Below, piece after piece: positions 1 to 49,728 of a stretch of DNA of 49,728 nt; within the stretch, counting starts at the first letter, position 1; each line of letters opens with the position of its first letter. The position numbers and the translations under genes were made by a program. Origin of the DNA: a virus. The notes below the pieces were generated by a model that saw only the letters and a program-made list of their open reading frames with translations, searched no databases and was not told where the DNA came from. The DNA lies in IMG/VR virus record IMGVR_UViG_3300022707_000934, positions 1 to 49,728 of that record. The stretch is one strand, 5' to 3'.

Positions 1-112
1 AAGGGGTTTGGCTGGGGCTGTGGGAATAGTTTACAGGCAGGGGAAGAGGGGAATAGACACAGCAAAGCACCAGCGCACAATGGAAATTATGTCTAATCTT
101 TTCTGTTGATTA

Positions 113-574
113 TCAGATGTTTACAGCTTCCACCTTTGAGATGGGTTGATCACATACAATCTTGATACCTATGTTGACTGCATTAGCTAGTTGACCATCA
201 AGACCTTGTGCCTTTCTGTAAATATCATAGAAGTTCCTTGTGCCGTTGGCATATCCGGCGAACTCCTTCCCGTCTGAAGCTATCTCAGCCTCATCAAACC
301 CTTTCATAACCATCTCCTGAGAACGGATGGCAATCACCTCAGCGAAATCTTTCTGCTCCTTAAGTATACCTGACTCCAAGGTCGTGACTTGATCTACCCT
401 CTCATCCAGTTCCTTACGTTTCTTAGATAAGCCTTGCTTATAGACATATTGGGTAATGGCTCTGGGATTAATGCCTGTCAATTCCGATATTTCGGACGGT
501 TGAAGACCTTCCTGCATGTATAGTCTTTTGATCTTAATTTTCTGTCTGTATGTTATTTTATAGTTTATAGACAT
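113..574 (-). CDS. helix-turn-helix protein, candidate terminase small subunit
   Basis: About 153 residues. The N-terminal 40 residues form a helix-turn-helix (LQPSEISELTGINPRAITQY region), followed by a charged helical, probably coiled-coil middle and a short C-terminal tail. That order is usual for small terminase subunits, which bind packaging sites and hand DNA to the large subunit; a transcription regulator is the main alternative. I chose the ATG at 574; a GTG at 619 would add 15 residues, including an internal AAGGAG too far from the ATG to be its ribosome site. It faces away from the early operon, so it is also placed to act as a divergent regulator. If the genome is circular it would be the first gene of the leftward operon, many genes ahead of the large terminase. 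The DNA-binding call is fairly sure; the terminase role is an inference. Confidence 0.6.
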   Translation of the reverse strand: MSINYKITYRQKIKIKRLYMQEGLQPSEISELTGINPRAITQYVYKQGLSKKRKELDERVDQVTTLESGILKEQKDFAEVIAIRSQEMVMKGFDEAEIASDGKEFAGYANGTRNFYDIYRKAQGLDGQLANAVNIGIKIVCDQPISKVEAVNI

Positions 575-864
575 ATTATATATGCGGTGGATATGAAAAC
601 CGGGCTCCTTGCGGATCACGATTTAACTATATATATCTGAATATGCGGTTGTTCACAAGCGTTTATTCCCTGGTGGTTGTGGTTGGGGAAGACATCGCTT
701 TAAGCTCAGTGGGCAGATCCAGCCCTGAACGGTCGCTGACTGCGCAGCTCTCTAGCTGTCGTTCATCGGCTTTCAAGAGCCTCAGAATTAGCAGCCTTAC
801 GGCTTTTGGAGAAGCGGGTGCGCGATGATAAGGTGTTATATTTCATGGTGTCAAGAATATACGG

Positions 865-947
865 AAACGGGGGCAGTGATAGCCACGGTAACTCAACATA
901 GCCTTAACGGGTTACAGGATGGATGAATCTCAAACGGGGACAGTGAA
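865..947. repeat. pair of related 16-base direct repeats (ACGGGGrCAGTGA)
   Basis: AAACGGGGGCAGTGAT at 865-880 and AAACGGGGACAGTGAA at 932-947 match at 14 of 16 positions with starts 67 bases apart. They resemble GACGGGGGCAGCGATA at 4035-4050 inside the initiator gene. They may be binding sites for the initiator or for the helix-turn-helix protein at 113-574. No protein has been shown to bind them. Confidence 0.45.
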
Positions 948-1047
948 ATAGTTGTAAAGGAATGGAGCTTTGTGTCGGTTTCCCCTAAGTCTGGAACAAT
1001 CAGGGGAAGTGATATTGAAAATAAATGCATCTTTTTAATCAATTGAT

Positions 1048-1076
1048 TTGACAAGTAGAAACAATTAGTGTTTTTA
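1048..1076 (+). promoter_or_regulatory. candidate early promoter
   Basis: A perfect TTGACA at 1048-1053 is followed after 17 bases by TTTTTA, a poor -10 box, within AT-rich DNA. It lies about 45 bases before the first rightward gene. The -35 match and location are good and the -10 is weak, so a host with different promoter rules is possible. Confidence 0.3.
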
Positions 1077-1097
1077 TTGATCTCACATCGAATTAAC

Positions 1098-1107
1098 AAC
1101 ATCAAAT
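1098..1107 (+). promoter_or_regulatory. leader motif AACATCAAAT before gene 1120-1602
   Basis: Best-spaced member of a motif that recurs directly upstream of several rightward genes: 1661-1669 before 1682, a CCATCAAAT variant at 2018-2026 before 2028, 2609-2617 before 2632, and 10471-10479 plus 10484-10492 before and overlapping 10491. Here and at 1661 it ends exactly 12 bases before the ATG. These genes lack a Shine-Dalgarno sequence. The function, translational or regulatory, is inferred only from the repetition. Confidence 0.45.
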
Positions 1108-1119
1108 AGAGAGTAAATT

Positions 1120-1602
1120 ATGAAAGAAATCACTATAAAACTATACCAACTAGGGGAACTCGACAAAGAGGCCTGGGAAAGCGCAATTGCAGAATTGTAT
1201 GACATTAATACGACTCATGACTGGTGGGAAGACATCGAGGAGGATGCGAAACTGGTGGGCCTGAAACTCATTAGCTTCGATGTCATAAGAGAGAGATCCT
1301 GCGACCTTGCATATGCTGAAAGTATTGAAAAGGTTTGTGGCAAGATTTTAGGCAATCACGGCTCAAGTTGTGAGACATGGCGGCAGGCAAGTTTCCACTT
1401 AGCAGAATATAATAAGGCTTATAAAAAAGATGATGAGGCGGGCATGATTGCAGTCGAAGAAAGCTTTTTAAAGGCTATCGGTAAAGCTTATCAGGTATTG
1501 CTTCGGCAGGATTTGGAGGATCGAACCAGCGAGGAACAGATCATTGAGACTATCAAAGCCAATGAATATTGGTTTACCGAGAACGGCAGATTATACAGTT
1601 AA
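1120..1602 (+). CDS. conserved phage hypothetical protein, first gene of the rightward arm
   Basis: 160 residues, acidic, mainly helical, with an early WWEDIEEDAKLVGLKL segment. From memory this matches a small protein widespread in phage early regions (pattern: Y.f.eL...a...a...........WWed..edAk.iGl.i..fd), but I know no assigned function. There are no membrane segments and no catalytic motif that I can name. The ATG follows GAGAGTAAATT; the leader motif AACATCAAAT ends 12 bases before it, the same spacing as for the next gene. Possibly an early host-takeover protein, by position only. Confidence 0.8.
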   Translation: MKEITIKLYQLGELDKEAWESAIAELYDINTTHDWWEDIEEDAKLVGLKLISFDVIRERSCDLAYAESIEKVCGKILGNHGSSCETWRQASFHLAEYNKAYKKDDEAGMIAVEESFLKAIGKAYQVLLRQDLEDRTSEEQIIETIKANEYWFTENGRLYS

Positions 1603-1681
1603 TGTTTAAACCTTCACCAAGCCTTCACCGAGGGCTTGCTTGAGCGTTTCACGCTTACAAACATCAAATTAAAGTAATATT
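1603..1681 (+). promoter_or_regulatory. structured intergenic leader with two hairpins
   Basis: A CAAGCC/GGCTTG hairpin is followed at once by TGAGCG-tttca-CGCTTA (one wobble pair). Next come ACATCAAAT (1661-1669) and a 12-base spacer to the next ATG. CCTTCACC occurs twice in a row just upstream. There is no T-run, so this is not an ordinary terminator; an RNA processing or stability element is possible. Confidence 0.4.
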
Positions 1682-1963
1682 ATGAGAATCACACTTAAAT
1701 TCCTAGAGGCACAAATAACACGGCTTAACAATCTGACTAATAGCCCGGAAACACCCTGGAGAAAGGCTGACGGAAAGCTGAGGGCCAACATTGGCAACTA
1801 TCACTTAGACCAAGCTTATGGAGGCTGCAAGTTAGTCCGTATGCATAACGAAGGTGGCGCAATTGAGGATGTTTTGCATACTGGATATGTAGGCAAGCGG
1901 GAAGTGAGCAATGCTATTGATGGGTTTATCCGAGGCATCCATGCAGGCAAAGAATTGGCTTAA
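1682..1963 (+). CDS. conserved phage hypothetical protein
   Basis: 93 residues, soluble, with an aromatic, glycine-containing middle (GNYHLDQAYGGCKLVRM) and a helical end. It resembles a small protein often seen in phage early operons that I cannot tie to a function. It has its own upstream leader with hairpins and the ACATCAAAT motif, and no Shine-Dalgarno sequence. It is followed by two strong hairpins, so it may be processed as a separate transcript unit. Confidence 0.75.
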   Translation: MRITLKFLEAQITRLNNLTNSPETPWRKADGKLRANIGNYHLDQAYGGCKLVRMHNEGGAIEDVLHTGYVGKREVSNAIDGFIRGIHAGKELA

Positions 1964-1973
1964 TTATTATTGA

Positions 1974-2013
1974 GGGGGGATTTACGCCCCCCGACTATAG
2001 CAATCAAGCTATA
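1974..2013 (+). terminator. double hairpin (possible terminator or processing site)
   Basis: GGGGGG (1974-1979) pairs perfectly with CCCCCC (1987-1992) across a 7-base loop. TATAGC (1996-2001) then pairs with GCTATA (2008-2013). There is no T-run, so intrinsic termination would be weak; protection or cleavage of the transcript is an equal possibility. The next gene starts 14 bases on. Confidence 0.45.
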
Positions 2014-2027
2014 CTAACCATCAAATT

Positions 2028-2240
2028 ATGACCGAACCAGAGCGAATAATAGCCCAATTCACGAATGGCAGCAAACCAATGGCATTGGCCATTTTCCTAG
2101 ATTCCGGCCTGACAGCCTCAGAGCTTAAAACTGAGCTTTTCAAGTGGGAAGACGAACTAATCGTATGTGACATACTGGCCTATTTTGTCGATCAGATGAA
2201 GGAGGCATACAACCACCATGTCAGAAAGGTAACACCATGA
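2028..2240 (+). CDS. hypothetical small acidic protein
   Basis: 70 residues, helical and acidic, not recognised. It starts at an ATG one base after CCATCAAAT and has no Shine-Dalgarno sequence. Its stop overlaps the next start as ATGA, so the two are probably translationally coupled. Confidence 0.65.
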   Translation: MTEPERIIAQFTNGSKPMALAIFLDSGLTASELKTELFKWEDELIVCDILAYFVDQMKEAYNHHVRKVTP

Positions 2241-2404
2241 CCAAAAGGACTATAATACAAGAGATCATCTACTATAAAAAGAAGTTTGGAGAAATGCGAG
2301 CCGATGAGGGGGCAAAGCTTGAAGTCTTGGAACTCTCTGACCTATTCGACATTCGGGACAAGTGGCAACATGTCGCTATCGTAAGGGGAAAGGCTGACCA
2401 GTGA
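2237..2404 (+). CDS. hypothetical small protein (55 residues)
   Basis: Too short for a usual 60-codon cut-off, but well supported by position: its ATG overlaps the previous stop (ATGA) and its own stop overlaps the next GTG (GTGA), with no gap. The product is charged and helical, beginning MTKRTIIQEIIYYKKKFGEM. There are no recognisable motifs. Confidence 0.65.
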   Translation: MTKRTIIQEIIYYKKKFGEMRADEGAKLEVLELSDLFDIRDKWQHVAIVRGKADQ

Positions 2405-2592
2405 GAAATTATAAATTAAAACTTGTGCTTGGCTGCTTGGTCTATCGCATCAAAAAATATAGGTTCTTGCGTAGGCTTCAAAAGTCACAGAAGGCTAGGA
2501 TTGAAGCCAGGAAAAAGGTTATGAGGCAAATAGCAATTGAAGCAAACTGGAAGCCTTACAATATTGACGATCTAAGGAACCCTAAGTCATAG
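2401..2592 (+). CDS. hypothetical small basic protein
   Basis: 63 residues, very rich in Arg and Lys, with a hydrophobic stretch near residues 6-15 (LKLVLGCLVY). It could be a short membrane-associated or nucleic-acid-binding peptide. The GTG start is chosen because it forms a GTGA overlap with the upstream stop. Not recognised. Confidence 0.6.
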   Translation: MRNYKLKLVLGCLVYRIKKYRFLRRLQKSQKARIEARKKVMRQIAIEANWKPYNIDDLRNPKS

Positions 2593-2631
2593 AACATCAA
2601 CTAATTAAACATCAAATAAAAACCAAATACC

Positions 2632-2778
2632 ATGACTAAAGAAGAAGAAATAGAACACCTAAAAAATAAACTCGCTGAACAAAAATGCCTGTTAATCCTG
2701 GCAGTCAATAAACTTGGCATTCTCTCAGACGAAGCGAAAAGCACTGAGATATTCATCAGGACGGAGCTTCAATCGTGA
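2632..2778 (+). CDS. hypothetical 48-residue helical protein
   Basis: ATG at 2632, 14 bases after a leader motif copy (ACATCAAAT 2609-2617). The product begins MTKEEEIEHLKNKLAEQ and looks like a short coiled coil. Its stop overlaps the following GTG as GTGA. Below common length limits; not recognised. Confidence 0.6.
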   Translation: MTKEEEIEHLKNKLAEQKCLLILAVNKLGILSDEAKSTEIFIRTELQS

Positions 2779-2990
2779 GCGAGGAAATGCCAGAATATAA
2801 AGTCAGCTTTTCTGCTGTTATTATCGCCTCTAACCCTGTAAATGCTACAGCGAAGATGATTCAGAAAATCAAACGGGGCGAACTCAATGCGGAGCTAACT
2901 CAATTCAGGAGCCGGAATAAATTTGTAGTCATTCCGCGCACCTGGGAAACAACGCTAGGAACCTTAAACACAATACAACATGGAAAATAA
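2775..2990 (+). CDS. hypothetical small protein
   Basis: 71 residues with alternating hydrophobic segments (YKVSFSAVIIASNPVNATAKMIQKIKRGEL), suggesting a small alpha/beta fold. The GTG start is chosen for its overlap with the previous stop; an ATG at 2787 would remove four residues. The 3' end overlaps the next gene by 11 bases. Confidence 0.6.
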   Translation: MSEEMPEYKVSFSAVIIASNPVNATAKMIQKIKRGELNAELTQFRSRNKFVVIPRTWETTLGTLNTIQHGK

Positions 2991-3180
2991 AGAGAAAAAA
3001 GGGGGCGCACCAGTCGGCAATAGGAATGCAGCCAAACGGAGCGACCGGATAAAGAGCGTTCAGGTTCAATTCACGGCCAGGGAGGGCCAGGTTGCGGCTT
3101 GGGTGCGACGATACCAAGCATCTGACTGCAAGAGCTTTGCAGCTTGGATGAGACTAACACTCGACCGCACAAGAAAGTAA
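2980..3180 (+). CDS. small DNA-binding-like protein with GGAPVGNRNAAK signature
   Basis: 66 residues. The N-terminal GGAPVGNRNAAK stretch is a familiar start of small proteins in phages and mobile elements, in which a basic, flexible arm precedes a short helical segment (here FTAREGQVAAWVRRYQA, then FAAWMRLTLD). This resembles a ribbon-helix-helix or mobilisation-type accessory DNA binder. That role is family resemblance, not shown. It sits just before the replication region. Confidence 0.6.
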   Translation: MENKEKKGGAPVGNRNAAKRSDRIKSVQVQFTAREGQVAAWVRRYQASDCKSFAAWMRLTLDRTRK

Positions 3181-3183
3181 ATT

Positions 3184-3492
3184 ATGAAATATCAAATATT
3201 GAAAAGCGACTTAAAGGAAACATGGCAAGATCATCCGGACATAACTGCCGAGATGAACTCATTTATGCATCACACTGGCAGGATGGCAGACGCCCATAAA
3301 TTATTATCGGGCTTTAAAATCACTCCGGAGATCATTACCATCGTCTTTATAGGGTCATTTTATAATCATCAATCAGAGCTTGCCAAGCTTTCATCCGATA
3401 AGGCTTCCGAGCTAGATAGTGCTGAATTTGATCAGCTTATGATATTTGCCAGGGCTGTCGAAACCGGCATGAATATCATCAATCAGAGCTAA
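3184..3492 (+). CDS. hypothetical helical protein
   Basis: 102 residues, all-helical in appearance, with no metal or nucleotide motif. It starts at an ATG three bases after the previous stop, preceded by AGTAAATT and no Shine-Dalgarno sequence. It is the last gene before the structured leader of the replication genes. Confidence 0.65.
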   Translation: MKYQILKSDLKETWQDHPDITAEMNSFMHHTGRMADAHKLLSGFKITPEIITIVFIGSFYNHQSELAKLSSDKASELDSAEFDQLMIFARAVETGMNIINQS

Positions 3493-3509
3493 CATAGTCT
3501 AAAAAAGGA

Positions 3510-3665
3510 TTTGACAGGGGCCGGGATCTTTGCATTCTGGCCCTTATTGTGCGATATAGAGAGAAAAATAATAATCCTTTTAAGGCGTTAAGCCGTTCCC
3601 TGACATTTTCTCTCATGGGTTTTTGTCGCACAATGGGGAACGGCTTAATGCTTTTTAAGGGTTAG
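3510..3665 (+). promoter_or_regulatory. interlocked inverted-repeat leader of the initiator gene (possible RNA pseudoknot)
   Basis: Three sets of complementary arms interleave. ATTGTGCGA 3546-3554 pairs perfectly with 3626-3634. GAGAGAAAA 3559-3567 pairs perfectly with 3606-3614. GCGTTAAGCCGTTCCC 3585-3600 pairs with 3636-3651, 15 of 16 Watson-Crick plus one G-U, and the pairing continues past two mismatches to 3575/3661. The order A-B-C-B'-A'-C' means the inner arm C pairs outside its own hairpin, which is an H-type pseudoknot layout or a pair of alternative folds. The AAGGG just before the ATG at 3666 lies in the last arm and would be masked by it. A separate hairpin (3516-3522 with 3539-3545) and a TTGACA at 3511 lie upstream. 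A control element for the initiator gene or an origin structure are the two readings. Confidence 0.7.
3615..3665 (+). CDS. 16-codon leader ORF abutting the initiator start
   Basis: An ATG at 3615 opens a frame of 16 codons whose TAG stop (3663-3665) touches the initiator ATG at 3666 in the same frame. The translated peptide would be MGFCRTMGNGLMLFKG. Ribosomes on it would open arms A' and C' of the leader structure, so it could act as a control peptide, and amber readthrough would extend the initiator. It has no ribosome site that I can see and could be chance. Confidence 0.3.
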   Translation: MGFCRTMGNGLMLFKG

Positions 3666-4448
3666 ATGGCAGACGATAGCATAGCATTCATCAAACTTGC
3701 CCGGAAAGTATTCGATTCCGAAAACTGGCTAGAACCGAGGACTTTTTCAAAGTTTGAAGCTTGGCTAGACATGATCAAAGAGGCCAGATGGGGTAAAGAA
3801 TCCAGGTCAGTGTGGGTCAATGAAAGGATAATCAAGGTCTACCGAGGGGAGATATTAATGAGCCATAGGTTCATGAGCCAAAGGTGGGGCTGGTCTGAGG
3901 GCAAAGTAAACAGATGGATAAAGCTTCTCAAAACAGAGGGGCAGATAGAGGCACTGACGAGGGCAGGGGTAACAGTCCTAAAGCTTTCTAACTATGAGAC
4001 TTATAATACACCCCATAGTGGTGACGGGGGCACAGACGGGGGCAGCGATAAGGGCAGTGATGGAGGCACAGACGGGGGCAAAACAGAAGAAGGAAAGAAG
4101 GGAAAGAAAGTAAAGAACTCTAAGGGAGAGAAAAAGCCCAAGGCCAAGAAGCCTCAAAACGAGTGGGAGGGACTGCCGGATTTATTGAACAATGAGATGT
4201 TCAAGGCCAAGTGGGGTGACTACGAGAGATACCGAGTTCTACGGAAAATATCAAAACTTTTACACACATCAAAGGTTCACAATTGGAATCGAATGACTAA
4301 ATGGGGCATGGCAGATTCCATTGAATCCATTGACCAGACTATCCGCAGCCAATGGCAGGGTCTCTTCAAGCCCAAGAAGGAAGCAGGCAGTCAAATCGAG
4401 ATGAGCCACGATGAAATGTATAACGAGAAATCAGAATACGGGATATAA
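3666..4448 (+). CDS. replication initiator-like protein (winged helix, DnaD/O-like organisation)
   Basis: 260 residues. Residues 1-110 look like a winged-helix replisome-organiser domain: short helices, an RGEILMSHRFMSQRWGWSEGKVNRWIKLLKTEG turn-helix core and a following strand (VTVLKLSNYETY). Residues 118-160 are a Gly/Asp then Lys-rich linker built on five tetrapeptide units. The C-terminal part, rich in Trp and basic residues, ends with an IRSQWQGLF-type segment common in phage initiators. The role inferred is origin binding and recruitment of the adjacent DnaC-like loader, as lambda O does with P. The ATG at 3666 follows AAGGGTTAG, so it does have a Shine-Dalgarno-like site, within a structured leader. 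Confidence 0.7.
   Translation: MADDSIAFIKLARKVFDSENWLEPRTFSKFEAWLDMIKEARWGKESRSVWVNERIIKVYRGEILMSHRFMSQRWGWSEGKVNRWIKLLKTEGQIEALTRAGVTVLKLSNYETYNTPHSGDGGTDGGSDKGSDGGTDGGKTEEGKKGKKVKNSKGEKKPKAKKPQNEWEGLPDLLNNEMFKAKWGDYERYRVLRKISKLLHTSKVHNWNRMTKWGMADSIESIDQTIRSQWQGLFKPKKEAGSQIEMSHDEMYNEKSEYGI
4021..4080 (+). repeat. five tandem 12-base repeats inside the initiator gene (candidate origin iterons)
   Basis: Unit ends fall at 4032, 4044, 4056, 4068 and 4080, exactly 12 bases apart. The units are gtgacgggggca, cagacgggggca, gcgataagggca, gtgatggaggca and cagacgggggca. They encode the tetrapeptides GDGG, TDGG, SDKG, SDGG and TDGG in the linker. Lambdoid initiator genes carry their origin iterons at an equivalent place. 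A plain low-complexity linker would also give 12-base periodicity, so the origin role is an inference. Confidence 0.55.
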
Positions 4449-4451
4449 ATT

Positions 4452-5282
4452 ATGACAGCGACAATTGAGCAAACAGAGCAAGCTAGGGTCTATGAGGCAA
4501 CAGGCTTCAGGATTCAGGACGAAGAACGCCAACGGTCAAGCATGGAACGCGAGATGGTTAAGACCTGGCAGGGCGAGGACAGATGGGAGAAGGGGAAGTG
4601 TAAAGTCTGCGGATTCCAATTGCCCTATGATGACGATGATGTCGATTATCAGGGCATCAAGGGGATATTTACTACTGTCTGCGATGGGTGCGGAGAGATC
4701 ACAGATGAGCATTTCGATGGAGATGGGGGCAAAGTCGCGTCATTAACCCCTAAATGGAGCGAGAACTGTCCATTATTGTTTCAGGACATCACCCTAAACC
4801 TTGACCTCAGCAGAAATGATATAAATTTGGTCTCTTACAAGAAAGTGGCTGATTGGAGGTATAACAAGCAAGGGATGTATATCTCAGGGGACTCAGGGAA
4901 GGGCAAAACTGCTGCTATATGGGCTTTATGCCGGAATATTGAACGGGAGACAGGGACGGCCCCTCAAGTCATCAAGGCGGTGGCCTTAGCAGGTAGGTTG
5001 GCTCGGTCAGCGAAGGACTTGGATGTGACTCAAGTTACCTGGATGATCCGGAGGAAAGTCCTGATAATTGACGATCTTGGCAAGGAGAAGATTACCCCCT
5101 CTTTTACTGCTCAATTATTCGAGGTCATTAACGGCAGGTATGAGCAATTCAGGCCAACAATAGTCACAACCAAGTTCAGGGGCGAGTCCTTGAAGAAACG
5201 ATTCAGCAATATTGGTGAGGATTCTACCGGGAATGACATTATCCGGAGGCTGGGTCAAACTTGCGAGGCGATAGACTTCTAA
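4452..5282 (+). CDS. DnaC-like helicase loader, AAA+ ATPase
   Basis: 276 residues. Four cysteines (C50, C53, C77, C80) form a likely zinc ribbon. The AAA+ core follows, with Walker A GDSGKGKT (146-153), Walker B LIIDDLG (204-210) and a sensor-like IVTTKF (237-242), in the arrangement of DnaC/DnaI/IstB-type loaders. It would load the host replicative helicase at the phage origin, which fits the absence of a phage helicase or polymerase gene. It lies three bases after the initiator gene and its TAA overlaps the next ATG. The start is the ATG after GGGATATAAATT, without a Shine-Dalgarno sequence. Confidence 0.88.
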   Translation: MTATIEQTEQARVYEATGFRIQDEERQRSSMEREMVKTWQGEDRWEKGKCKVCGFQLPYDDDDVDYQGIKGIFTTVCDGCGEITDEHFDGDGGKVASLTPKWSENCPLLFQDITLNLDLSRNDINLVSYKKVADWRYNKQGMYISGDSGKGKTAAIWALCRNIERETGTAPQVIKAVALAGRLARSAKDLDVTQVTWMIRRKVLIIDDLGKEKITPSFTAQLFEVINGRYEQFRPTIVTTKFRGESLKKRFSNIGEDSTGNDIIRRLGQTCEAIDF

Positions 5283-5746
5283 TGCCGATTGAATTTAATT
5301 GGTGGGAAGACATGAATCCTCTGCACCAGCAAGAACTGAGGGCGAGGCAGGCCATGATGGATCAGGAGGCAGCGAGGCGAGATATGGCTGATGCTTTTAA
5401 AGTTCCCCCTGGTTTCTTTGAGCAGCAGAACCAGCAACAGGCAGCAGGGCCGGATTTTAGGCCGAGAGGCTTAACCGAGCAATTGGTAATAGATAACCTG
5501 AAACTCATTTTAAAGAACAAAACTCCGGGGCACGATCTGGATGCGGTGCTTGGTATGTTGTGGCATGACTACGGGGTGAAATGGGCTAAGTATGAAAATG
5601 CTGAAACCGGAACTGTCTGGTATGGCCCGATGCCCAGGCCACTCAATGAATCAGAAGTCCCTGAGCCTAAAGAGGTTGACTTTGACACAATGAAACGGGC
5701 TGATGTAGTCCACGAACCAGAACAAAAACGCATAACCGATGGATGA
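5282..5746 (+). CDS. hypothetical protein of the replication operon
   Basis: 154 residues, acidic, Gln- and Pro-rich around residues 40-60 (FFEQQNQQQAAG). A compact middle (RGLTEQLVIDNLKLILKN ... LWHDYGVKW) suggests a small helical domain. I start at 5282, where ATG overlaps the loader stop (TAATG); an upstream frame opening at 5261 would lie inside the loader. No function recognised; a replication accessory role is suggested only by position. Confidence 0.7.
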   Translation: MPIEFNWWEDMNPLHQQELRARQAMMDQEAARRDMADAFKVPPGFFEQQNQQQAAGPDFRPRGLTEQLVIDNLKLILKNKTPGHDLDAVLGMLWHDYGVKWAKYENAETGTVWYGPMPRPLNESEVPEPKEVDFDTMKRADVVHEPEQKRITDG

Positions 5747-6002
5747 AAATGAAATTAATACTGCCTTCGAACAGACACGGAAAAACACTGAAGCTTCAAA
5801 CCTTCATCACTTCTCAACGAGATTGTGGGAACGTCACCATCTGGCAGCCACGCCCGATGCCATTGACTCCATCAAGGCGAAACTCACGAAGCAGAAATTC
5901 TGGCGACATCATAAAGGCAAAGACCTCTATCGGATTCGGTTCATGGGCCGGAGCATGGTTATATGGACTATACACGGGAAAGAACTCTACACAGTAACAT
6001 GA
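5739..6002 (+). CDS. conserved phage hypothetical protein
   Basis: 87 residues with an HHFSTRLWERHHLAATPDAIDSI segment and a C-terminal beta pair (YRIRFMGRSMVIWTIHGKELYTV). Similar small proteins are common in phage genomes without a known role. It overlaps the previous gene by 8 bases. A second frame from 5743 is Ser/Arg-rich and reads as a shadow. The terminal strands resemble small RelE-like folds, but I do not claim that. Confidence 0.6.
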   Translation: MDENEINTAFEQTRKNTEASNLHHFSTRLWERHHLAATPDAIDSIKAKLTKQKFWRHHKGKDLYRIRFMGRSMVIWTIHGKELYTVT

Positions 6003-6021
6003 GAATCAAAAAAGTTAGACA

Positions 6022-6402
6022 ATGAAAATAAAACCTCAAGAAATAGTAGTCACATTACCACATGATTTGCCGAGCCATGTGGTAGATTTTTGTAAAAGAA
6101 ATAAAGCAGTCTTGGTTGCATTAGCAGGGCATTATCTCGATGAGCATTACCCCTCTTATTTAGCCGGACGACTCCCTATACGCGAAATAAATGACAGCAG
6201 GTATGTAGTGAGGACTGAAGGGGGATCGTCGTCGGAGCGAGGGTTAGGGCGAAAAGATGTTGATGATAAGGAATTTCCCCTAAAGTTTGATTTCTATTTA
6301 ATCCCTATAATTCACGATGAATCTATTCAGTATTGGTGGGCTGAGAAAGAGCCTGATTTTGCTGAGAGAGAGGCCGAATATATTCAAGCTATGCTGCTAT
6401 GA
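6022..6402 (+). CDS. hypothetical protein
   Basis: 126 residues, soluble and acidic toward the end, not recognised. It begins with a short beta strand (KPQEIVVTLP) and a helix. The ATG lies 20 bases after the previous stop with only AAAAAAGTTAGACA upstream. The stop overlaps the next start as ATGA. Confidence 0.6.
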   Translation: MKIKPQEIVVTLPHDLPSHVVDFCKRNKAVLVALAGHYLDEHYPSYLAGRLPIREINDSRYVVRTEGGSSSERGLGRKDVDDKEFPLKFDFYLIPIIHDESIQYWWAEKEPDFAEREAEYIQAMLL

Positions 6403-6608
6403 TAGAAATACCTAAATTTATGGTCAATTCAGAACAGGATTTCTTTAAGCCTGATTTCTTCAGGCATGATATTTCCTGGTGGGAACGATTCGCACTGCTA
6501 TTCGTCAAGACTCTATCCCTAACGGACAGCGCGGGAAAGCGAATCATCTATTACAAGGAATGGCGATTCAGATATTATATTTTACGGGTAAAACAAATAG
6601 AAAATTAA
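6399..6608 (+). CDS. hypothetical aromatic-rich protein
   Basis: 69 residues rich in Phe, Trp and Tyr (SWWERFALLFVKTL; YYKEWRFRYYILRV). It may be peripherally membrane-bound, though no clean membrane span is present. ATGA-coupled to the gene before. Not recognised. Confidence 0.55.
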   Translation: MIEIPKFMVNSEQDFFKPDFFRHDISWWERFALLFVKTLSLTDSAGKRIIYYKEWRFRYYILRVKQIEN

Positions 6609-6657
6609 ATGATAAATACAATTGACATGAAACGCATTACGTTTAGGTTCACTGGAT

Positions 6658-6864
6658 ATGTTAAAGATTCAAGTGAAGATAACGGACGATGCACACGCAA
6701 TATTACAGCAGGAAACACTGGAAAACAAACACTTCTATGGGGAGTTTGTCAGCCGTTGTATTCTCCGCGCAGTTAGGGATAGCGGATATAATTTTTTGGA
6801 TGACATCAAACATGAGCAACGAACCGAAACCGGAAATAGTGACGCCTCCCAAGCTGAGGTTTAA
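6658..6864 (+). CDS. hypothetical protein
   Basis: 68 residues, beginning MLKIQVKITDDAHAILQQET, a small alpha/beta look with a polar tail. It overlaps the next gene by 53 bases. A competing frame from 6609 spans part of it but reads less like a protein. The start is uncertain. Confidence 0.5.
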   Translation: MLKIQVKITDDAHAILQQETLENKHFYGEFVSRCILRAVRDSGYNFLDDIKHEQRTETGNSDASQAEV

Positions 6865-7036
6865 AGATGGAATTTTTAACAATGATCCACTCAGCATCCT
6901 CCGCAATGGATATGCCGATGCGATCAGATTTAACGCACCAAATGAAATCCTCGAAGAGTTAGAGGATAAAATTCAAATAGAGAAAGAGAGAGTAGTAAAA
7001 TGTCAGAGTCAGAGTCAGAGTCAGAGTCAGGAGTAG
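6812..7036 (+). CDS. hypothetical protein ending in a QS repeat
   Basis: 74 residues from the ATG at 6812; a longer frame from 6689 would run through the preceding gene. The body is helical (NEILEELEDKIQIEKERVV). The tail is QSQSQSQSQE, encoded by the hexanucleotide repeat that also opens the next gene in another frame. Not recognised. Confidence 0.5.
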   Translation: MSNEPKPEIVTPPKLRFKDGIFNNDPLSILRNGYADAIRFNAPNEILEELEDKIQIEKERVVKCQSQSQSQSQE

Positions 7037-7476
7037 CAGTAGCTCCACCAATCAGCACCGAGGAAGCATTGGGCAAAGAGTCCAAACCGCGTATTCGCAA
7101 ACAGCAACGCAATCTTAGGTATAATTTTCCCCAGGACGAGATCAATGAGCTTTCTCAGCAGCTTGCTGAAAGAGTCGGGGAGCATGATAAGGTTGAGGCA
7201 GATAAGAAATCAGCCGCGAGCCAATTTAAGAGTCAGATTGACCAAATTTGCGCCGAGATGAGGACGCTTGGAGCTAAGGTCACGAACAAATATGAGTTCC
7301 GCGATATTGAATGCGAGATTCATTACCATGAGCCAAAGCAGGGCATGAAGCGGTTAATCAGGATGGACACATTGGAAGTCATCGAGAATGGGGCCATGAC
7401 TGATGCGGAATGCCAAGATATTTTCCCGTTTGATGACAGCGGGCCAGCAAAGGAAGAAGGACAACCAGACGAGTAG
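7000..7476 (+). CDS. conserved phage hypothetical protein, coiled coil
   Basis: 158 residues. An N-terminal SESESESES run precedes a basic, then coiled-coil region (INELSQQLAERVGEHDKVEADKKSAASQFKSQI). A C-terminal beta domain follows with DIECEIHYHEPKQGMKRLIRMDTLEVI. That combination is familiar from many phage early operons, usually near recombination genes, with no known activity. It overlaps the previous gene by 37 bases and is followed by a terminator-like hairpin. Confidence 0.7.
   Translation: MSESESESESGVAVAPPISTEEALGKESKPRIRKQQRNLRYNFPQDEINELSQQLAERVGEHDKVEADKKSAASQFKSQIDQICAEMRTLGAKVTNKYEFRDIECEIHYHEPKQGMKRLIRMDTLEVIENGAMTDAECQDIFPFDDSGPAKEEGQPDE
7003..7030 (+). repeat. TCAGAG hexanucleotide tandem repeat in overlapping genes
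   Basis: Four perfect TCAGAG units (7003-7026) plus a partial one. The run is read as Gln-Ser in the gene ending at 7036 and as Ser-Glu in the gene starting at 7000. Slippage here would change the length of both products at once, in whole dipeptides. Confidence 0.85.
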
Positions 7477-7489
7477 TTGTTGCCAATAG

Positions 7490-7521
7490 AAATGGCCCTC
7501 CATTTTACCGGGGGGCCATTT
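7490..7521 (+). terminator. terminator-like hairpin
   Basis: AAATGGCCC (7490-7498) pairs perfectly with GGGCCATTT (7513-7521) across a 14-base loop. A short T stretch follows. It ends the 4.4-7.5 kb gene block before the recombination genes. The U-tract is short, so termination may be partial. Confidence 0.55.
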
Positions 7522-7579
7522 TCAAACATCATAAAAAAGCAAATATCGATCAGAGATCAACATTACTAATTAATATATT

Positions 7580-8713
7580 ATGGAAACTACCTTAGAAAAA
7601 ACAGATGTCAACCCTATTCAACATAGTGCATCTACTGAAATAGTAACCACCAGAGCAGCGCAAGAAGTTCAAGCTGCTATGGTCATCGCCAAGAAATTCC
7701 CTCGCAACGAACTTGCTGCAATCGGGAGGATCTTGCAATCATGCAAAAGAAAAGGGCTGGCCGATACCGCGATTTATGCATATCCACGGGGAGGCACGCA
7801 GATCTCAGGGCCATCTATTCGGCTTGCTGAGGCAGTCGCCCAGAATTGGGGCAACATTGATTTTGGGATAATCGAACTGGATCAGACCGATGGAGAATCT
7901 CAGGTTATGAGTTATGCCTGGGATTTAGAAAGTAATACGCGGGTAACTAAGATATTCACTGTTAAACATGAGCGCAAAGCAAAGGGCATTATCAAAAAGC
8001 TGGATGACCCACGGGACATTTATGAGCTTGTCGCCAATCAAGGGGCGAGAAGGCTTAGGGCTTGCATACTGGGAGTTATTCCAGGTGATGTCATTGATGA
8101 TGCCGTTGCGGAATGTGAGAAAACCTTAGAAGGCAACAATGATGAGCCGCTAAAGGATCGTATAGCTAAGATGATCGCCCGCTTCGAGAGCCTTGGAGTC
8201 ACAGTTGAAATGATTGAGGGGCGCATCCAGAAAAATGTATCTGCTTTATTGGCTATCGACATAGTAAACCTGGGCAAGATATTCAAATCCATCAATGATG
8301 TGATGAGCAAAAAGGAGGACTGGTTTGACTCTGCTCCGATCAAAGCTCCGGACACCAAGCCAACCAAGAAAAAGGCTGCCAAGGTAGTTACGCCCAAGCC
8401 TGCGACTCCTCCCGCTAAGGAAGAGAAACCGGCTAAAACAGAGGGTGAGACACCAGCCGTCATACCCCCTGCTGCTGAAGAAGAGGAACCGCTTCCGTCA
8501 ATTGACCCTGATCCAGTAGAGCCACCAGCCTCGACTGAACCTGCGAAGCCGTTCATAGAATTGCTTTATGATAAGCTGGCAGACGCAGAACTCAATCCTG
8601 ATCAATTGGATGCCTGGGCTGCTAAGATGAAACTCGACATGACCAGAGAAGGAGATGCTAAACGAGCATACAACAACTTCGATAAGGTCAAGGGCGATAT
8701 AGCAAAATTTTAA
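7580..8713 (+). CDS. recombination-associated protein, candidate single-strand annealing protein
   Basis: 377 residues. The first 190 form a conserved globular part (AAQEVQAAMVIAKKFPRNE, SCKRKGLADTAIYAYPRGGTQISGPSIRLAEA, a QGARRLRACILGVIPGDVID segment). I know this pattern from phage proteins often placed beside exonucleases and annotated as recombination proteins. Residues 255-325 are a Pro/Lys/Glu linker, and a short helical C-terminal domain follows. Annealing activity is inferred from this memory and from the Cas4/AddB-like nuclease, SMC-like ATPase and RusA resolvase downstream. No catalytic motif is expected. It starts at an ATG after AATTAATATATT. Confidence 0.6.
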   Translation: METTLEKTDVNPIQHSASTEIVTTRAAQEVQAAMVIAKKFPRNELAAIGRILQSCKRKGLADTAIYAYPRGGTQISGPSIRLAEAVAQNWGNIDFGIIELDQTDGESQVMSYAWDLESNTRVTKIFTVKHERKAKGIIKKLDDPRDIYELVANQGARRLRACILGVIPGDVIDDAVAECEKTLEGNNDEPLKDRIAKMIARFESLGVTVEMIEGRIQKNVSALLAIDIVNLGKIFKSINDVMSKKEDWFDSAPIKAPDTKPTKKKAAKVVTPKPATPPAKEEKPAKTEGETPAVIPPAAEEEEPLPSIDPDPVEPPASTEPAKPFIELLYDKLADAELNPDQLDAWAAKMKLDMTREGDAKRAYNNFDKVKGDIAKF

Positions 8714-8718
8714 CCTTT

Positions 8719-8818
8719 GGAGAGGTGGCGGAAAGAGACGCAGCATGAGACAGTGCCGCCGTATGGCTATGGTCAAGTAGTTACGGTGTGCAGGATTCGG
8801 CCCCTGCCCTCTCCTCCA
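8719..8818 (+). tRNA. tRNA-Leu-like element with encoded CCA, atypical core
   Basis: A perfect 7-base acceptor stem (GGAGAGG 8719-8725 with CCTCTCC 8808-8814) is followed by T and an encoded CCA (8816-8818). The T stem GCAGG/CCTGC is perfect, but the loop has 8 bases and is irregular. The start (GGAGAGGTGGCGGAA and later GACGC) is the classic phage tRNA-Leu opening. The D loop is short and lacks GG, the anticodon arm is poorly paired (GAG would be read if the loop is ATGAGAC), and the variable region is long with a CCGTA/TACGG stem. A decayed or unusual tRNA that sits 5 bases after one gene and 12 before the next. Confidence 0.55.
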
Positions 8819-8830
8819 ATTTCAAACATT

Positions 8831-9082
8831 ATGGCAGAAAAAGAAACAGCAGTCACGCTTGACGAACAGCTCAAGGAACTTAAGCGAGAGCTAGGCATCC
8901 GGATTAGTTATTATCCTCGATGGATAGACTCAGGAAAGATGACATTCAGGCAAGCGGAAGCTCAGATCTCTAGGCAGATGTCAGCAATAGCCACCTTGGA
9001 GGAGCTTAAATCAATGAAGGGCATTGAGCTAGGAGTTAATGACAGAATATTTAGAATCAGAACGGAGACAGTAAACTTATGA
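8831..9082 (+). CDS. hypothetical small helical protein
   Basis: 84 residues, helical, with a likely coiled coil (LDEQLKELKRELGIRI). The start is the ATG at 8831 just after CAAACATT; a longer frame reaching back to 8717 would read through the tRNA-like element. The stop overlaps the nuclease start as ATGA, so it is coupled to it. Similar small proteins precede phage nucleases, function unknown. Confidence 0.7.
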   Translation: MAEKETAVTLDEQLKELKRELGIRISYYPRWIDSGKMTFRQAEAQISRQMSAIATLEELKSMKGIELGVNDRIFRIRTETVNL

Positions 9083-10191
9083 CAACACCAATTGATGATG
9101 AACGTGATGGATTGCCATCAGCGAGTGAACGCCCCCGGTATGTGAACTGCGTGGGAAGCCGTAACAAGGTAGCCTCCTATCCCCCTGAGATGCTTTGTAA
9201 GGTCAATGAGTATGGAGATGAGGGAACTAGGATCCACGGCGAAATCGAATCCTATGACGGAGATGAGGATGCCGACTATACCGTCAAGCGTGCAATCGAA
9301 TTAAAGGATGAGATCCGAGAGCAGACAATCCTGAAGCATGTTGAGCATGTGGACGAACTTGAAGTCATCAAAGAGCAGAGGTTGTGGCTCCGGAATGATG
9401 CGCTTGAGCAGTTCTTTTCCGGAATGATGGATCACGTTGAAATCCACAAGGCAAGTAAGACTGGTTTGATTATTGATTACAAGACTCTCTACGGGGATCA
9501 CGGCAAGGCATGGGAAAACCTACAGCTTGAGCCGTATGCGGTATTACTGGCAGAAGAATATGACCTTGAGACTGTCTATGTGGCTCTGGTTCAGCCGAAC
9601 CTATCTCTGGATAAGCAGAAAACCATTTGCGTTTATAATAAGGAGCAGATCGCTGAGAGTCGTGTCAATATAATCCAAGAGATCGAGGACACCAAAAAGC
9701 CTGACGCTCCACTAGCTGCCGGGAAATGGTGTGACTATTGCCCTGCCAATATTGAATGCGAAACCTGTCAGACTCAGACTATGGATGTGGTCAAGTCTGC
9801 GGAGTATTACATGCAGCAAATTCCGAGTGCTGATATGTGGCAGAAGATCCAGACCGCTAAGAAGATCATTAAGGACATGGAGACTCAGTTCAAGGCTAGG
9901 GCACTAGGGATGATGATTGAAGATCCAAAAGCCATTGAAGGACTCAGGGTTAAGCTCGGCAATCGGCGCAAGAAATATGATGTCCCTGCGGTATTTGCCA
10001 GGATGATAAATAAAGTCGGCGGCGTGACGTTCGCTGAGTTCTGCACTTTCAGTTTAAAGAAGGATGCCATCATTGCGTATCAAAAAACTAGGGGGATCAA
10101 AACTCAGGTAGCTGCTAAGACTGAATTGGAAGAAATGCTTAAGGATCTCATGACTGAATCCAGAGATAAATCCAGTGTCGAGAAGTGCTAA
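9079..10191 (+). CDS. PD-(D/E)XK nuclease with Fe-S-type cysteines (Cas4/AddB-like)
   Basis: 370 residues. The opening SASERPRYVNCVGS with H53 in GTRIHGEIE is typical of phage RecB-like nucleases. Catalytic residues are visible as D118 in GMMDHV, D133 and K135 in DYKT, and Q149 with Y153. C24 together with C218, C221 and C227 (CxxCx5C) matches the four-cysteine iron-sulfur arrangement of Cas4 and AddB. The expected action is DNA end resection to feed the annealing protein encoded upstream. The C-terminal 130 residues are helical. It is coupled by ATGA to the gene before. There is no CRISPR nearby, so a Cas4 adaptation role is unlikely. Confidence 0.85.
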   Translation: MTTPIDDERDGLPSASERPRYVNCVGSRNKVASYPPEMLCKVNEYGDEGTRIHGEIESYDGDEDADYTVKRAIELKDEIREQTILKHVEHVDELEVIKEQRLWLRNDALEQFFSGMMDHVEIHKASKTGLIIDYKTLYGDHGKAWENLQLEPYAVLLAEEYDLETVYVALVQPNLSLDKQKTICVYNKEQIAESRVNIIQEIEDTKKPDAPLAAGKWCDYCPANIECETCQTQTMDVVKSAEYYMQQIPSADMWQKIQTAKKIIKDMETQFKARALGMMIEDPKAIEGLRVKLGNRRKKYDVPAVFARMINKVGGVTFAEFCTFSLKKDAIIAYQKTRGIKTQVAAKTELEEMLKDLMTESRDKSSVEKC

Positions 10192-10195
10192 TATT

Positions 10196-10471
10196 ATGAA
10201 TAAAGAAAAATACCAGAATCTCGAATACAATCCTATGGTTTATCCTCAGGCTCCGTTCATGGGCCCAAATGACCAAATTGTATTCGGAGGGCACTATGAT
10301 GGGCATGTATGCGGCATCACTCTCTACGATCAATATGTAGGCCAATTGGCTACTTCAATACCGTGGCAGGGTTATCAAGGGCGAGGAGCTAGGGCGGTAG
10401 ATGACATCCACGACTTTGCGGAAGCAATGCTCGATGATAGGGCAGAACTATTAGGAATTAAATTAGACTAA
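10196..10471 (+). CDS. hypothetical protein
   Basis: 91 residues from the ATG at 10196 (after GCTAATATT); a frame opening at 10175 would overlap the nuclease end. The middle is beta-rich and aromatic (NDQIVFGGHYDGHVCGITLYDQYVG) and the tail acidic. Not recognised. Lies between nuclease and ATPase, so a recombination accessory is possible. Confidence 0.65.
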   Translation: MNKEKYQNLEYNPMVYPQAPFMGPNDQIVFGGHYDGHVCGITLYDQYVGQLATSIPWQGYQGRGARAVDDIHDFAEAMLDDRAELLGIKLD

Positions 10472-10490
10472 CATCAAATCAAAACATCAA

Positions 10491-11744
10491 ATGAAAATAG
10501 TAAAGCTAGTCACTGAGAATGTGAAAAAGATCAAGGCCATCAGTATCGAAACTGGTGATGCCAGCGTCATCAAGATAACCGGGAAGAATGAGCAGGGGAA
10601 AACATCCTTGCTCGACTCAATCCTTTGGGCATTGAAAGGCAAAAAGTATCAGGATGAAATGCCTATTAGGGAAGGCCAGTCCAAAGCTTCAATCGAACTG
10701 GACTTGGGCGAATACACGGTCAAGAGGACGATCACCGACAAGTCTAACACTCTCACTATCGAGAGCAAGGAAGGGGTGAAATTTAAAAGCCCTCAAGAGA
10801 TGCTGGATAAAATTGTAGGGAATATTTCTTTTGATCTAATGGAGTTCATCAAATCTAAAAATAAGTATGATACCCTGAAGCAGATCCTCGGAATCGGTGA
10901 CGAGATTGAAGTCATGGAGAATAAGCATAAGGAACTTTATGACAAGCGGAGGGGCGTTAATGCTGTGGCAAACCAGCATAAAGTGACTCTCAACTCAATT
11001 GATCACGATGCATCTCTCGGCTATGATACCATTTCTATGACTGACATTGCTGATGAGCTTCAGGAGGCTAGGCTTAATAATGTAAACCTCAATCAACTAA
11101 AACTTGATAGTGAAAGCAGAGCATTGAATATCAAAATGGTTGACAGGAAAATCGAAGGATTAAAAGCGGATCTTGAAGAATTAGAGGACGCTTTATTTCA
11201 AAGTAAATTGGCATACTCAGAGATGGAGGAGAAGATCAAGGGCATGGAGGCAATTGACGAGGAACCCATCAGGCAAAGGATGACTAACCTTGAAGGAACT
11301 AATGCCGCGATTGCGAAGAATAAACAAGGTTTTCAGGCGCAAATAGATTTTTATGACAGCGACAGGGAATCTACCTCGATCACTAATCAAATGGATGAGA
11401 TCAAACAGAACATTAAGGCCATGATCGAAGAGGTCGGGATGCCTATTGATGGCTTGTCGCTGTCTGACGGGGAAGTATTTTTTAATAACATTCCCATTGA
11501 ACAGATCAGTTCCTCTCAGAAGCTTAGAGTGTCGATGTCTATAGCAATGGCCCTCAACCCTACCTTGAGAGTAATACGCATCACTGATGCCTCCCTGTTT
11601 GATTCTGATGCCATGGCAGAGGTTGAACGCATGGCAGAGGAGAATGACTTTCAAGTTTGGATGGAGATAGTCGATGATTCAGGTCTGGTCGGCATTACTA
11701 TTGAGGACGGCGAGATTAAATCACCAATTGAAGCTGTTGCGTGA
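10491..11744 (+). CDS. SMC/RecF/Rad50-like ATPase
   Basis: 417 residues. The N-terminal ABC-type head has Walker A GKNEQGKTS (31-39) in the context NVKKIKAISIETGDASVIKITGKNEQGKTSLLD as separate segments. A coiled-coil middle of about 190 residues follows, much shorter than in true SMC proteins. The C-terminal half-head carries an SSSQKLR signature-like stretch and a Walker-B-like RITDASLFD. Such compact ATPases are common in phage recombination clusters and probably assist DNA end processing. The ATG overlaps the second of two leader motif copies. Its TGA overlaps the next ATG. Confidence 0.8.
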   Translation: MKIVKLVTENVKKIKAISIETGDASVIKITGKNEQGKTSLLDSILWALKGKKYQDEMPIREGQSKASIELDLGEYTVKRTITDKSNTLTIESKEGVKFKSPQEMLDKIVGNISFDLMEFIKSKNKYDTLKQILGIGDEIEVMENKHKELYDKRRGVNAVANQHKVTLNSIDHDASLGYDTISMTDIADELQEARLNNVNLNQLKLDSESRALNIKMVDRKIEGLKADLEELEDALFQSKLAYSEMEEKIKGMEAIDEEPIRQRMTNLEGTNAAIAKNKQGFQAQIDFYDSDRESTSITNQMDEIKQNIKAMIEEVGMPIDGLSLSDGEVFFNNIPIEQISSSQKLRVSMSIAMALNPTLRVIRITDASLFDSDAMAEVERMAEENDFQVWMEIVDDSGLVGITIEDGEIKSPIEAVA

Positions 11745-12172
11745 TGAATAAAATTAGCTTCAAATTAGCATGCGTCCCTCCTAAGTCCACACATCAAGCT
11801 GGGCTTAGGATAATGAAGAAGAAAAACGGGCAGCAGTTTGTCGGGAAGTTTGCAACGAGTAAATCAAAGCATACTCAGAGTGAATTAACTATGCTGATCA
11901 AAGAGTTCGCGCCACCACAACCTTTGATCGGCCCGTTAAAGCTAAAGGTCAGATGGGTCTATCCATACAGGAAGGCAGAGCCTAAGAAGAATAGGGACAT
12001 GCCTATCTATTGCAACACACGCCCCGACTGCGACAACTTAGTCAAAGGAATTAAGGACATCATGACTCGGCTGGGCTTCTATCTTGATGATGGTCAAATT
12101 GCTCACCTGGATTTCATGAAACTGTGGTCTGATGACTATGGAATATTTATAACAGTAGAAGAATTAACTTAA
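11744..12172 (+). CDS. RusA-type Holliday junction resolvase
   Basis: 142 residues. The C-terminal half has the RusA hallmark, TRPDCDNLVKGIKDIM then LGFYLDDGQIAHL, with acidic metal-binding residues in both parts. RusA family enzymes cut Holliday junctions and branched DNA, here likely before packaging or after recombination. I start at 11744, where ATG overlaps the ATPase stop; a GTG three bases earlier is possible. Length is close to family norm (about 120-140). Confidence 0.85.
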   Translation: MNKISFKLACVPPKSTHQAGLRIMKKKNGQQFVGKFATSKSKHTQSELTMLIKEFAPPQPLIGPLKLKVRWVYPYRKAEPKKNRDMPIYCNTRPDCDNLVKGIKDIMTRLGFYLDDGQIAHLDFMKLWSDDYGIFITVEELT

Positions 12173-12190
12173 AAACAAAGGTAAAATAAA

Positions 12191-12595
12191 ATGGACTATA
12201 TAATTATAACAATTGCTAGTGTGGCAATTATTCTATCATTAATCGCAATATTCTTATGCTCATATTTCCTATTCAGTCAGGGGCAATTGAAGGCAGCCAT
12301 CGAGGGCATCGTCACTGCGCATAATAAGGTGTCGAAAAACCAGACAACCCTCAAGACTTACGCCGAGGGCAATAATCATGAGATTCAGATACTCCATAAG
12401 AAAGATGAGGTAACTAGAAAGCGTGATCGAGTAATGGTTGAGTTCTTGGCAGGTGTCGCAATCATCATTAATAAATTAGCTGCTAAGGCAAAAATTAAGG
12501 ACAGGATTGAGGTCAATCCCAGCACCACTACGCCAGCGCGGAAGGTTCCTGTTGAAAAGAAGGCTGCTAAAAATAAACCCGGCAAAAGGAAATGA
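12191..12595 (+). CDS. membrane-anchored coiled-coil protein
   Basis: 134 residues. A strong N-terminal membrane span (about residues 3-29, IIITIASVAIILSLIAIFL) is followed by a helical region and a Lys/Ala/Pro-rich tail like those in histone-like tails. It could sit in the inner membrane and touch DNA or envelope. It starts a run of membrane genes (to 14537). Coupled by ATGA to the next gene. Not recognised. Confidence 0.65.
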   Translation: MDYIIITIASVAIILSLIAIFLCSYFLFSQGQLKAAIEGIVTAHNKVSKNQTTLKTYAEGNNHEIQILHKKDEVTRKRDRVMVEFLAGVAIIINKLAAKAKIKDRIEVNPSTTTPARKVPVEKKAAKNKPGKRK

Positions 12596-13062
12596 CCGCA
12601 ATAGGCTACATAGCGTATTTGTTTCTGGCACTGTTTATAGGCAGGATCCTATGGCACAATTATGGCACACGGATTAAGAAGCATATCCATTGGCTGAAGC
12701 CAGAGCCATTCCACATATTATGCCTGCTAATTAGCGTCCTGCTATTAGCGTTCGGCCCGATGAGTCCGTTAATGTCTGATGATGCCACTCGCTATCACCC
12801 CGACCTGATAGGCAAACCAATGGCCCTGGGAGAACGCCCCTATGATGCAGAGAAATATACCTGTGCATCATGGGACTATCCCTTGGGAACATTTCTGTGT
12901 GTTACAAATAAAGGGGATGGCAGGAGGGTGATTGTTCGAGTCACCGACCGGCACGACTTTAAGACTGACATCGACTTATCGTTTATCGCTTACACTGAAC
13001 TGAGGGATTGGGACACGCACGACTCAGGGCATATTGATGTTGAAATCGAGGAGGTAGAATGA
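12592..13062 (+). CDS. membrane-anchored RlpA-like double-psi beta-barrel protein, candidate peptidoglycan-cleaving enzyme
   Basis: 156 residues. Two membrane spans (about 4-20 and 41-57) are separated by a basic loop (TRIKKHIHWLK), so by the positive-inside rule the C-terminal domain faces the periplasm. Residues 85-153 match the RlpA-type barrel: CASWDYPLGTFLCVTNKG, RRVIVRVTDRHDF (D119 at the position of the catalytic Asp) and IDLSFIAYTEL. RlpA proteins are lytic transglycosylases acting on denuded glycan. No other endolysin is evident in the window, so this may help lysis, but the early-arm position also fits envelope remodelling. Coupled by ATGA on both sides. Confidence 0.68.
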   Translation: MTAIGYIAYLFLALFIGRILWHNYGTRIKKHIHWLKPEPFHILCLLISVLLLAFGPMSPLMSDDATRYHPDLIGKPMALGERPYDAEKYTCASWDYPLGTFLCVTNKGDGRRVIVRVTDRHDFKTDIDLSFIAYTELRDWDTHDSGHIDVEIEEVE

Positions 13063-13364
13063 GTGATAGAAAAAAACTGATAGTTGAAATCGATCCTGAA
13101 AAGCTTGATCCAAGAATAAATAAATACCACATGCTTAACGAAATCCTAGAACTTAATTCTGAGGCTGTAACACTGGAAGCTCAGATTAAGAGGCTAAGAT
13201 TAGAGCGAGAATGGCTGATGTTTGAACTAGCCGTTGATATTTTCAAAAAATCCAAAGAGCCAACTAATTGCGCGGCCATCCAAGTAGATATAGAGGCTTG
13301 GATGAAGAAGAGTCTTGATAAAGAGCATACCCCGCCTGAGCAAGATAAGGAGAGTGAGAGTTGA
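13059..13364 (+). CDS. hypothetical coiled-coil protein
   Basis: 101 residues, strongly helical, with ILELNSEAVTLEAQIKRLRLE forming a coiled coil as separate heptads and a polar tail. There are no membrane spans. It sits in an ATGA/TTGA chain between membrane genes and could partner the RlpA-like protein. Not recognised. Confidence 0.6.
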   Translation: MSDRKKLIVEIDPEKLDPRINKYHMLNEILELNSEAVTLEAQIKRLRLEREWLMFELAVDIFKKSKEPTNCAAIQVDIEAWMKKSLDKEHTPPEQDKESES

Positions 13365-13639
13365 GTAAAATACCAGAGCGTATAACTGTTGCAGCTCCCT
13401 ATATAATAATAACTATGGTGATAGTTTTATTTGGGGGTATGGCTGTTGACCACTTAGTCAAAGAAAACGAACGTGCCACCAAGAGGTTAGCAATAAAGAA
13501 AGAGAATCCAATTGTGACTTCTTCTGCTTACTTCGTTACAGCAAAGCATGACGGGCATCTATTCATCGGAACCAATCGTCTCGTCGGTTACTTCATGCAT
13601 CATCCTGATTGTTGTAAGAAGGGAGCGAACGATGAGTGA
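13361..13639 (+). CDS. small membrane protein with C-terminal cysteine pair
   Basis: 92 residues. One membrane span (about residues 12-29, YIIITMVIVLFGGMAV) precedes a soluble part ending in HHPDCC. The start is taken as TTG at 13361, overlapping the previous stop (TTGA). Not recognised. Confidence 0.55.
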   Translation: MSKIPERITVAAPYIIITMVIVLFGGMAVDHLVKENERATKRLAIKKENPIVTSSAYFVTAKHDGHLFIGTNRLVGYFMHHPDCCKKGANDE

Positions 13640-13892
13640 CCTACTAAATTACATGGATGACTGTTGGTTTATGACATTCCTATTGAGCTTCCCGATATTC
13701 ATAACGATCTGGATATTTATTAGTGGTGTATTCGGGATAGTCTACGCGCTCGCTAATGGAGTCTATAAGATATTATGCCGATCTATCCGATTGGTCATGG
13801 TCGCATTTCGCGGTTGGCCTCCGGAGCATGTTGACGCAGACGGAGATTTCAGACCACGCCCCAAACCTGTTAAAGAAGGGACTCCCCCATGA
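13632..13892 (+). CDS. small membrane protein
   Basis: 86 residues from the ATG at 13632, which overlaps the previous stop by 8 bases; an upstream frame from 13548 would lie inside that gene. There are one or two hydrophobic spans (FLLSFPIFITIWIFISGVFG, then a shorter one), a basic stretch and a Pro-rich tail. Possible holin-like topology, not shown. Confidence 0.55.
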   Translation: MSDLLNYMDDCWFMTFLLSFPIFITIWIFISGVFGIVYALANGVYKILCRSIRLVMVAFRGWPPEHVDADGDFRPRPKPVKEGTPP

Positions 13893-14059
13893 AGAAGCCC
13901 TCGGATGATGAGCCTAAAATCGTTGACCCGGAAGCTCCTTTCGGTTTCAAGACGATTGAAGAGGCTATCGAGAGTGATGGCAAAGGCGGCTGGTCATTCT
14001 TCATCCCCAAAGGCACATACAAATTTGATATAACCTTAAAAAATATAAATGAGGATTAA
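13889..14059 (+). CDS. hypothetical 56-residue protein
   Basis: Coupled by ATGA to the preceding gene. The product is acidic at the start, then FGFKTIEEAIESDGKGGWSFFIPKG split over a helix and strand. Soluble, not recognised. Below common length limits but well placed. Confidence 0.6.
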   Translation: MKKPSDDEPKIVDPEAPFGFKTIEEAIESDGKGGWSFFIPKGTYKFDITLKNINED

Positions 14060-14061
14060 TT

Positions 14062-14361
14062 ATGATAGCAGAATATTATTTGGTTTTTACATATCGAGGT
14101 GAATATAACAATTTAGGCGTTAGGGCTTGTTCTAAAGCACCAAACTTGCGGTCGAATGAGATTGCAATAAGTTGTCGTGCTGACTTGCCTGCGACTCTTT
14201 TTACAAAGCCGAAATTGCAGGCTGAATTAAAAATACCAGAAGGTTCAGTTCAACCCCAAGTTATAGACATCGAAACCATCGACAATATTCAGGAAGCGAT
14301 TAAGCAGCATTGCGGAATTGACATCTGTTTATCTATTGAGCCCCAGGAGGATGAGGGATGA
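14062..14361 (+). CDS. hypothetical protein
   Basis: 99 residues, alpha/beta in appearance, not recognised. It starts two bases after the previous stop behind ATTAATT. Ends with ATGA overlap into the next small membrane gene. Confidence 0.6.
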   Translation: MIAEYYLVFTYRGEYNNLGVRACSKAPNLRSNEIAISCRADLPATLFTKPKLQAELKIPEGSVQPQVIDIETIDNIQEAIKQHCGIDICLSIEPQEDEG

Positions 14362-14537
14362 TTAAGGCATCTTTTCAGATAATGATATTTATATCGTCAA
14401 TGTTCTTCACATTTTTATGTTGCTATATGGTATACATTGCGGTCACGGACAAGGGAGAATCTGCCACAAAGCCATCGACATATTTCTTTGACCTGCCAGA
14501 TCAATTTTGTTCCTGCAAGGAAGGGCTTCCACAATGA
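14358..14537 (+). CDS. small membrane protein (59 residues)
   Basis: The N-terminal span is about residues 7-28 (QIMIFISSMFFTFLCCYMVY), with a short polar tail containing CSC. ATGA overlaps on both sides make it a clear member of the operon although it is short. It could be a signal-anchored peptide. Not recognised. Confidence 0.6.
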   Translation: MIKASFQIMIFISSMFFTFLCCYMVYIAVTDKGESATKPSTYFFDLPDQFCSCKEGLPQ

Positions 14538-14737
14538 AACGAACGAAAATAACATGCGACCATTGCGAAAGGGACATCACCGAGGGCGGCTCAAGTCTAG
14601 AGTTCCGGCTTGTCTTATCTCAAGAGAGGTTGGCAAACCATACAGGCTATGAAAGTGCCGTAATGGTTTACCCTCCGTTAAAACACACTATGCATTTTTG
14701 CAATAAAGCATGCCTAGCAGATTGGATAAAATCATGA
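14534..14737 (+). CDS. small treble-clef-like zinc protein
   Basis: 67 residues from the ATG at 14534 (ATGA overlap). CDHCERDI near the start and HFCNKACLADWI near the end give a C-x2-C ... C-x3-C zinc site as in small treble-clef proteins. Probably a nucleic acid or protein binding accessory. A frame beginning at 14507 only adds upstream noise. Confidence 0.6.
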   Translation: MKRTKITCDHCERDITEGGSSLEFRLVLSQERLANHTGYESAVMVYPPLKHTMHFCNKACLADWIKS

Positions 14738-14940
14738 AAAAGATAGGCTTCCCGACATTTAGAAAGCATTGTCGGTATAATCAATTCCAGCACCACACCG
14801 GACATGAAAATTGTAGCTATGGGATAGAGGCTTCTATGAGGAATGTGCCTAATATGCTCGGATCAACGCACGCAGTATATGATTACTACTGCGATCAAAA
14901 GCTATGTCCGATATTTAATAAATTAAGGAACGCGAAATGA
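14734..14940 (+). CDS. cysteine-rich small protein, paralogue of 48672-48881
   Basis: 68 residues from the ATG at 14734. It opens MKKIGFPTFRKHC and ends YYCDQKLCPIFNKL. The leftward gene 48672-48881 has the same opening (MKKIGFPTFQKNC) and ending (YWCREKDCPVWEKL), so the phage carries two diverged copies in opposite arms. Likely metal-binding through the shared cysteines. Function unknown. Confidence 0.65.
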   Translation: MKKIGFPTFRKHCRYNQFQHHTGHENCSYGIEASMRNVPNMLGSTHAVYDYYCDQKLCPIFNKLRNAK

Positions 14941-15275
14941 GTGAAGCATTCAGCCCAGGATTCAAAACAGTAACCAAAGAAGAGTTCGAGCAGTTCTTGA
15001 AGGACTACCCGGAGAAGCTGGTGCATGATGTTTGCCGGGTTTGCGATCCACCTATGATTTCATTTAATGATTTCACCAAGGCAGAAAAGTGGCCTGAGTC
15101 AGTAGTGGCTAAATACTTCGATAGATATTATCCGACCGATGATATTACATACATGATTCAGGAGCCGGAGAGCGATAATTGTCAGCATGAATACATATGC
15201 ATAATGACAGGAATCGGAGAAATAGAGCTATGCAAGCACTGTAGGCAGAAAAATAAAGGCAAAAGCGATGAGTGA
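14937..15275 (+). CDS. hypothetical cysteine-rich protein
   Basis: 112 residues, acidic. DVCRVCDPP in the first half and CQHEYICIM ... ELCKHC in the second half give possible zinc sites. ATGA-coupled to the previous gene and overlapping the next by 8 bases. Not recognised. Confidence 0.6.
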   Translation: MSEAFSPGFKTVTKEEFEQFLKDYPEKLVHDVCRVCDPPMISFNDFTKAEKWPESVVAKYFDRYYPTDDITYMIQEPESDNCQHEYICIMTGIGEIELCKHCRQKNKGKSDE

Positions 15276-15774
15276 AGAAGGACTTATATTGAACGGTGAG
15301 ATATGGGAGCAAAAGAAATTCCCGTGTTTTACTATAATGGTAATCATGCTAGAGCATATTGATGGTGAGCTAAGGTTTGGTAAACTAGGTATATCTGAGA
15401 GCAACAAACAGGTTCCGCTTCTAATGAATGAGGAATGCGGCAAGTGGTATTATACGCAGGCAGAACTTAAGCAAAATTTGAGCGACCGGAATTATACCTT
15501 TAAGGATAAGGGCACTGTAATAACTCATGGAGAGGTTGACAGACAATGGGATGCTGGAACCAAGCGAATGAATCAAGCAATAGAGAACGGCGCAGCAGCG
15601 AATATGTATCGTGATGCATGTAAGGCGATATGGGAGTTTGTAGGCGAGGAGGATGGCTATGGTGCTAATACCCCAGGTTATCAGGCTGCTATAGACAAGC
15701 TGCGGAATGCGATAAAAGATAAGCCTACTGAACCAACAACAACTGAGAGTTCATCCGAGCCTGAACAGACTTAG
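15268..15774 (+). CDS. hypothetical protein, last gene of the rightward arm
   Basis: 168 residues, with a beta-rich first third and a helical middle, ending in a Thr/Ser/Glu-rich tail. Its last 50 bases overlap the 3' end of the converging 1776-residue gene, and no intrinsic terminator separates the arms. Not recognised. Confidence 0.65.
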   Translation: MSEEGLILNGEIWEQKKFPCFTIMVIMLEHIDGELRFGKLGISESNKQVPLLMNEECGKWYYTQAELKQNLSDRNYTFKDKGTVITHGEVDRQWDAGTKRMNQAIENGAAANMYRDACKAIWEFVGEEDGYGANTPGYQAAIDKLRNAIKDKPTEPTTTESSSEPEQT

Positions 15775-18700
15775 TGAGTATCTTTTTCTGCCTCATCTCA
15801 CGGATGAATTGCTGCTTGGCCCGTGGCGAGGGCAGCCGATTAATTATTTGAGCCAGTCTATCAGCTACAGCTTCAGCAGGTTGTTTACGAAATTCTCTTT
15901 CAGCCGGAGTAAGCCCTGACCTCAGATCAAGCTCCTGCTTTTTGAACGCATTCATTACCTGTGTTCCACGCTTAGGATTGTTGACGAATACATTCTGGAT
16001 GAATTTAAACTTCTCTTGCTGATTAGGCAGGTCATTCAGCATCTCAATGTCCAGAGTAAGCTCCTCTTTATTGGCGGCTCTCTCCTTCTTAACATCCTTA
16101 AGAATGTCATCCAGATTATCGAACAAAAAGCTTTCGCCTTTAGCCCGTTCGACACTCATCTTTTCAATTCGCTTCTTACCGGTTGCGCCTCTCCAAAATA
16201 CAGCATCCCCGATGAATGGAATTTGATAAGTAAGCTCTGCATTCTGCAATGACAAATCACCTTCCAGTGCCTTCATGCTGTCGTGCCAAAGTTTATCCCC
16301 TATGCTAATGATTGGTGGGAAGAAAGCCTCTACCGCCTTGAGGAATGGATCCCTATCCTTCTCAAAGTTTTGGATCACATGCTTGTTAAGGAAAAAGAAT
16401 CGCAGGAAGTTGGCGAATGCTGCATCACCTATTGACTGTGGATCTATTGGCTTACCTCTGACCGCATCTTTCAATACATCTGAAGTAGTGGCTTCCCATA
16501 AAGGCCCACCGGCTGCTACCAATCCAATTTTCATCAGTCCATTAGCAGCTTTCTTTGATGACTCAACTCTATTTCCTGTTTTGAAATCACTGACAGCATC
16601 GAGCATTTCATCTAAGCCTTCACGCCGCGCTATGTCTAGCTGCTTTAAGGCATAAGTTTTAAGCATGTAGAACATTCTGCCATTGGGACTATTCAAATAT
16701 ACCTCTGGCATCTCAAGCTTACTGATAGGTTGCACTCCTGATATTTCTTTGAATACAAATGCGTCAACCTCAAAGGAGCGATTACCTGCTTTCAGATCTG
16801 ATATAAGTTTCTTCGTGAAATCCTCTCCAAATAACTCATTATGTTCTGCCACGAACCGGCTTAATGCTTTCTCGCCCTTGATTCCCTTGGCTGTTTTCTG
16901 AGCCTTGAGCCATGCCGCATTCATAAATGTTTCTTTGCCGAATCTATCTATCGCCTGTAATCCAACTGCCTTAAATAGCTTGTCCAATACCTTTGCAGTA
17001 AACATAGGATTCGATGCATGCTCCTCCATGATACGGGTTAGCCCCAATTCTACAGTAGTGAATGCATCATCAGTCGCAAATATAGAAGCCTGCTTCATGC
17101 CTCCTAAAAATTCCTTTGGGGATTTCCATACAGAGGCCCATAAGTCACCGATCTGTGTAATCGAATTAGTGAACTTACCCATCGTAGCTATATACCCTAT
17201 ATTTTTACCGGCTTGTAACCAGTCATTCATTGTTCCTTCTCCGGCAGCAAATCTGGCTTTAATCAAATCAGTCAATTCCTGAAGTTCTTCACCCTTTAAT
17301 TCAGGTGCAGATTTCCTTACAAAATTCCCTATACTTTCATCGGTAAACTCGACTAATGCAGGAGGTGATTGAACTACCCGCTTCATAGTAGACCCATCAG
17401 CCAGCGTGACAATTTCAGTCTTTTCGTTTTTAGCCAAACTGATGTCATTATGTTTGCCGAAAAGTTCATTCTTCTTAATCCGGTCATTCATCTTGATGAC
17501 ATAATCATATATCGACTCAGTAGCCGGGGCGTAAAATGCACTGTCCTCCTGTGATACTTGATTGATAACTCGCTTTCTCTCAAATCCAGTCTTGGCTCCT
17601 ACTGCATCACGCATAAGGAAACGATTGGCGACCTCTGCCTCCTCCGCTATACTCAACGGTCTGCCCAGCCTGCGCCTTTCCTCTGCCCAAATCTTCTCCA
17701 ATGCTGATGAGTTCTCTATGCCCTTAGACTTCAACCACCCATTATAGTCGCTTATGATGCGCGGAACGTAGTCCTCCTGATGGCCTATATCAAGACCAGC
17801 ATCCTTCGCTTTGCGGAACATATTATCAAGCTCACGGCGCATCTGCTCTATGCCGCCTACCAGATTGTCCTTAAGTTTAGAATCCAGGTCTGACTGACGA
17901 ATGAATCTGACTGTTGAACTGATGTCTCCATTCATAAGCATAGTATTTACCTGCTCGAAAGTTTTTCTGTCAGCACCTCTGAGGCGGGACATTGAATCAA
18001 GGAATAGTTTCATCTCATTCAATGACTGCGCGGTGGTTATTCTCACTTCTGCCTCGAACTTCAGCATCGAACCCTTAACCGATTTACTGATGCGACCTAT
18101 TCTGGTTGAGATTGGGGAGAATACTGCATCAAGTCCTTTAACGATTTTGTTCTGTGCGAACCGCTTGTTCAATTGTTGAGTGGCATTCTTAGTTATTCCC
18201 AATGCATCATCGAATGCATTAGCTGTGTTAATGATTGGCCTCAATGGATCGTTAATAAATTTCTTGGATGCTTCCCATATATCTCCGAGGACATGCTTAA
18301 TCCCTAGCCCAAACTGATCCACCATCTCCTTCGCCCATTCAGACATACGGTTAAAGCCTCTAGTCATTACCTCTGCACCGAGTATTGTGAGATCACGAAA
18401 ATTTTCTGGACTGAAGAATCCACCTATTCCTTTGCCTGGTGTGGGATCCGTGAAGCCTTTTGATATTCTTCTCAATATTCTCTCGGCTGCATCCTTAACT
18501 GCCTGGGGCGTGGCTGGATCCAAAGGCTTTAGGTCAACACCTTCAACCTTTGCGGTTTTCGGGACTACTCCTGGCGCTTCTGGTTCTACCCTTGTTATGT
18601 TTGGATTAGCTGGATCATCCATTGCTGCCTTGAATCGAGCAACTGAATCTCCGCGAGGTGTAAATTCTTCATCTGCTTTGGGCAACTGTATCTCATTGCC

Positions 18701-21055
18701 TTCTCTCAGCTTGCCATCGACATCGAATCCTGGCTCCCTTGGCGGGACATCCATGTTGCGGCTTTCCTTTATGATAGACCTCGCCCGTTCAATGTCGAAC
18801 CGATCCATCAGTTGTTGTTTGCCGACATTTTTAACATTTGGAACTGGTTCAGCAAGTAGCTCATTGATTTGCGTCTTGGTAAGCTTTGCAATTTCAGAAG
18901 GATCTGCTGCCAATCTCTCGGTTGCCTTAGCCAGATTAGTCTCCTCTGCGACTACCTTTCTCTCTACAGGCTTGGTCAATGATTGCCTTAACCCGGAAAG
19001 CCTAGCCCTACCTGCCTCATCAAGAGCGGGATCTGCCAGCTTACGATTTAAAATATCATCCAGATTCTTTTGAAATATCTCAGGAGTCTTGGCGGCTGCA
19101 TTAGTGAGTATGCGTTTCTCAGTGAGAGTGAAGTCAGTGAGATCGCGCCCATTGATATTATTGACAATAGCTACTTGAGTGTTGTCTAACCTGACCTCAT
19201 TGAAAAGTTGCTGGCGTTCGATAGCTACCTCTGCCTCCTCCATGAGAGCAGTCTTAGCATCAGCCCTGAAGTCGGCTTTCAATTCCCCGGCCCGTTTCAG
19301 TCGCCTCTCCGTGGGCGTGACAGGTTGTGCCTCTCTCGGAATAGTGCTGCGCTCTCGGTTAATTGCTCGATCAATAGCGGTCACCTCCTTTTGTCCGTCA
19401 ACCACTACCCCTATTTGCTGCTGATTCAATACCTCTGTCTCGCGCTGTAAGCGGCTTAAGACTTCTTCCTGGGCCAGCTTATCCTTTAGCTTCATCTGGC
19501 CTATATCACCCCTTAGATCGGCCTCAAGCTGCGGGTCTATGACTCGCTCACGATTGACTATGGGTTGAGCGAATAACTCCTCCTGCGCCTGCACAGCGGC
19601 TTTATGGGCATCCTTCACTAAAGCTTGAGCATCATCCAGATTAATTCCGAATTTCTCAGCTACGATATTGGCATCATGAAGCAGATCATCTATATTGGGA
19701 TCCTGTGGCAGCCTGATTGCGGCCTCAAGTTGTTTGACTTGCTCACCTTCTATTAACAATTGAGGTTCGCCTGCTTCGATTGCCTTAACCTCGATGTCAA
19801 TAGGCTCATCAACTTTAGGTATGATAGCCCCGGTCAATCGCTTCTGCTGTCTGGTAGCACCAGGCAATTCAAGCTTACTGACTATACCCTGCTGAGTCCT
19901 GAGATTGCTGAATATACTTTTGAGATCCTCCCTTAATGAAGCCCTGTTAGCTTTTGGCAACAACGTGCCGAGTGTTCCGAGCAATGAACCTTCCGCGAAA
20001 TTTAACACCTTGGCTCCGAGGCTGTCAGGGTCTATGTCAAGAAGCTCACTGGCAATAGAGGGCAATTCTTCACCCACCTGTAAGCCGATGCCACCTTCAA
20101 GTAATGCAGTCATGCTCAAGCGTTGCACTGCTGTAGTTCCCGGTGTTGTTGCTGTGATAAATCCTACCTCAATGGCCTTAGATCTCGGCAATGCATTAAT
20201 CGCCATACCCCCCGCAACCCCTGTTGTGATTGCAAAAGTCAATGCCCCGGCTGTCTTAAGTGTCTCAATAGTTTCACCTCTGACAGCTTTCTCCAATGGA
20301 CTGAATGGCTCAGATTCTTCTCTCAGCCTTTTAAGCGTTGCCTCTGTTTCCTCTGCCGGCACTCCTTTTAAAATATCTCCCGTCCTGGTGACCACCTCGC
20401 CAGCGAATCTGCCTATATCTCTGAATGTCTCCAAGGCCAATCCTGTTTCAACGAATGCTTGTAGCTGTGTTGCCGGTCTGGGACGCTCTCGTCTTTCCGT
20501 GAGGATCTGTTCGCCAAGCTGTATAAATGGTTCAAGCTCCTCCTCTTCGAGATAGTTTGCCTGCTTAAATGCATTGAGGCCGGTGACCAATCTGGTATAT
20601 TGTTCTATCTCATCCTCATTTAATTCACTAAAAGTTTTACCACCTATCGCAGTCTCCGGAGAAATCTCACCTGACTTAATTCTCTCAAGTAATAATTCCG
20701 AATCAGTATCGAGGATGGGTAAGTTTTCGACCTTCTCTGTCGTAATTTTCTTGGTCGCCGGCAGCCTCTCGCCTGTCTCGACATCAATTGGGAAAGCCCT
20801 GCCACTTGGAACCTCAATCGTTTCCTCAGTTACACGCTTCCTACTGAAGTTTTCACCATGCCTATTGAACAAAGCTTGCCTATAATTGTTTGCGAAGTTC
20901 TGTCTGCCATCTTGGTCTGATGCCAGAAAGTTATCCCTTATCGCTGGATTCTCCTCAAAGAACTGAGGCAGAGAATCCTTTGCCGCCTGAGATTTCTGTA
21001 GAGGAGTTAGTCCCGCAAATTCCTCTGTGTTTATGGTGTCATCTATGAATGCCAT
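15725..21055 (-). CDS. giant ejection/internal virion protein (polyvalent type)
   Basis: 1776 residues. The N-terminal quarter is helical, with a hydrophobic Gly/Ala segment near residues 262-285 (TFAITTGVAGGMAINAL) that could enter a membrane. Long charged coiled-coil regions with many Pro-rich joints follow. The C-terminal 700 residues resemble the terminal domain of podovirus internal virion proteins and other large polyvalent phage proteins (MGKFTNSITQIGDLWASVWKS; ALKQLDIARREG; AANGLMKIGLVAAGG, as separate segments). Such proteins leave the capsid with the DNA and form a conduit through the envelope. No transglycosylase motif is evident. It is last in the leftward operon, after two other ejection-type genes, and its start overlaps the previous stop (TAATG). 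Confidence 0.75.
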   Translation of the reverse strand: MAFIDDTINTEEFAGLTPLQKSQAAKDSLPQFFEENPAIRDNFLASDQDGRQNFANNYRQALFNRHGENFSRKRVTEETIEVPSGRAFPIDVETGERLPATKKITTEKVENLPILDTDSELLLERIKSGEISPETAIGGKTFSELNEDEIEQYTRLVTGLNAFKQANYLEEEELEPFIQLGEQILTERRERPRPATQLQAFVETGLALETFRDIGRFAGEVVTRTGDILKGVPAEETEATLKRLREESEPFSPLEKAVRGETIETLKTAGALTFAITTGVAGGMAINALPRSKAIEVGFITATTPGTTAVQRLSMTALLEGGIGLQVGEELPSIASELLDIDPDSLGAKVLNFAEGSLLGTLGTLLPKANRASLREDLKSIFSNLRTQQGIVSKLELPGATRQQKRLTGAIIPKVDEPIDIEVKAIEAGEPQLLIEGEQVKQLEAAIRLPQDPNIDDLLHDANIVAEKFGINLDDAQALVKDAHKAAVQAQEELFAQPIVNRERVIDPQLEADLRGDIGQMKLKDKLAQEEVLSRLQRETEVLNQQQIGVVVDGQKEVTAIDRAINRERSTIPREAQPVTPTERRLKRAGELKADFRADAKTALMEEAEVAIERQQLFNEVRLDNTQVAIVNNINGRDLTDFTLTEKRILTNAAAKTPEIFQKNLDDILNRKLADPALDEAGRARLSGLRQSLTKPVERKVVAEETNLAKATERLAADPSEIAKLTKTQINELLAEPVPNVKNVGKQQLMDRFDIERARSIIKESRNMDVPPREPGFDVDGKLREGNEIQLPKADEEFTPRGDSVARFKAAMDDPANPNITRVEPEAPGVVPKTAKVEGVDLKPLDPATPQAVKDAAERILRRISKGFTDPTPGKGIGGFFSPENFRDLTILGAEVMTRGFNRMSEWAKEMVDQFGLGIKHVLGDIWEASKKFINDPLRPIINTANAFDDALGITKNATQQLNKRFAQNKIVKGLDAVFSPISTRIGRISKSVKGSMLKFEAEVRITTAQSLNEMKLFLDSMSRLRGADRKTFEQVNTMLMNGDISSTVRFIRQSDLDSKLKDNLVGGIEQMRRELDNMFRKAKDAGLDIGHQEDYVPRIISDYNGWLKSKGIENSSALEKIWAEERRRLGRPLSIAEEAEVANRFLMRDAVGAKTGFERKRVINQVSQEDSAFYAPATESIYDYVIKMNDRIKKNELFGKHNDISLAKNEKTEIVTLADGSTMKRVVQSPPALVEFTDESIGNFVRKSAPELKGEELQELTDLIKARFAAGEGTMNDWLQAGKNIGYIATMGKFTNSITQIGDLWASVWKSPKEFLGGMKQASIFATDDAFTTVELGLTRIMEEHASNPMFTAKVLDKLFKAVGLQAIDRFGKETFMNAAWLKAQKTAKGIKGEKALSRFVAEHNELFGEDFTKKLISDLKAGNRSFEVDAFVFKEISGVQPISKLEMPEVYLNSPNGRMFYMLKTYALKQLDIARREGLDEMLDAVSDFKTGNRVESSKKAANGLMKIGLVAAGGPLWEATTSDVLKDAVRGKPIDPQSIGDAAFANFLRFFFLNKHVIQNFEKDRDPFLKAVEAFFPPIISIGDKLWHDSMKALEGDLSLQNAELTYQIPFIGDAVFWRGATGKKRIEKMSVERAKGESFLFDNLDDILKDVKKERAANKEELTLDIEMLNDLPNQQEKFKFIQNVFVNNPKRGTQVMNAFKKQELDLRSGLTPAEREFRKQPAEAVADRLAQIINRLPSPRAKQQFIREMRQKKILTKSVQARMNSQLLLVQ

Positions 21056-22428
21056 TATCGTATCGCATCTAAAGCTCTGGATATTTCATCAGCACCACCT
21101 TCACCGGCTTGGGTCGTTCTCCTTATTTCAGACTGAACTCGAACTGTTAGATCAATACCTGCTCGCGCAGCATTGGCTATTAATTCATCTCTCTTAATCC
21201 TGAGTGCTGGAATCCGTTCGCCAGGATCAGCAGCTAAACCAAAGAAATCAAATCCCCTATCTTCGCCTGTTATAGTCTCTTCAAATTCTCCCCGTATATC
21301 AGCCTCAATTTCCAATAACTGCTCCCTGAATGATGCCTCGGCTTCCACCTTTTTTTCAGGAGCTAAGAATATTTCTTGCGCTGCCTCTGCGGTGGCTTCT
21401 GAGCTAATTGGCGTGATTCCTAATTCCCTGGCCCTCGCGTCAGATGATTCTTGATTCGGGTGGATCTCGGTTATAGTAGAGCCGGTGAATGGATCCTTAT
21501 ATACAAGCCTTACCTGTTCAGCCTTGACTTCAGCAACTTCCTTTGCCGCTTCAGCCGCACGGGTTTCCTCAGCAATCTTGATGTCAACTCCACGGACTTC
21601 CTCTCTTTTAGTTACTTCCTCTGCGGCAATCCTCTCAGTTCCAGCTATGCGCTCATCTCTGATGTCATTGCTGATGGAATTGAACTCCTTTGAAAGATCA
21701 GGGGTAGATGAAATGATACTCATAAAGCGATTATTAGAAGCCAGATCAGACATAGCCTTGCTTCTATTGTCGGATGTCCCGATCACCGACATTTGAGTTC
21801 TCGCCCATGATTGAGCAGACTGATTAGCTGGTTTGCTGAGATCCTGTATCACGCCTGATTTACTTAATCCAGTGCTAGGATCAATACCCAAATCAAACAT
21901 CTGAAAATCCCAGTCAGTATTCAGCCTCGACACATCGGTAGACATAAAGCCAGTGCCCTTGGATTGAGCATCCTGAAAAGTCTTTCGATTATCGAATACC
22001 TTGAACTGATCCAGCATAACCTGTCTCTCGCCAGCCCATTTGTTTAATGCCTGAAAGGTTTTGCCATGAGTCGGACTATCGAGCCTGCCCAGGATTTCCT
22101 TCTGCATACTAGCAAGATTATCGACAGTCATTAGGTCAGGATTGCTGTTAAGCTGTGATTGTAAATTCAATAAAGTATTTGATGAAAATTGATCTTCCCC
22201 TTCCTTTCTCTGAGCTTCCTTCTTCTCATTAATATCGGATTGAGTCCTGATGGCATCTAATTGCAGCCTGCGCCGAGATAATTCATTACTCTCCTGACGC
22301 AACGCTGTAGTCAAAGCCTGTCGCTTGCTGCGATCAGATAAGGTCTGTGTCTGGATTACTGCATTCAGAACCGCAACGCTAGTGTCCTCTCGCGGTGGTG
22401 CTGGTATAAATTTTGGGCCTCTTGCCAT
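21055..22428 (-). CDS. internal virion/ejection protein, coiled coil
   Basis: 457 residues, almost wholly helical and charged, with long coiled-coil stretches (TEEVTKREE, EETRAAEAAKEVAEVKAEQ). The place between the Gly-rich virion protein and the giant ejection protein matches the second internal virion protein of podoviruses. There are no membrane spans and no enzyme motifs. Start after GTTAAAGTT without a Shine-Dalgarno sequence. Confidence 0.6.
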   Translation of the reverse strand: MARGPKFIPAPPREDTSVAVLNAVIQTQTLSDRSKRQALTTALRQESNELSRRRLQLDAIRTQSDINEKKEAQRKEGEDQFSSNTLLNLQSQLNSNPDLMTVDNLASMQKEILGRLDSPTHGKTFQALNKWAGERQVMLDQFKVFDNRKTFQDAQSKGTGFMSTDVSRLNTDWDFQMFDLGIDPSTGLSKSGVIQDLSKPANQSAQSWARTQMSVIGTSDNRSKAMSDLASNNRFMSIISSTPDLSKEFNSISNDIRDERIAGTERIAAEEVTKREEVRGVDIKIAEETRAAEAAKEVAEVKAEQVRLVYKDPFTGSTITEIHPNQESSDARARELGITPISSEATAEAAQEIFLAPEKKVEAEASFREQLLEIEADIRGEFEETITGEDRGFDFFGLAADPGERIPALRIKRDELIANAARAGIDLTVRVQSEIRRTTQAGEGGADEISRALDAIR

Positions 22429-22439
22429 AACTTTAACGG

Positions 22440-23321
22440 TTAAAAAGGGGTTATAATTTCAGGGTTTACAAATTCAGAAGAACCTCCACCGAAGAATTCA
22501 CCTAGTGAAAAATCCTTGAACCTCTCTCCTACTTTTGAGGCAAGACCAGGGGTTCCGGCTCCTGCGGTTCCTGTAGCAGCAGATATACCTCCTAATGCTG
22601 CGCCAGCGAATGCTCCTGCTGGGCCTCCGGTAAGGAATCCACTTATCCCGCCTGTGATTATACCTCCAAGGATTTCTCCACCAGAAGCAGCAGCATTCTC
22701 AGCAGCTACACGGGCATTCTCGGCAGATTGGGCTATCTCCTGCTGGGCCAGTTTCAGTTGTGCATCAAAGGTCGCTCTCTTGGTTTCCTGCTCTATATCA
22801 GCCCTGAACACTTCTCCTGGTGTAATAAGGAATGATGCCGGACTCAGTGGGTTAATACTCGGTGAGGCTGCTACAATATTTTGAAGTAGACTCGCGCTCA
22901 ATCCGATCTTCTGGAATCCAAATTGAATAGCAGCAGTGCCGAAATTCTTTATAGCATTGAAATCATCAAACTGTGATCCAGTAGTCCCGCCTCTAATACC
23001 GCGCTCTGCGGCTTGTTGGGCTAGGACTCCCTTTAATTCTTCGGGCAATTCAAATGGATCAGTGGCAAGGCTTTGTGCGGTCTGAGTAAGCCTGCTCTGC
23101 AATGCGCCAAACCCAGGGATCAAAGACTCTCTGATGCTGATAGCCTGCTCAACCTGGAACTCATTAGCTGCTGCTACAACAGACTGTATATCGCCCCCTA
23201 ATGCCTGCTGAGATACCTCCAAAGCTTTCTGTGATGATACGCCTACATCAACAGGCTCAAAGCCAAATTCTTCTAATTCGATTGCTCTTGGTGCTTTTTG
23301 CTTTTTGCTGAATAAACCCAT
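22440..23321 (-). CDS. glycine-rich virion protein (first ejection protein type)
   Basis: 293 residues. A helical N-terminal two thirds is followed by a Gly/Ala-rich hydrophobic segment near residues 212-252 (GEILGGIITGGISGFLTGGPAGAF and onward, split). This layout is typical of the small internal virion protein that inserts in the host outer membrane (T7 gp14 type, by analogy). AGGAG lies seven bases before the ATG. Role inferred from position and composition. Confidence 0.6.
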   Translation of the reverse strand: MGLFSKKQKAPRAIELEEFGFEPVDVGVSSQKALEVSQQALGGDIQSVVAAANEFQVEQAISIRESLIPGFGALQSRLTQTAQSLATDPFELPEELKGVLAQQAAERGIRGGTTGSQFDDFNAIKNFGTAAIQFGFQKIGLSASLLQNIVAASPSINPLSPASFLITPGEVFRADIEQETKRATFDAQLKLAQQEIAQSAENARVAAENAAASGGEILGGIITGGISGFLTGGPAGAFAGAALGGISAATGTAGAGTPGLASKVGERFKDFSLGEFFGGGSSEFVNPEIITPF

Positions 23322-23330
23322 GATTAACTC

Positions 23331-24053
23331 CTATACTGCTAGCCAAATTAAAGAAGGCGAGGCGAAAGATGCCTGTCTGACATCTACGCTCCCATTGGCA
23401 CTGCCTCCTAATGGCACTGTGAATGATTGGCCGCTACCTACGCTGGCAGTAGTCCCATTGAAATCAGGCTCTCCTCTGAAGTCCTCATTAGTTCCATTCT
23501 GATAAGCCCCTCCACTCCTTGCGCCGGGAGTAGTAAAATCATGATCATGCGGAGGCAAATTAGCGATAGACAATGTAACCGCCCCAGTATTCGCAGGGAG
23601 GGTTACCGATACTGACTGAGTGTCTAAGCCCGGTGTATCGCCAAGGTTATAAAGATTTCCAGATCCGATAACTACTCTATCTCTATAATCAGGAATATCA
23701 TGCTCAACAAGATCCTCATCAAAATATGTTCCGACTCCATTACATAGAGCAAAGCCAACAGGAGCAGAAGCGAAGTCATGACCGAAATGGTATATCAACC
23801 CGATAGGATTTTCTGGCCTCCATATGCCACCTACGAAATAATGCCAGCCCAGTGTGTTACCATCGACATCTACTTTAAACCAAGGCTTGTCCTGGTCGCC
23901 AACAGCAGGGGTGCTACTCCCAAGATTGATACCACTGAATCCACCCAGGCCACCTATCCCTGTAAATTGAGAAACGAGATCCACAATCTCTTGAGGACTG
24001 GTGGGCAATGGTTCCGAAACAGGAACGAGTTTTGGATCTAAGAATAAAGACAT
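23331..24053 (-). CDS. tail collar-domain fibre protein
   Basis: 240 residues. The central part has the phage collar signature: IYHFGHDFASAPVGFALCNG, then IPDYRDRVVIGSG. A Gly/Ser/Thr beta tail follows with PPHDHDF, a histidine cluster usual in such tips. It probably forms a trimeric tip or short fibre that touches the host surface. It overlaps the preceding small gene by one base and sits among other fibre genes. Confidence 0.75.
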   Translation of the reverse strand: MSLFLDPKLVPVSEPLPTSPQEIVDLVSQFTGIGGLGGFSGINLGSSTPAVGDQDKPWFKVDVDGNTLGWHYFVGGIWRPENPIGLIYHFGHDFASAPVGFALCNGVGTYFDEDLVEHDIPDYRDRVVIGSGNLYNLGDTPGLDTQSVSVTLPANTGAVTLSIANLPPHDHDFTTPGARSGGAYQNGTNEDFRGEPDFNGTTASVGSGQSFTVPLGGSANGSVDVRQASFASPSLIWLAV

Positions 24054-24328
24054 TATGGTGTAAGGTTATCGTGTATAGTTGTTAAATGAGTTTTCAGTTC
24101 AGCGTATGAGCCAGTCCTGACCATCTCTAATATTTCAAGGGGCGTGCCATAGCCACCGTCAGCCAGAGATTTAGATTTCTTCTGATCTACGGTTTCAGGT
24201 GGATTCTTAAAAGCTAATACTTCAGCATCATCGGAATCAAGAAGCTCAAGATTTTTACCCTTTTGCTTGCAGCCATAAAGCCCAATGATGTCATTTGAGT
24301 CATCTCTCTCTACATATAATTTCTTCAT
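24053..24328 (-). CDS. fibre-associated hypothetical protein
   Basis: 91 residues. It opens MKKLYVERDDSNDIIGLYGC and has DSDDAEVLAFKNP, a pattern seen in small proteins placed among phage fibre genes. Possibly an assembly chaperone. GGAGAGG precedes the ATG. Soluble. Confidence 0.6.
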   Translation of the reverse strand: MKKLYVERDDSNDIIGLYGCKQKGKNLELLDSDDAEVLAFKNPPETVDQKKSKSLADGGYGTPLEILEMVRTGSYAELKTHLTTIHDNLTP

Positions 24329-25578
24329 TATTTACCTCTCCTATCTATGTAGCCTACTACTGCGGTTTCTAAGTTAGTTACAGACACAGACGCAATATAC
24401 GCAACTTGTCTTGAAATATTGCAAAGCACAGTTGCATCGAAACCATCAATACCACTACCAGTTACAGTTGTATAGGAACCAAAGCACCGAAAATTGCTTG
24501 CTTCTGGATTTGCAACATCAGGGTTGAACCAATTTATTTGTCCAGAGGTTCCCGATGCTCCAGATATTGCTCCTTGTAACAATACCTCGGCTTCTACCCC
24601 TTCTGGTAGCCCGGCAAAAGTTGTATTTGTCAATGTTAATGCAGGAGTAACAACCGTAAGCTCATACTCTGCATCAGTTGAATCTATATCTATACGATCT
24701 CCTGTCTGTTTGAATGGGAAAATATCCGTTCCGGCATCAACCCAAACAGAACCGATCCGGCGAGCCTTAGTGTAACCTGCTGCTATTACTGCTGCATCAG
24801 CCAATAGATTTGCTCCCGTAACCGAAGTGTCGAATCCTGCATTGCAGATCCCGCTAGGCTTGATCAATAAAATCACATGATAAGATGTGCTGGCACTCAG
24901 ACTTACCCCCGCTGCTCTACCTCCTACAGTTGTGCCGGGGATCCCTCCGTCTGCCCAAGTCGCATCAATCTGCTTACCCAAGGGGGCGGTCAAATCTCCT
25001 AGCGTAGTATTATCAATGCTATTGGCCTGACCAATTGCTATGTCTAAATCCTTAAGAGCATCACCGGCATTATTGCTCATCTCAAGACCAGTAAGGAAAT
25101 TATCCGAACCTGATACAACCGCATTAGGAAGCGCAGATTGATCTATGAATCCTTGATTTCCACCCGCATCAGTCACATAAACTTTAAGGTTCCCTGGATC
25201 TGCGGTGATCCTATCGGCCTTATCAGCTATGTCGCATTGCCCATTATCCCCGGTGTCATATACTGTTTTCAGCATATCGCCCCCAAGAGTGCTTTGATCT
25301 ACGAATACCAAAAGTCCAGCACCGTCTGAAGTCAGCACTTTGTTATTACCTGGCGTTGCTGCGGGATATAAATCCAGTTTCGTCTTATCCTCCTTAGACA
25401 TGAATCCATCACTGATCCCGGCAACTACATTACCAATATCCAGCAACACGAAGCTTGAGATTGATGAAAATGTGAATCGGACATCATCATTCGGAGAGAT
25501 ACTATCTAGACCGAGCAGAGTGTCGGCCCCGATTGGAGTGCCTTTTAGTGGTTTGGTTCCTATTCTTATATCAGTCAT
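24328..25578 (-). CDS. tail fibre/structural protein
   Basis: 416 residues, mostly beta-rich and Gly/Thr/Asp-rich. The N-terminal part has GFMSKEDKTKLD, a motif that follows the attachment part of many phage fibres. The region of residues 180-310 (KQIDATWADGG, TSYHVILLIKPSG, KARRIGSVWVDAG, FKQTGDRI) matches a domain common in fibre proteins of unrelated phages. It may be a side fibre or a decoration of the nozzle. Confidence 0.65.
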   Translation of the reverse strand: MTDIRIGTKPLKGTPIGADTLLGLDSISPNDDVRFTFSSISSFVLLDIGNVVAGISDGFMSKEDKTKLDLYPAATPGNNKVLTSDGAGLLVFVDQSTLGGDMLKTVYDTGDNGQCDIADKADRITADPGNLKVYVTDAGGNQGFIDQSALPNAVVSGSDNFLTGLEMSNNAGDALKDLDIAIGQANSIDNTTLGDLTAPLGKQIDATWADGGIPGTTVGGRAAGVSLSASTSYHVILLIKPSGICNAGFDTSVTGANLLADAAVIAAGYTKARRIGSVWVDAGTDIFPFKQTGDRIDIDSTDAEYELTVVTPALTLTNTTFAGLPEGVEAEVLLQGAISGASGTSGQINWFNPDVANPEASNFRCFGSYTTVTGSGIDGFDATVLCNISRQVAYIASVSVTNLETAVVGYIDRRGK

Positions 25579-25580
25579 AA

Positions 25581-27377
25581 TTATCCTACATACTGATCTC
25601 CGTTTTCGTCCACATAGTTATCAGCAATTTCATCAACATAATTGTTTACTGCAACATTGGCGATTGGGATCTCATAATTTAATTCAACGGGGATTATTAT
25701 ATTCTCAACGCATGCAGGATCTTCATCCTCCTCAACTGCGTATATCACATCTTCAAGAATTTCTGCCCAAGCAACAACCTTGTCGATTTTAATATGTCCC
25801 TTAAGCCTTAGCTTAAATTGAAATTCTGTCCCTGTTATAGTATCATCTTCAGGGGGCGTGAAGCTTTTAAGTTGAGATTTGAATCCTGGCCTAAGCTGCT
25901 TAAAGTCCGGCCCAGGATTATCCAACTCAAAACATATAGTCTTTGTTTCCCATAAGTTCCACTGCAAGTCATTCTCCCTACGAAAATATAAAGTTATGTC
26001 CACCCTCTCGACATCAGAAAACCATAGATCGAATCTGGCTATCTTCTTCAGCTTAGTGATATTACCCCAGTTGATCTTTTTAAATTCAGCCTCTTGCTCG
26101 ATCTCAGTCTTAATCACAACGGGAGGAACAGACAGATCAAAGCTTTCATCATTACGCTTCCTGGGAACATACTCCCATAGGCGATTATTGCAGTCGCTAT
26201 CATGGCTGATGAATATCATGCGCTCTTTGCCTTCATGGACAAATCTGACAGCGTGAGTAGAATTAAAGCCTTCCCATTCCCCCTCCCAAAGAGGCAGGGA
26301 TTTACCTCTCAATGAAGCAAGTTGAGTGAAGTCCATGACGGCTAAATCCTTAAATGCGATAATGTCCTCATCAACAAAGAACGGACTTGATCCCGCAATA
26401 AGCCGATTATCGAAATAGTTTACATGGGATGACTCAAGGATGTCTGCGGATTCATGGTCTGTCAGCCTCGATATTTCCCGTGATAATGGAGCAGAGCCAG
26501 GAGTCTGATAGTCGGCAATAGCTTGTTTAAGCGATCTCATTCCTGCCTCACCATCTCTCCAAAATAGATCCTGGTTGACTGATGTAATGGTGGTATGCCC
26601 AGTGCATCCTATGTCGGGGAACAGAGTGGACTGGAACCCATCTACAATTGACCATTGCGCCCGGTCAGGTATATCAGCCCTCAATGCAACTGTAAATTGT
26701 TTGCCAAAAACCAATAGAACTCCGAAGCCAGTTGCTCTATCATTGGTTGGCACGAAGGCCATTCCGGTTATACTGGATGGCATAACGAAAGAACCACCTC
26801 CCAGGAGATATACATTCTCAGTAAATTTCAATTCAGATCCGGTAGATGTCCCAACTATATCGCCAGCCTCAACTCTTCCACCGCCTCTTGCCACCCATAG
26901 GCGACCATTGCCAAATGCCATCTGCCTACCTATTGGAACTTCGTCTGCCAGGGCATCCCTAAATGTGCTGCCATCAAATATCATAGCCTTGCTCTGGCCG
27001 TCCTGAGTTACCATGAACCCGCTTGTTTCAGTCATAAACACTTGCGGTATCTCATTGCTCCTCTGCGCTGGCGTGGGTATCTGTTGGCTGGTGAATGTAT
27101 CACCCTCGACATCGACAATGTAATAGAAGCCGTTGATTGCTACTACTAGCACCCCTCGACCGACACTGAAATATTCAATGCCCTGAACCCTGCCACCCGG
27201 TAGTTTGGTTCTCTCGATCAAGCCTCCCCTGGTAATTAATTTACCGCCGCGCATAGACATATTCTTGGCCCAAGCAAGCTGGCCTTGAGCGAGTATATCA
27301 GGATCCATTCCGGAGTTCACGCCCCCGGTAAAGATTGACTCTCCTTCTGGAACCCATGTTTTGATGTCGGCAACCAT
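25581..27377 (-). CDS. tail nozzle-like beta-propeller protein
   Basis: 598 residues. The start (GGVNSGMDPDILAQGQLAWAKNMSMRGG, then LITRGGLI) resembles the opening of T7 gp12-like tubular proteins, where a ring of beta-propeller subunits forms the tail nozzle. The following 350 residues are repeated beta strands with Gly/Asp turns, and the last part holds a second beta domain. GGGGAG precedes the ATG. It follows the adaptor-like gene directly, as expected for a short tail. Confidence 0.65.
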   Translation of the reverse strand: MVADIKTWVPEGESIFTGGVNSGMDPDILAQGQLAWAKNMSMRGGKLITRGGLIERTKLPGGRVQGIEYFSVGRGVLVVAINGFYYIVDVEGDTFTSQQIPTPAQRSNEIPQVFMTETSGFMVTQDGQSKAMIFDGSTFRDALADEVPIGRQMAFGNGRLWVARGGGRVEAGDIVGTSTGSELKFTENVYLLGGGSFVMPSSITGMAFVPTNDRATGFGVLLVFGKQFTVALRADIPDRAQWSIVDGFQSTLFPDIGCTGHTTITSVNQDLFWRDGEAGMRSLKQAIADYQTPGSAPLSREISRLTDHESADILESSHVNYFDNRLIAGSSPFFVDEDIIAFKDLAVMDFTQLASLRGKSLPLWEGEWEGFNSTHAVRFVHEGKERMIFISHDSDCNNRLWEYVPRKRNDESFDLSVPPVVIKTEIEQEAEFKKINWGNITKLKKIARFDLWFSDVERVDITLYFRRENDLQWNLWETKTICFELDNPGPDFKQLRPGFKSQLKSFTPPEDDTITGTEFQFKLRLKGHIKIDKVVAWAEILEDVIYAVEEDEDPACVENIIIPVELNYEIPIANVAVNNYVDEIADNYVDENGDQYVG

Positions 27378-27378
27378 A

Positions 27379-28401
27379 TTAAACTCCCCTGAATCCTCCT
27401 ATGGTTTGAGTTCCTGTGAAAGTGATAGCAGGCTTCTTCTGTTTTCCAACGAAAGACCTGGCTTCTTCCCATAATAGCTGACGAGCGATTGTCTTGAACT
27501 TTAAGAAATCATCAGGCTTTTGAACTTCCAGCTTATGCTGTGCTATGATCTGAGACTGCAATGCCTCAAGATTCGAGATCGGCAAAATGTCATTATCATC
27601 CAGCAATGGCACGAACCGGGTCTTTACCCTGACTAAAAGTGATTGAACCTGTGGGTCATCAAATTCAGCAGAAGGAATAAAATATGTATGATATGCTGGC
27701 ACTGTTTCCTGATACCGCATGTCCGACAATTCAACATCATCACCCACGGTTGGCTTTGCTATGACTTTAACATGCTGCTTGGTGATTGGCTTAGTGATGG
27801 AATCAATCACTGAAAAGTTATTTACGGTCGTAACTTCAAAGGGTGATCCGGCTACCATAGCCAAATTCTCACCATCAATAAATTGCCCTGCTACGGGGTC
27901 AGTCCGGATCCACACACCATTTTCATCGAATCCCCGAATGTTAATCACTGGGGGAACGGCAACTCCCGTTACTTCATCAGTAAACCCCTTGATGACTATT
28001 TTGTAATCGGGATCCGTCTCCTCATTTGGAACAGGAACTTTTACCGGACTAGATCCGCGCTCAAGTAATAGATGGAGTTTATTCTGAATCGGTGTAAATG
28101 ACCGAGGGAAAGCAAACGGAAGAGTCTCTATGAACTCATACCAACCAGACCTGTATGGCACAGGACGATCACTCAGTTCAGCCTGAAGGATCCTTTCTGT
28201 GTCAAAGGGCATTACGACAAGACCATTGGTGATACTGAACCGGAAGCGATCAGTTATCATCGGATAGTCCTCAGAGGTTATGATAGTCTCAATCGCTTGA
28301 TTGATCCGTTCATTCAATCTGATGTCTGAGGTCTTAAGTCCAGTATTCGCCGCTACACGGGCGATGACGGGCCTGACCTGTCCTAGTGTTCTTTTAACCA
28401 T
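27379..28401 (-). CDS. portal adaptor / tubular-A-like protein
   Basis: 340 residues. The N-terminal helical bundle (TLGQVRPVIARVAANTGLKT, LNERINQAIETIITSEDYP) and the C-terminal helices (FLKFKTIARQLLWEEARSFVG) enclose a large beta insert. Podovirus adaptor proteins that bind the portal have this arrangement, and the neighbour is the nozzle gene. The 3' end abuts the nozzle gene; the start overlaps the small membrane gene. Role inferred. Confidence 0.6.
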   Translation of the reverse strand: MVKRTLGQVRPVIARVAANTGLKTSDIRLNERINQAIETIITSEDYPMITDRFRFSITNGLVVMPFDTERILQAELSDRPVPYRSGWYEFIETLPFAFPRSFTPIQNKLHLLLERGSSPVKVPVPNEETDPDYKIVIKGFTDEVTGVAVPPVINIRGFDENGVWIRTDPVAGQFIDGENLAMVAGSPFEVTTVNNFSVIDSITKPITKQHVKVIAKPTVGDDVELSDMRYQETVPAYHTYFIPSAEFDDPQVQSLLVRVKTRFVPLLDDNDILPISNLEALQSQIIAQHKLEVQKPDDFLKFKTIARQLLWEEARSFVGKQKKPAITFTGTQTIGGFRGV

Positions 28402-28645
28402 TCTGTAGTCTTTTGTTTATCAAATCTTTTAATGACTCAAATTTGTCGCGCATCTCAGTTAAGTCTCGCTCACGCCTATCATCAGCTTCCTTCTTATTTG
28501 TTCTGACGGTTTTCCATAGGTTATTAATATCATTAGACATGCGACTGAAAATGTATAACATCAATACATTTACCACTCCCACAAATATTGCGACTATTGC
28601 CACTATTAATGATATAAGTTGAAAGCTTACTCCTATTTCTTCCAT
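28394..28645 (-). CDS. small membrane protein, holin or inner spanin candidate
   Basis: 83 residues. The single N-terminal membrane span is about residues 10-34 (LISLIVAIVAIFVGVVNVLML). A charged coiled coil follows (RTNKKEADDRRERDLTEMRDKFESL, split). That layout fits an inner-membrane spanin or a one-span holin. Position next to a lipoprotein gene supports a lysis role, but nothing proves it. It overlaps the adaptor gene by 8 bases. Confidence 0.55.
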   Translation of the reverse strand: MEEIGVSFQLISLIVAIVAIFVGVVNVLMLYIFSRMSNDINNLWKTVRTNKKEADDRRERDLTEMRDKFESLKDLINKRLQNG

Positions 28646-28678
28646 AATTTTATTTTTCTAAGTATGACTGTTTTTATT

Positions 28679-28759
28679 TTATGAAAAATGACCGCGATTA
28701 AATTGATCCGGTAATTTATATGTAAAAGTGATTTGAATATTTTGTTCATGGTCGATCAT
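28679..28759 (-). CDS. possible 26-residue ORF in the lysis-like cluster
   Basis: The ATG overlaps the lipoprotein stop (ATGA), and the frame encodes MIDHEQNIQITFTYKLPDQF plus six residues. In the same gap another frame (28633-28749) would encode a strongly basic 38-residue peptide, MNKIFKSLLHINYRINLIAV and onward. Only one, or neither, is likely real. Without them the gap 28646-28755 is empty. Confidence 0.25.
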   Translation of the reverse strand: MIDHEQNIQITFTYKLPDQFNRGHFS

Positions 28760-29409
28760 TTTGATATGCCCTTTCTTTTTAAATGATGGGGCGTTTCTTT
28801 CTTCAGATTTGAGCCAACCAAATACCATCCAATCCCAACAGCGACTAAGGCCAAGGTAGAGATCTCCTTATATTCAATGAAAGTCTCTGCAACCACACTG
28901 ATGAATACACCGGCTGCGACAACCCATCCACCAGTTTTCCACGAAAGCAACCACAACAACATGCCAGGGAACACTAATGCCATTATAATCATCCCGACGC
29001 CAATTGCCATTACTGCTACTCCAAGCCAAAATATAGGGCTATATCCCATCAATCCCTTCAATGGCCCAGGTGTCTCTGGAACTTCTACGCCTGATACATT
29101 GCCTTCGATCTCTATTTCCCATCCCCAGGCCATGTAATCAGCCAATCGTCCATCGGCTTCATTTGCCTCGATAGTATCACCCGTATATGGGTTTCTAAGT
29201 CTTACCTTAAAGCAAGCACCTTCGCTTGGATTGTCAGGCTGAGTCAGAGTATATCTGACGGTCTTGTCAGGCAGTATTTCAAATGTTATAGTCCCGCCCT
29301 TTACTGGATCAGGGATCGGTGGATGGCCTCCAAAATTAATTAGGCTTCCGCATCCCGCAAGGCCGAGTTGCATCAGAATCAAAAAAAAAACTATCTTCAA
29401 ATTCCTCAT
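28756..29409 (-). CDS. lipoprotein with C-terminal membrane spans, candidate lysis protein
   Basis: 217 residues. The signal FFLILMQLGLAGC has a good lipobox with lipidated C20; G21 at +2 would send it to the outer membrane in a Gram-negative host. Residues 37-110 are a small beta domain. Then come hydrophobic spans near 125-156, 160-176 and 183-200 and a basic tail. A lipoprotein head joined to holin-like spans is odd: the spans would hold it in the inner membrane. It overlaps the tailspike stop by ATGA. Perhaps a spanin or holin variant; this is inference. Confidence 0.6.
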   Translation of the reverse strand: MRNLKIVFFLILMQLGLAGCGSLINFGGHPPIPDPVKGGTITFEILPDKTVRYTLTQPDNPSEGACFKVRLRNPYTGDTIEANEADGRLADYMAWGWEIEIEGNVSGVEVPETPGPLKGLMGYSPIFWLGVAVMAIGVGMIIMALVFPGMLLWLLSWKTGGWVVAAGVFISVVAETFIEYKEISTLALVAVGIGWYLVGSNLKKETPHHLKRKGISK

Positions 29410-32400
29410 GAAGTTCTCATCCTAGTAGCTGTTAAGAAAGAGTCTTTCTTTACCCTGATTAAATCGGTATCATCATTTCCTTGTGCCCACTTTAGCTGGA
29501 AAGTTCCTGCAACGGTTATATCAGCGAAACCTGTCATCTTTATGAGATCTTCAGTGCCATTAAGGATTTCAATTGTAGCCGAAACGTCATTAAAATCATT
29601 CCTTACAAAATCAACTGACCCTGCGTGACCAGGGGATTCCCCTACACCAACATCACCAACGAGGCTCTGATAGGAAACTGTAAATGTCCCTGTTAAGCCA
29701 TCATTATTTGCTACATCAAATTTTATACCAGGATTTCCAATGGGTTCAGAACAGTAGAACATGCCCTCGATCCGATATTTTCCTACAGGCATATGGAAAA
29801 ATAATCTATTGTCATTCTGTAGGGCTATACTACTAACAAGATCCTGGTCTGCGTTCTTGAAAGCCATCAAAGGAATATCATCAGGAGTATTATGTGATGT
29901 TTGGTCAGTAATTAAGTCTTTCCCTACTACATCGAATCTAGAAAGATCTTGCTTGATTGAAGTATTACCGTTTGCCCTTATTGAAACAGGAACGCTACCG
30001 CTTAAAGGATCGCCTGAAACTGATCCCGCGTGCGTTGCTTCCACTACTGCGGTTGAGCATACAAAAGTAGTATTCTTGATATTGATTATGTCAGGAGAGC
30101 TTGTGCTACCCTCAACCAGCATAGGAGGTTCAATACCTGCCGTAGTTTCTAAATGACAGCTATCAATGAGTATCTCTCCTGCGCCAGTAGCATCAGAAGT
30201 TACCCTCACGCAAGCTCTCTCCTGTGAAACGATCCTGCTGTTTATTAAAGTTAATTTCGCATTAGTCAGATCCAGCACTGAAGCAGTCCCGGTTCCAGTC
30301 TTATCGATAAAAGAGTCCTTGATTATAACATGCACCGGATCTGCTATATTTTCCATCAACCGAGCAATTACAACAGCATTACCAATATAGGTAAATGTAT
30401 ACAGAGAACCGAAAGGATCAAACTTGAAGAAAGGAACTGTGGTCGTGACCCCATCAGTTATATCACCGATAAATTTAACGTCGATAACCGTGCTGCCAGC
30501 CATAGGAAAGAATGTAAATTCACCGTTGGCATCGGCTGATCTAGTTATATCACCTTCCCACGTAAGTTTTCCGCATATACCATCAATACTAATACTCCGA
30601 ACACTGGTAAAAGTGCTACCTTCTTTAACCCTTACAGTAAGTTGGGTAGTGGCAGATTCAGAAACCCTTATGAATTGGAAAGAAGATGTGTGAGTAGTTT
30701 TCCTAAACTCTAACAGGGTGATAGAATCAACAGGGACTCTGAACATTGCCCCACTAAGCGCATCATTATTCAGTATCTCGCCTAAGCCTGTGATATTTAC
30801 ATTTGCCGATAAGAAAATTCCAGTTCCAGTGTAGGTGTAAACCACACCATCGTCCATGTGTGTGCTAACTTCCATATTAAAAGCTGCGCTATCTGAGTAA
30901 GCACCCGAACGAACATGAACTCTAACTATGTCAGGCTCTCCTGCTGCTGCGTCATGCGCCGCTTTAACTGTTTTCCAGGGAATAGTTTGGTCAAATTTTG
31001 AAAGACCATCAACGCGGGTATCAGTCGCAGCACCATTAGCTGTGTCAACAGTGATTATAAAGCCGTCAAGGTTAGCCAGATTAGAGTTCTGGTCAGGCAT
31101 TTGGATTGTTCGAGTCTTTGCAGGAGCTATTGAACTAACGTCAAAATCAGCTATCTTTGTTGGGTCAGCAGGATCAAATATTGTAATCTCATCGGTTGAG
31201 AAATTAATCTTGGCAGAAGTAGTGCCCCCAGCAGTGATGCCCGGAATCAGGCCAAGCAGAGATTGGTTACTCAATATTGCTAAAGTGCCGCTTGAGCCTG
31301 TGGTAAATTTCACAGTCAACCTAGCGATCAAAAACCCTACCCCTACAAAACTACTAGGGATGGCAAAGTTCGCTGTTCTATTAACATCGTCAATAGCGTC
31401 TTGGTCAAGACCTCCACCGCCACCAGCATATTTACCAGTAGGAAGATTAACGAATATCTTTGCATCAGCCTCTACGCTGCTAGCTACTCCCCATATAACT
31501 AAATTGTATCTGTCATTATTGCCACGCAAGGTTGTCCCTGCTTCATCCTGTATGATTAAATTCAAATCAGCATATTCAACAAAAGCGGTTGTGGGGTCAT
31601 TGATTACAAAGACTGGATCACTTGCGCCAGTATCTCTAACTGGAAAATCTACCTCATGCAATTGTCTGGTAACACCAGCCGTAGTTGCAATGTCAAAATT
31701 ATCCAATGAACCTCCATTTGTTGTTATCGTTGGAGTAAGATTTGCACCGCTAATATGGGTTGCGTGTTGAGAACGAATCCAAGCGTTGATGTGTGATAAA
31801 TGTCCGTTATCACCTCCCAATGAGAAATGATCAATCCAAGAATGCAATTTGTAAACACCATCTGAGGCGACACCAGTTGCACTTTGGACAACCACTGTGG
31901 CAATCGCGGCATGTTCTTCAACTGGAAACCCTGTTGTCGATACAGTCAATACCCCAGTGCTTTCTAATATGTAAACAAAATTATCCGTAGGCGATACATC
32001 AGACCCAGTAGTCAAAGCTATTGTAGCAGCAGGGGTTGTGTCAAAATGGACTAAACCTTTGGAAGTGATTACAGTTAGATCACCACCTCCTAACTGCTGT
32101 AAATTTAACGATACAGTCCCGCCGGATTCAGTAACAGTAACATCAGTTGTCTCAATTATTAAACCTATACCGAGCTTTTGTGTCTCACGAATTCCATTTA
32201 CGTGATTTTCAGTCAAGAAAAAAGGATCAATACCAAGTGTTGCTGCATTAAGGAAACCTTTGAAAGCATTGAGATTTGCGCCGAAAGTTTCAACTGCAAT
32301 AGTAGCCGTTGGGCTTGTAGAAGGCTTGAACCTAACTCCTTGAGCTTCGATCACTAGAGTTTTGCCATAGAATAACCTCATGGTTCCTGTCGATACTCCG

Positions 32401-34622
32401 GCTGCTACTTTAAGGACATCGAAAGTAAATAAGAGGTGTTCAAAAACATCATCCGTTAAAGCTGTATCTGCTGTGAAAGAAGTGAAGCTTGTCCCATCTC
32501 CTAACTCAATAACGATTTTACCCTTGTCAGGATTGGCTACACCTGACTCCATACGCATCGCAAGACCTTCAAACGATGGAACATTTTGAGCTTTAAATAT
32601 CACCTGTAGCTCATTTCCGCTTTCATCAAAATCAACATCAGGTCTGCAATTGAAACCGGCTGTTTCTCTAGCCCCTGGAACTAAATCAAATCGAGCATTA
32701 GCGGGAATAGTTAGTCCTATGCCTGGATCTGCAACACCACCAACCCATTGCAACGAGTTTTCAAAACGCTTATCATAGCCAGGTATGCTAGTTGACCAAG
32801 CAGGTTGATTAGCTCCAAATACTGCTTTAACTTCACCAATAAAATCTGTCAGGACATTACCTGAACCTTCAGCTAAACTAATCCCTATGACCACTGGGAC
32901 ACCACCAATAAGTCTTTGATGAACTGTAGTATTAGCTTCATTGTTTGCCACTGTATTACTCTGAGTCCAGACTATAGGTGAATCATCTTCAGCTAACACT
33001 AGAATTGTTTGCCCAGGGACAATAGAGAAAAGAACCGTAGATGCTGAGTCCTGTATATCGAAACCTGAAAGAGAACTTGAAGGACAAGTAATTCTTGCAT
33101 CCCAATTAAGAGGAACTTCACTGCCTGTTGGCGCGGCTGAAATCACAGGGAGTTTAACCGCCCCACCATCAACATCAAATGAAATAAGTTGATTATACTT
33201 GCTCGCTTTGGATAAAGTAATCGTAATTGCAGTAGGAGATACAAATATTGTTCCGTTGATGTAACGATTTGCATCAATATTAGCGAACAATAAAAGATTC
33301 TTAAGATCCTGGGTAGTAATTAAATCAGGAGTAATCAACGCATCTATTATGCCGTTAACTGGATTAGCAGCAGTAGGAAAGACTTGTAGATTAGTTCCGT
33401 CTTGTTTCTGAGATGAGCAAAGATCAGCATTAACTTCGTAATCAGTTAGGCCACCTCTAGTAAATGCGGAGGTTGCTGAGTTACCAGAAATAAACTGGCA
33501 ATCAAAGAACGTCTTAAGCCACCCAGCTATCGGGGTATTACTGAAAGTCGCTCCTTCCATTACGTTATCACTCGCGCCTCTTGCGTCAAAGATACAGCGT
33601 GTCGCAGTCATGTTTCCGGCAGCACTACCAGAATTATTCATCCTGATTAGCCTACCATTTAAAGCAATGAAAGTGGAGTCTAAAAAGGTTTGTTCTGAGA
33701 GGACTGGGTAAGCCAATCCGTCAGTGTTACCTGTAGTCTCATTCATAGTAATTTTACTACGAGTAACATTAATATTGTCAGTGGAAGCCCCGCCATCTCT
33801 AACAAAACTTTGCTGGCAAACAACTGTGCAATCTGTTACATTTACAACACCACCGGAGAAAAGTATGAATCCTCGGTTGGAAGCAGTTAACGATTCTTGA
33901 ATAAAGGTTCCATTTTTTATAGTGAAAACACCACCGCTCTCAATTCGCATAAAGTCATGGTCGCCGTTTGCTATGCCTGTCTGCTTCCAGTCTCCGTCCA
34001 AAGTAACATTGAGGCCAAAGCTAGTCGCGCCAAATGGATTTTTTCTAGTATCAGTTATTACACTTTCTTCAGTGTTATTAATAGTGATCGAAGGAACTCC
34101 TGTCACGATCTGATCTACGAACCCAAATACTCCTGAAAGAGTAAACTTTTTACAATTGATAGTATGACTGAAAGAAGTTGTTCCAAAATCAAAATAGGTA
34201 TTTGCTTCTAATGTCGACCCGCCAACAAAAGCACCTAGTCCATTGATTGTTAGATCCCTGGTAGCCGAGGTGTAATCTAAAATAGAAAGAGTTCCCGATG
34301 TCCCAAGGATGACATCATCATCCAAGGTCATATCAACATTCATCACGATGTCGTTTTCAGCATATGTGCCTGTCCGGACAAGAACCTCAACCTCGGATGG
34401 TTCGCCTGCTCCTGCTGCCTGGGCTGCCTTTACGGTATCAAAAGGGATAGCATGATTAAATTTATCTATACCTCCCCGGACATCAGTAGAAGAGGGGTCA
34501 GCACTGTTCACTAAAATCACAAAGCCGTCAGCCTTGGCCCCTAATAAAAGGGCAGACTTTAACTTTGTGTTATATCGGTTATCCAGTTCAGGAAACGCAT
34601 CGTTTACATCTGGGAATGACAT
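29406..34622 (-). CDS. giant tailspike/fibre with two beta-helix-type regions
   Basis: 1738 residues of mainly beta structure. Residues 33-113 and about 1186-1266 are clearly homologous to each other (GFVILVNSADPSSTDVRGGI versus GFIITVDTANGAATDTRVDG; later IPFDTVKAAQAAGAGEP versus IPWKTVKAAHDAAAGEP). Each starts a pectate-lyase-like parallel beta-helix region. Between them lie lectin-like and fibre segments, including ETQKLGIGLIIETTDVTV. The last 130 residues form a C1q/TNF-like tip ending in FQLKWAQGNDD, typical of trimeric fibre ends. It likely binds or degrades surface glycan; catalytic residues cannot be picked by eye. It sits between head and lysis genes. Confidence 0.78.
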   Translation of the reverse strand: MSFPDVNDAFPELDNRYNTKLKSALLLGAKADGFVILVNSADPSSTDVRGGIDKFNHAIPFDTVKAAQAAGAGEPSEVEVLVRTGTYAENDIVMNVDMTLDDDVILGTSGTLSILDYTSATRDLTINGLGAFVGGSTLEANTYFDFGTTSFSHTINCKKFTLSGVFGFVDQIVTGVPSITINNTEESVITDTRKNPFGATSFGLNVTLDGDWKQTGIANGDHDFMRIESGGVFTIKNGTFIQESLTASNRGFILFSGGVVNVTDCTVVCQQSFVRDGGASTDNINVTRSKITMNETTGNTDGLAYPVLSEQTFLDSTFIALNGRLIRMNNSGSAAGNMTATRCIFDARGASDNVMEGATFSNTPIAGWLKTFFDCQFISGNSATSAFTRGGLTDYEVNADLCSSQKQDGTNLQVFPTAANPVNGIIDALITPDLITTQDLKNLLLFANIDANRYINGTIFVSPTAITITLSKASKYNQLISFDVDGGAVKLPVISAAPTGSEVPLNWDARITCPSSSLSGFDIQDSASTVLFSIVPGQTILVLAEDDSPIVWTQSNTVANNEANTTVHQRLIGGVPVVIGISLAEGSGNVLTDFIGEVKAVFGANQPAWSTSIPGYDKRFENSLQWVGGVADPGIGLTIPANARFDLVPGARETAGFNCRPDVDFDESGNELQVIFKAQNVPSFEGLAMRMESGVANPDKGKIVIELGDGTSFTSFTADTALTDDVFEHLLFTFDVLKVAAGVSTGTMRLFYGKTLVIEAQGVRFKPSTSPTATIAVETFGANLNAFKGFLNAATLGIDPFFLTENHVNGIRETQKLGIGLIIETTDVTVTESGGTVSLNLQQLGGGDLTVITSKGLVHFDTTPAATIALTTGSDVSPTDNFVYILESTGVLTVSTTGFPVEEHAAIATVVVQSATGVASDGVYKLHSWIDHFSLGGDNGHLSHINAWIRSQHATHISGANLTPTITTNGGSLDNFDIATTAGVTRQLHEVDFPVRDTGASDPVFVINDPTTAFVEYADLNLIIQDEAGTTLRGNNDRYNLVIWGVASSVEADAKIFVNLPTGKYAGGGGGLDQDAIDDVNRTANFAIPSSFVGVGFLIARLTVKFTTGSSGTLAILSNQSLLGLIPGITAGGTTSAKINFSTDEITIFDPADPTKIADFDVSSIAPAKTRTIQMPDQNSNLANLDGFIITVDTANGAATDTRVDGLSKFDQTIPWKTVKAAHDAAAGEPDIVRVHVRSGAYSDSAAFNMEVSTHMDDGVVYTYTGTGIFLSANVNITGLGEILNNDALSGAMFRVPVDSITLLEFRKTTHTSSFQFIRVSESATTQLTVRVKEGSTFTSVRSISIDGICGKLTWEGDITRSADANGEFTFFPMAGSTVIDVKFIGDITDGVTTTVPFFKFDPFGSLYTFTYIGNAVVIARLMENIADPVHVIIKDSFIDKTGTGTASVLDLTNAKLTLINSRIVSQERACVRVTSDATGAGEILIDSCHLETTAGIEPPMLVEGSTSSPDIINIKNTTFVCSTAVVEATHAGSVSGDPLSGSVPVSIRANGNTSIKQDLSRFDVVGKDLITDQTSHNTPDDIPLMAFKNADQDLVSSIALQNDNRLFFHMPVGKYRIEGMFYCSEPIGNPGIKFDVANNDGLTGTFTVSYQSLVGDVGVGESPGHAGSVDFVRNDFNDVSATIEILNGTEDLIKMTGFADITVAGTFQLKWAQGNDDTDLIRVKKDSFLTATRMRTS

Positions 34623-35035
34623 TACAGTGTTACACTCCTCTGGTTACGGTTTAAAGTAAAAACACCGGAAGTATCAGTATAACTCAAGGTGTCAGTTGTT
34701 TGCTTGGCAGTTGGAGTAATTACGCCCGCAATGACTAGATCAATTGTGCCATCATAGGTAATTGAAGTAATACGCTCTGTGGCAGTTCCGATGTCGTCGT
34801 GGTTAAAGTTGATGTCCTTATTGTCGGCAGCAAGAATCTTGGAGTGTATCTGACTTATAGAAGTTGAATCAATCAACTCTTCCAAGTCATCGGTATTCGT
34901 CTGAATAGTCGTGTTGGATAAATCAATGCTGTCGCTTGTGATCTGAAGCCCATCGGTATTAGTATTGATCGCCTGCAACTCAGTTAAAAGAGATGACAAA
35001 CTGACCGTGGCTGTAGATACTGATAATTGTTTCAT
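34622..35035 (-). CDS. coiled-coil structural protein
   Basis: 137 residues. The N-terminal 65 are Ser/Thr/Asn-rich heptads (LSSLLTELQAINTNTDGLQI, then TTIQTNTDDLEELI) typical of trimeric fibre stalks. The C-terminal part is a small beta domain. It probably joins the tailspike to the virion or decorates the head. AGGAG lies somewhat far upstream of the next start. Confidence 0.55.
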   Translation of the reverse strand: MKQLSVSTATVSLSSLLTELQAINTNTDGLQITSDSIDLSNTTIQTNTDDLEELIDSTSISQIHSKILAADNKDINFNHDDIGTATERITSITYDGTIDLVIAGVITPTAKQTTDTLSYTDTSGVFTLNRNQRSVTL

Positions 35036-35364
35036 AACTGTGTATATTTAAAAGCTTTGATTTTGAAAACGACAGGTGCGCCTGCATCAATGAAGCTTGA
35101 TTGCAAAGCTTCTTCTCTGCCCATCTGATGAACTCCGGCAACTAAAGGTATGTTTGCTGACGATGCAGCCAAACCTCGATCTCTTCGGATAAAAGCTTGG
35201 TTGTCAGTCGCAAACTCGACCAGATCTACTTCAGTCTTGAGTGCTACATCCAGACCCATGTCCTTGAATGTTTTAGCTGTTCCGCTTACAGTATTAGTGA
35301 CCTCACTCAGAACGGGAGTTAAATTCAACTCCTGGTTTTGCGTTTTTGTTTCTTCGGCTGGCAT
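35032..35364 (-). CDS. small structural protein next to the capsid gene
   Basis: 110 residues from the ATG at 35364 (AATATT before it). A TTG at 35433 would add 23 poor residues. The C-terminal half is beta-like (SSANIPLVAGVHQMGREEALQ, AGAPVVFKIKAFKY). Possibly a head decoration or head completion protein, judged only from its place after the capsid gene. Confidence 0.5.
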   Translation of the reverse strand: MPAEETKTQNQELNLTPVLSEVTNTVSGTAKTFKDMGLDVALKTEVDLVEFATDNQAFIRRDRGLAASSANIPLVAGVHQMGREEALQSSFIDAGAPVVFKIKAFKYTQL

Positions 35365-35444
35365 AATATTAAAAAAGTAAGGGGAGGCCCAGGATGGAAC
35401 CTGAACCCCCCACAAATGAGTAGTTATTGTCAACAGAGATCAAA

Positions 35445-36842
35445 TTAGACCTTTGTCAAGATTGTGAATCCGTTTTCAGGGCGAACTGGCTTTGCTGCCT
35501 TCTGCCAATTGGCGAGCCAGAAACCCTTATTGCCCCGATCATTTATACCCTTATAGGTCTTTTCGTTGATCCACTCAAGTTCCGCAGTATAATTCTGGGG
35601 CTTGAATACCGCTTGGCCTACAGTTGCAGGATTTAACGGGCGAGGACGAACCTCATAGATCTCACGGGCCATGATAGTTGCAACCTCAAAGACTGCTGCA
35701 CCGCCCTTGGCGATTGTTGCATAGTCAGGGTTACGAACAAACTTTTGTCCAGTCGTCGCTGCCGTGTTAAGGGTAGGATAGATAGGATTCAAGCAGGCCG
35801 TGTAACGGATTGGAAACAAGTCCACATTTGGAGCAAAACCGTCGACAGCATCAGTGATACCGCGAGCAGTGAAGTTTTCTAGTGGAACAGCGAACTGGAT
35901 TTCCTCGGTTCTGTCGGTCTTGAACAGTTTACGCTTTTCCTCTGGTGAGGTGCTTAAGCTATAAACTGACATCCCGCCAGCCATACCCATAGCGAAGTTG
36001 TCACCACCACGGCGAGCAAGTTCATCATACAGGCAAGGGAGTGTAACGTCCCAATCGAGTTTATCAGTCGCAATCTTCGCATTGAATATGCGGAATACGC
36101 TGGTCGCATCAGGTGTGCCGTCAGGCCATGCTGCTACTGTAGCAACCTTTGTGCCGCCATCATAATCAGTGATGGTGACAGCCTGTGACTTGGCTGCGAA
36201 TGCGCCAGTTCCAGAAAGAATGCATATCGTAAGATTATTGAAGAAGTCATTTACTGCACTTGCGCCTGCATCTAACGTGATCGTAGTTGCTGCTCCGGCC
36301 TGTGCGGTATTTTGACGTTCGACAACCAATCCCTCAAAATCTGAGTCCTGGTTATCTATTTCCTTGAATGTGCCTGCGCCATCAATGGAAATCTTCGTAT
36401 CAATCTGCTCGATGTTCTTAACACGCATCCAGTCAGAGTTGCGAACAACTGTGAAATGCATGAGAGAATTTACGACATTCTTGACAGTTCCGACTGGATC
36501 CTGCTTGAAAGTCATGTCATCCTGATTGATTTCATTCGATTCCCAAGCGTCGACCTCAAGGGTATAATTGCGCTGGATTTGCCCGGTATCGACATCGATT
36601 GGCACTACGTCACCTGAAGGCGATCCTGGGCCATTATCGATGTTAAGTCCTGCAAGCGTGAATGGATACGATGTGGGCAATGCTCCTGTGTGAGTGATTG
36701 CCGTGGGTGTTAAACCCTGGGATGTGTCAAACTCTTTTTGGTCGACCAGAGAAACGAAAGGGTTCATCCGGAAGAAGTTTTGAGAGATTAACGGGTCAAT
36801 CTGGTTGACCAATGTTGCGAAAAAATCTGACTCTACAGCCAT
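35445..36842 (-). CDS. major capsid protein (HK97-like fold)
   Basis: 465 residues. The gene directly follows the scaffold gene and has the strongest ribosome site of the window (AACAGGAGG eight bases before ATG), as expected for the most abundant protein. The N-terminal helix (FFATLVNQIDPLISQNFF) and central beta/alpha order fit an HK97-type subunit. Residues about 185-265 (ATTITLDAGASAVNDFF, AVTITDYDGGTKVATV) look like an inserted beta domain. Other candidates of this size nearby read as scaffold or portal, so the assignment is good though made by position and composition. Confidence 0.75.
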   Translation of the reverse strand: MAVESDFFATLVNQIDPLISQNFFRMNPFVSLVDQKEFDTSQGLTPTAITHTGALPTSYPFTLAGLNIDNGPGSPSGDVVPIDVDTGQIQRNYTLEVDAWESNEINQDDMTFKQDPVGTVKNVVNSLMHFTVVRNSDWMRVKNIEQIDTKISIDGAGTFKEIDNQDSDFEGLVVERQNTAQAGAATTITLDAGASAVNDFFNNLTICILSGTGAFAAKSQAVTITDYDGGTKVATVAAWPDGTPDATSVFRIFNAKIATDKLDWDVTLPCLYDELARRGGDNFAMGMAGGMSVYSLSTSPEEKRKLFKTDRTEEIQFAVPLENFTARGITDAVDGFAPNVDLFPIRYTACLNPIYPTLNTAATTGQKFVRNPDYATIAKGGAAVFEVATIMAREIYEVRPRPLNPATVGQAVFKPQNYTAELEWINEKTYKGINDRGNKGFWLANWQKAAKPVRPENGFTILTKV

Positions 36843-36875
36843 GTTATAGTCCTCCTGTTATTTTAAATTAAGATT

Positions 36876-36893
36876 AATGGGCCGATGCCCGTA
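36876..36893 (-). promoter_or_regulatory. hairpin in the capsid leader
   Basis: ATGGGC pairs with GCCCGT across a CGAT loop (one wobble pair) about 40 bases before the capsid start. It may stabilise the capsid message after cleavage of the spacer. Short and only weakly supported. Confidence 0.3.
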
Positions 36894-36898
36894 TAACA

Positions 36899-36968
36899 AG
36901 AGGTAGCTATCCCTCTCCCTTATAGCCGATTATAAGTGAGGATGCTATCCCCCATTGAGCTACAAAAG
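36899..36968 (-). tRNA. tRNA-Ile(TAT)-like remnant
   Basis: Read leftward, TGTAGCTCAATGGGGGATAGC (36944-36964 region) is a good D arm and ACTTATAATCGG carries the CTTATAA anticodon loop of tRNA-Ile for AUA codons (36930-36936). The anticodon stem is mispaired, with CCTCA against TCGG. A following AGAGG/CCTCT hairpin (36899-36903 with 36912-36916) takes the T-arm place but lacks the TTC loop. No acceptor stem can be paired. It lies in the scaffold-capsid spacer. Probably a decayed tRNA or a tRNA-like structure. Confidence 0.35.
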
Positions 36969-36990
36969 AATTGTATGGATTTAATAATTA

Positions 36991-37022
36991 CCCCTGACCT
37001 GTTATCAAGTCAAGGGTTTTTT
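36991..37022 (+). terminator. intrinsic terminator on the plus strand
   Basis: CCCCTGAC (36991-36998) pairs with GTCAAGGG (37009-37016; one wobble) and is followed by six T. It points against the virion genes, so it would stop antisense transcripts. In the sense direction it is only a hairpin preceded by A's. Confidence 0.5.
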
Positions 37023-37027
37023 ACAAT

Positions 37028-38365
37028 TCAAGCATCCATTTTACTTAAAGCCGAGTCAAAGTCCTTCTGAGCGTCACCGCTTGGCTTGGGCTTTCCATCG
37101 CCAGAACCACCGGGATCGCCTTCACCGCCTTGATTCAAATTCGGATTTTTGCCGAGCAATTTATTATATCTGCCCACTAGCTTATTGTATTTTTTGCCCA
37201 ATTCTTTATGTTCAAAGTTCTGCCTTTGCTCGATTCCCTCCTTGAATACTCGTTGAAGGGCTGCATCGTAGGCAACAACAGCGATCTGTTTCTCGCTCAT
37301 ATTTGCTTGAGTGATCTCACGCGCATATTTTTCGAGATTCTGGATAGCAACATTCATTATATTGGCAGACTTAACATCCTCTGGATTATCAGGATCGTCT
37401 GGTTCGCAAGCCTCAATAAGAACATCTCCGCTGCTTTTAATGAGATCGCTAACCTCAGAGAAGGCTTTTTCCTGATCAAATCGACCTTGAGCTACATCAG
37501 CTTTTCTAGACTCATCATGGTTTTCCAGGGCAGAATTACCTTCGCGCCGGATGACTTTATATTCGCCCATAAGTTTGAAAAACTCGGCCTTGGTCATTTC
37601 ATCCATGTTTTCAGCAATGCTACTAGCGGCGGCCCCTAGATCGCCATCGGCCTTTGCCAGCAATTCCTCGGCCTTTACATCTGACTTTACATCGTCCAGG
37701 TATCGCTGAACTGATTTGGACATCTCCTTGATTGGGTTTCCGAATTTCTTATGGAATGCAGGGGAATCCCGATAGTTAGTTTGCTCTAAAGTCTTTGCCA
37801 TCTCGGTATGTTCAGTCAAAAGCTTCTTATACTCAGGGCTGTCCAGACTTGATTCGCCCGCCTGCTTCTCAAGTTCTGCAATTCTGGCATCCTTTTCTAA
37901 GTTGGATTTCTTAAGTTCCTCCCGCTTGGCTATGGCCTTTTTCCAGTTGTCTTGAACGGATTCGCTGGCATCTTTGATCTCGCTAGGGATCTCATCATTA
38001 GTAGCCTCCTCCTGCTTTTTCTTCTCGGCAGCATCAGCCTCCTCCTTGACCTTCTTTTCAGCAGCCAGCTTTATCTTGTCTGACCGAGACATGACACCGC
38101 CGAAATCTTCAATCTCCAATTCGCCCTCATCGTCCTTGGTCTTCTTTTCGGGCTTTTTCTTTTCGCCCTCATCGCCCTTGTCCTTCTTGCCATCATCTGA
38201 GACATCACCCTTAGCTGGCTTATCACCCTCTTTTTCCTTTGCTGCTGGCTCTGTGCCTTGAATTTTACTCTTCATGACATCCAGTTGCTCATCGAAGGCT
38301 ATCACGGCCTCATCGCCTGAATCTGCATTACCCTGTTTATTTGTGTCTATATTTTCTTCTGCCAT
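37028..38365 (-). CDS. capsid scaffolding protein
   Basis: 445 residues, highly acidic and charged. A disordered Lys/Glu/Asp-rich N-terminal 120 residues precedes coiled coils (EKKVKEEADAAEKKKQEEA, split) and a helical C-terminal part (KELGKKYNKLVGRYNKLLGK). Composition and place between portal and capsid are those of podovirus scaffolds, which guide procapsid assembly and then leave. AAAAGGAG precedes the ATG. No protease domain is seen. Confidence 0.78.
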   Translation of the reverse strand: MAEENIDTNKQGNADSGDEAVIAFDEQLDVMKSKIQGTEPAAKEKEGDKPAKGDVSDDGKKDKGDEGEKKKPEKKTKDDEGELEIEDFGGVMSRSDKIKLAAEKKVKEEADAAEKKKQEEATNDEIPSEIKDASESVQDNWKKAIAKREELKKSNLEKDARIAELEKQAGESSLDSPEYKKLLTEHTEMAKTLEQTNYRDSPAFHKKFGNPIKEMSKSVQRYLDDVKSDVKAEELLAKADGDLGAAASSIAENMDEMTKAEFFKLMGEYKVIRREGNSALENHDESRKADVAQGRFDQEKAFSEVSDLIKSSGDVLIEACEPDDPDNPEDVKSANIMNVAIQNLEKYAREITQANMSEKQIAVVAYDAALQRVFKEGIEQRQNFEHKELGKKYNKLVGRYNKLLGKNPNLNQGGEGDPGGSGDGKPKPSGDAQKDFDSALSKMDA

Positions 38366-38386
38366 AACAATCTACTCCTTTTAAAA

Positions 38387-38707
38387 TTAATCTGGTTCTT
38401 GGTAATTTTCTTCAATCTTTTTACGCTTCTTCTTTCTTATGACAACACCTAATGTAAGGAATGCACCTCTCGATAACTCCCATCCCATTAGTTGATTGCG
38501 AACTTCCCCATCCGATGCTTTGCTAAATATGCTAGGTTTCATTTGATTATGAACCATCATCGCTTTCCGGAAAAGCTGACTATTAACCACCTCATTCCAC
38601 TGTTTCTTTTCAGCCAGAGTTAGACTGAGAACAGTTTCATTTTTAGAATAGGTGGCTGGGAGCGAATAACCAAACTCGCTCCACAACTCACTCAAATCTT
38701 GCAGCAT
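38387..38707 (-). CDS. hypothetical head-region protein
   Basis: 106 residues, helical, with a basic patch near the end (VVIRKKKRKKIEENY). The ATG at 38707 overlaps the previous stop (TGATG). It lies between portal-side and scaffold genes and could bind nucleic acid or portal. Not recognised. Confidence 0.55.
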   Translation of the reverse strand: MLQDLSELWSEFGYSLPATYSKNETVLSLTLAEKKQWNEVVNSQLFRKAMMVHNQMKPSIFSKASDGEVRNQLMGWELSRGAFLTLGVVIRKKKRKKIEENYQEPD

Positions 38708-38991
38708 CAAGCGTTATCCTCGACCCAATCCTTAATTTCAGACCATTCTTTGACATGCTTAACAACCAGATCTTTTTGATCCGGAGTGAAGTTATCAGAT
38801 GGTTGAGCCTGAGCCTGGTCGATGACATTCTGGCAGGTATTGATCAACATCTGCTTCATATCATCAGAAAGTTTACCCTTCTTAGATGTTGCAGGTTTAG
38901 CCTTAGCCTTGGGCTTGGATTCAGATACTTTTGGTGCTGTGGTTGAATCAGGTGATTCGGATTCGTTTTGTTTTTCTTCTGGATTACTCAT
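38707..38991 (-). CDS. hypothetical head-region protein
   Basis: 94 residues. The N-terminal half is a disordered Pro/Lys/Ser/Glu tail (SKPKAKAKPATSKKGK) and the second half is helical. It follows the portal gene directly. Perhaps a small portal or scaffold partner. Not recognised. Confidence 0.55.
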   Translation of the reverse strand: MSNPEEKQNESESPDSTTAPKVSESKPKAKAKPATSKKGKLSDDMKQMLINTCQNVIDQAQAQPSDNFTPDQKDLVVKHVKEWSEIKDWVEDNA

Positions 38992-38999
38992 TTGTTTTA

Positions 39000-41111
39000 T
39001 TATTGCGGTGGCTGGTCTTGACCTGCGCCCCCTTGGTTTGGTTGATTAGGCTGACCCGATTGATCTAATTGCTTTAGCATTGATGTTAAAATTCTCAAAA
39101 CTGCCGCAAATCGAGCATTCAACTGCTTGAACTGCTGTCTGCGAACAGTATCTTGTGATAGAAAGTCTAGGTGTTCCTCGATATGAGTGCTTACTAATTG
39201 TGACCCAAGCACCAATTGTTGCACCGGCTTACCATCTCTAAATGCCTTGGCGACTAATTCAATTGCGTCAAGGTGAGTGAGTAGATGCACAATATGATTA
39301 TCGAGGGGCGCAGCAGGTAAAGGAGTTCCTGTCGCCATGTGCGCTTCTTCCTGAATTGCTTGTCTGCGCGGGAAGGCATCGGCTTGAGATTCTTCTTCTG
39401 GAAGATAGTTCTTGAGTTGCTTAGGGCCGACTTTATTTACGATCCATTGCTTTAGGACATGCCTGCTATTAACGCCCGGATGATTTATAATCTGAAGTAA
39501 TTCGTTATTTAATATTTCTCTTGATGCCGGTGACGAAGTTGACGGACTTCCTCCGGATGAAACGCGAATATCTGAATCGAATACTACCTTATCGGGGACT
39601 CCTCCATCCTTGCAGAATTTCTGAAATGCTTTTGCGTCTGGATCATCGGATCCTTTTTTCCTCAACCTTTTAAATGATGGAGAGATATATGATTCCCCAT
39701 GTTGAGCTAAATATAAAGTTGCATTAGCGCGGCTAACTTGACTCTGTAGGCCAGCTAGTATCTTAGCTTGGGTTGCCGTTTCGGTCTGCTCAATTTGTTT
39801 TTGCTGCTCTCTATACTGAGCATTATTCTCAGCCATATTGAGTTCTAACCGATCAGAAATCTTTAGAGCCTCATTGGAATTAACAAAAAGATTTACCGGC
39901 TCTAAAGTGTTAGGCATCACATTGAATGGGCCATAATTCTCTATAACTGGATTATCATCAGACTCCTCAGAAACTCTCTTAAAATTGACAGATAAATTAA
40001 TATCAAGGCTGTCGACCATAGCATTCTTGATGCGATTCATCAAAACACTTAAATTGAAATTCCTCTCAGCAAATCCGCGAACACTATGTATCATGCCAGT
40101 GCCGACATCCCAATAAATAACACCGATCAAATCACGGAAACTTTCTTCAGCATCTTTGTTTTCAAAAAGAAATTCATCTACGATTTCAGGATCACCCGGC
40201 TGCCTGCCCTTGTCATTAGGCTTGGATGAATCCTTCGTCATAGGGACTTCAAGGAATATCCTTTGGCTGATAGACTTGCTTTTCTCATTGCGATATAAAT
40301 ATATAACACTGATTGCCGGATAAGCAAAATTAGAAGTGAGGTCATTGTTCCTAATCTCATCCTGCAAAAATTCCCACTCATCAAGCCTTCTATTGGTCAA
40401 ATCTTCTTCGGTGACTCCATTACTGCGAAGTCCTGCTGTAAGTGCAAATTCCAATATAGACTTAACCATTTTGATATTCCAACCTCTAGCCTTGGCAGCA
40501 GCCTCATCCTCTGGCGTTTCAACAAGTGCCCATAGTTCATGGAACGGCATATCATCTTTTATATATGCAATATTCCATTTATCTTGGCTAAGAGGAGTCC
40601 TGGCCGGAAAGCTCATGCTTGATGTTCTAAGGGATTGATACCTCGGAGATTCATCTTTCCACTTAACAAATCCTGTTCCAAAATCAATAAACTCAGTAAC
40701 GGCTTGCTGTTGATTTATGACATAATCCATGCCCCAGGTATCAATGAATCCGTCATACGCATCCTGCATGACAATGTTCCATGAATTTACATCTGGCCCG
40801 GTTTCCTGTATATCAACCGTTACTTTCTTTGGAACTGAATTAACCATCTCCCAATACGGCAAGATGGCTCTATCCCTGGCTGCTTCCGCATCCTTAAAAT
40901 TATGATTTGATCGGTGGCCTTGACCATCCTTCTGCAATTCGATTTCGCTATAAGGCTTGCCGCCTTCAAGTTGTCGCCTTAACTGGATGCGCTTTGTGCG
41001 CTTGCCTTCATCCTGTTCCCATATCGTCGACCATAAGCTCCGCGCATCTGATACTGATACTTTTTTAAGATTATCGTCAGCAGGAGGTTGAGTTGAACTA
41101 TGCCCTGCCAT
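39000..41111 (-). CDS. portal protein
   Basis: 703 residues, the expected size for large podovirus portals. After a disordered start it has a mixed alpha/beta body, including NQQQAVTEFIDFGTGFVKWKD and VIYWDVGTGMIHSVRGF. A long helical part follows (EQTETATQAKILAGLQSQVSRANAT, split), the classic Gln/Glu-rich stem helix region, and then a C-terminal helical barrel with a Gln/Pro-rich end. Order with large terminase upstream and scaffold downstream supports the call. It forms the dodecameric DNA gate. Confidence 0.82.
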   Translation of the reverse strand: MAGHSSTQPPADDNLKKVSVSDARSLWSTIWEQDEGKRTKRIQLRRQLEGGKPYSEIELQKDGQGHRSNHNFKDAEAARDRAILPYWEMVNSVPKKVTVDIQETGPDVNSWNIVMQDAYDGFIDTWGMDYVINQQQAVTEFIDFGTGFVKWKDESPRYQSLRTSSMSFPARTPLSQDKWNIAYIKDDMPFHELWALVETPEDEAAAKARGWNIKMVKSILEFALTAGLRSNGVTEEDLTNRRLDEWEFLQDEIRNNDLTSNFAYPAISVIYLYRNEKSKSISQRIFLEVPMTKDSSKPNDKGRQPGDPEIVDEFLFENKDAEESFRDLIGVIYWDVGTGMIHSVRGFAERNFNLSVLMNRIKNAMVDSLDINLSVNFKRVSEESDDNPVIENYGPFNVMPNTLEPVNLFVNSNEALKISDRLELNMAENNAQYREQQKQIEQTETATQAKILAGLQSQVSRANATLYLAQHGESYISPSFKRLRKKGSDDPDAKAFQKFCKDGGVPDKVVFDSDIRVSSGGSPSTSSPASREILNNELLQIINHPGVNSRHVLKQWIVNKVGPKQLKNYLPEEESQADAFPRRQAIQEEAHMATGTPLPAAPLDNHIVHLLTHLDAIELVAKAFRDGKPVQQLVLGSQLVSTHIEEHLDFLSQDTVRRQQFKQLNARFAAVLRILTSMLKQLDQSGQPNQPNQGGAGQDQPPQ

Positions 41112-41113
41112 GA

Positions 41114-41335
41114 CTACCTAGCGTAAAAAGATGGAACCTTTGCAGCATTAAATTCATCAACTTCATTAGCAACTGTATTTCTATCAGTTGGTTGAAGCCC
41201 TTTGTATTTTCGATGAATGATAAGATTGTTCACTACTTTGTTAAAATTGAAATCATTTATCTCTAGTCCGGTTCTCTCCTCTATGAAAGTAAAACCGCCC
41301 GGAGGAATAACTGATCTGCTCTTTAATCGTTTCAT
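41114..41335 (-). CDS. conserved small protein between terminase and portal
   Basis: 73 residues, with SVIPPGGFTFIEERTG near the start and a helical VVNNLIIHRKYKG segment. A very similar small protein with the PPGGF motif lies next to terminase genes of many phages, function unknown. Likely virion assembly. Confidence 0.6.
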   Translation of the reverse strand: MKRLKSRSVIPPGGFTFIEERTGLEINDFNFNKVVNNLIIHRKYKGLQPTDRNTVANEVDEFNAAKVPSFYAR

Positions 41336-41374
41336 AAAATCAAGATGTAAAAATAAGTCAAACCGTTTTTATAG

Positions 41375-43177
41375 TCAATCCCCCCCAAACTGATTAGATT
41401 CGAGGAAATGCCGAGATGCTTTCCTTGCCCTTCTCAATTGGTCAGTATTGTGGTTCTGCGTCTTAACATTGCCTAAAAACATATTACCACCCACGTATAT
41501 GCCCTTAATTGCCAGTAATTCAGCAAAGAGAACAACGGCATCACCATAGTCAGGCGACCTACCGATACGCTCGCGCATTTCTTTTTTAGTTTCAAGCCTC
41601 TGCTTGTCGCCATGTTCATTGGCTCCGCTTCTCACCAGGTGATAAATCCTTGCGCCCAGGTCAATCAATGTCTCTTCATCCAGATTATCTAATCCTCCGA
41701 TCAGGCCAGCCCTACCCCAAGCCTCAAGCCTGAACCAAAGTTCATCTACGAAATAGCAATATAGGTCTACTGGTTTATCAGAATCCCCTACCTTGATCGG
41801 TCTTTCCGTGGGTGATCCTCCAAATTCAACGCCGTGAACCTTCTTGCTCCATTCCTCCTGTAGTATGGCAAATACCCCGCGAGCATTACCGGTCTTATCC
41901 ATTATGAAATCTTCCGGAAGGATATTGCCCTCTTTGCATATCCTCATAACTTCATGGGCTACCTGATAATCCTTGGGAGGAAAGTCCACGCCAAGCTTAG
42001 TGACTATCTTATATGTTTTGCTGTATTGCATTGTGCAGCAATTACTTCTGTTATTCCCATAGGAGCCAGTATGTATAATGCAATCGTCATATTCAAAGGC
42101 GGGGTCGAGGCCAGCACAATTCTTCGGCGGGTAATCAAAGATTAAATTCTGCCTCATCTTTGACAATACCGCTTCAGGGAAGGTTTTTGCTATTGTTCCA
42201 TCAGGAGGAGGGAACCCACGGACATACTTCCAATACTGAATAGAGTCGACTCCATGATTCTTGATAATATCATCGACTGTTTCCTGAGTAAGCAGGAATG
42301 GCAGCATCTTTTTATCATACTCCTCCTTTGATACGCTATTATAGAGCTTTATGTTATATGACTGTAGGCCGTCAAAATGTAATACGAGGTAGCCTTTTTT
42401 GGATCTCCACATTAATTCAGTATCACTGATAGAATCCCAGCCGCCCACCGGCTCATAGAGCAAGCCAAAGGCCGTCATCTTATCAACAGGGTTGGCAAGC
42501 TTGAAGGACTTATAATCAGGAGCAGACATTGGGTTTGATTCTGCCTCAAACATTTGAGCATTCACTCCTTCGGCCTCATCCAATATCCAACGCCTTCGGT
42601 TTTTATGCATACCCTGAATTTTCTCTGCCGCGTCCTTAGTCTTTGCCAGGGCGAATCCTTCTATCATTGCCTTGAGGTCAGGCTTACCTTTTTCATCAGG
42701 AAGCGCGATCTTCATCTCATTGATATTATTACGGACAATAAATGGACATCTGAATGTCGCTGTTCTGACCGCTATCATTAGATCGGCCCACATCCTCGCC
42801 CGGAGGCCAGGGAAAGTGACGGTGGATATTGATGTCATTGTTTCAGAGGGATCCGCACAGAAGTCCAGATATGCTATATATGCAGATATAAACGTCTTAC
42901 TTGCGCGGGTATGACCCAGGACAATTGTAACCTTCTCGGTGCACCAGGCATGAATCAGCATGTAACACCATTCATGCCAAACGAACTGAGGCCATGCCAT
43001 TTTGAATGCGTTGAGGAAATGCTGTTCTGCGCCTAGTCCTCCATTTTCAGGGCCGTGATTATTGGCGTAGCACCATAGCTCTATTGCAATTGGGGTGGTT
43101 TCTTTACTCCAATTGTAACCATACTTGACTATTTGACCAGGTTTAGCCTGACCTTCTTCGACCGGGGCACTACTCAT
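41375..43177 (-). CDS. terminase large subunit
   Basis: 600 residues. The ATPase part has a Walker A variant, GHTRASKT (88-95), with Ser in place of the usual Gly before the Lys, and Walker B WILDEAE (197-203). The RNase-H-like nuclease part shows acidic residues D358 (CAGLDPAFE), D427 (DFIMDKTGN) and D546 (SPDYGDAVVLF). It cuts concatemers and drives DNA into the procapsid through the portal. It begins about 20 bases after an intrinsic terminator, so its expression probably depends on readthrough or antitermination. Confidence 0.9.
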   Translation of the reverse strand: MSSAPVEEGQAKPGQIVKYGYNWSKETTPIAIELWCYANNHGPENGGLGAEQHFLNAFKMAWPQFVWHEWCYMLIHAWCTEKVTIVLGHTRASKTFISAYIAYLDFCADPSETMTSISTVTFPGLRARMWADLMIAVRTATFRCPFIVRNNINEMKIALPDEKGKPDLKAMIEGFALAKTKDAAEKIQGMHKNRRRWILDEAEGVNAQMFEAESNPMSAPDYKSFKLANPVDKMTAFGLLYEPVGGWDSISDTELMWRSKKGYLVLHFDGLQSYNIKLYNSVSKEEYDKKMLPFLLTQETVDDIIKNHGVDSIQYWKYVRGFPPPDGTIAKTFPEAVLSKMRQNLIFDYPPKNCAGLDPAFEYDDCIIHTGSYGNNRSNCCTMQYSKTYKIVTKLGVDFPPKDYQVAHEVMRICKEGNILPEDFIMDKTGNARGVFAILQEEWSKKVHGVEFGGSPTERPIKVGDSDKPVDLYCYFVDELWFRLEAWGRAGLIGGLDNLDEETLIDLGARIYHLVRSGANEHGDKQRLETKKEMRERIGRSPDYGDAVVLFAELLAIKGIYVGGNMFLGNVKTQNHNTDQLRRARKASRHFLESNQFGGD

Positions 43178-43191
43178 TGTAGTCCGTATAG

Positions 43192-43233
43192 CAAAAAAGC
43201 AGGAGCGGGTAAACTAAATTCCCCGACCCTGCT
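43192..43233 (-). terminator. strong intrinsic terminator upstream of large terminase
   Basis: Leftward, AGCAGG pairs with CCTGCT (43228-43233 with 43198-43203) and CGGG with CCCG (43222-43225 with 43206-43209), followed by TTTTTT. It separates the small basic genes from the virion operon, with only about 14 bases between T-run and ATG. A weak promoter-like pair (TTTACC, 17 bases, TATACG) overlaps it. Confidence 0.75.
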
Positions 43234-43264
43234 AAGAAGAAGCCCCACTTAAGGCATTGAAAGT

Positions 43265-43351
43265 CTATTTTCCGCGCTTATGCACAGAACGATGCTTGGT
43301 AGCTTTTTTCTTTTTCTTTTTTGGTCTTGGTTTTGTTTTATCGAATGGCAT
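43265..43351 (-). CDS. tiny lysine-rich basic protein (28 residues)
   Basis: The product starts MPFDKTKPRPKKKKKKATK and ends in HRSVHKRGK; 15 of 28 residues are Lys, Arg or His. The ATG overlaps the stop of the gene before (TAATG). It could be a DNA-condensing or capsid-associated peptide, or a regulator binding the RNA of the next operon. Very short, but the coupling argues for it. No homologue known to me. Confidence 0.5.
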   Translation of the reverse strand: MPFDKTKPRPKKKKKKATKHRSVHKRGK

Positions 43352-43539
43352 TATGATCGTCTCCTTCTGCGTGTTTCAATTCTGCGAGCCTCATCAAAAG
43401 CAATCGCTACGGCCTGACTCTGATCAGACACAATATTGCCAGTGCCGCCAGATATTAAAGTTTGATTTCCAAATTCCTGCATAACCGCGTCAAACTTGTT
43501 TTGGGCAGCAGAACTAAAGTCTTTAACTCCGCGAGCCAT
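43351..43539 (-). CDS. hypothetical small basic-tailed protein
   Basis: 62 residues, opening MARGVKDFSSAAQNKFDAVM and ending in a run RRIETRRRRRS. The polybasic tail suggests nucleic acid binding. It starts three bases after the stop of the previous small gene and overlaps the next. Not recognised. Confidence 0.55.
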   Translation of the reverse strand: MARGVKDFSSAAQNKFDAVMQEFGNQTLISGGTGNIVSDQSQAVAIAFDEARRIETRRRRRS

Positions 43540-43540
43540 C

Positions 43541-43699
43541 TTACCGCTTGGTGGCGTTTGACTGGGAAATCTTAGGCTTAACTGTCATTCCGGACTTTAC
43601 ACTTGCCCTGCGTTTTGCCTGGGCATTAGTGAAGTCATCAGAAGAGCTAGATAAGCTTTGGCGTTTTAGACCGCCTGGTAATCTATTAAATTCGCTCAC
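43541..43699 (-). CDS. small basic protein (52 residues)
   Basis: A GTG start with a strong GGAGG eight bases upstream, overlapping the previous stop as GTGA. The product is Ser/Lys/Arg-rich (MSEFNRLPGGLKRQSLSSSS at the start). Missed by a 60-codon cut-off. Not recognised. Confidence 0.6.
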   Translation of the reverse strand: MSEFNRLPGGLKRQSLSSSSDDFTNAQAKRRASVKSGMTVKPKISQSNATKR

Positions 43700-43875
43700 T
43701 TTTGTTTTCCTCCTTTTCCGAATTGGCGATCTACTGCCTTGGCTTCGGGGCGTTTAGATCTAACAGCCTTCGATTGCCCTTTAATGCCGGTGACATTATT
43801 GGTCGATTTACCTGTTAAAACCTTTTCGTAATAAGCTTCGGTATCTATCCTTGCTGGATTAAAATCGTGTGCCAT
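43696..43875 (-). CDS. small basic protein (59 residues)
   Basis: ATG at 43875. The product starts MAHDFNPARIDTEAYYEKVL and ends in a Lys/Gly-rich tail (FGKGGKQK). Its last codons contain the ribosome site of the next gene, so the two are coupled. Not recognised. Confidence 0.6.
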   Translation of the reverse strand: MAHDFNPARIDTEAYYEKVLTGKSTNNVTGIKGQSKAVRSKRPEAKAVDRQFGKGGKQK

Positions 43876-43957
43876 TGGTCATGATTGGTTATGATATGCT
43901 ACCCATAATTCGTAGTAAATAGCCAAATCCTGAATAGATCAAGGATAAAATGCCACC

Positions 43958-44125
43958 TTAGAGGAATGACACCATAAATAGGAGAATTGCTACCCCGGAA
44001 CTAAAAGGGTCACTGTCGCCACCAGTTAGAAGGCTGCCAACATTCCAGCAAGCCATAGAAATCGACAGAAGCCGGACATACCATTTATACTTACACCAGT
44101 AATATTTGCATGATCTAAAAGCCAT
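43958..44125 (-). CDS. small membrane protein (55 residues)
   Basis: ATG at 44125, 10 bases after the previous stop. A basic aromatic start (MAFRSCKYYWCKYKWYVRLL) is followed by two hydrophobic segments around residues 18-33 and 43-55. Possible holin-like or superinfection-type membrane peptide. The 82 bases after it hold nothing visible. Confidence 0.5.
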   Translation of the reverse strand: MAFRSCKYYWCKYKWYVRLLSISMACWNVGSLLTGGDSDPFSSGVAILLFMVSFL

Positions 44126-44134
44126 AATTGGCGA

Positions 44135-44536
44135 TTATGATGCAGATTCTTCGTTCTGTAGCAAGGAAACAACGAACCGCTTCACGATATAAATCTTATA
44201 CTGTGCCTCAGTTAGCTCATAATTCTTGAGAATAAATGCCGGAGGGACTTGCCTCATAATGGCATAGGCCACAAGCCTTGCTTGAAACTTCTCATTACTC
44301 AGATGCCGGGGCGTTTCTTCCTCCTGCTTATGGAATGCCCTCAGATTCTCCGCGATACCTGGCAATTGCTCATTTTCCCTGAATACATCATTGAGTCCCT
44401 TACAGACATCCTCCCATGACTTGAGAGGCTTCCCGTCTTTATCCCAGGCCAACGCCCCGATCTTAACCTTTTTATCAGGTTTTTTACTTGGGGTGCGCTT
44501 GCTGCCGTTTACTGGCTTAGGTCGTTTCTTGCCCAT
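44135..44536 (-). CDS. hypothetical protein with basic N-terminus
   Basis: 133 residues. The first 25 are Lys/Arg/Pro-rich (MGKKRPKPVNGSKRTPSKKP) and the rest helical. It overlaps the DUF3310 gene by 20 bases. A nucleic-acid-binding role is possible. Not recognised. Confidence 0.6.
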   Translation of the reverse strand: MGKKRPKPVNGSKRTPSKKPDKKVKIGALAWDKDGKPLKSWEDVCKGLNDVFRENEQLPGIAENLRAFHKQEEETPRHLSNEKFQARLVAYAIMRQVPPAFILKNYELTEAQYKIYIVKRFVVSLLQNEESAS

Positions 44537-44750
44537 GATCTTGCGGGTAATCTAATTCGAGTAAAAGGTTTAGGTAATGGATGGCCTTCTTAAGATCCTC
44601 TGCCCCATTCTTATATTCGTGCCTGCAAATATATTTGACCACGGCTGATTCGCATGGGCCGAGTCCATTTTCGTGACAGAAAACTATCGGCTGGATAGTC
44701 ATTGTCTTATAATGGCTACCCCCTACCTGCTCATTAAGTGGACTTTTCAT
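44517..44750 (-). CDS. DUF3310 family protein (T7 gp1.7-like small protein)
   Basis: 77 residues with the clear family pattern VGGSHYKTMTIQPIVFCHEN, then KYICRHEYKNGAEDLKKAIHYL. Members are common in phages, and some are fused to or linked with nucleotide kinase activity. The size matches the stand-alone form. It overlaps the GroES-like gene start-to-stop by ATGA. Confidence 0.85.
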   Translation of the reverse strand: MKSPLNEQVGGSHYKTMTIQPIVFCHENGLGPCESAVVKYICRHEYKNGAEDLKKAIHYLNLLLELDYPQDHGQETT

Positions 44751-45025
44751 CCCTCGAATGCCAAGATCTGAATCTCTCGCGCAAGGAACAATTCCACATT
44801 ATCCTCGATAGCGAAATTAGCATAACCCTCGGAGAATACCTTACGGCCCACCTGGATTTCCTTGTCCTCTACGCCATCACCTACAGCCAGAACCTCGAAC
44901 CAGTCCTTTTGCATGGGGCGTTTCACTGTGTCAGGGATGACGATACCGTCAATCTCTTCCACGATGATGCGCTTCATTATAACGCGGTCACCTTTCGGTG
45001 TTAATTTATCTAGTATGCTGCTCAC
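44747..45025 (-). CDS. GroES-like co-chaperonin
   Basis: 92 residues spanning a whole Cpn10 domain: LTPKGDRVIMKRI, then the mobile-loop region DGIVIPDTVK, then EVLAVGDGV and VGRKVFSEGYA. The loop is short, but the IVI hydrophobic triplet that docks on GroEL is kept. It would cap host GroEL to fold the phage capsid or other large proteins, as T4 Gp31 does by analogy. GTG start overlapping the previous stop (GTGA). No GroEL gene is in the window. Confidence 0.85.
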   Translation of the reverse strand: MSSILDKLTPKGDRVIMKRIIVEEIDGIVIPDTVKRPMQKDWFEVLAVGDGVEDKEIQVGRKVFSEGYANFAIEDNVELFLAREIQILAFEG

Positions 45026-45663
45026 GATTTTGGATGAGTTAAATTCTCTTGATAGTTATTCCTGGGGTCGCCAAGGTTATTCTCTCTGCAAAACTCTTCA
45101 ATGAGCCCAACTATCGGAGCGCAATCATGATTCTCGCCCATTGTTGTGACAATCTTTCGACAAGTCAGCCAAGCGCAGAATCCGAATATCGCCTCAGATC
45201 CAGTCATATGCGGAGGGTTATCATGCATAGCCATTATCGCATTAGCGAACCAGCCGATCATTAATCCCTCATCAATATCTTCGATCTTCCATCTGTTCCG
45301 TTTCAAATGTTCAACGAAGGCAGTAGCCCATATCGTTGCATCGGTGGTATTCCTTAATTCTTTTTCAGATATCTCGGATTCAGGCTTTTTAGCAGCTTCA
45401 ATCTCGGCATATCCTTCCTCGAACGCTTCTGCCGGGGAATATGACTTATAGCCATCTTTATAAACCACGTAATAGCCGCCAGCCTGAGGATCATGCTTTC
45501 TTTTCCATTCTGATTCAACATCTACGCTTGCATATCCATCCTCTTCAAAATGAAGAGTTGCGAACCCCTCTATGTGAACTTGATTAATTTTCTTAATCTT
45601 CAAAGCCCACACTTCCTTGTGGCACTTGTAACGGGGCAACTCCCTTGAAATACATGATTCCAT
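45022..45663 (-). CDS. conserved phage hypothetical protein, two domains
   Basis: 213 residues. The first 90 match a domain frequent in phage accessory genes (PRYKCHKEVWALKI, then GGYYVVYKDGYKSYSPAEAFEEGY). The second half is helical with cysteines (AIFGFCAWLTCRKIVTTMG) and resembles another small phage domain. No activity known. It precedes and overlaps the GroES-like gene. Confidence 0.7.
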   Translation of the reverse strand: MESCISRELPRYKCHKEVWALKIKKINQVHIEGFATLHFEEDGYASVDVESEWKRKHDPQAGGYYVVYKDGYKSYSPAEAFEEGYAEIEAAKKPESEISEKELRNTTDATIWATAFVEHLKRNRWKIEDIDEGLMIGWFANAIMAMHDNPPHMTGSEAIFGFCAWLTCRKIVTTMGENHDCAPIVGLIEEFCRENNLGDPRNNYQENLTHPKS

Positions 45664-45744
45664 ATCTAATCTTTCATCTAATGTTTGACTTAACTACTCG
45701 GCTCAATACATAACCCCGGAATTTTTCAGAGGCAAGCCCTAAAA

Positions 45745-46044
45745 TCAGGAGGGCATCTTTCTAGTATTACGCATGTTTCTTCCCCACACTCCAGCCTTCT
45801 TCTGCTTTTCCCGCGCTCCTCGAATTGCGCGCACCAGCATGATCTGAGCTCGCTTTAATTTAATCAACTCCTGGGGCCAGACACGCCTGGGGCGGCAATG
45901 ACGACTCAATAAACTATTGATATATTCATCAGTGAGCTGCTGAGATCCAATCTTCAGCATATAGCTGTCGTGATACTTCAGGTAGTTTTTCCTGCGAATT
46001 GCGACACGATCACCGCCGCCAGGATCACTGCTCTTCTTGGGCAT
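45745..46044 (-). CDS. hypothetical basic protein
   Basis: 99 residues from the ATG at 46044 (GAGG just upstream; a TTG nine bases earlier is possible). Strongly basic and helical (RVWPQELIKLKRAQIMLVRAI, split). Likely nucleic acid binding. Not recognised. The 80 bases after it hold no gene. Confidence 0.55.
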   Translation of the reverse strand: MPKKSSDPGGGDRVAIRRKNYLKYHDSYMLKIGSQQLTDEYINSLLSRHCRPRRVWPQELIKLKRAQIMLVRAIRGAREKQKKAGVWGRNMRNTRKMPS

Positions 46045-46243
46045 TATCCTCAAGGAATTTCACTGGGGAAATTGTATCAGGGGCGCAAGCATATCCGAGC
46101 GCGATCTTCTGCACACCTATGACCTGAGCGGCCAACTTGGAGGCCGCAAGTGCCTGTGGAACATAATCTGGATCATCTGCTACCTTCTCCATCATGTCGA
46201 AGAGATATTCAGTTAGGGTTTCTGCGTTTCTTGGATTTTTCAT
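46025..46243 (-). CDS. hypothetical small acidic protein
   Basis: 72 residues, helical (AETLTEYLFDMMEKVADDP, then VPQALAASKLAAQVIGVQK). It resembles small phage proteins of unknown role with AxxxAxxAGQVI-type helices. ATGA-coupled upstream; overlaps the next gene by 20 bases. Confidence 0.6.
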   Translation of the reverse strand: MKNPRNAETLTEYLFDMMEKVADDPDYVPQALAASKLAAQVIGVQKIALGYACAPDTISPVKFLEDNAQEEQ

Positions 46244-46479
46244 TTTTCTTTTGGATTAGTCGACATGAGAAGATTATCAATGCGCTCTTTTTCAAGCTGT
46301 GCATCCTCTTCAGAATCGCACGCGATCTGATGACTTACATCTGAATTATGCATCTGGATAGTAGCGCACCAAAGATTCTTTGACGCATCCCGATGCAGCC
46401 ACTCTTGCTGCACAACACACTGGACAATGTGATCAGAATTAATCACATGCCCATCTGAAAGTCTTATAAAAATGCTCAT
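46240..46479 (-). CDS. hypothetical protein
   Basis: 79 residues from the ATG at 46479, which overlaps the preceding stop as ATGA. A beta-rich first half (MSIFIRLSDGHVINSDHIVQ) is followed by a polar helical end. Not recognised. Confidence 0.6.
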   Translation of the reverse strand: MSIFIRLSDGHVINSDHIVQCVVQQEWLHRDASKNLWCATIQMHNSDVSHQIACDSEEDAQLEKERIDNLLMSTNPKEK

Positions 46480-46667
46480 TGCTTCTCGAATGCGAACTCT
46501 CCGCACCAGTCTTTAGGTGATACCGCAGGATGAAGATCAGTATCGTGATCTATAGAAACAGTCGGCGGGTATCTACGGCAAAGATAGGTGATGTCATCCG
46601 ACAATTTCTTGTCAGCGTATTTCTTTACCAACTCCTGAACGAACTTACATTTCTTACAGCTACTCAT
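46476..46667 (-). CDS. small zinc-ribbon-like protein
   Basis: 63 residues. CKKC at positions 4-7, LCRRYPP in the middle and DWCGEF near the end match a small cysteine protein found in many phages and prophages. Four cysteines probably bind zinc. Function unknown. Confidence 0.7.
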   Translation of the reverse strand: MSSCKKCKFVQELVKKYADKKLSDDITYLCRRYPPTVSIDHDTDLHPAVSPKDWCGEFAFEKQ

Positions 46668-46725
46668 TGCTTTTTAACTACTCAGCCAAAACCTTACCGG
46701 CCCCCGATATTTTTACAAGCCTTAT

Positions 46726-46926
46726 TTATTCATACTGTAAATGCTTATATTTATCAGGAGGAGGCCGGACAGTTTGAGAATCCATCACCACCAAAGGGCC
46801 GTGACAACAAATAAAACGATCCTTCCGCAGCCAGCTATAATTATGATGATCCTGATATACCGCATTACTCAGTCTGAGTATCGTGCTACCGCATCTACAC
46901 CTTAATTTATACTCCCGGTTACTCAT
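46726..46926 (-). CDS. small cysteine-containing protein
   Basis: 66 residues from the ATG at 46926; a longer frame to 47001 runs inside the preceding gene. CRCGSTIL near the start and FICCHGPLVV later give a possible zinc site. Overlaps the preceding gene by 8 bases. The 58 bases after it hold nothing visible. Confidence 0.55.
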   Translation of the reverse strand: MSNREYKLRCRCGSTILRLSNAVYQDHHNYSWLRKDRFICCHGPLVVMDSQTVRPPPDKYKHLQYE

Positions 46927-47122
46927 TTCCCTTAATCCACTTACCCAATTCTTTGCTTCGAGGAACCTGCAACTCATAGCTGGGCCGGATAATGCCATCA
47001 AATTCCGCTAATTCCGGCATTTCCTCTAGCAACCGCTTCTGATACTTCCCGACAGGTAGACCCCATTTGCCCATCATGAACTCCTCGAACCATTCATCTA
47101 ATATTTTCTGACTACAAGCCAT
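46919..47122 (-). CDS. hypothetical small protein
   Basis: 67 residues with an aromatic, acidic start (EWFEEFMMGKWGLPVGKY). The start overlaps the stop of the upstream gene (TGATG). Not recognised. Confidence 0.6.
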   Translation of the reverse strand: MACSQKILDEWFEEFMMGKWGLPVGKYQKRLLEEMPELAEFDGIIRPSYELQVPRSKELGKWIKGNE

Positions 47123-47301
47123 CAGTCCTCCTCCTCCTCCATCTCAATCTCCTGTGCAACCATTTGGTAAAGCATCCGGCCCTTATGCACCTCCATCGCA
47201 CCAATCATCGACTCATAGGTCAAATCATACTCATCGCAGAACCGATTCGTTAGATTCTTCAATTCTTGTGCAAATATATCTGTCTGTTGCTCTTGATCCA
47301 T
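47122..47301 (-). CDS. hypothetical 59-residue acidic protein
   Basis: ATG at 47301. The product is helical, starting MDQEQQTDIFAQELKNLTNR and ending in an EMEEEEED run. Its stop overlaps the next ATG. Missed by a 60-codon limit. Not recognised. Confidence 0.6.
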   Translation of the reverse strand: MDQEQQTDIFAQELKNLTNRFCDEYDLTYESMIGAMEVHKGRMLYQMVAQEIEMEEEED

Positions 47302-47304
47302 AAT

Positions 47305-47538
47305 TCAGAACCAAAGTGGATTTTTGCTGCCCACCTCCTGCGGCGTGCTGCCGGGAAATTCATCACTCTTAAATATTAAACCCGGAGGCTTGCCATTGCA
47401 CTCAGCCATTAATTGAAACCAAATACTTTTACAGGTCTTTTCCAGTATTTCCTCTAACTCACCCCCGAATTTTGCGCGCACTAAAGCCTTCAACTCTTCG
47501 CACATCGGCTGTTTTAAATTAATAATCACCTCACTCAT
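47305..47538 (-). CDS. hypothetical small protein
   Basis: 77 residues, with a helical first half (MCEELKALVRAKFGGELEEI) and a Gly/Pro-rich end. ATGA-type overlap with the gene before. Not recognised. Confidence 0.6.
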   Translation of the reverse strand: MSEVIINLKQPMCEELKALVRAKFGGELEEILEKTCKSIWFQLMAECNGKPPGLIFKSDEFPGSTPQEVGSKNPLWF

Positions 47539-47774
47539 AGCTTATTCTCCACCTCAACGAACATTACATCAAAATCATCGAACCGGGGACCCGTGAAACT
47601 GAACTCCTGAAAATCCCAGTTCAATACGAAGTCAGGACGAGCAGGAGAGTCATCCTCATCCTCCGTAGCTTCCCACTCCTCTAGCCATGCATCGAACTCC
47701 TTGGTCTTACTCTCAGGGTAAATCCAAAACAGCCCATAGGAATCCTCTCGGATGCGCCAACGTGGTCTAGTCAT
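47535..47774 (-). CDS. hypothetical acidic protein
   Basis: 79 residues from the ATG at 47774 (TGATG overlap with the HAD gene); the longer frame to 47825 is inside that gene. Very acidic and Trp/Phe-rich (EWEATEDEDDSPARPDFVLN). Could be a DNA-mimic-like protein, a guess from composition. Confidence 0.55.
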   Translation of the reverse strand: MTRPRWRIREDSYGLFWIYPESKTKEFDAWLEEWEATEDEDDSPARPDFVLNWDFQEFSFTGPRFDDFDVMFVEVENKL

Positions 47775-48223
47775 CAGAAATCTCCCGGCGCAACCTGAAT
47801 ACAGGTCACCCCCTGGCCCCTCCAATATTCCACCATGCTGTTCCGATCCTCGAATACCACATATGGCTTGATCCCTGCCTTCTCCAACAACTCAGGCTTA
47901 ACAACGGTATCATGCCGGAAATCACCATCGGGGCGCATGAGGAGTCGACCAGTGCTGGCGAACCGCCACAAACCAACACGTTCTAACCAAGTTATAGTAT
48001 GTAGGCGACAGCTTTCTCTACGCCCCGTTAATAAATATATCTCGGCATTTGGAGATAGCGATATTGCAAGTAATAGATCAATGACAGGATCATTATATTT
48101 ATCCTCACCACAACGCTCATAGAACTCATCCCAGTTAGGCGGTATAGTCTTCATGCAATTAACACGGTCGCCCACAATACTGAGAGTCCCGTCAATATCG
48201 AATATGTAATTCTTTACACTCAC
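47774..48223 (-). CDS. HAD-family phosphatase, polynucleotide 3'-phosphatase-like
   Basis: 149 residues. HAD motifs are complete: nucleophile D9 with D11 in FDIDGT, LTGRR (65-69), K109 and acidic VFEDR (123-127). The architecture, with REESCR-like residues after TGR and a DIDGT start, matches the phosphatase half of phage PseT/Pnkp proteins without a kinase. It may clean 3' ends of cut DNA or RNA or release nucleotide phosphate. GTG start with GTGA overlap. Confidence 0.78.
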   Translation of the reverse strand: MSVKNYIFDIDGTLSIVGDRVNCMKTIPPNWDEFYERCGEDKYNDPVIDLLLAISLSPNAEIYLLTGRRESCRLHTITWLERVGLWRFASTGRLLMRPDGDFRHDTVVKPELLEKAGIKPYVVFEDRNSMVEYWRGQGVTCIQVAPGDF

Positions 48224-48423
48224 AAATCTACCCTGTAGCCAGACTTATGATCCTTATCATATCGCTCGTTGATATTATTGATGTGCTTCCTCACGGGATT
48301 CACACGCCTGACCTTTACACCATCACTGCGGCGACCGGATCCAAGACAATTTAACTCGGGATAGTCAATCATCCGTGGACGTTGACGAATCTTCTTCTTC
48401 GTTGGATTTCTTACTCTACTCAT
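48220..48423 (-). CDS. hypothetical basic protein
   Basis: 67 residues, rich in Arg and Lys (MSRVRNPTKKKIRQRPRMID), probably binds nucleic acid. Followed by the HAD gene with a GTGA overlap. Not recognised. Confidence 0.55.
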   Translation of the reverse strand: MSRVRNPTKKKIRQRPRMIDYPELNCLGSGRRSDGVKVRRVNPVRKHINNINERYDKDHKSGYRVDL

Positions 48424-48461
48424 GCCAGGAACCTATACTCATTCTCCCGGCAGGGGCGAGC

Positions 48462-48668
48462 TTATTTTTCGTGAACCCTATGCCAATCACTATTCCTGAC
48501 CATCTTGAAATGACTAATGGCAGCAGGATCATAATCCAGTGGGAAGGTTGCCATGAACCCCGGACGCTGAGGCTCCGGCCTACTCACTGCCTTCACGCAC
48601 GCCAGCCCTGCCAACGGGATCCCAATTATAAGACCCGCCATTTTTTTCAGATATGCTCCTCTGGTCAT
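48462..48668 (-). CDS. possible membrane-anchored or secreted small protein
   Basis: 68 residues from the ATG at 48668. A basic start and a hydrophobic stretch MAGLIIGIPLAGLAC suggest a signal peptide or a poor lipobox (GLAC lacks the usual Leu at -3). The rest is polar with Pro. Not recognised. Confidence 0.5.
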   Translation of the reverse strand: MTRGAYLKKMAGLIIGIPLAGLACVKAVSRPEPQRPGFMATFPLDYDPAAISHFKMVRNSDWHRVHEK

Positions 48669-48671
48669 CAA

Positions 48672-48881
48672 TTATCCCCCATCCTTCAATTTCTCCCACA
48701 CAGGACAATCCTTTTCCCGACACCAATAATTATAAAATACAGTCCCTCGAATTTCCTTAGCACGGGAATCTCCATAATCACTATTTCGACAGAGCTTAGT
48801 ATTATATCCCGAATTTGCAGGGCTATGCACATTGCAATGCACGCAGTTTTTTTGAAATGTCGGAAAGCCGATCTTCTTCAT
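48672..48881 (-). CDS. cysteine-rich small protein, paralogue of 14734-14940
   Basis: 69 residues from the ATG at 48881 (ATGA overlap). The start MKKIGFPTFQKNC and the end YWCREKDCPVWEKL match the rightward gene at 14734-14940. Seven cysteines suggest metal binding. Unknown function; an in-genome duplicate kept in both arms suggests a useful role. Confidence 0.65.
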   Translation of the reverse strand: MKKIGFPTFQKNCVHCNVHSPANSGYNTKLCRNSDYGDSRAKEIRGTVFYNYWCREKDCPVWEKLKDGG

Positions 48882-49057
48882 ACACTCACCTTCCACCAGT
48901 CTGCCGGATCTATATCATCCTCGCAAATCAACTCTTCAAAATCCCACATATGACGAGTCTGGCAGCGAGGGCATTCCATATCTCCCGGCACATGGTCAAT
49001 GTAAATAGATGTAAGCAGAAAGCTACACGCAGGACATTTTTTTATAATACTACTCAT
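48878..49057 (-). CDS. small zinc-ribbon protein
   Basis: 59 residues from the ATG at 49057. KKCPACSFLL and MECPRCQTRH form two CxxC knuckles 20-odd residues apart, a zinc ribbon. The acidic Trp-rich tail (DDIDPADWWKVSV) could contact a host protein. Not recognised. Confidence 0.6.
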   Translation of the reverse strand: MSSIIKKCPACSFLLTSIYIDHVPGDMECPRCQTRHMWDFEELICEDDIDPADWWKVSV

Positions 49058-49292
49058 CAATCCTACTTGCTATACTATCTAATGAATTTGCTGCTTTCTC
49101 AAACTTCAAGATTGCTGCTCCAAGATCCTTAAGAAGCTCATGCCCATATATCCCTAACCCGTTTAAACCGCGAACATCGGAATGCATCAACCCTTCACAG
49201 TTATCATCAGGGCCATCATAATTAATATAAACCCTATTACCTTTTCCGCTGGAAATATGCCAGCCACCATAACTTACTTTAATACTACTCAT
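49050..49292 (-). CDS. hypothetical protein
   Basis: 80 residues. The start has aromatic and Gly residues (VSYGGWHISSGKGNRVYIN) and the second half is helical. GAGGGG lies immediately before the ATG. It is the first leftward gene of the right end, next to the structured non-coding end region. Not recognised. Confidence 0.6.
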   Translation of the reverse strand: MSSIKVSYGGWHISSGKGNRVYINYDGPDDNCEGLMHSDVRGLNGLGIYGHELLKDLGAAILKFEKAANSLDSIASRIDE

Positions 49293-49350
49293 CCCCTCAA
49301 CATATAAACTTCACTCGGAGAGTCGAGCCGATTTTTTACCGTCCTCTAGA

Positions 49351-49431
49351 TCGACAAGCGAGGACTTGAACCCCGTATGGAAACTCCACGGATAATGATC
49401 ACTCACCGCTTCACCCTTATGCTGCTTTCCA
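49351..49431 (-). tRNA. degenerate type-II tRNA-like element
   Basis: Read leftward, a near-perfect T arm (CGGGG TTCAAGT CCTCG) is preceded by a short variable-arm hairpin (TGGA-gtt-TCCA). Before that is an anticodon-like loop GTGATCA on a wobble-rich stem, and a D-arm-like GC-ATAAGGGTGAA-GC. The acceptor (TGGAAAG with CTTGTCG) has one mismatch and two wobbles. No CCA is encoded. A competing hairpin (GTCCTC/GAGGAC) uses the T-arm bases. Likely a decayed tRNA or a mimic; low confidence. Confidence 0.3.
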
Positions 49432-49609
49432 AGTCAAAGGATGCGGTTATCAACCTTGGCTGAATTAATTACTCCCAACCTTCACCTCTTTCCTGTTATG
49501 CGCATTGCCGCGTCAGCGAAATAGATAAACTACTCGAAACTGCCGTGCGTCACCAGTTGCGCCTCATGCCAAATCCAAAGAACGATAATATGTATACATA
49601 GCAACAACA

Positions 49610-49636
49610 CCTGAAAGGTCGAGCAGATTTTTCAGG
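49610..49636. repeat. inverted repeat CCTGAAA/TTTCAGG
   Basis: CCTGAAA (49610-49616) pairs perfectly with TTTCAGG (49630-49636). The 13-base loop carries the repeated TCGAGCAGATT motif. It is not followed by a T-run on either strand. Could be a protein site or part of an RNA. Confidence 0.45.
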
Positions 49637-49728
49637 ATCCATATTCATAGCAATATCAAGGTAGGACAGTTCTCCAATCCAAGCCCTACGCGAGGACTCT
49701 GTGTTGCTGGGGTAATCCGGATTTGAGG

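Follow-up and report, generated by a model that had tools for sequence, protein, structure and literature searches.

The replication operon of this phage is likely preceded by a 5' leader RNA of the C4/CI kind, working as antisense-RNA immunity loci do, and this leader is a probable on/off switch for phage replication. The window analyzed here is an entire IMG/VR virus record of 49,728 bases, possibly an incomplete one. The element lies in the 173-nt gap between the end of a 102-aa ORF at position 3492 and the start of the replication initiator gene at position 3666, and its complementary segments follow one another in the interlocked, or knotted, order A-B-C-B'-A'-C'. Phages P1 and P4 have a C4 antisense-RNA locus whose segments follow this very order, a likeness that had been missed in an earlier note on the sequence.

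The three pairings described in that note were all reproduced, on the plus strand. Arm A (ATTGTGCGA, 3546-3554) is a perfect complement of A' (TCGCACAAT, 3626-3634; 9 of 9 pairs), arm B (GAGAGAAAA, 3559-3567) is a perfect complement of B' (TTTTCTCTC, 3606-3614; 9 of 9), and the two upstream arms take the places of the P1 target sites a1 and b1. The A pairing can be extended outward by CCUU/GGGG, with CCUU at 3542-3545. The core of arm C (3585-3600) pairs with the core of C' (3636-3651) at 16 of 16 positions including one G-U. The C arms are longer than first reported, spanning 3572-3600 and 3636-3664 with 27 of 29 positions paired and two T-T mismatches, and together they make up the longest inverted repeat of the window at spacings of up to 150 nt. 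In the extended stem the outer part of C (TAATCCTT) pairs with AAGGGTTA, by which AAGGG (3657-3661), the probable Shine-Dalgarno sequence of the initiator gene, becomes buried. The proposal that the last arm covers this AAGGG is thus correct for the extended 3' arm but not for the 16-nt core. Between core stem and AAGGG lies a terminator-like U-tract, TTTTT at 3652-3656.

In the minimum free energy fold of 3585-3651, the main stem, equivalent to the P1 stem of C4 RNA, encloses an inner hairpin equivalent to C4 P3, in which GACA (3602-3605) pairs with TGTC (3624-3627). B' is placed in the loop of this hairpin, and seven nucleotides of A' (3628-3634) stay unpaired and abut the main stem as they do in P1 C4. 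Positions 3573-3581 (AATCCTTTT) in outer C have a potential alternative partner at 3503-3511 (AAAAGGATT, inverted repeat I2). A 16-codon ORF (MGFCRTMGNGLMLFKG) also runs through the element from ATG 3615 to TAG 3663-3665, its stop codon abutting the initiator ATG; no Shine-Dalgarno sequence was found for this leader-peptide ORF, which could provide translational coupling to the initiator.

The amount of pairing was considered far beyond chance in the earlier note, and the statistics agree. Using a purpose-built, strand-symmetric score for the knotted order, the element reached 87. No value exceeded 73.5 among 4000 dinucleotide-shuffled versions of the region or 72 among 24 shuffled versions of the whole window, and the runner-up position in the real window scored 58.5. 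Since this score is unmatched by shuffles or by other sites in the window, the element is not a product of chance. RNA folding of the region gave a z-score of -6.0, with none of 200 shuffles folding equally well. Several thresholds of the custom scores were fixed after the window had been seen; the safeguards were shuffles, control regions, permutations and the fact that a known C4 locus was recovered without prompting.

Two interpretations of the knotted order had been offered, an H-type pseudoknot or two competing folds, and it is the latter that stood. The linkers between A' and C' (1 nt) and between C and B' (5 nt) can hardly bridge an A+B helix of at least 18 bp, so a stable H-type pseudoknot with all helices present simultaneously is unlikely on the geometry of the coordinates. 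We therefore expect A+B and C/C' to be alternative, competing folds that scarcely form together, and not parts of one knot. For positions 3538-3665, the fold constrained to A+B reaches -37.2 kcal/mol and the one constrained to C reaches -49.9 kcal/mol, while the full-length folds favor C/C' over A+B at -52.6 versus -41.7 kcal/mol. When the transcript is grown base by base, A+B is the minimum free energy fold for 3' ends up to about 3645-3650 and C/C' is favored from 3650-3655 on, which places the flip at the U-tract. Together with the pairings, this predicted flip makes a transcriptional or translational switch for the replication gene the best-supported part of the first reading.

In the switch that we propose, the C-[b' a']-C' hairpin (about 3585-3651) would be a C4-type antisense RNA module, and the upstream arms A and B would be its complementary target sites a1 and b1. 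In the ON state, nascent A and B would pair first with B' and A' of the same RNA, leaving C' and the Shine-Dalgarno sequence free. When A and B are occupied, in the simplest case by a trans antisense RNA from copies already made or from a resident relative, the nascent RNA would fold the C/C' stem instead. Transcription would then tend to stop at 3652-3656, a U-tract of only 5 nt behind a 35-nt loop that is long for a terminator, and any read-through mRNA would keep its ribosome site masked, so that initiator synthesis would cease. Each OFF event would yield one more antisense RNA and the state would be self-reinforcing. The model supposes that the RNA is produced, processed and active in trans, and that termination and translation are switched by it. 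No good promoter was found just upstream of the element by sigma-70 criteria, which may not describe the promoter type of the host; the ribosome-binding-site statistics of the phage suggest a host with weak Shine-Dalgarno use. The switch could serve superinfection immunity as in P1 and P4 or, in a strictly lytic phage, shut off initiation at a set time. Neither a tyrosine integrase nor a resolvase nor an HTH_3 repressor domain was found in the possibly incomplete record, and for this reason the immunity role is not established.

The same flip at the U-tract is expected from an attenuator acting only in cis, as in the RNAI-controlled leader of pT181 repC. Here A+B would be the anti-terminator and C/C' the terminator hiding the Shine-Dalgarno sequence, with the outcome depending on how fast transcription proceeds, on ribosomes or on a separate counter-transcribed RNA, and with no C4-type RNA acting in trans. 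Both systems have a competing anti-terminator and a terminator-like stem that contains the ribosome-binding site before the initiator: stem-loop IV of repC carries the Shine-Dalgarno sequence in its 3' arm directly before the initiator (PMC5703833, PMC5435934), and in the window C/C' is followed by the U-tract at 3652-3656, AAGGG at 3657-3661 and ATG at 3666. A counter-facing promoter box (CGCAAAGATATA) inside most members of a Bacteroidales family described below also speaks for this explanation. However, the pT181 anti-terminator sequesters the 5' arm of the terminator, whereas A and B of the window pair with its loop, in exact C4 order. The antisense RNA of pT181 is moreover counter-transcribed, unlike the C4-type RNA proposed here, and within the element of the window, whose minus strand lacks any sigma-70-like site (the promoter type of the host may differ), no initiator-facing promoter was found. 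We consider the cis-only attenuator unlikely and retain the C4-like leader as the preferred reading.

The C4-like architecture was also found in other phages. Neither the initiator, the DnaC-like protein nor the terminase has a close relative in IMG/VR or the phage collection, and the initiator has none among 84,980 bacterial and archaeal genomes; plasmid and genome searches returned only distant initiators. Searches of IMG/VR and the phage collection, and a search for the exact pattern of the arms, likewise gave no close relative of the element itself. Alignments of the distant initiators were used to fetch 80 viral loci, plus 29 bacterial loci with a second alignment. Upstream of DnaD-like initiators, a knot score of at least 75 was observed at 4 of 69 non-redundant loci versus 3 of 715 control stretches, two of the four being clear (L110 and L094) and two counted although partial (L124 and L147). 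L110 has the same architecture before a DnaD-type initiator in one other phage: an A pairing of TTGGAACCC with GGGTTCCAA, B of TGATCGT, a C stem of more than 20 bp, and then TTTTT directly before the initiator. The partial versions in L147, L153 and L124 have no clear U-tract or full geometry and are not taken as evidence for a class.

A C4-shaped descriptor written from the anatomy common to P1 C4, the window and L110 was run on both strands of 4.8 Mb of fetched phage sequence. The window ranked first, and the other hits scoring at least 80, with low-complexity tandem arrays left out, were L165, L201, L110, L094, L194, L004 and an antisense copy of L110. Canonical C4 and isrK loci were recovered unprompted on the minus strand of L074 (5093-5272; Rfam C4 71 bits). 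The knot-descriptor hits in L158, L159 and L161 fall within a coding gene of the opposite strand and are due to chance; they show that knot scores near 68 alone prove nothing. Five further candidates (L168, L192, L125, L174 and L121) were rejected as coding-looking or weak. An AT-rich phage contig, L199, contains a knotted A-B-C-B'-A'-C' arrangement at 881-1053 with AGGTGA inside C' before ATG 1073; the gene that follows is not an initiator. Long GC-rich tandem arrays of GGTCGGGGCTTC and GGCTAT units occur in or near initiator genes in L115, L117, L180 (at the locus start) and L184 (about 1000-1090), where they produce high but meaningless knot scores.

A family of leader RNAs with the order A-B-C-B'-A'-C' was identified in eight Bacteroidales phage and prophage loci (L148, L165, L094, L106, L196, L201, L213 and L194), the L106 element being identical to that in Bacteroides mediterraneensis (L178). 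The loci share with the window both this order and the U-rich tract after C', and have a Bacteroidetes-type promoter box (TATCTTTG) in front; Rfam gave no match in them. Covariation was assessed by pairing whole segments with cognate versus non-cognate partners over 40,320 permutations, with no picking of helices by eye. For the eight loci, the cognate sum was reached by 2 permutations for B, 4 for A and 32 for C, and by 2 for the pairing between A' and the start codon; versions with six and seven members were also run. The helices of the Bacteroidales family covary, independent of any alignment. In all seven loci tested, A' is perfectly complementary, over 9-11 nt, to the region of the start codon in the ORF that follows, and in the eighth (L194) this pairing covaries to GACCAAGAAC.

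The family thus differs from the window in that A' has a further pairing partner, the next start codon, as an a2-like site; its a' is further drawn into a small hairpin, it contains a counter-facing promoter-like box, and its first gene varies. DnaD-like initiators lie downstream of the element in L148, L094 and L106, while in three loci AntA/AntB antirepressor is one of the top Pfam hits of the next ORF, at E-values of 0.02-0.06 that fall below the curated cut-off. The conserved counter-facing box is AAGATATA (TATATCTT on the other strand), located between B and C at 4402-4409 of L148 and at equivalent positions elsewhere, and suggests an antisense transcript over A and B in these loci.

These comparisons also bear on a translational operator, in which the initiator or another phage protein would bind the pseudoknot or the C/C' hairpin and repress its own translation. 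The inclusion of the Shine-Dalgarno sequence in the structure and the position directly before the gene are in keeping with such an operator. However, the arm sequences are wholly different among the window, L110 and the Bacteroidales loci and the pairing order is kept, so recognition of RNA by RNA fits better than recognition by a protein, and we regard the operator as very unlikely. For a ligand-sensing RNA, another suggestion of the earlier note, no supporting evidence was found. The recommended search of the element against structured RNA families gave no Rfam match, the other pseudoknot families of Rfam included, and an HDV-like ribozyme (P1-P2-P3-P3'-P1'-P2') was rejected on the grounds that in the window element B encloses C.

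The gene behind the C4-like leader (3666-4448, plus strand, 260 aa) matches the DnaD-like helicase loader families phrog_2514 (E 3e-16) and phrog_186 (E 3e-11). The 110 N-terminal residues of its product are similar to phage replisome organizers, among them SPP1 gp38, its best relative shows 48% identity over 108 residues, and a DnaC-like loader gene follows next. On the basis of the PHROG matches, the N-terminal resemblance and the DnaC-like neighbor, replication initiator is a fair name. Five 12-bp direct repeats (GACGGGGGCACA-like) were noted in the middle of the gene at 4023-4080, followed by an A- and purine-rich stretch up to 4140. Outside the replication module, positions 7580-8713 encode a 377-aa RecT-like protein (phrog_3657, unknown function) that is 48-64% identical to proteins of many viral contigs and whose gene adjoins exonuclease, SbcC-like and RusA genes; loci related through it share almost nothing of the replication module. 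Positions 47774-48223 encode a protein whose PNKP-type HAD phosphatase domain matches Pfam PF25109 (E 1.5e-25).

The proximity of the element to the initiator gene might also reflect a structure at the DNA level, namely an origin hairpin or a binding site for a primosome or the initiator; the earlier note had considered a DNA origin structure. Such a function is not favored. The iterons and A-rich stretch at 4023-4140 look like a lambda-O-type origin inside the gene and are a better origin candidate than the leader element, and in the Bacteroidales loci the structure is linked to a start codon. The C stems of the window and L110 contain seven G-T, three pyrimidine-pyrimidine and no A-C mismatches when read on the plus strand, although the score is strand-symmetric; those of the window are G-T and T-T. 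G-T is stable as G-U in RNA, and the opposite strand would carry A-C. The G-T but no A-C mismatches therefore favor a plus-strand RNA over a DNA hairpin, and we hold a DNA-level role to be even less probable than the operator. Least probable of all is a strong terminator of the upstream genes with chance repeats, which would explain TTTTT after C/C' but neither the complementarity of A and B inside the loop (0 of 4000 shuffles) nor the recurrence before DnaD-like initiators and the outcome of the descriptor scan.

RNA-based control of phage immunity and replication is known from P1, P7, P4 and their relatives. We suggest tentatively, as a possibility somewhat short of an even chance, that C4-type RNAs extend far beyond the Rfam family into Bacteroidota gut phages and unclassified phages, and that in the window the module has become fused to the initiator as one self-reinforcing switch. 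Such a fusion would unite the target sites and the antisense RNA with a terminator and a mask of the ribosome site, and each repressed transcript would be a new repressor RNA. To our knowledge, little is known of lysogeny control in the prophages of gut Bacteroidales, for which the leader family offers a concrete, testable switch. The C4 motif was defined in a 2010 survey, which reported it only from Proteobacteria and phages (PMC2864571). If the divergent loci work alike, antisense-RNA control of the entry into phage replication would be a general strategy missed by sequence-based RNA models, and the knotted pairing order rather than the sequence would be the signature to search for.

Among the closest known systems is the C4 locus of P1 and P7 (RF01695 with RF03163, c4-a1b1), which shares with the window the order of segments, the long stem, the inner loop with b' and a single-stranded a' of 7 nt abutting the stem, and which is likewise located in the leader of the operon thought to be controlled. 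In the annotation of the P1 record, the C4 antisense RNA is preceded by the putative target sites a1 and b1 and followed by a2 and b2. We computed the complementarities a1/a' (4256-4266/4390-4400) and b1/b' (4269-4276/4381-4388) around an 18-bp stem (4343-4360/4401-4418), which yields a1-b1-stem-b'-a'-stem', the order of the window, where arms A and B (9 of 9 pairs each) stand in the order a1-b1. Folded alone, P1 C4, window 3585-3651 and L110 4891-4961 each form a long stem and an inner hairpin bearing b', with exactly 7 unpaired nucleotides of a' before the 3' arm. The closing stem of about 17 bp expected for C4 has 17 pairs in the window (3585-3601/3635-3651) and can be extended to 3572/3664. 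The P3 hairpin of the window is short, with 4 bp, although the GACA/TGTC hairpin with b' in its loop and 7 unpaired nucleotides behind it gives a dot-bracket like that of P1 C4.

In contrast to P1 and P7, the window lacks the P2 tetraloop hairpin between stem and P3, has no a2/b2 targets between the RNA and the initiator ATG, and does not match the RF01695 model at the gathering threshold or at E<=10, whereas the positive controls P1, P4 and L074 scored 69-75 bits. For these three reasons we describe the element as C4-like in build and do not file it as a member of RF01695. Arm A has no second copy in the window; arm B (GAGAGAAAA) recurs exactly only at 4126-4134, in a purine-rich stretch inside the initiator gene, which is possibly a b2-like site or a chance match. 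C4 RNA is released by RNase P processing as a trans-acting RNA of about 77 nt; a description of the processing site is given in PMC5320573. The next gene also differs, being icd/ant in P1 and P7 and the DnaD-like initiator in the window.

The CI RNA of P4, another of these systems, is recognized by the Rfam model of C4, and its complementarities are arranged as in the window. This antisense RNA lies in the leader of a replication operon and is complementary to an upstream copy, as proposed for the window; its pairing with seqA upstream and seqC downstream causes premature stops in the transcription of the P4 replication genes (PMC4825925). In P4, the downstream copy and other genes are placed before the replication gene, whereas the window has upstream copies only and its initiator starts 14 nt after the core stem. 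In the window the stem itself covers the U-tract and the Shine-Dalgarno sequence, unlike that of P1 and P7, and it probably stands in for a2 and b2.
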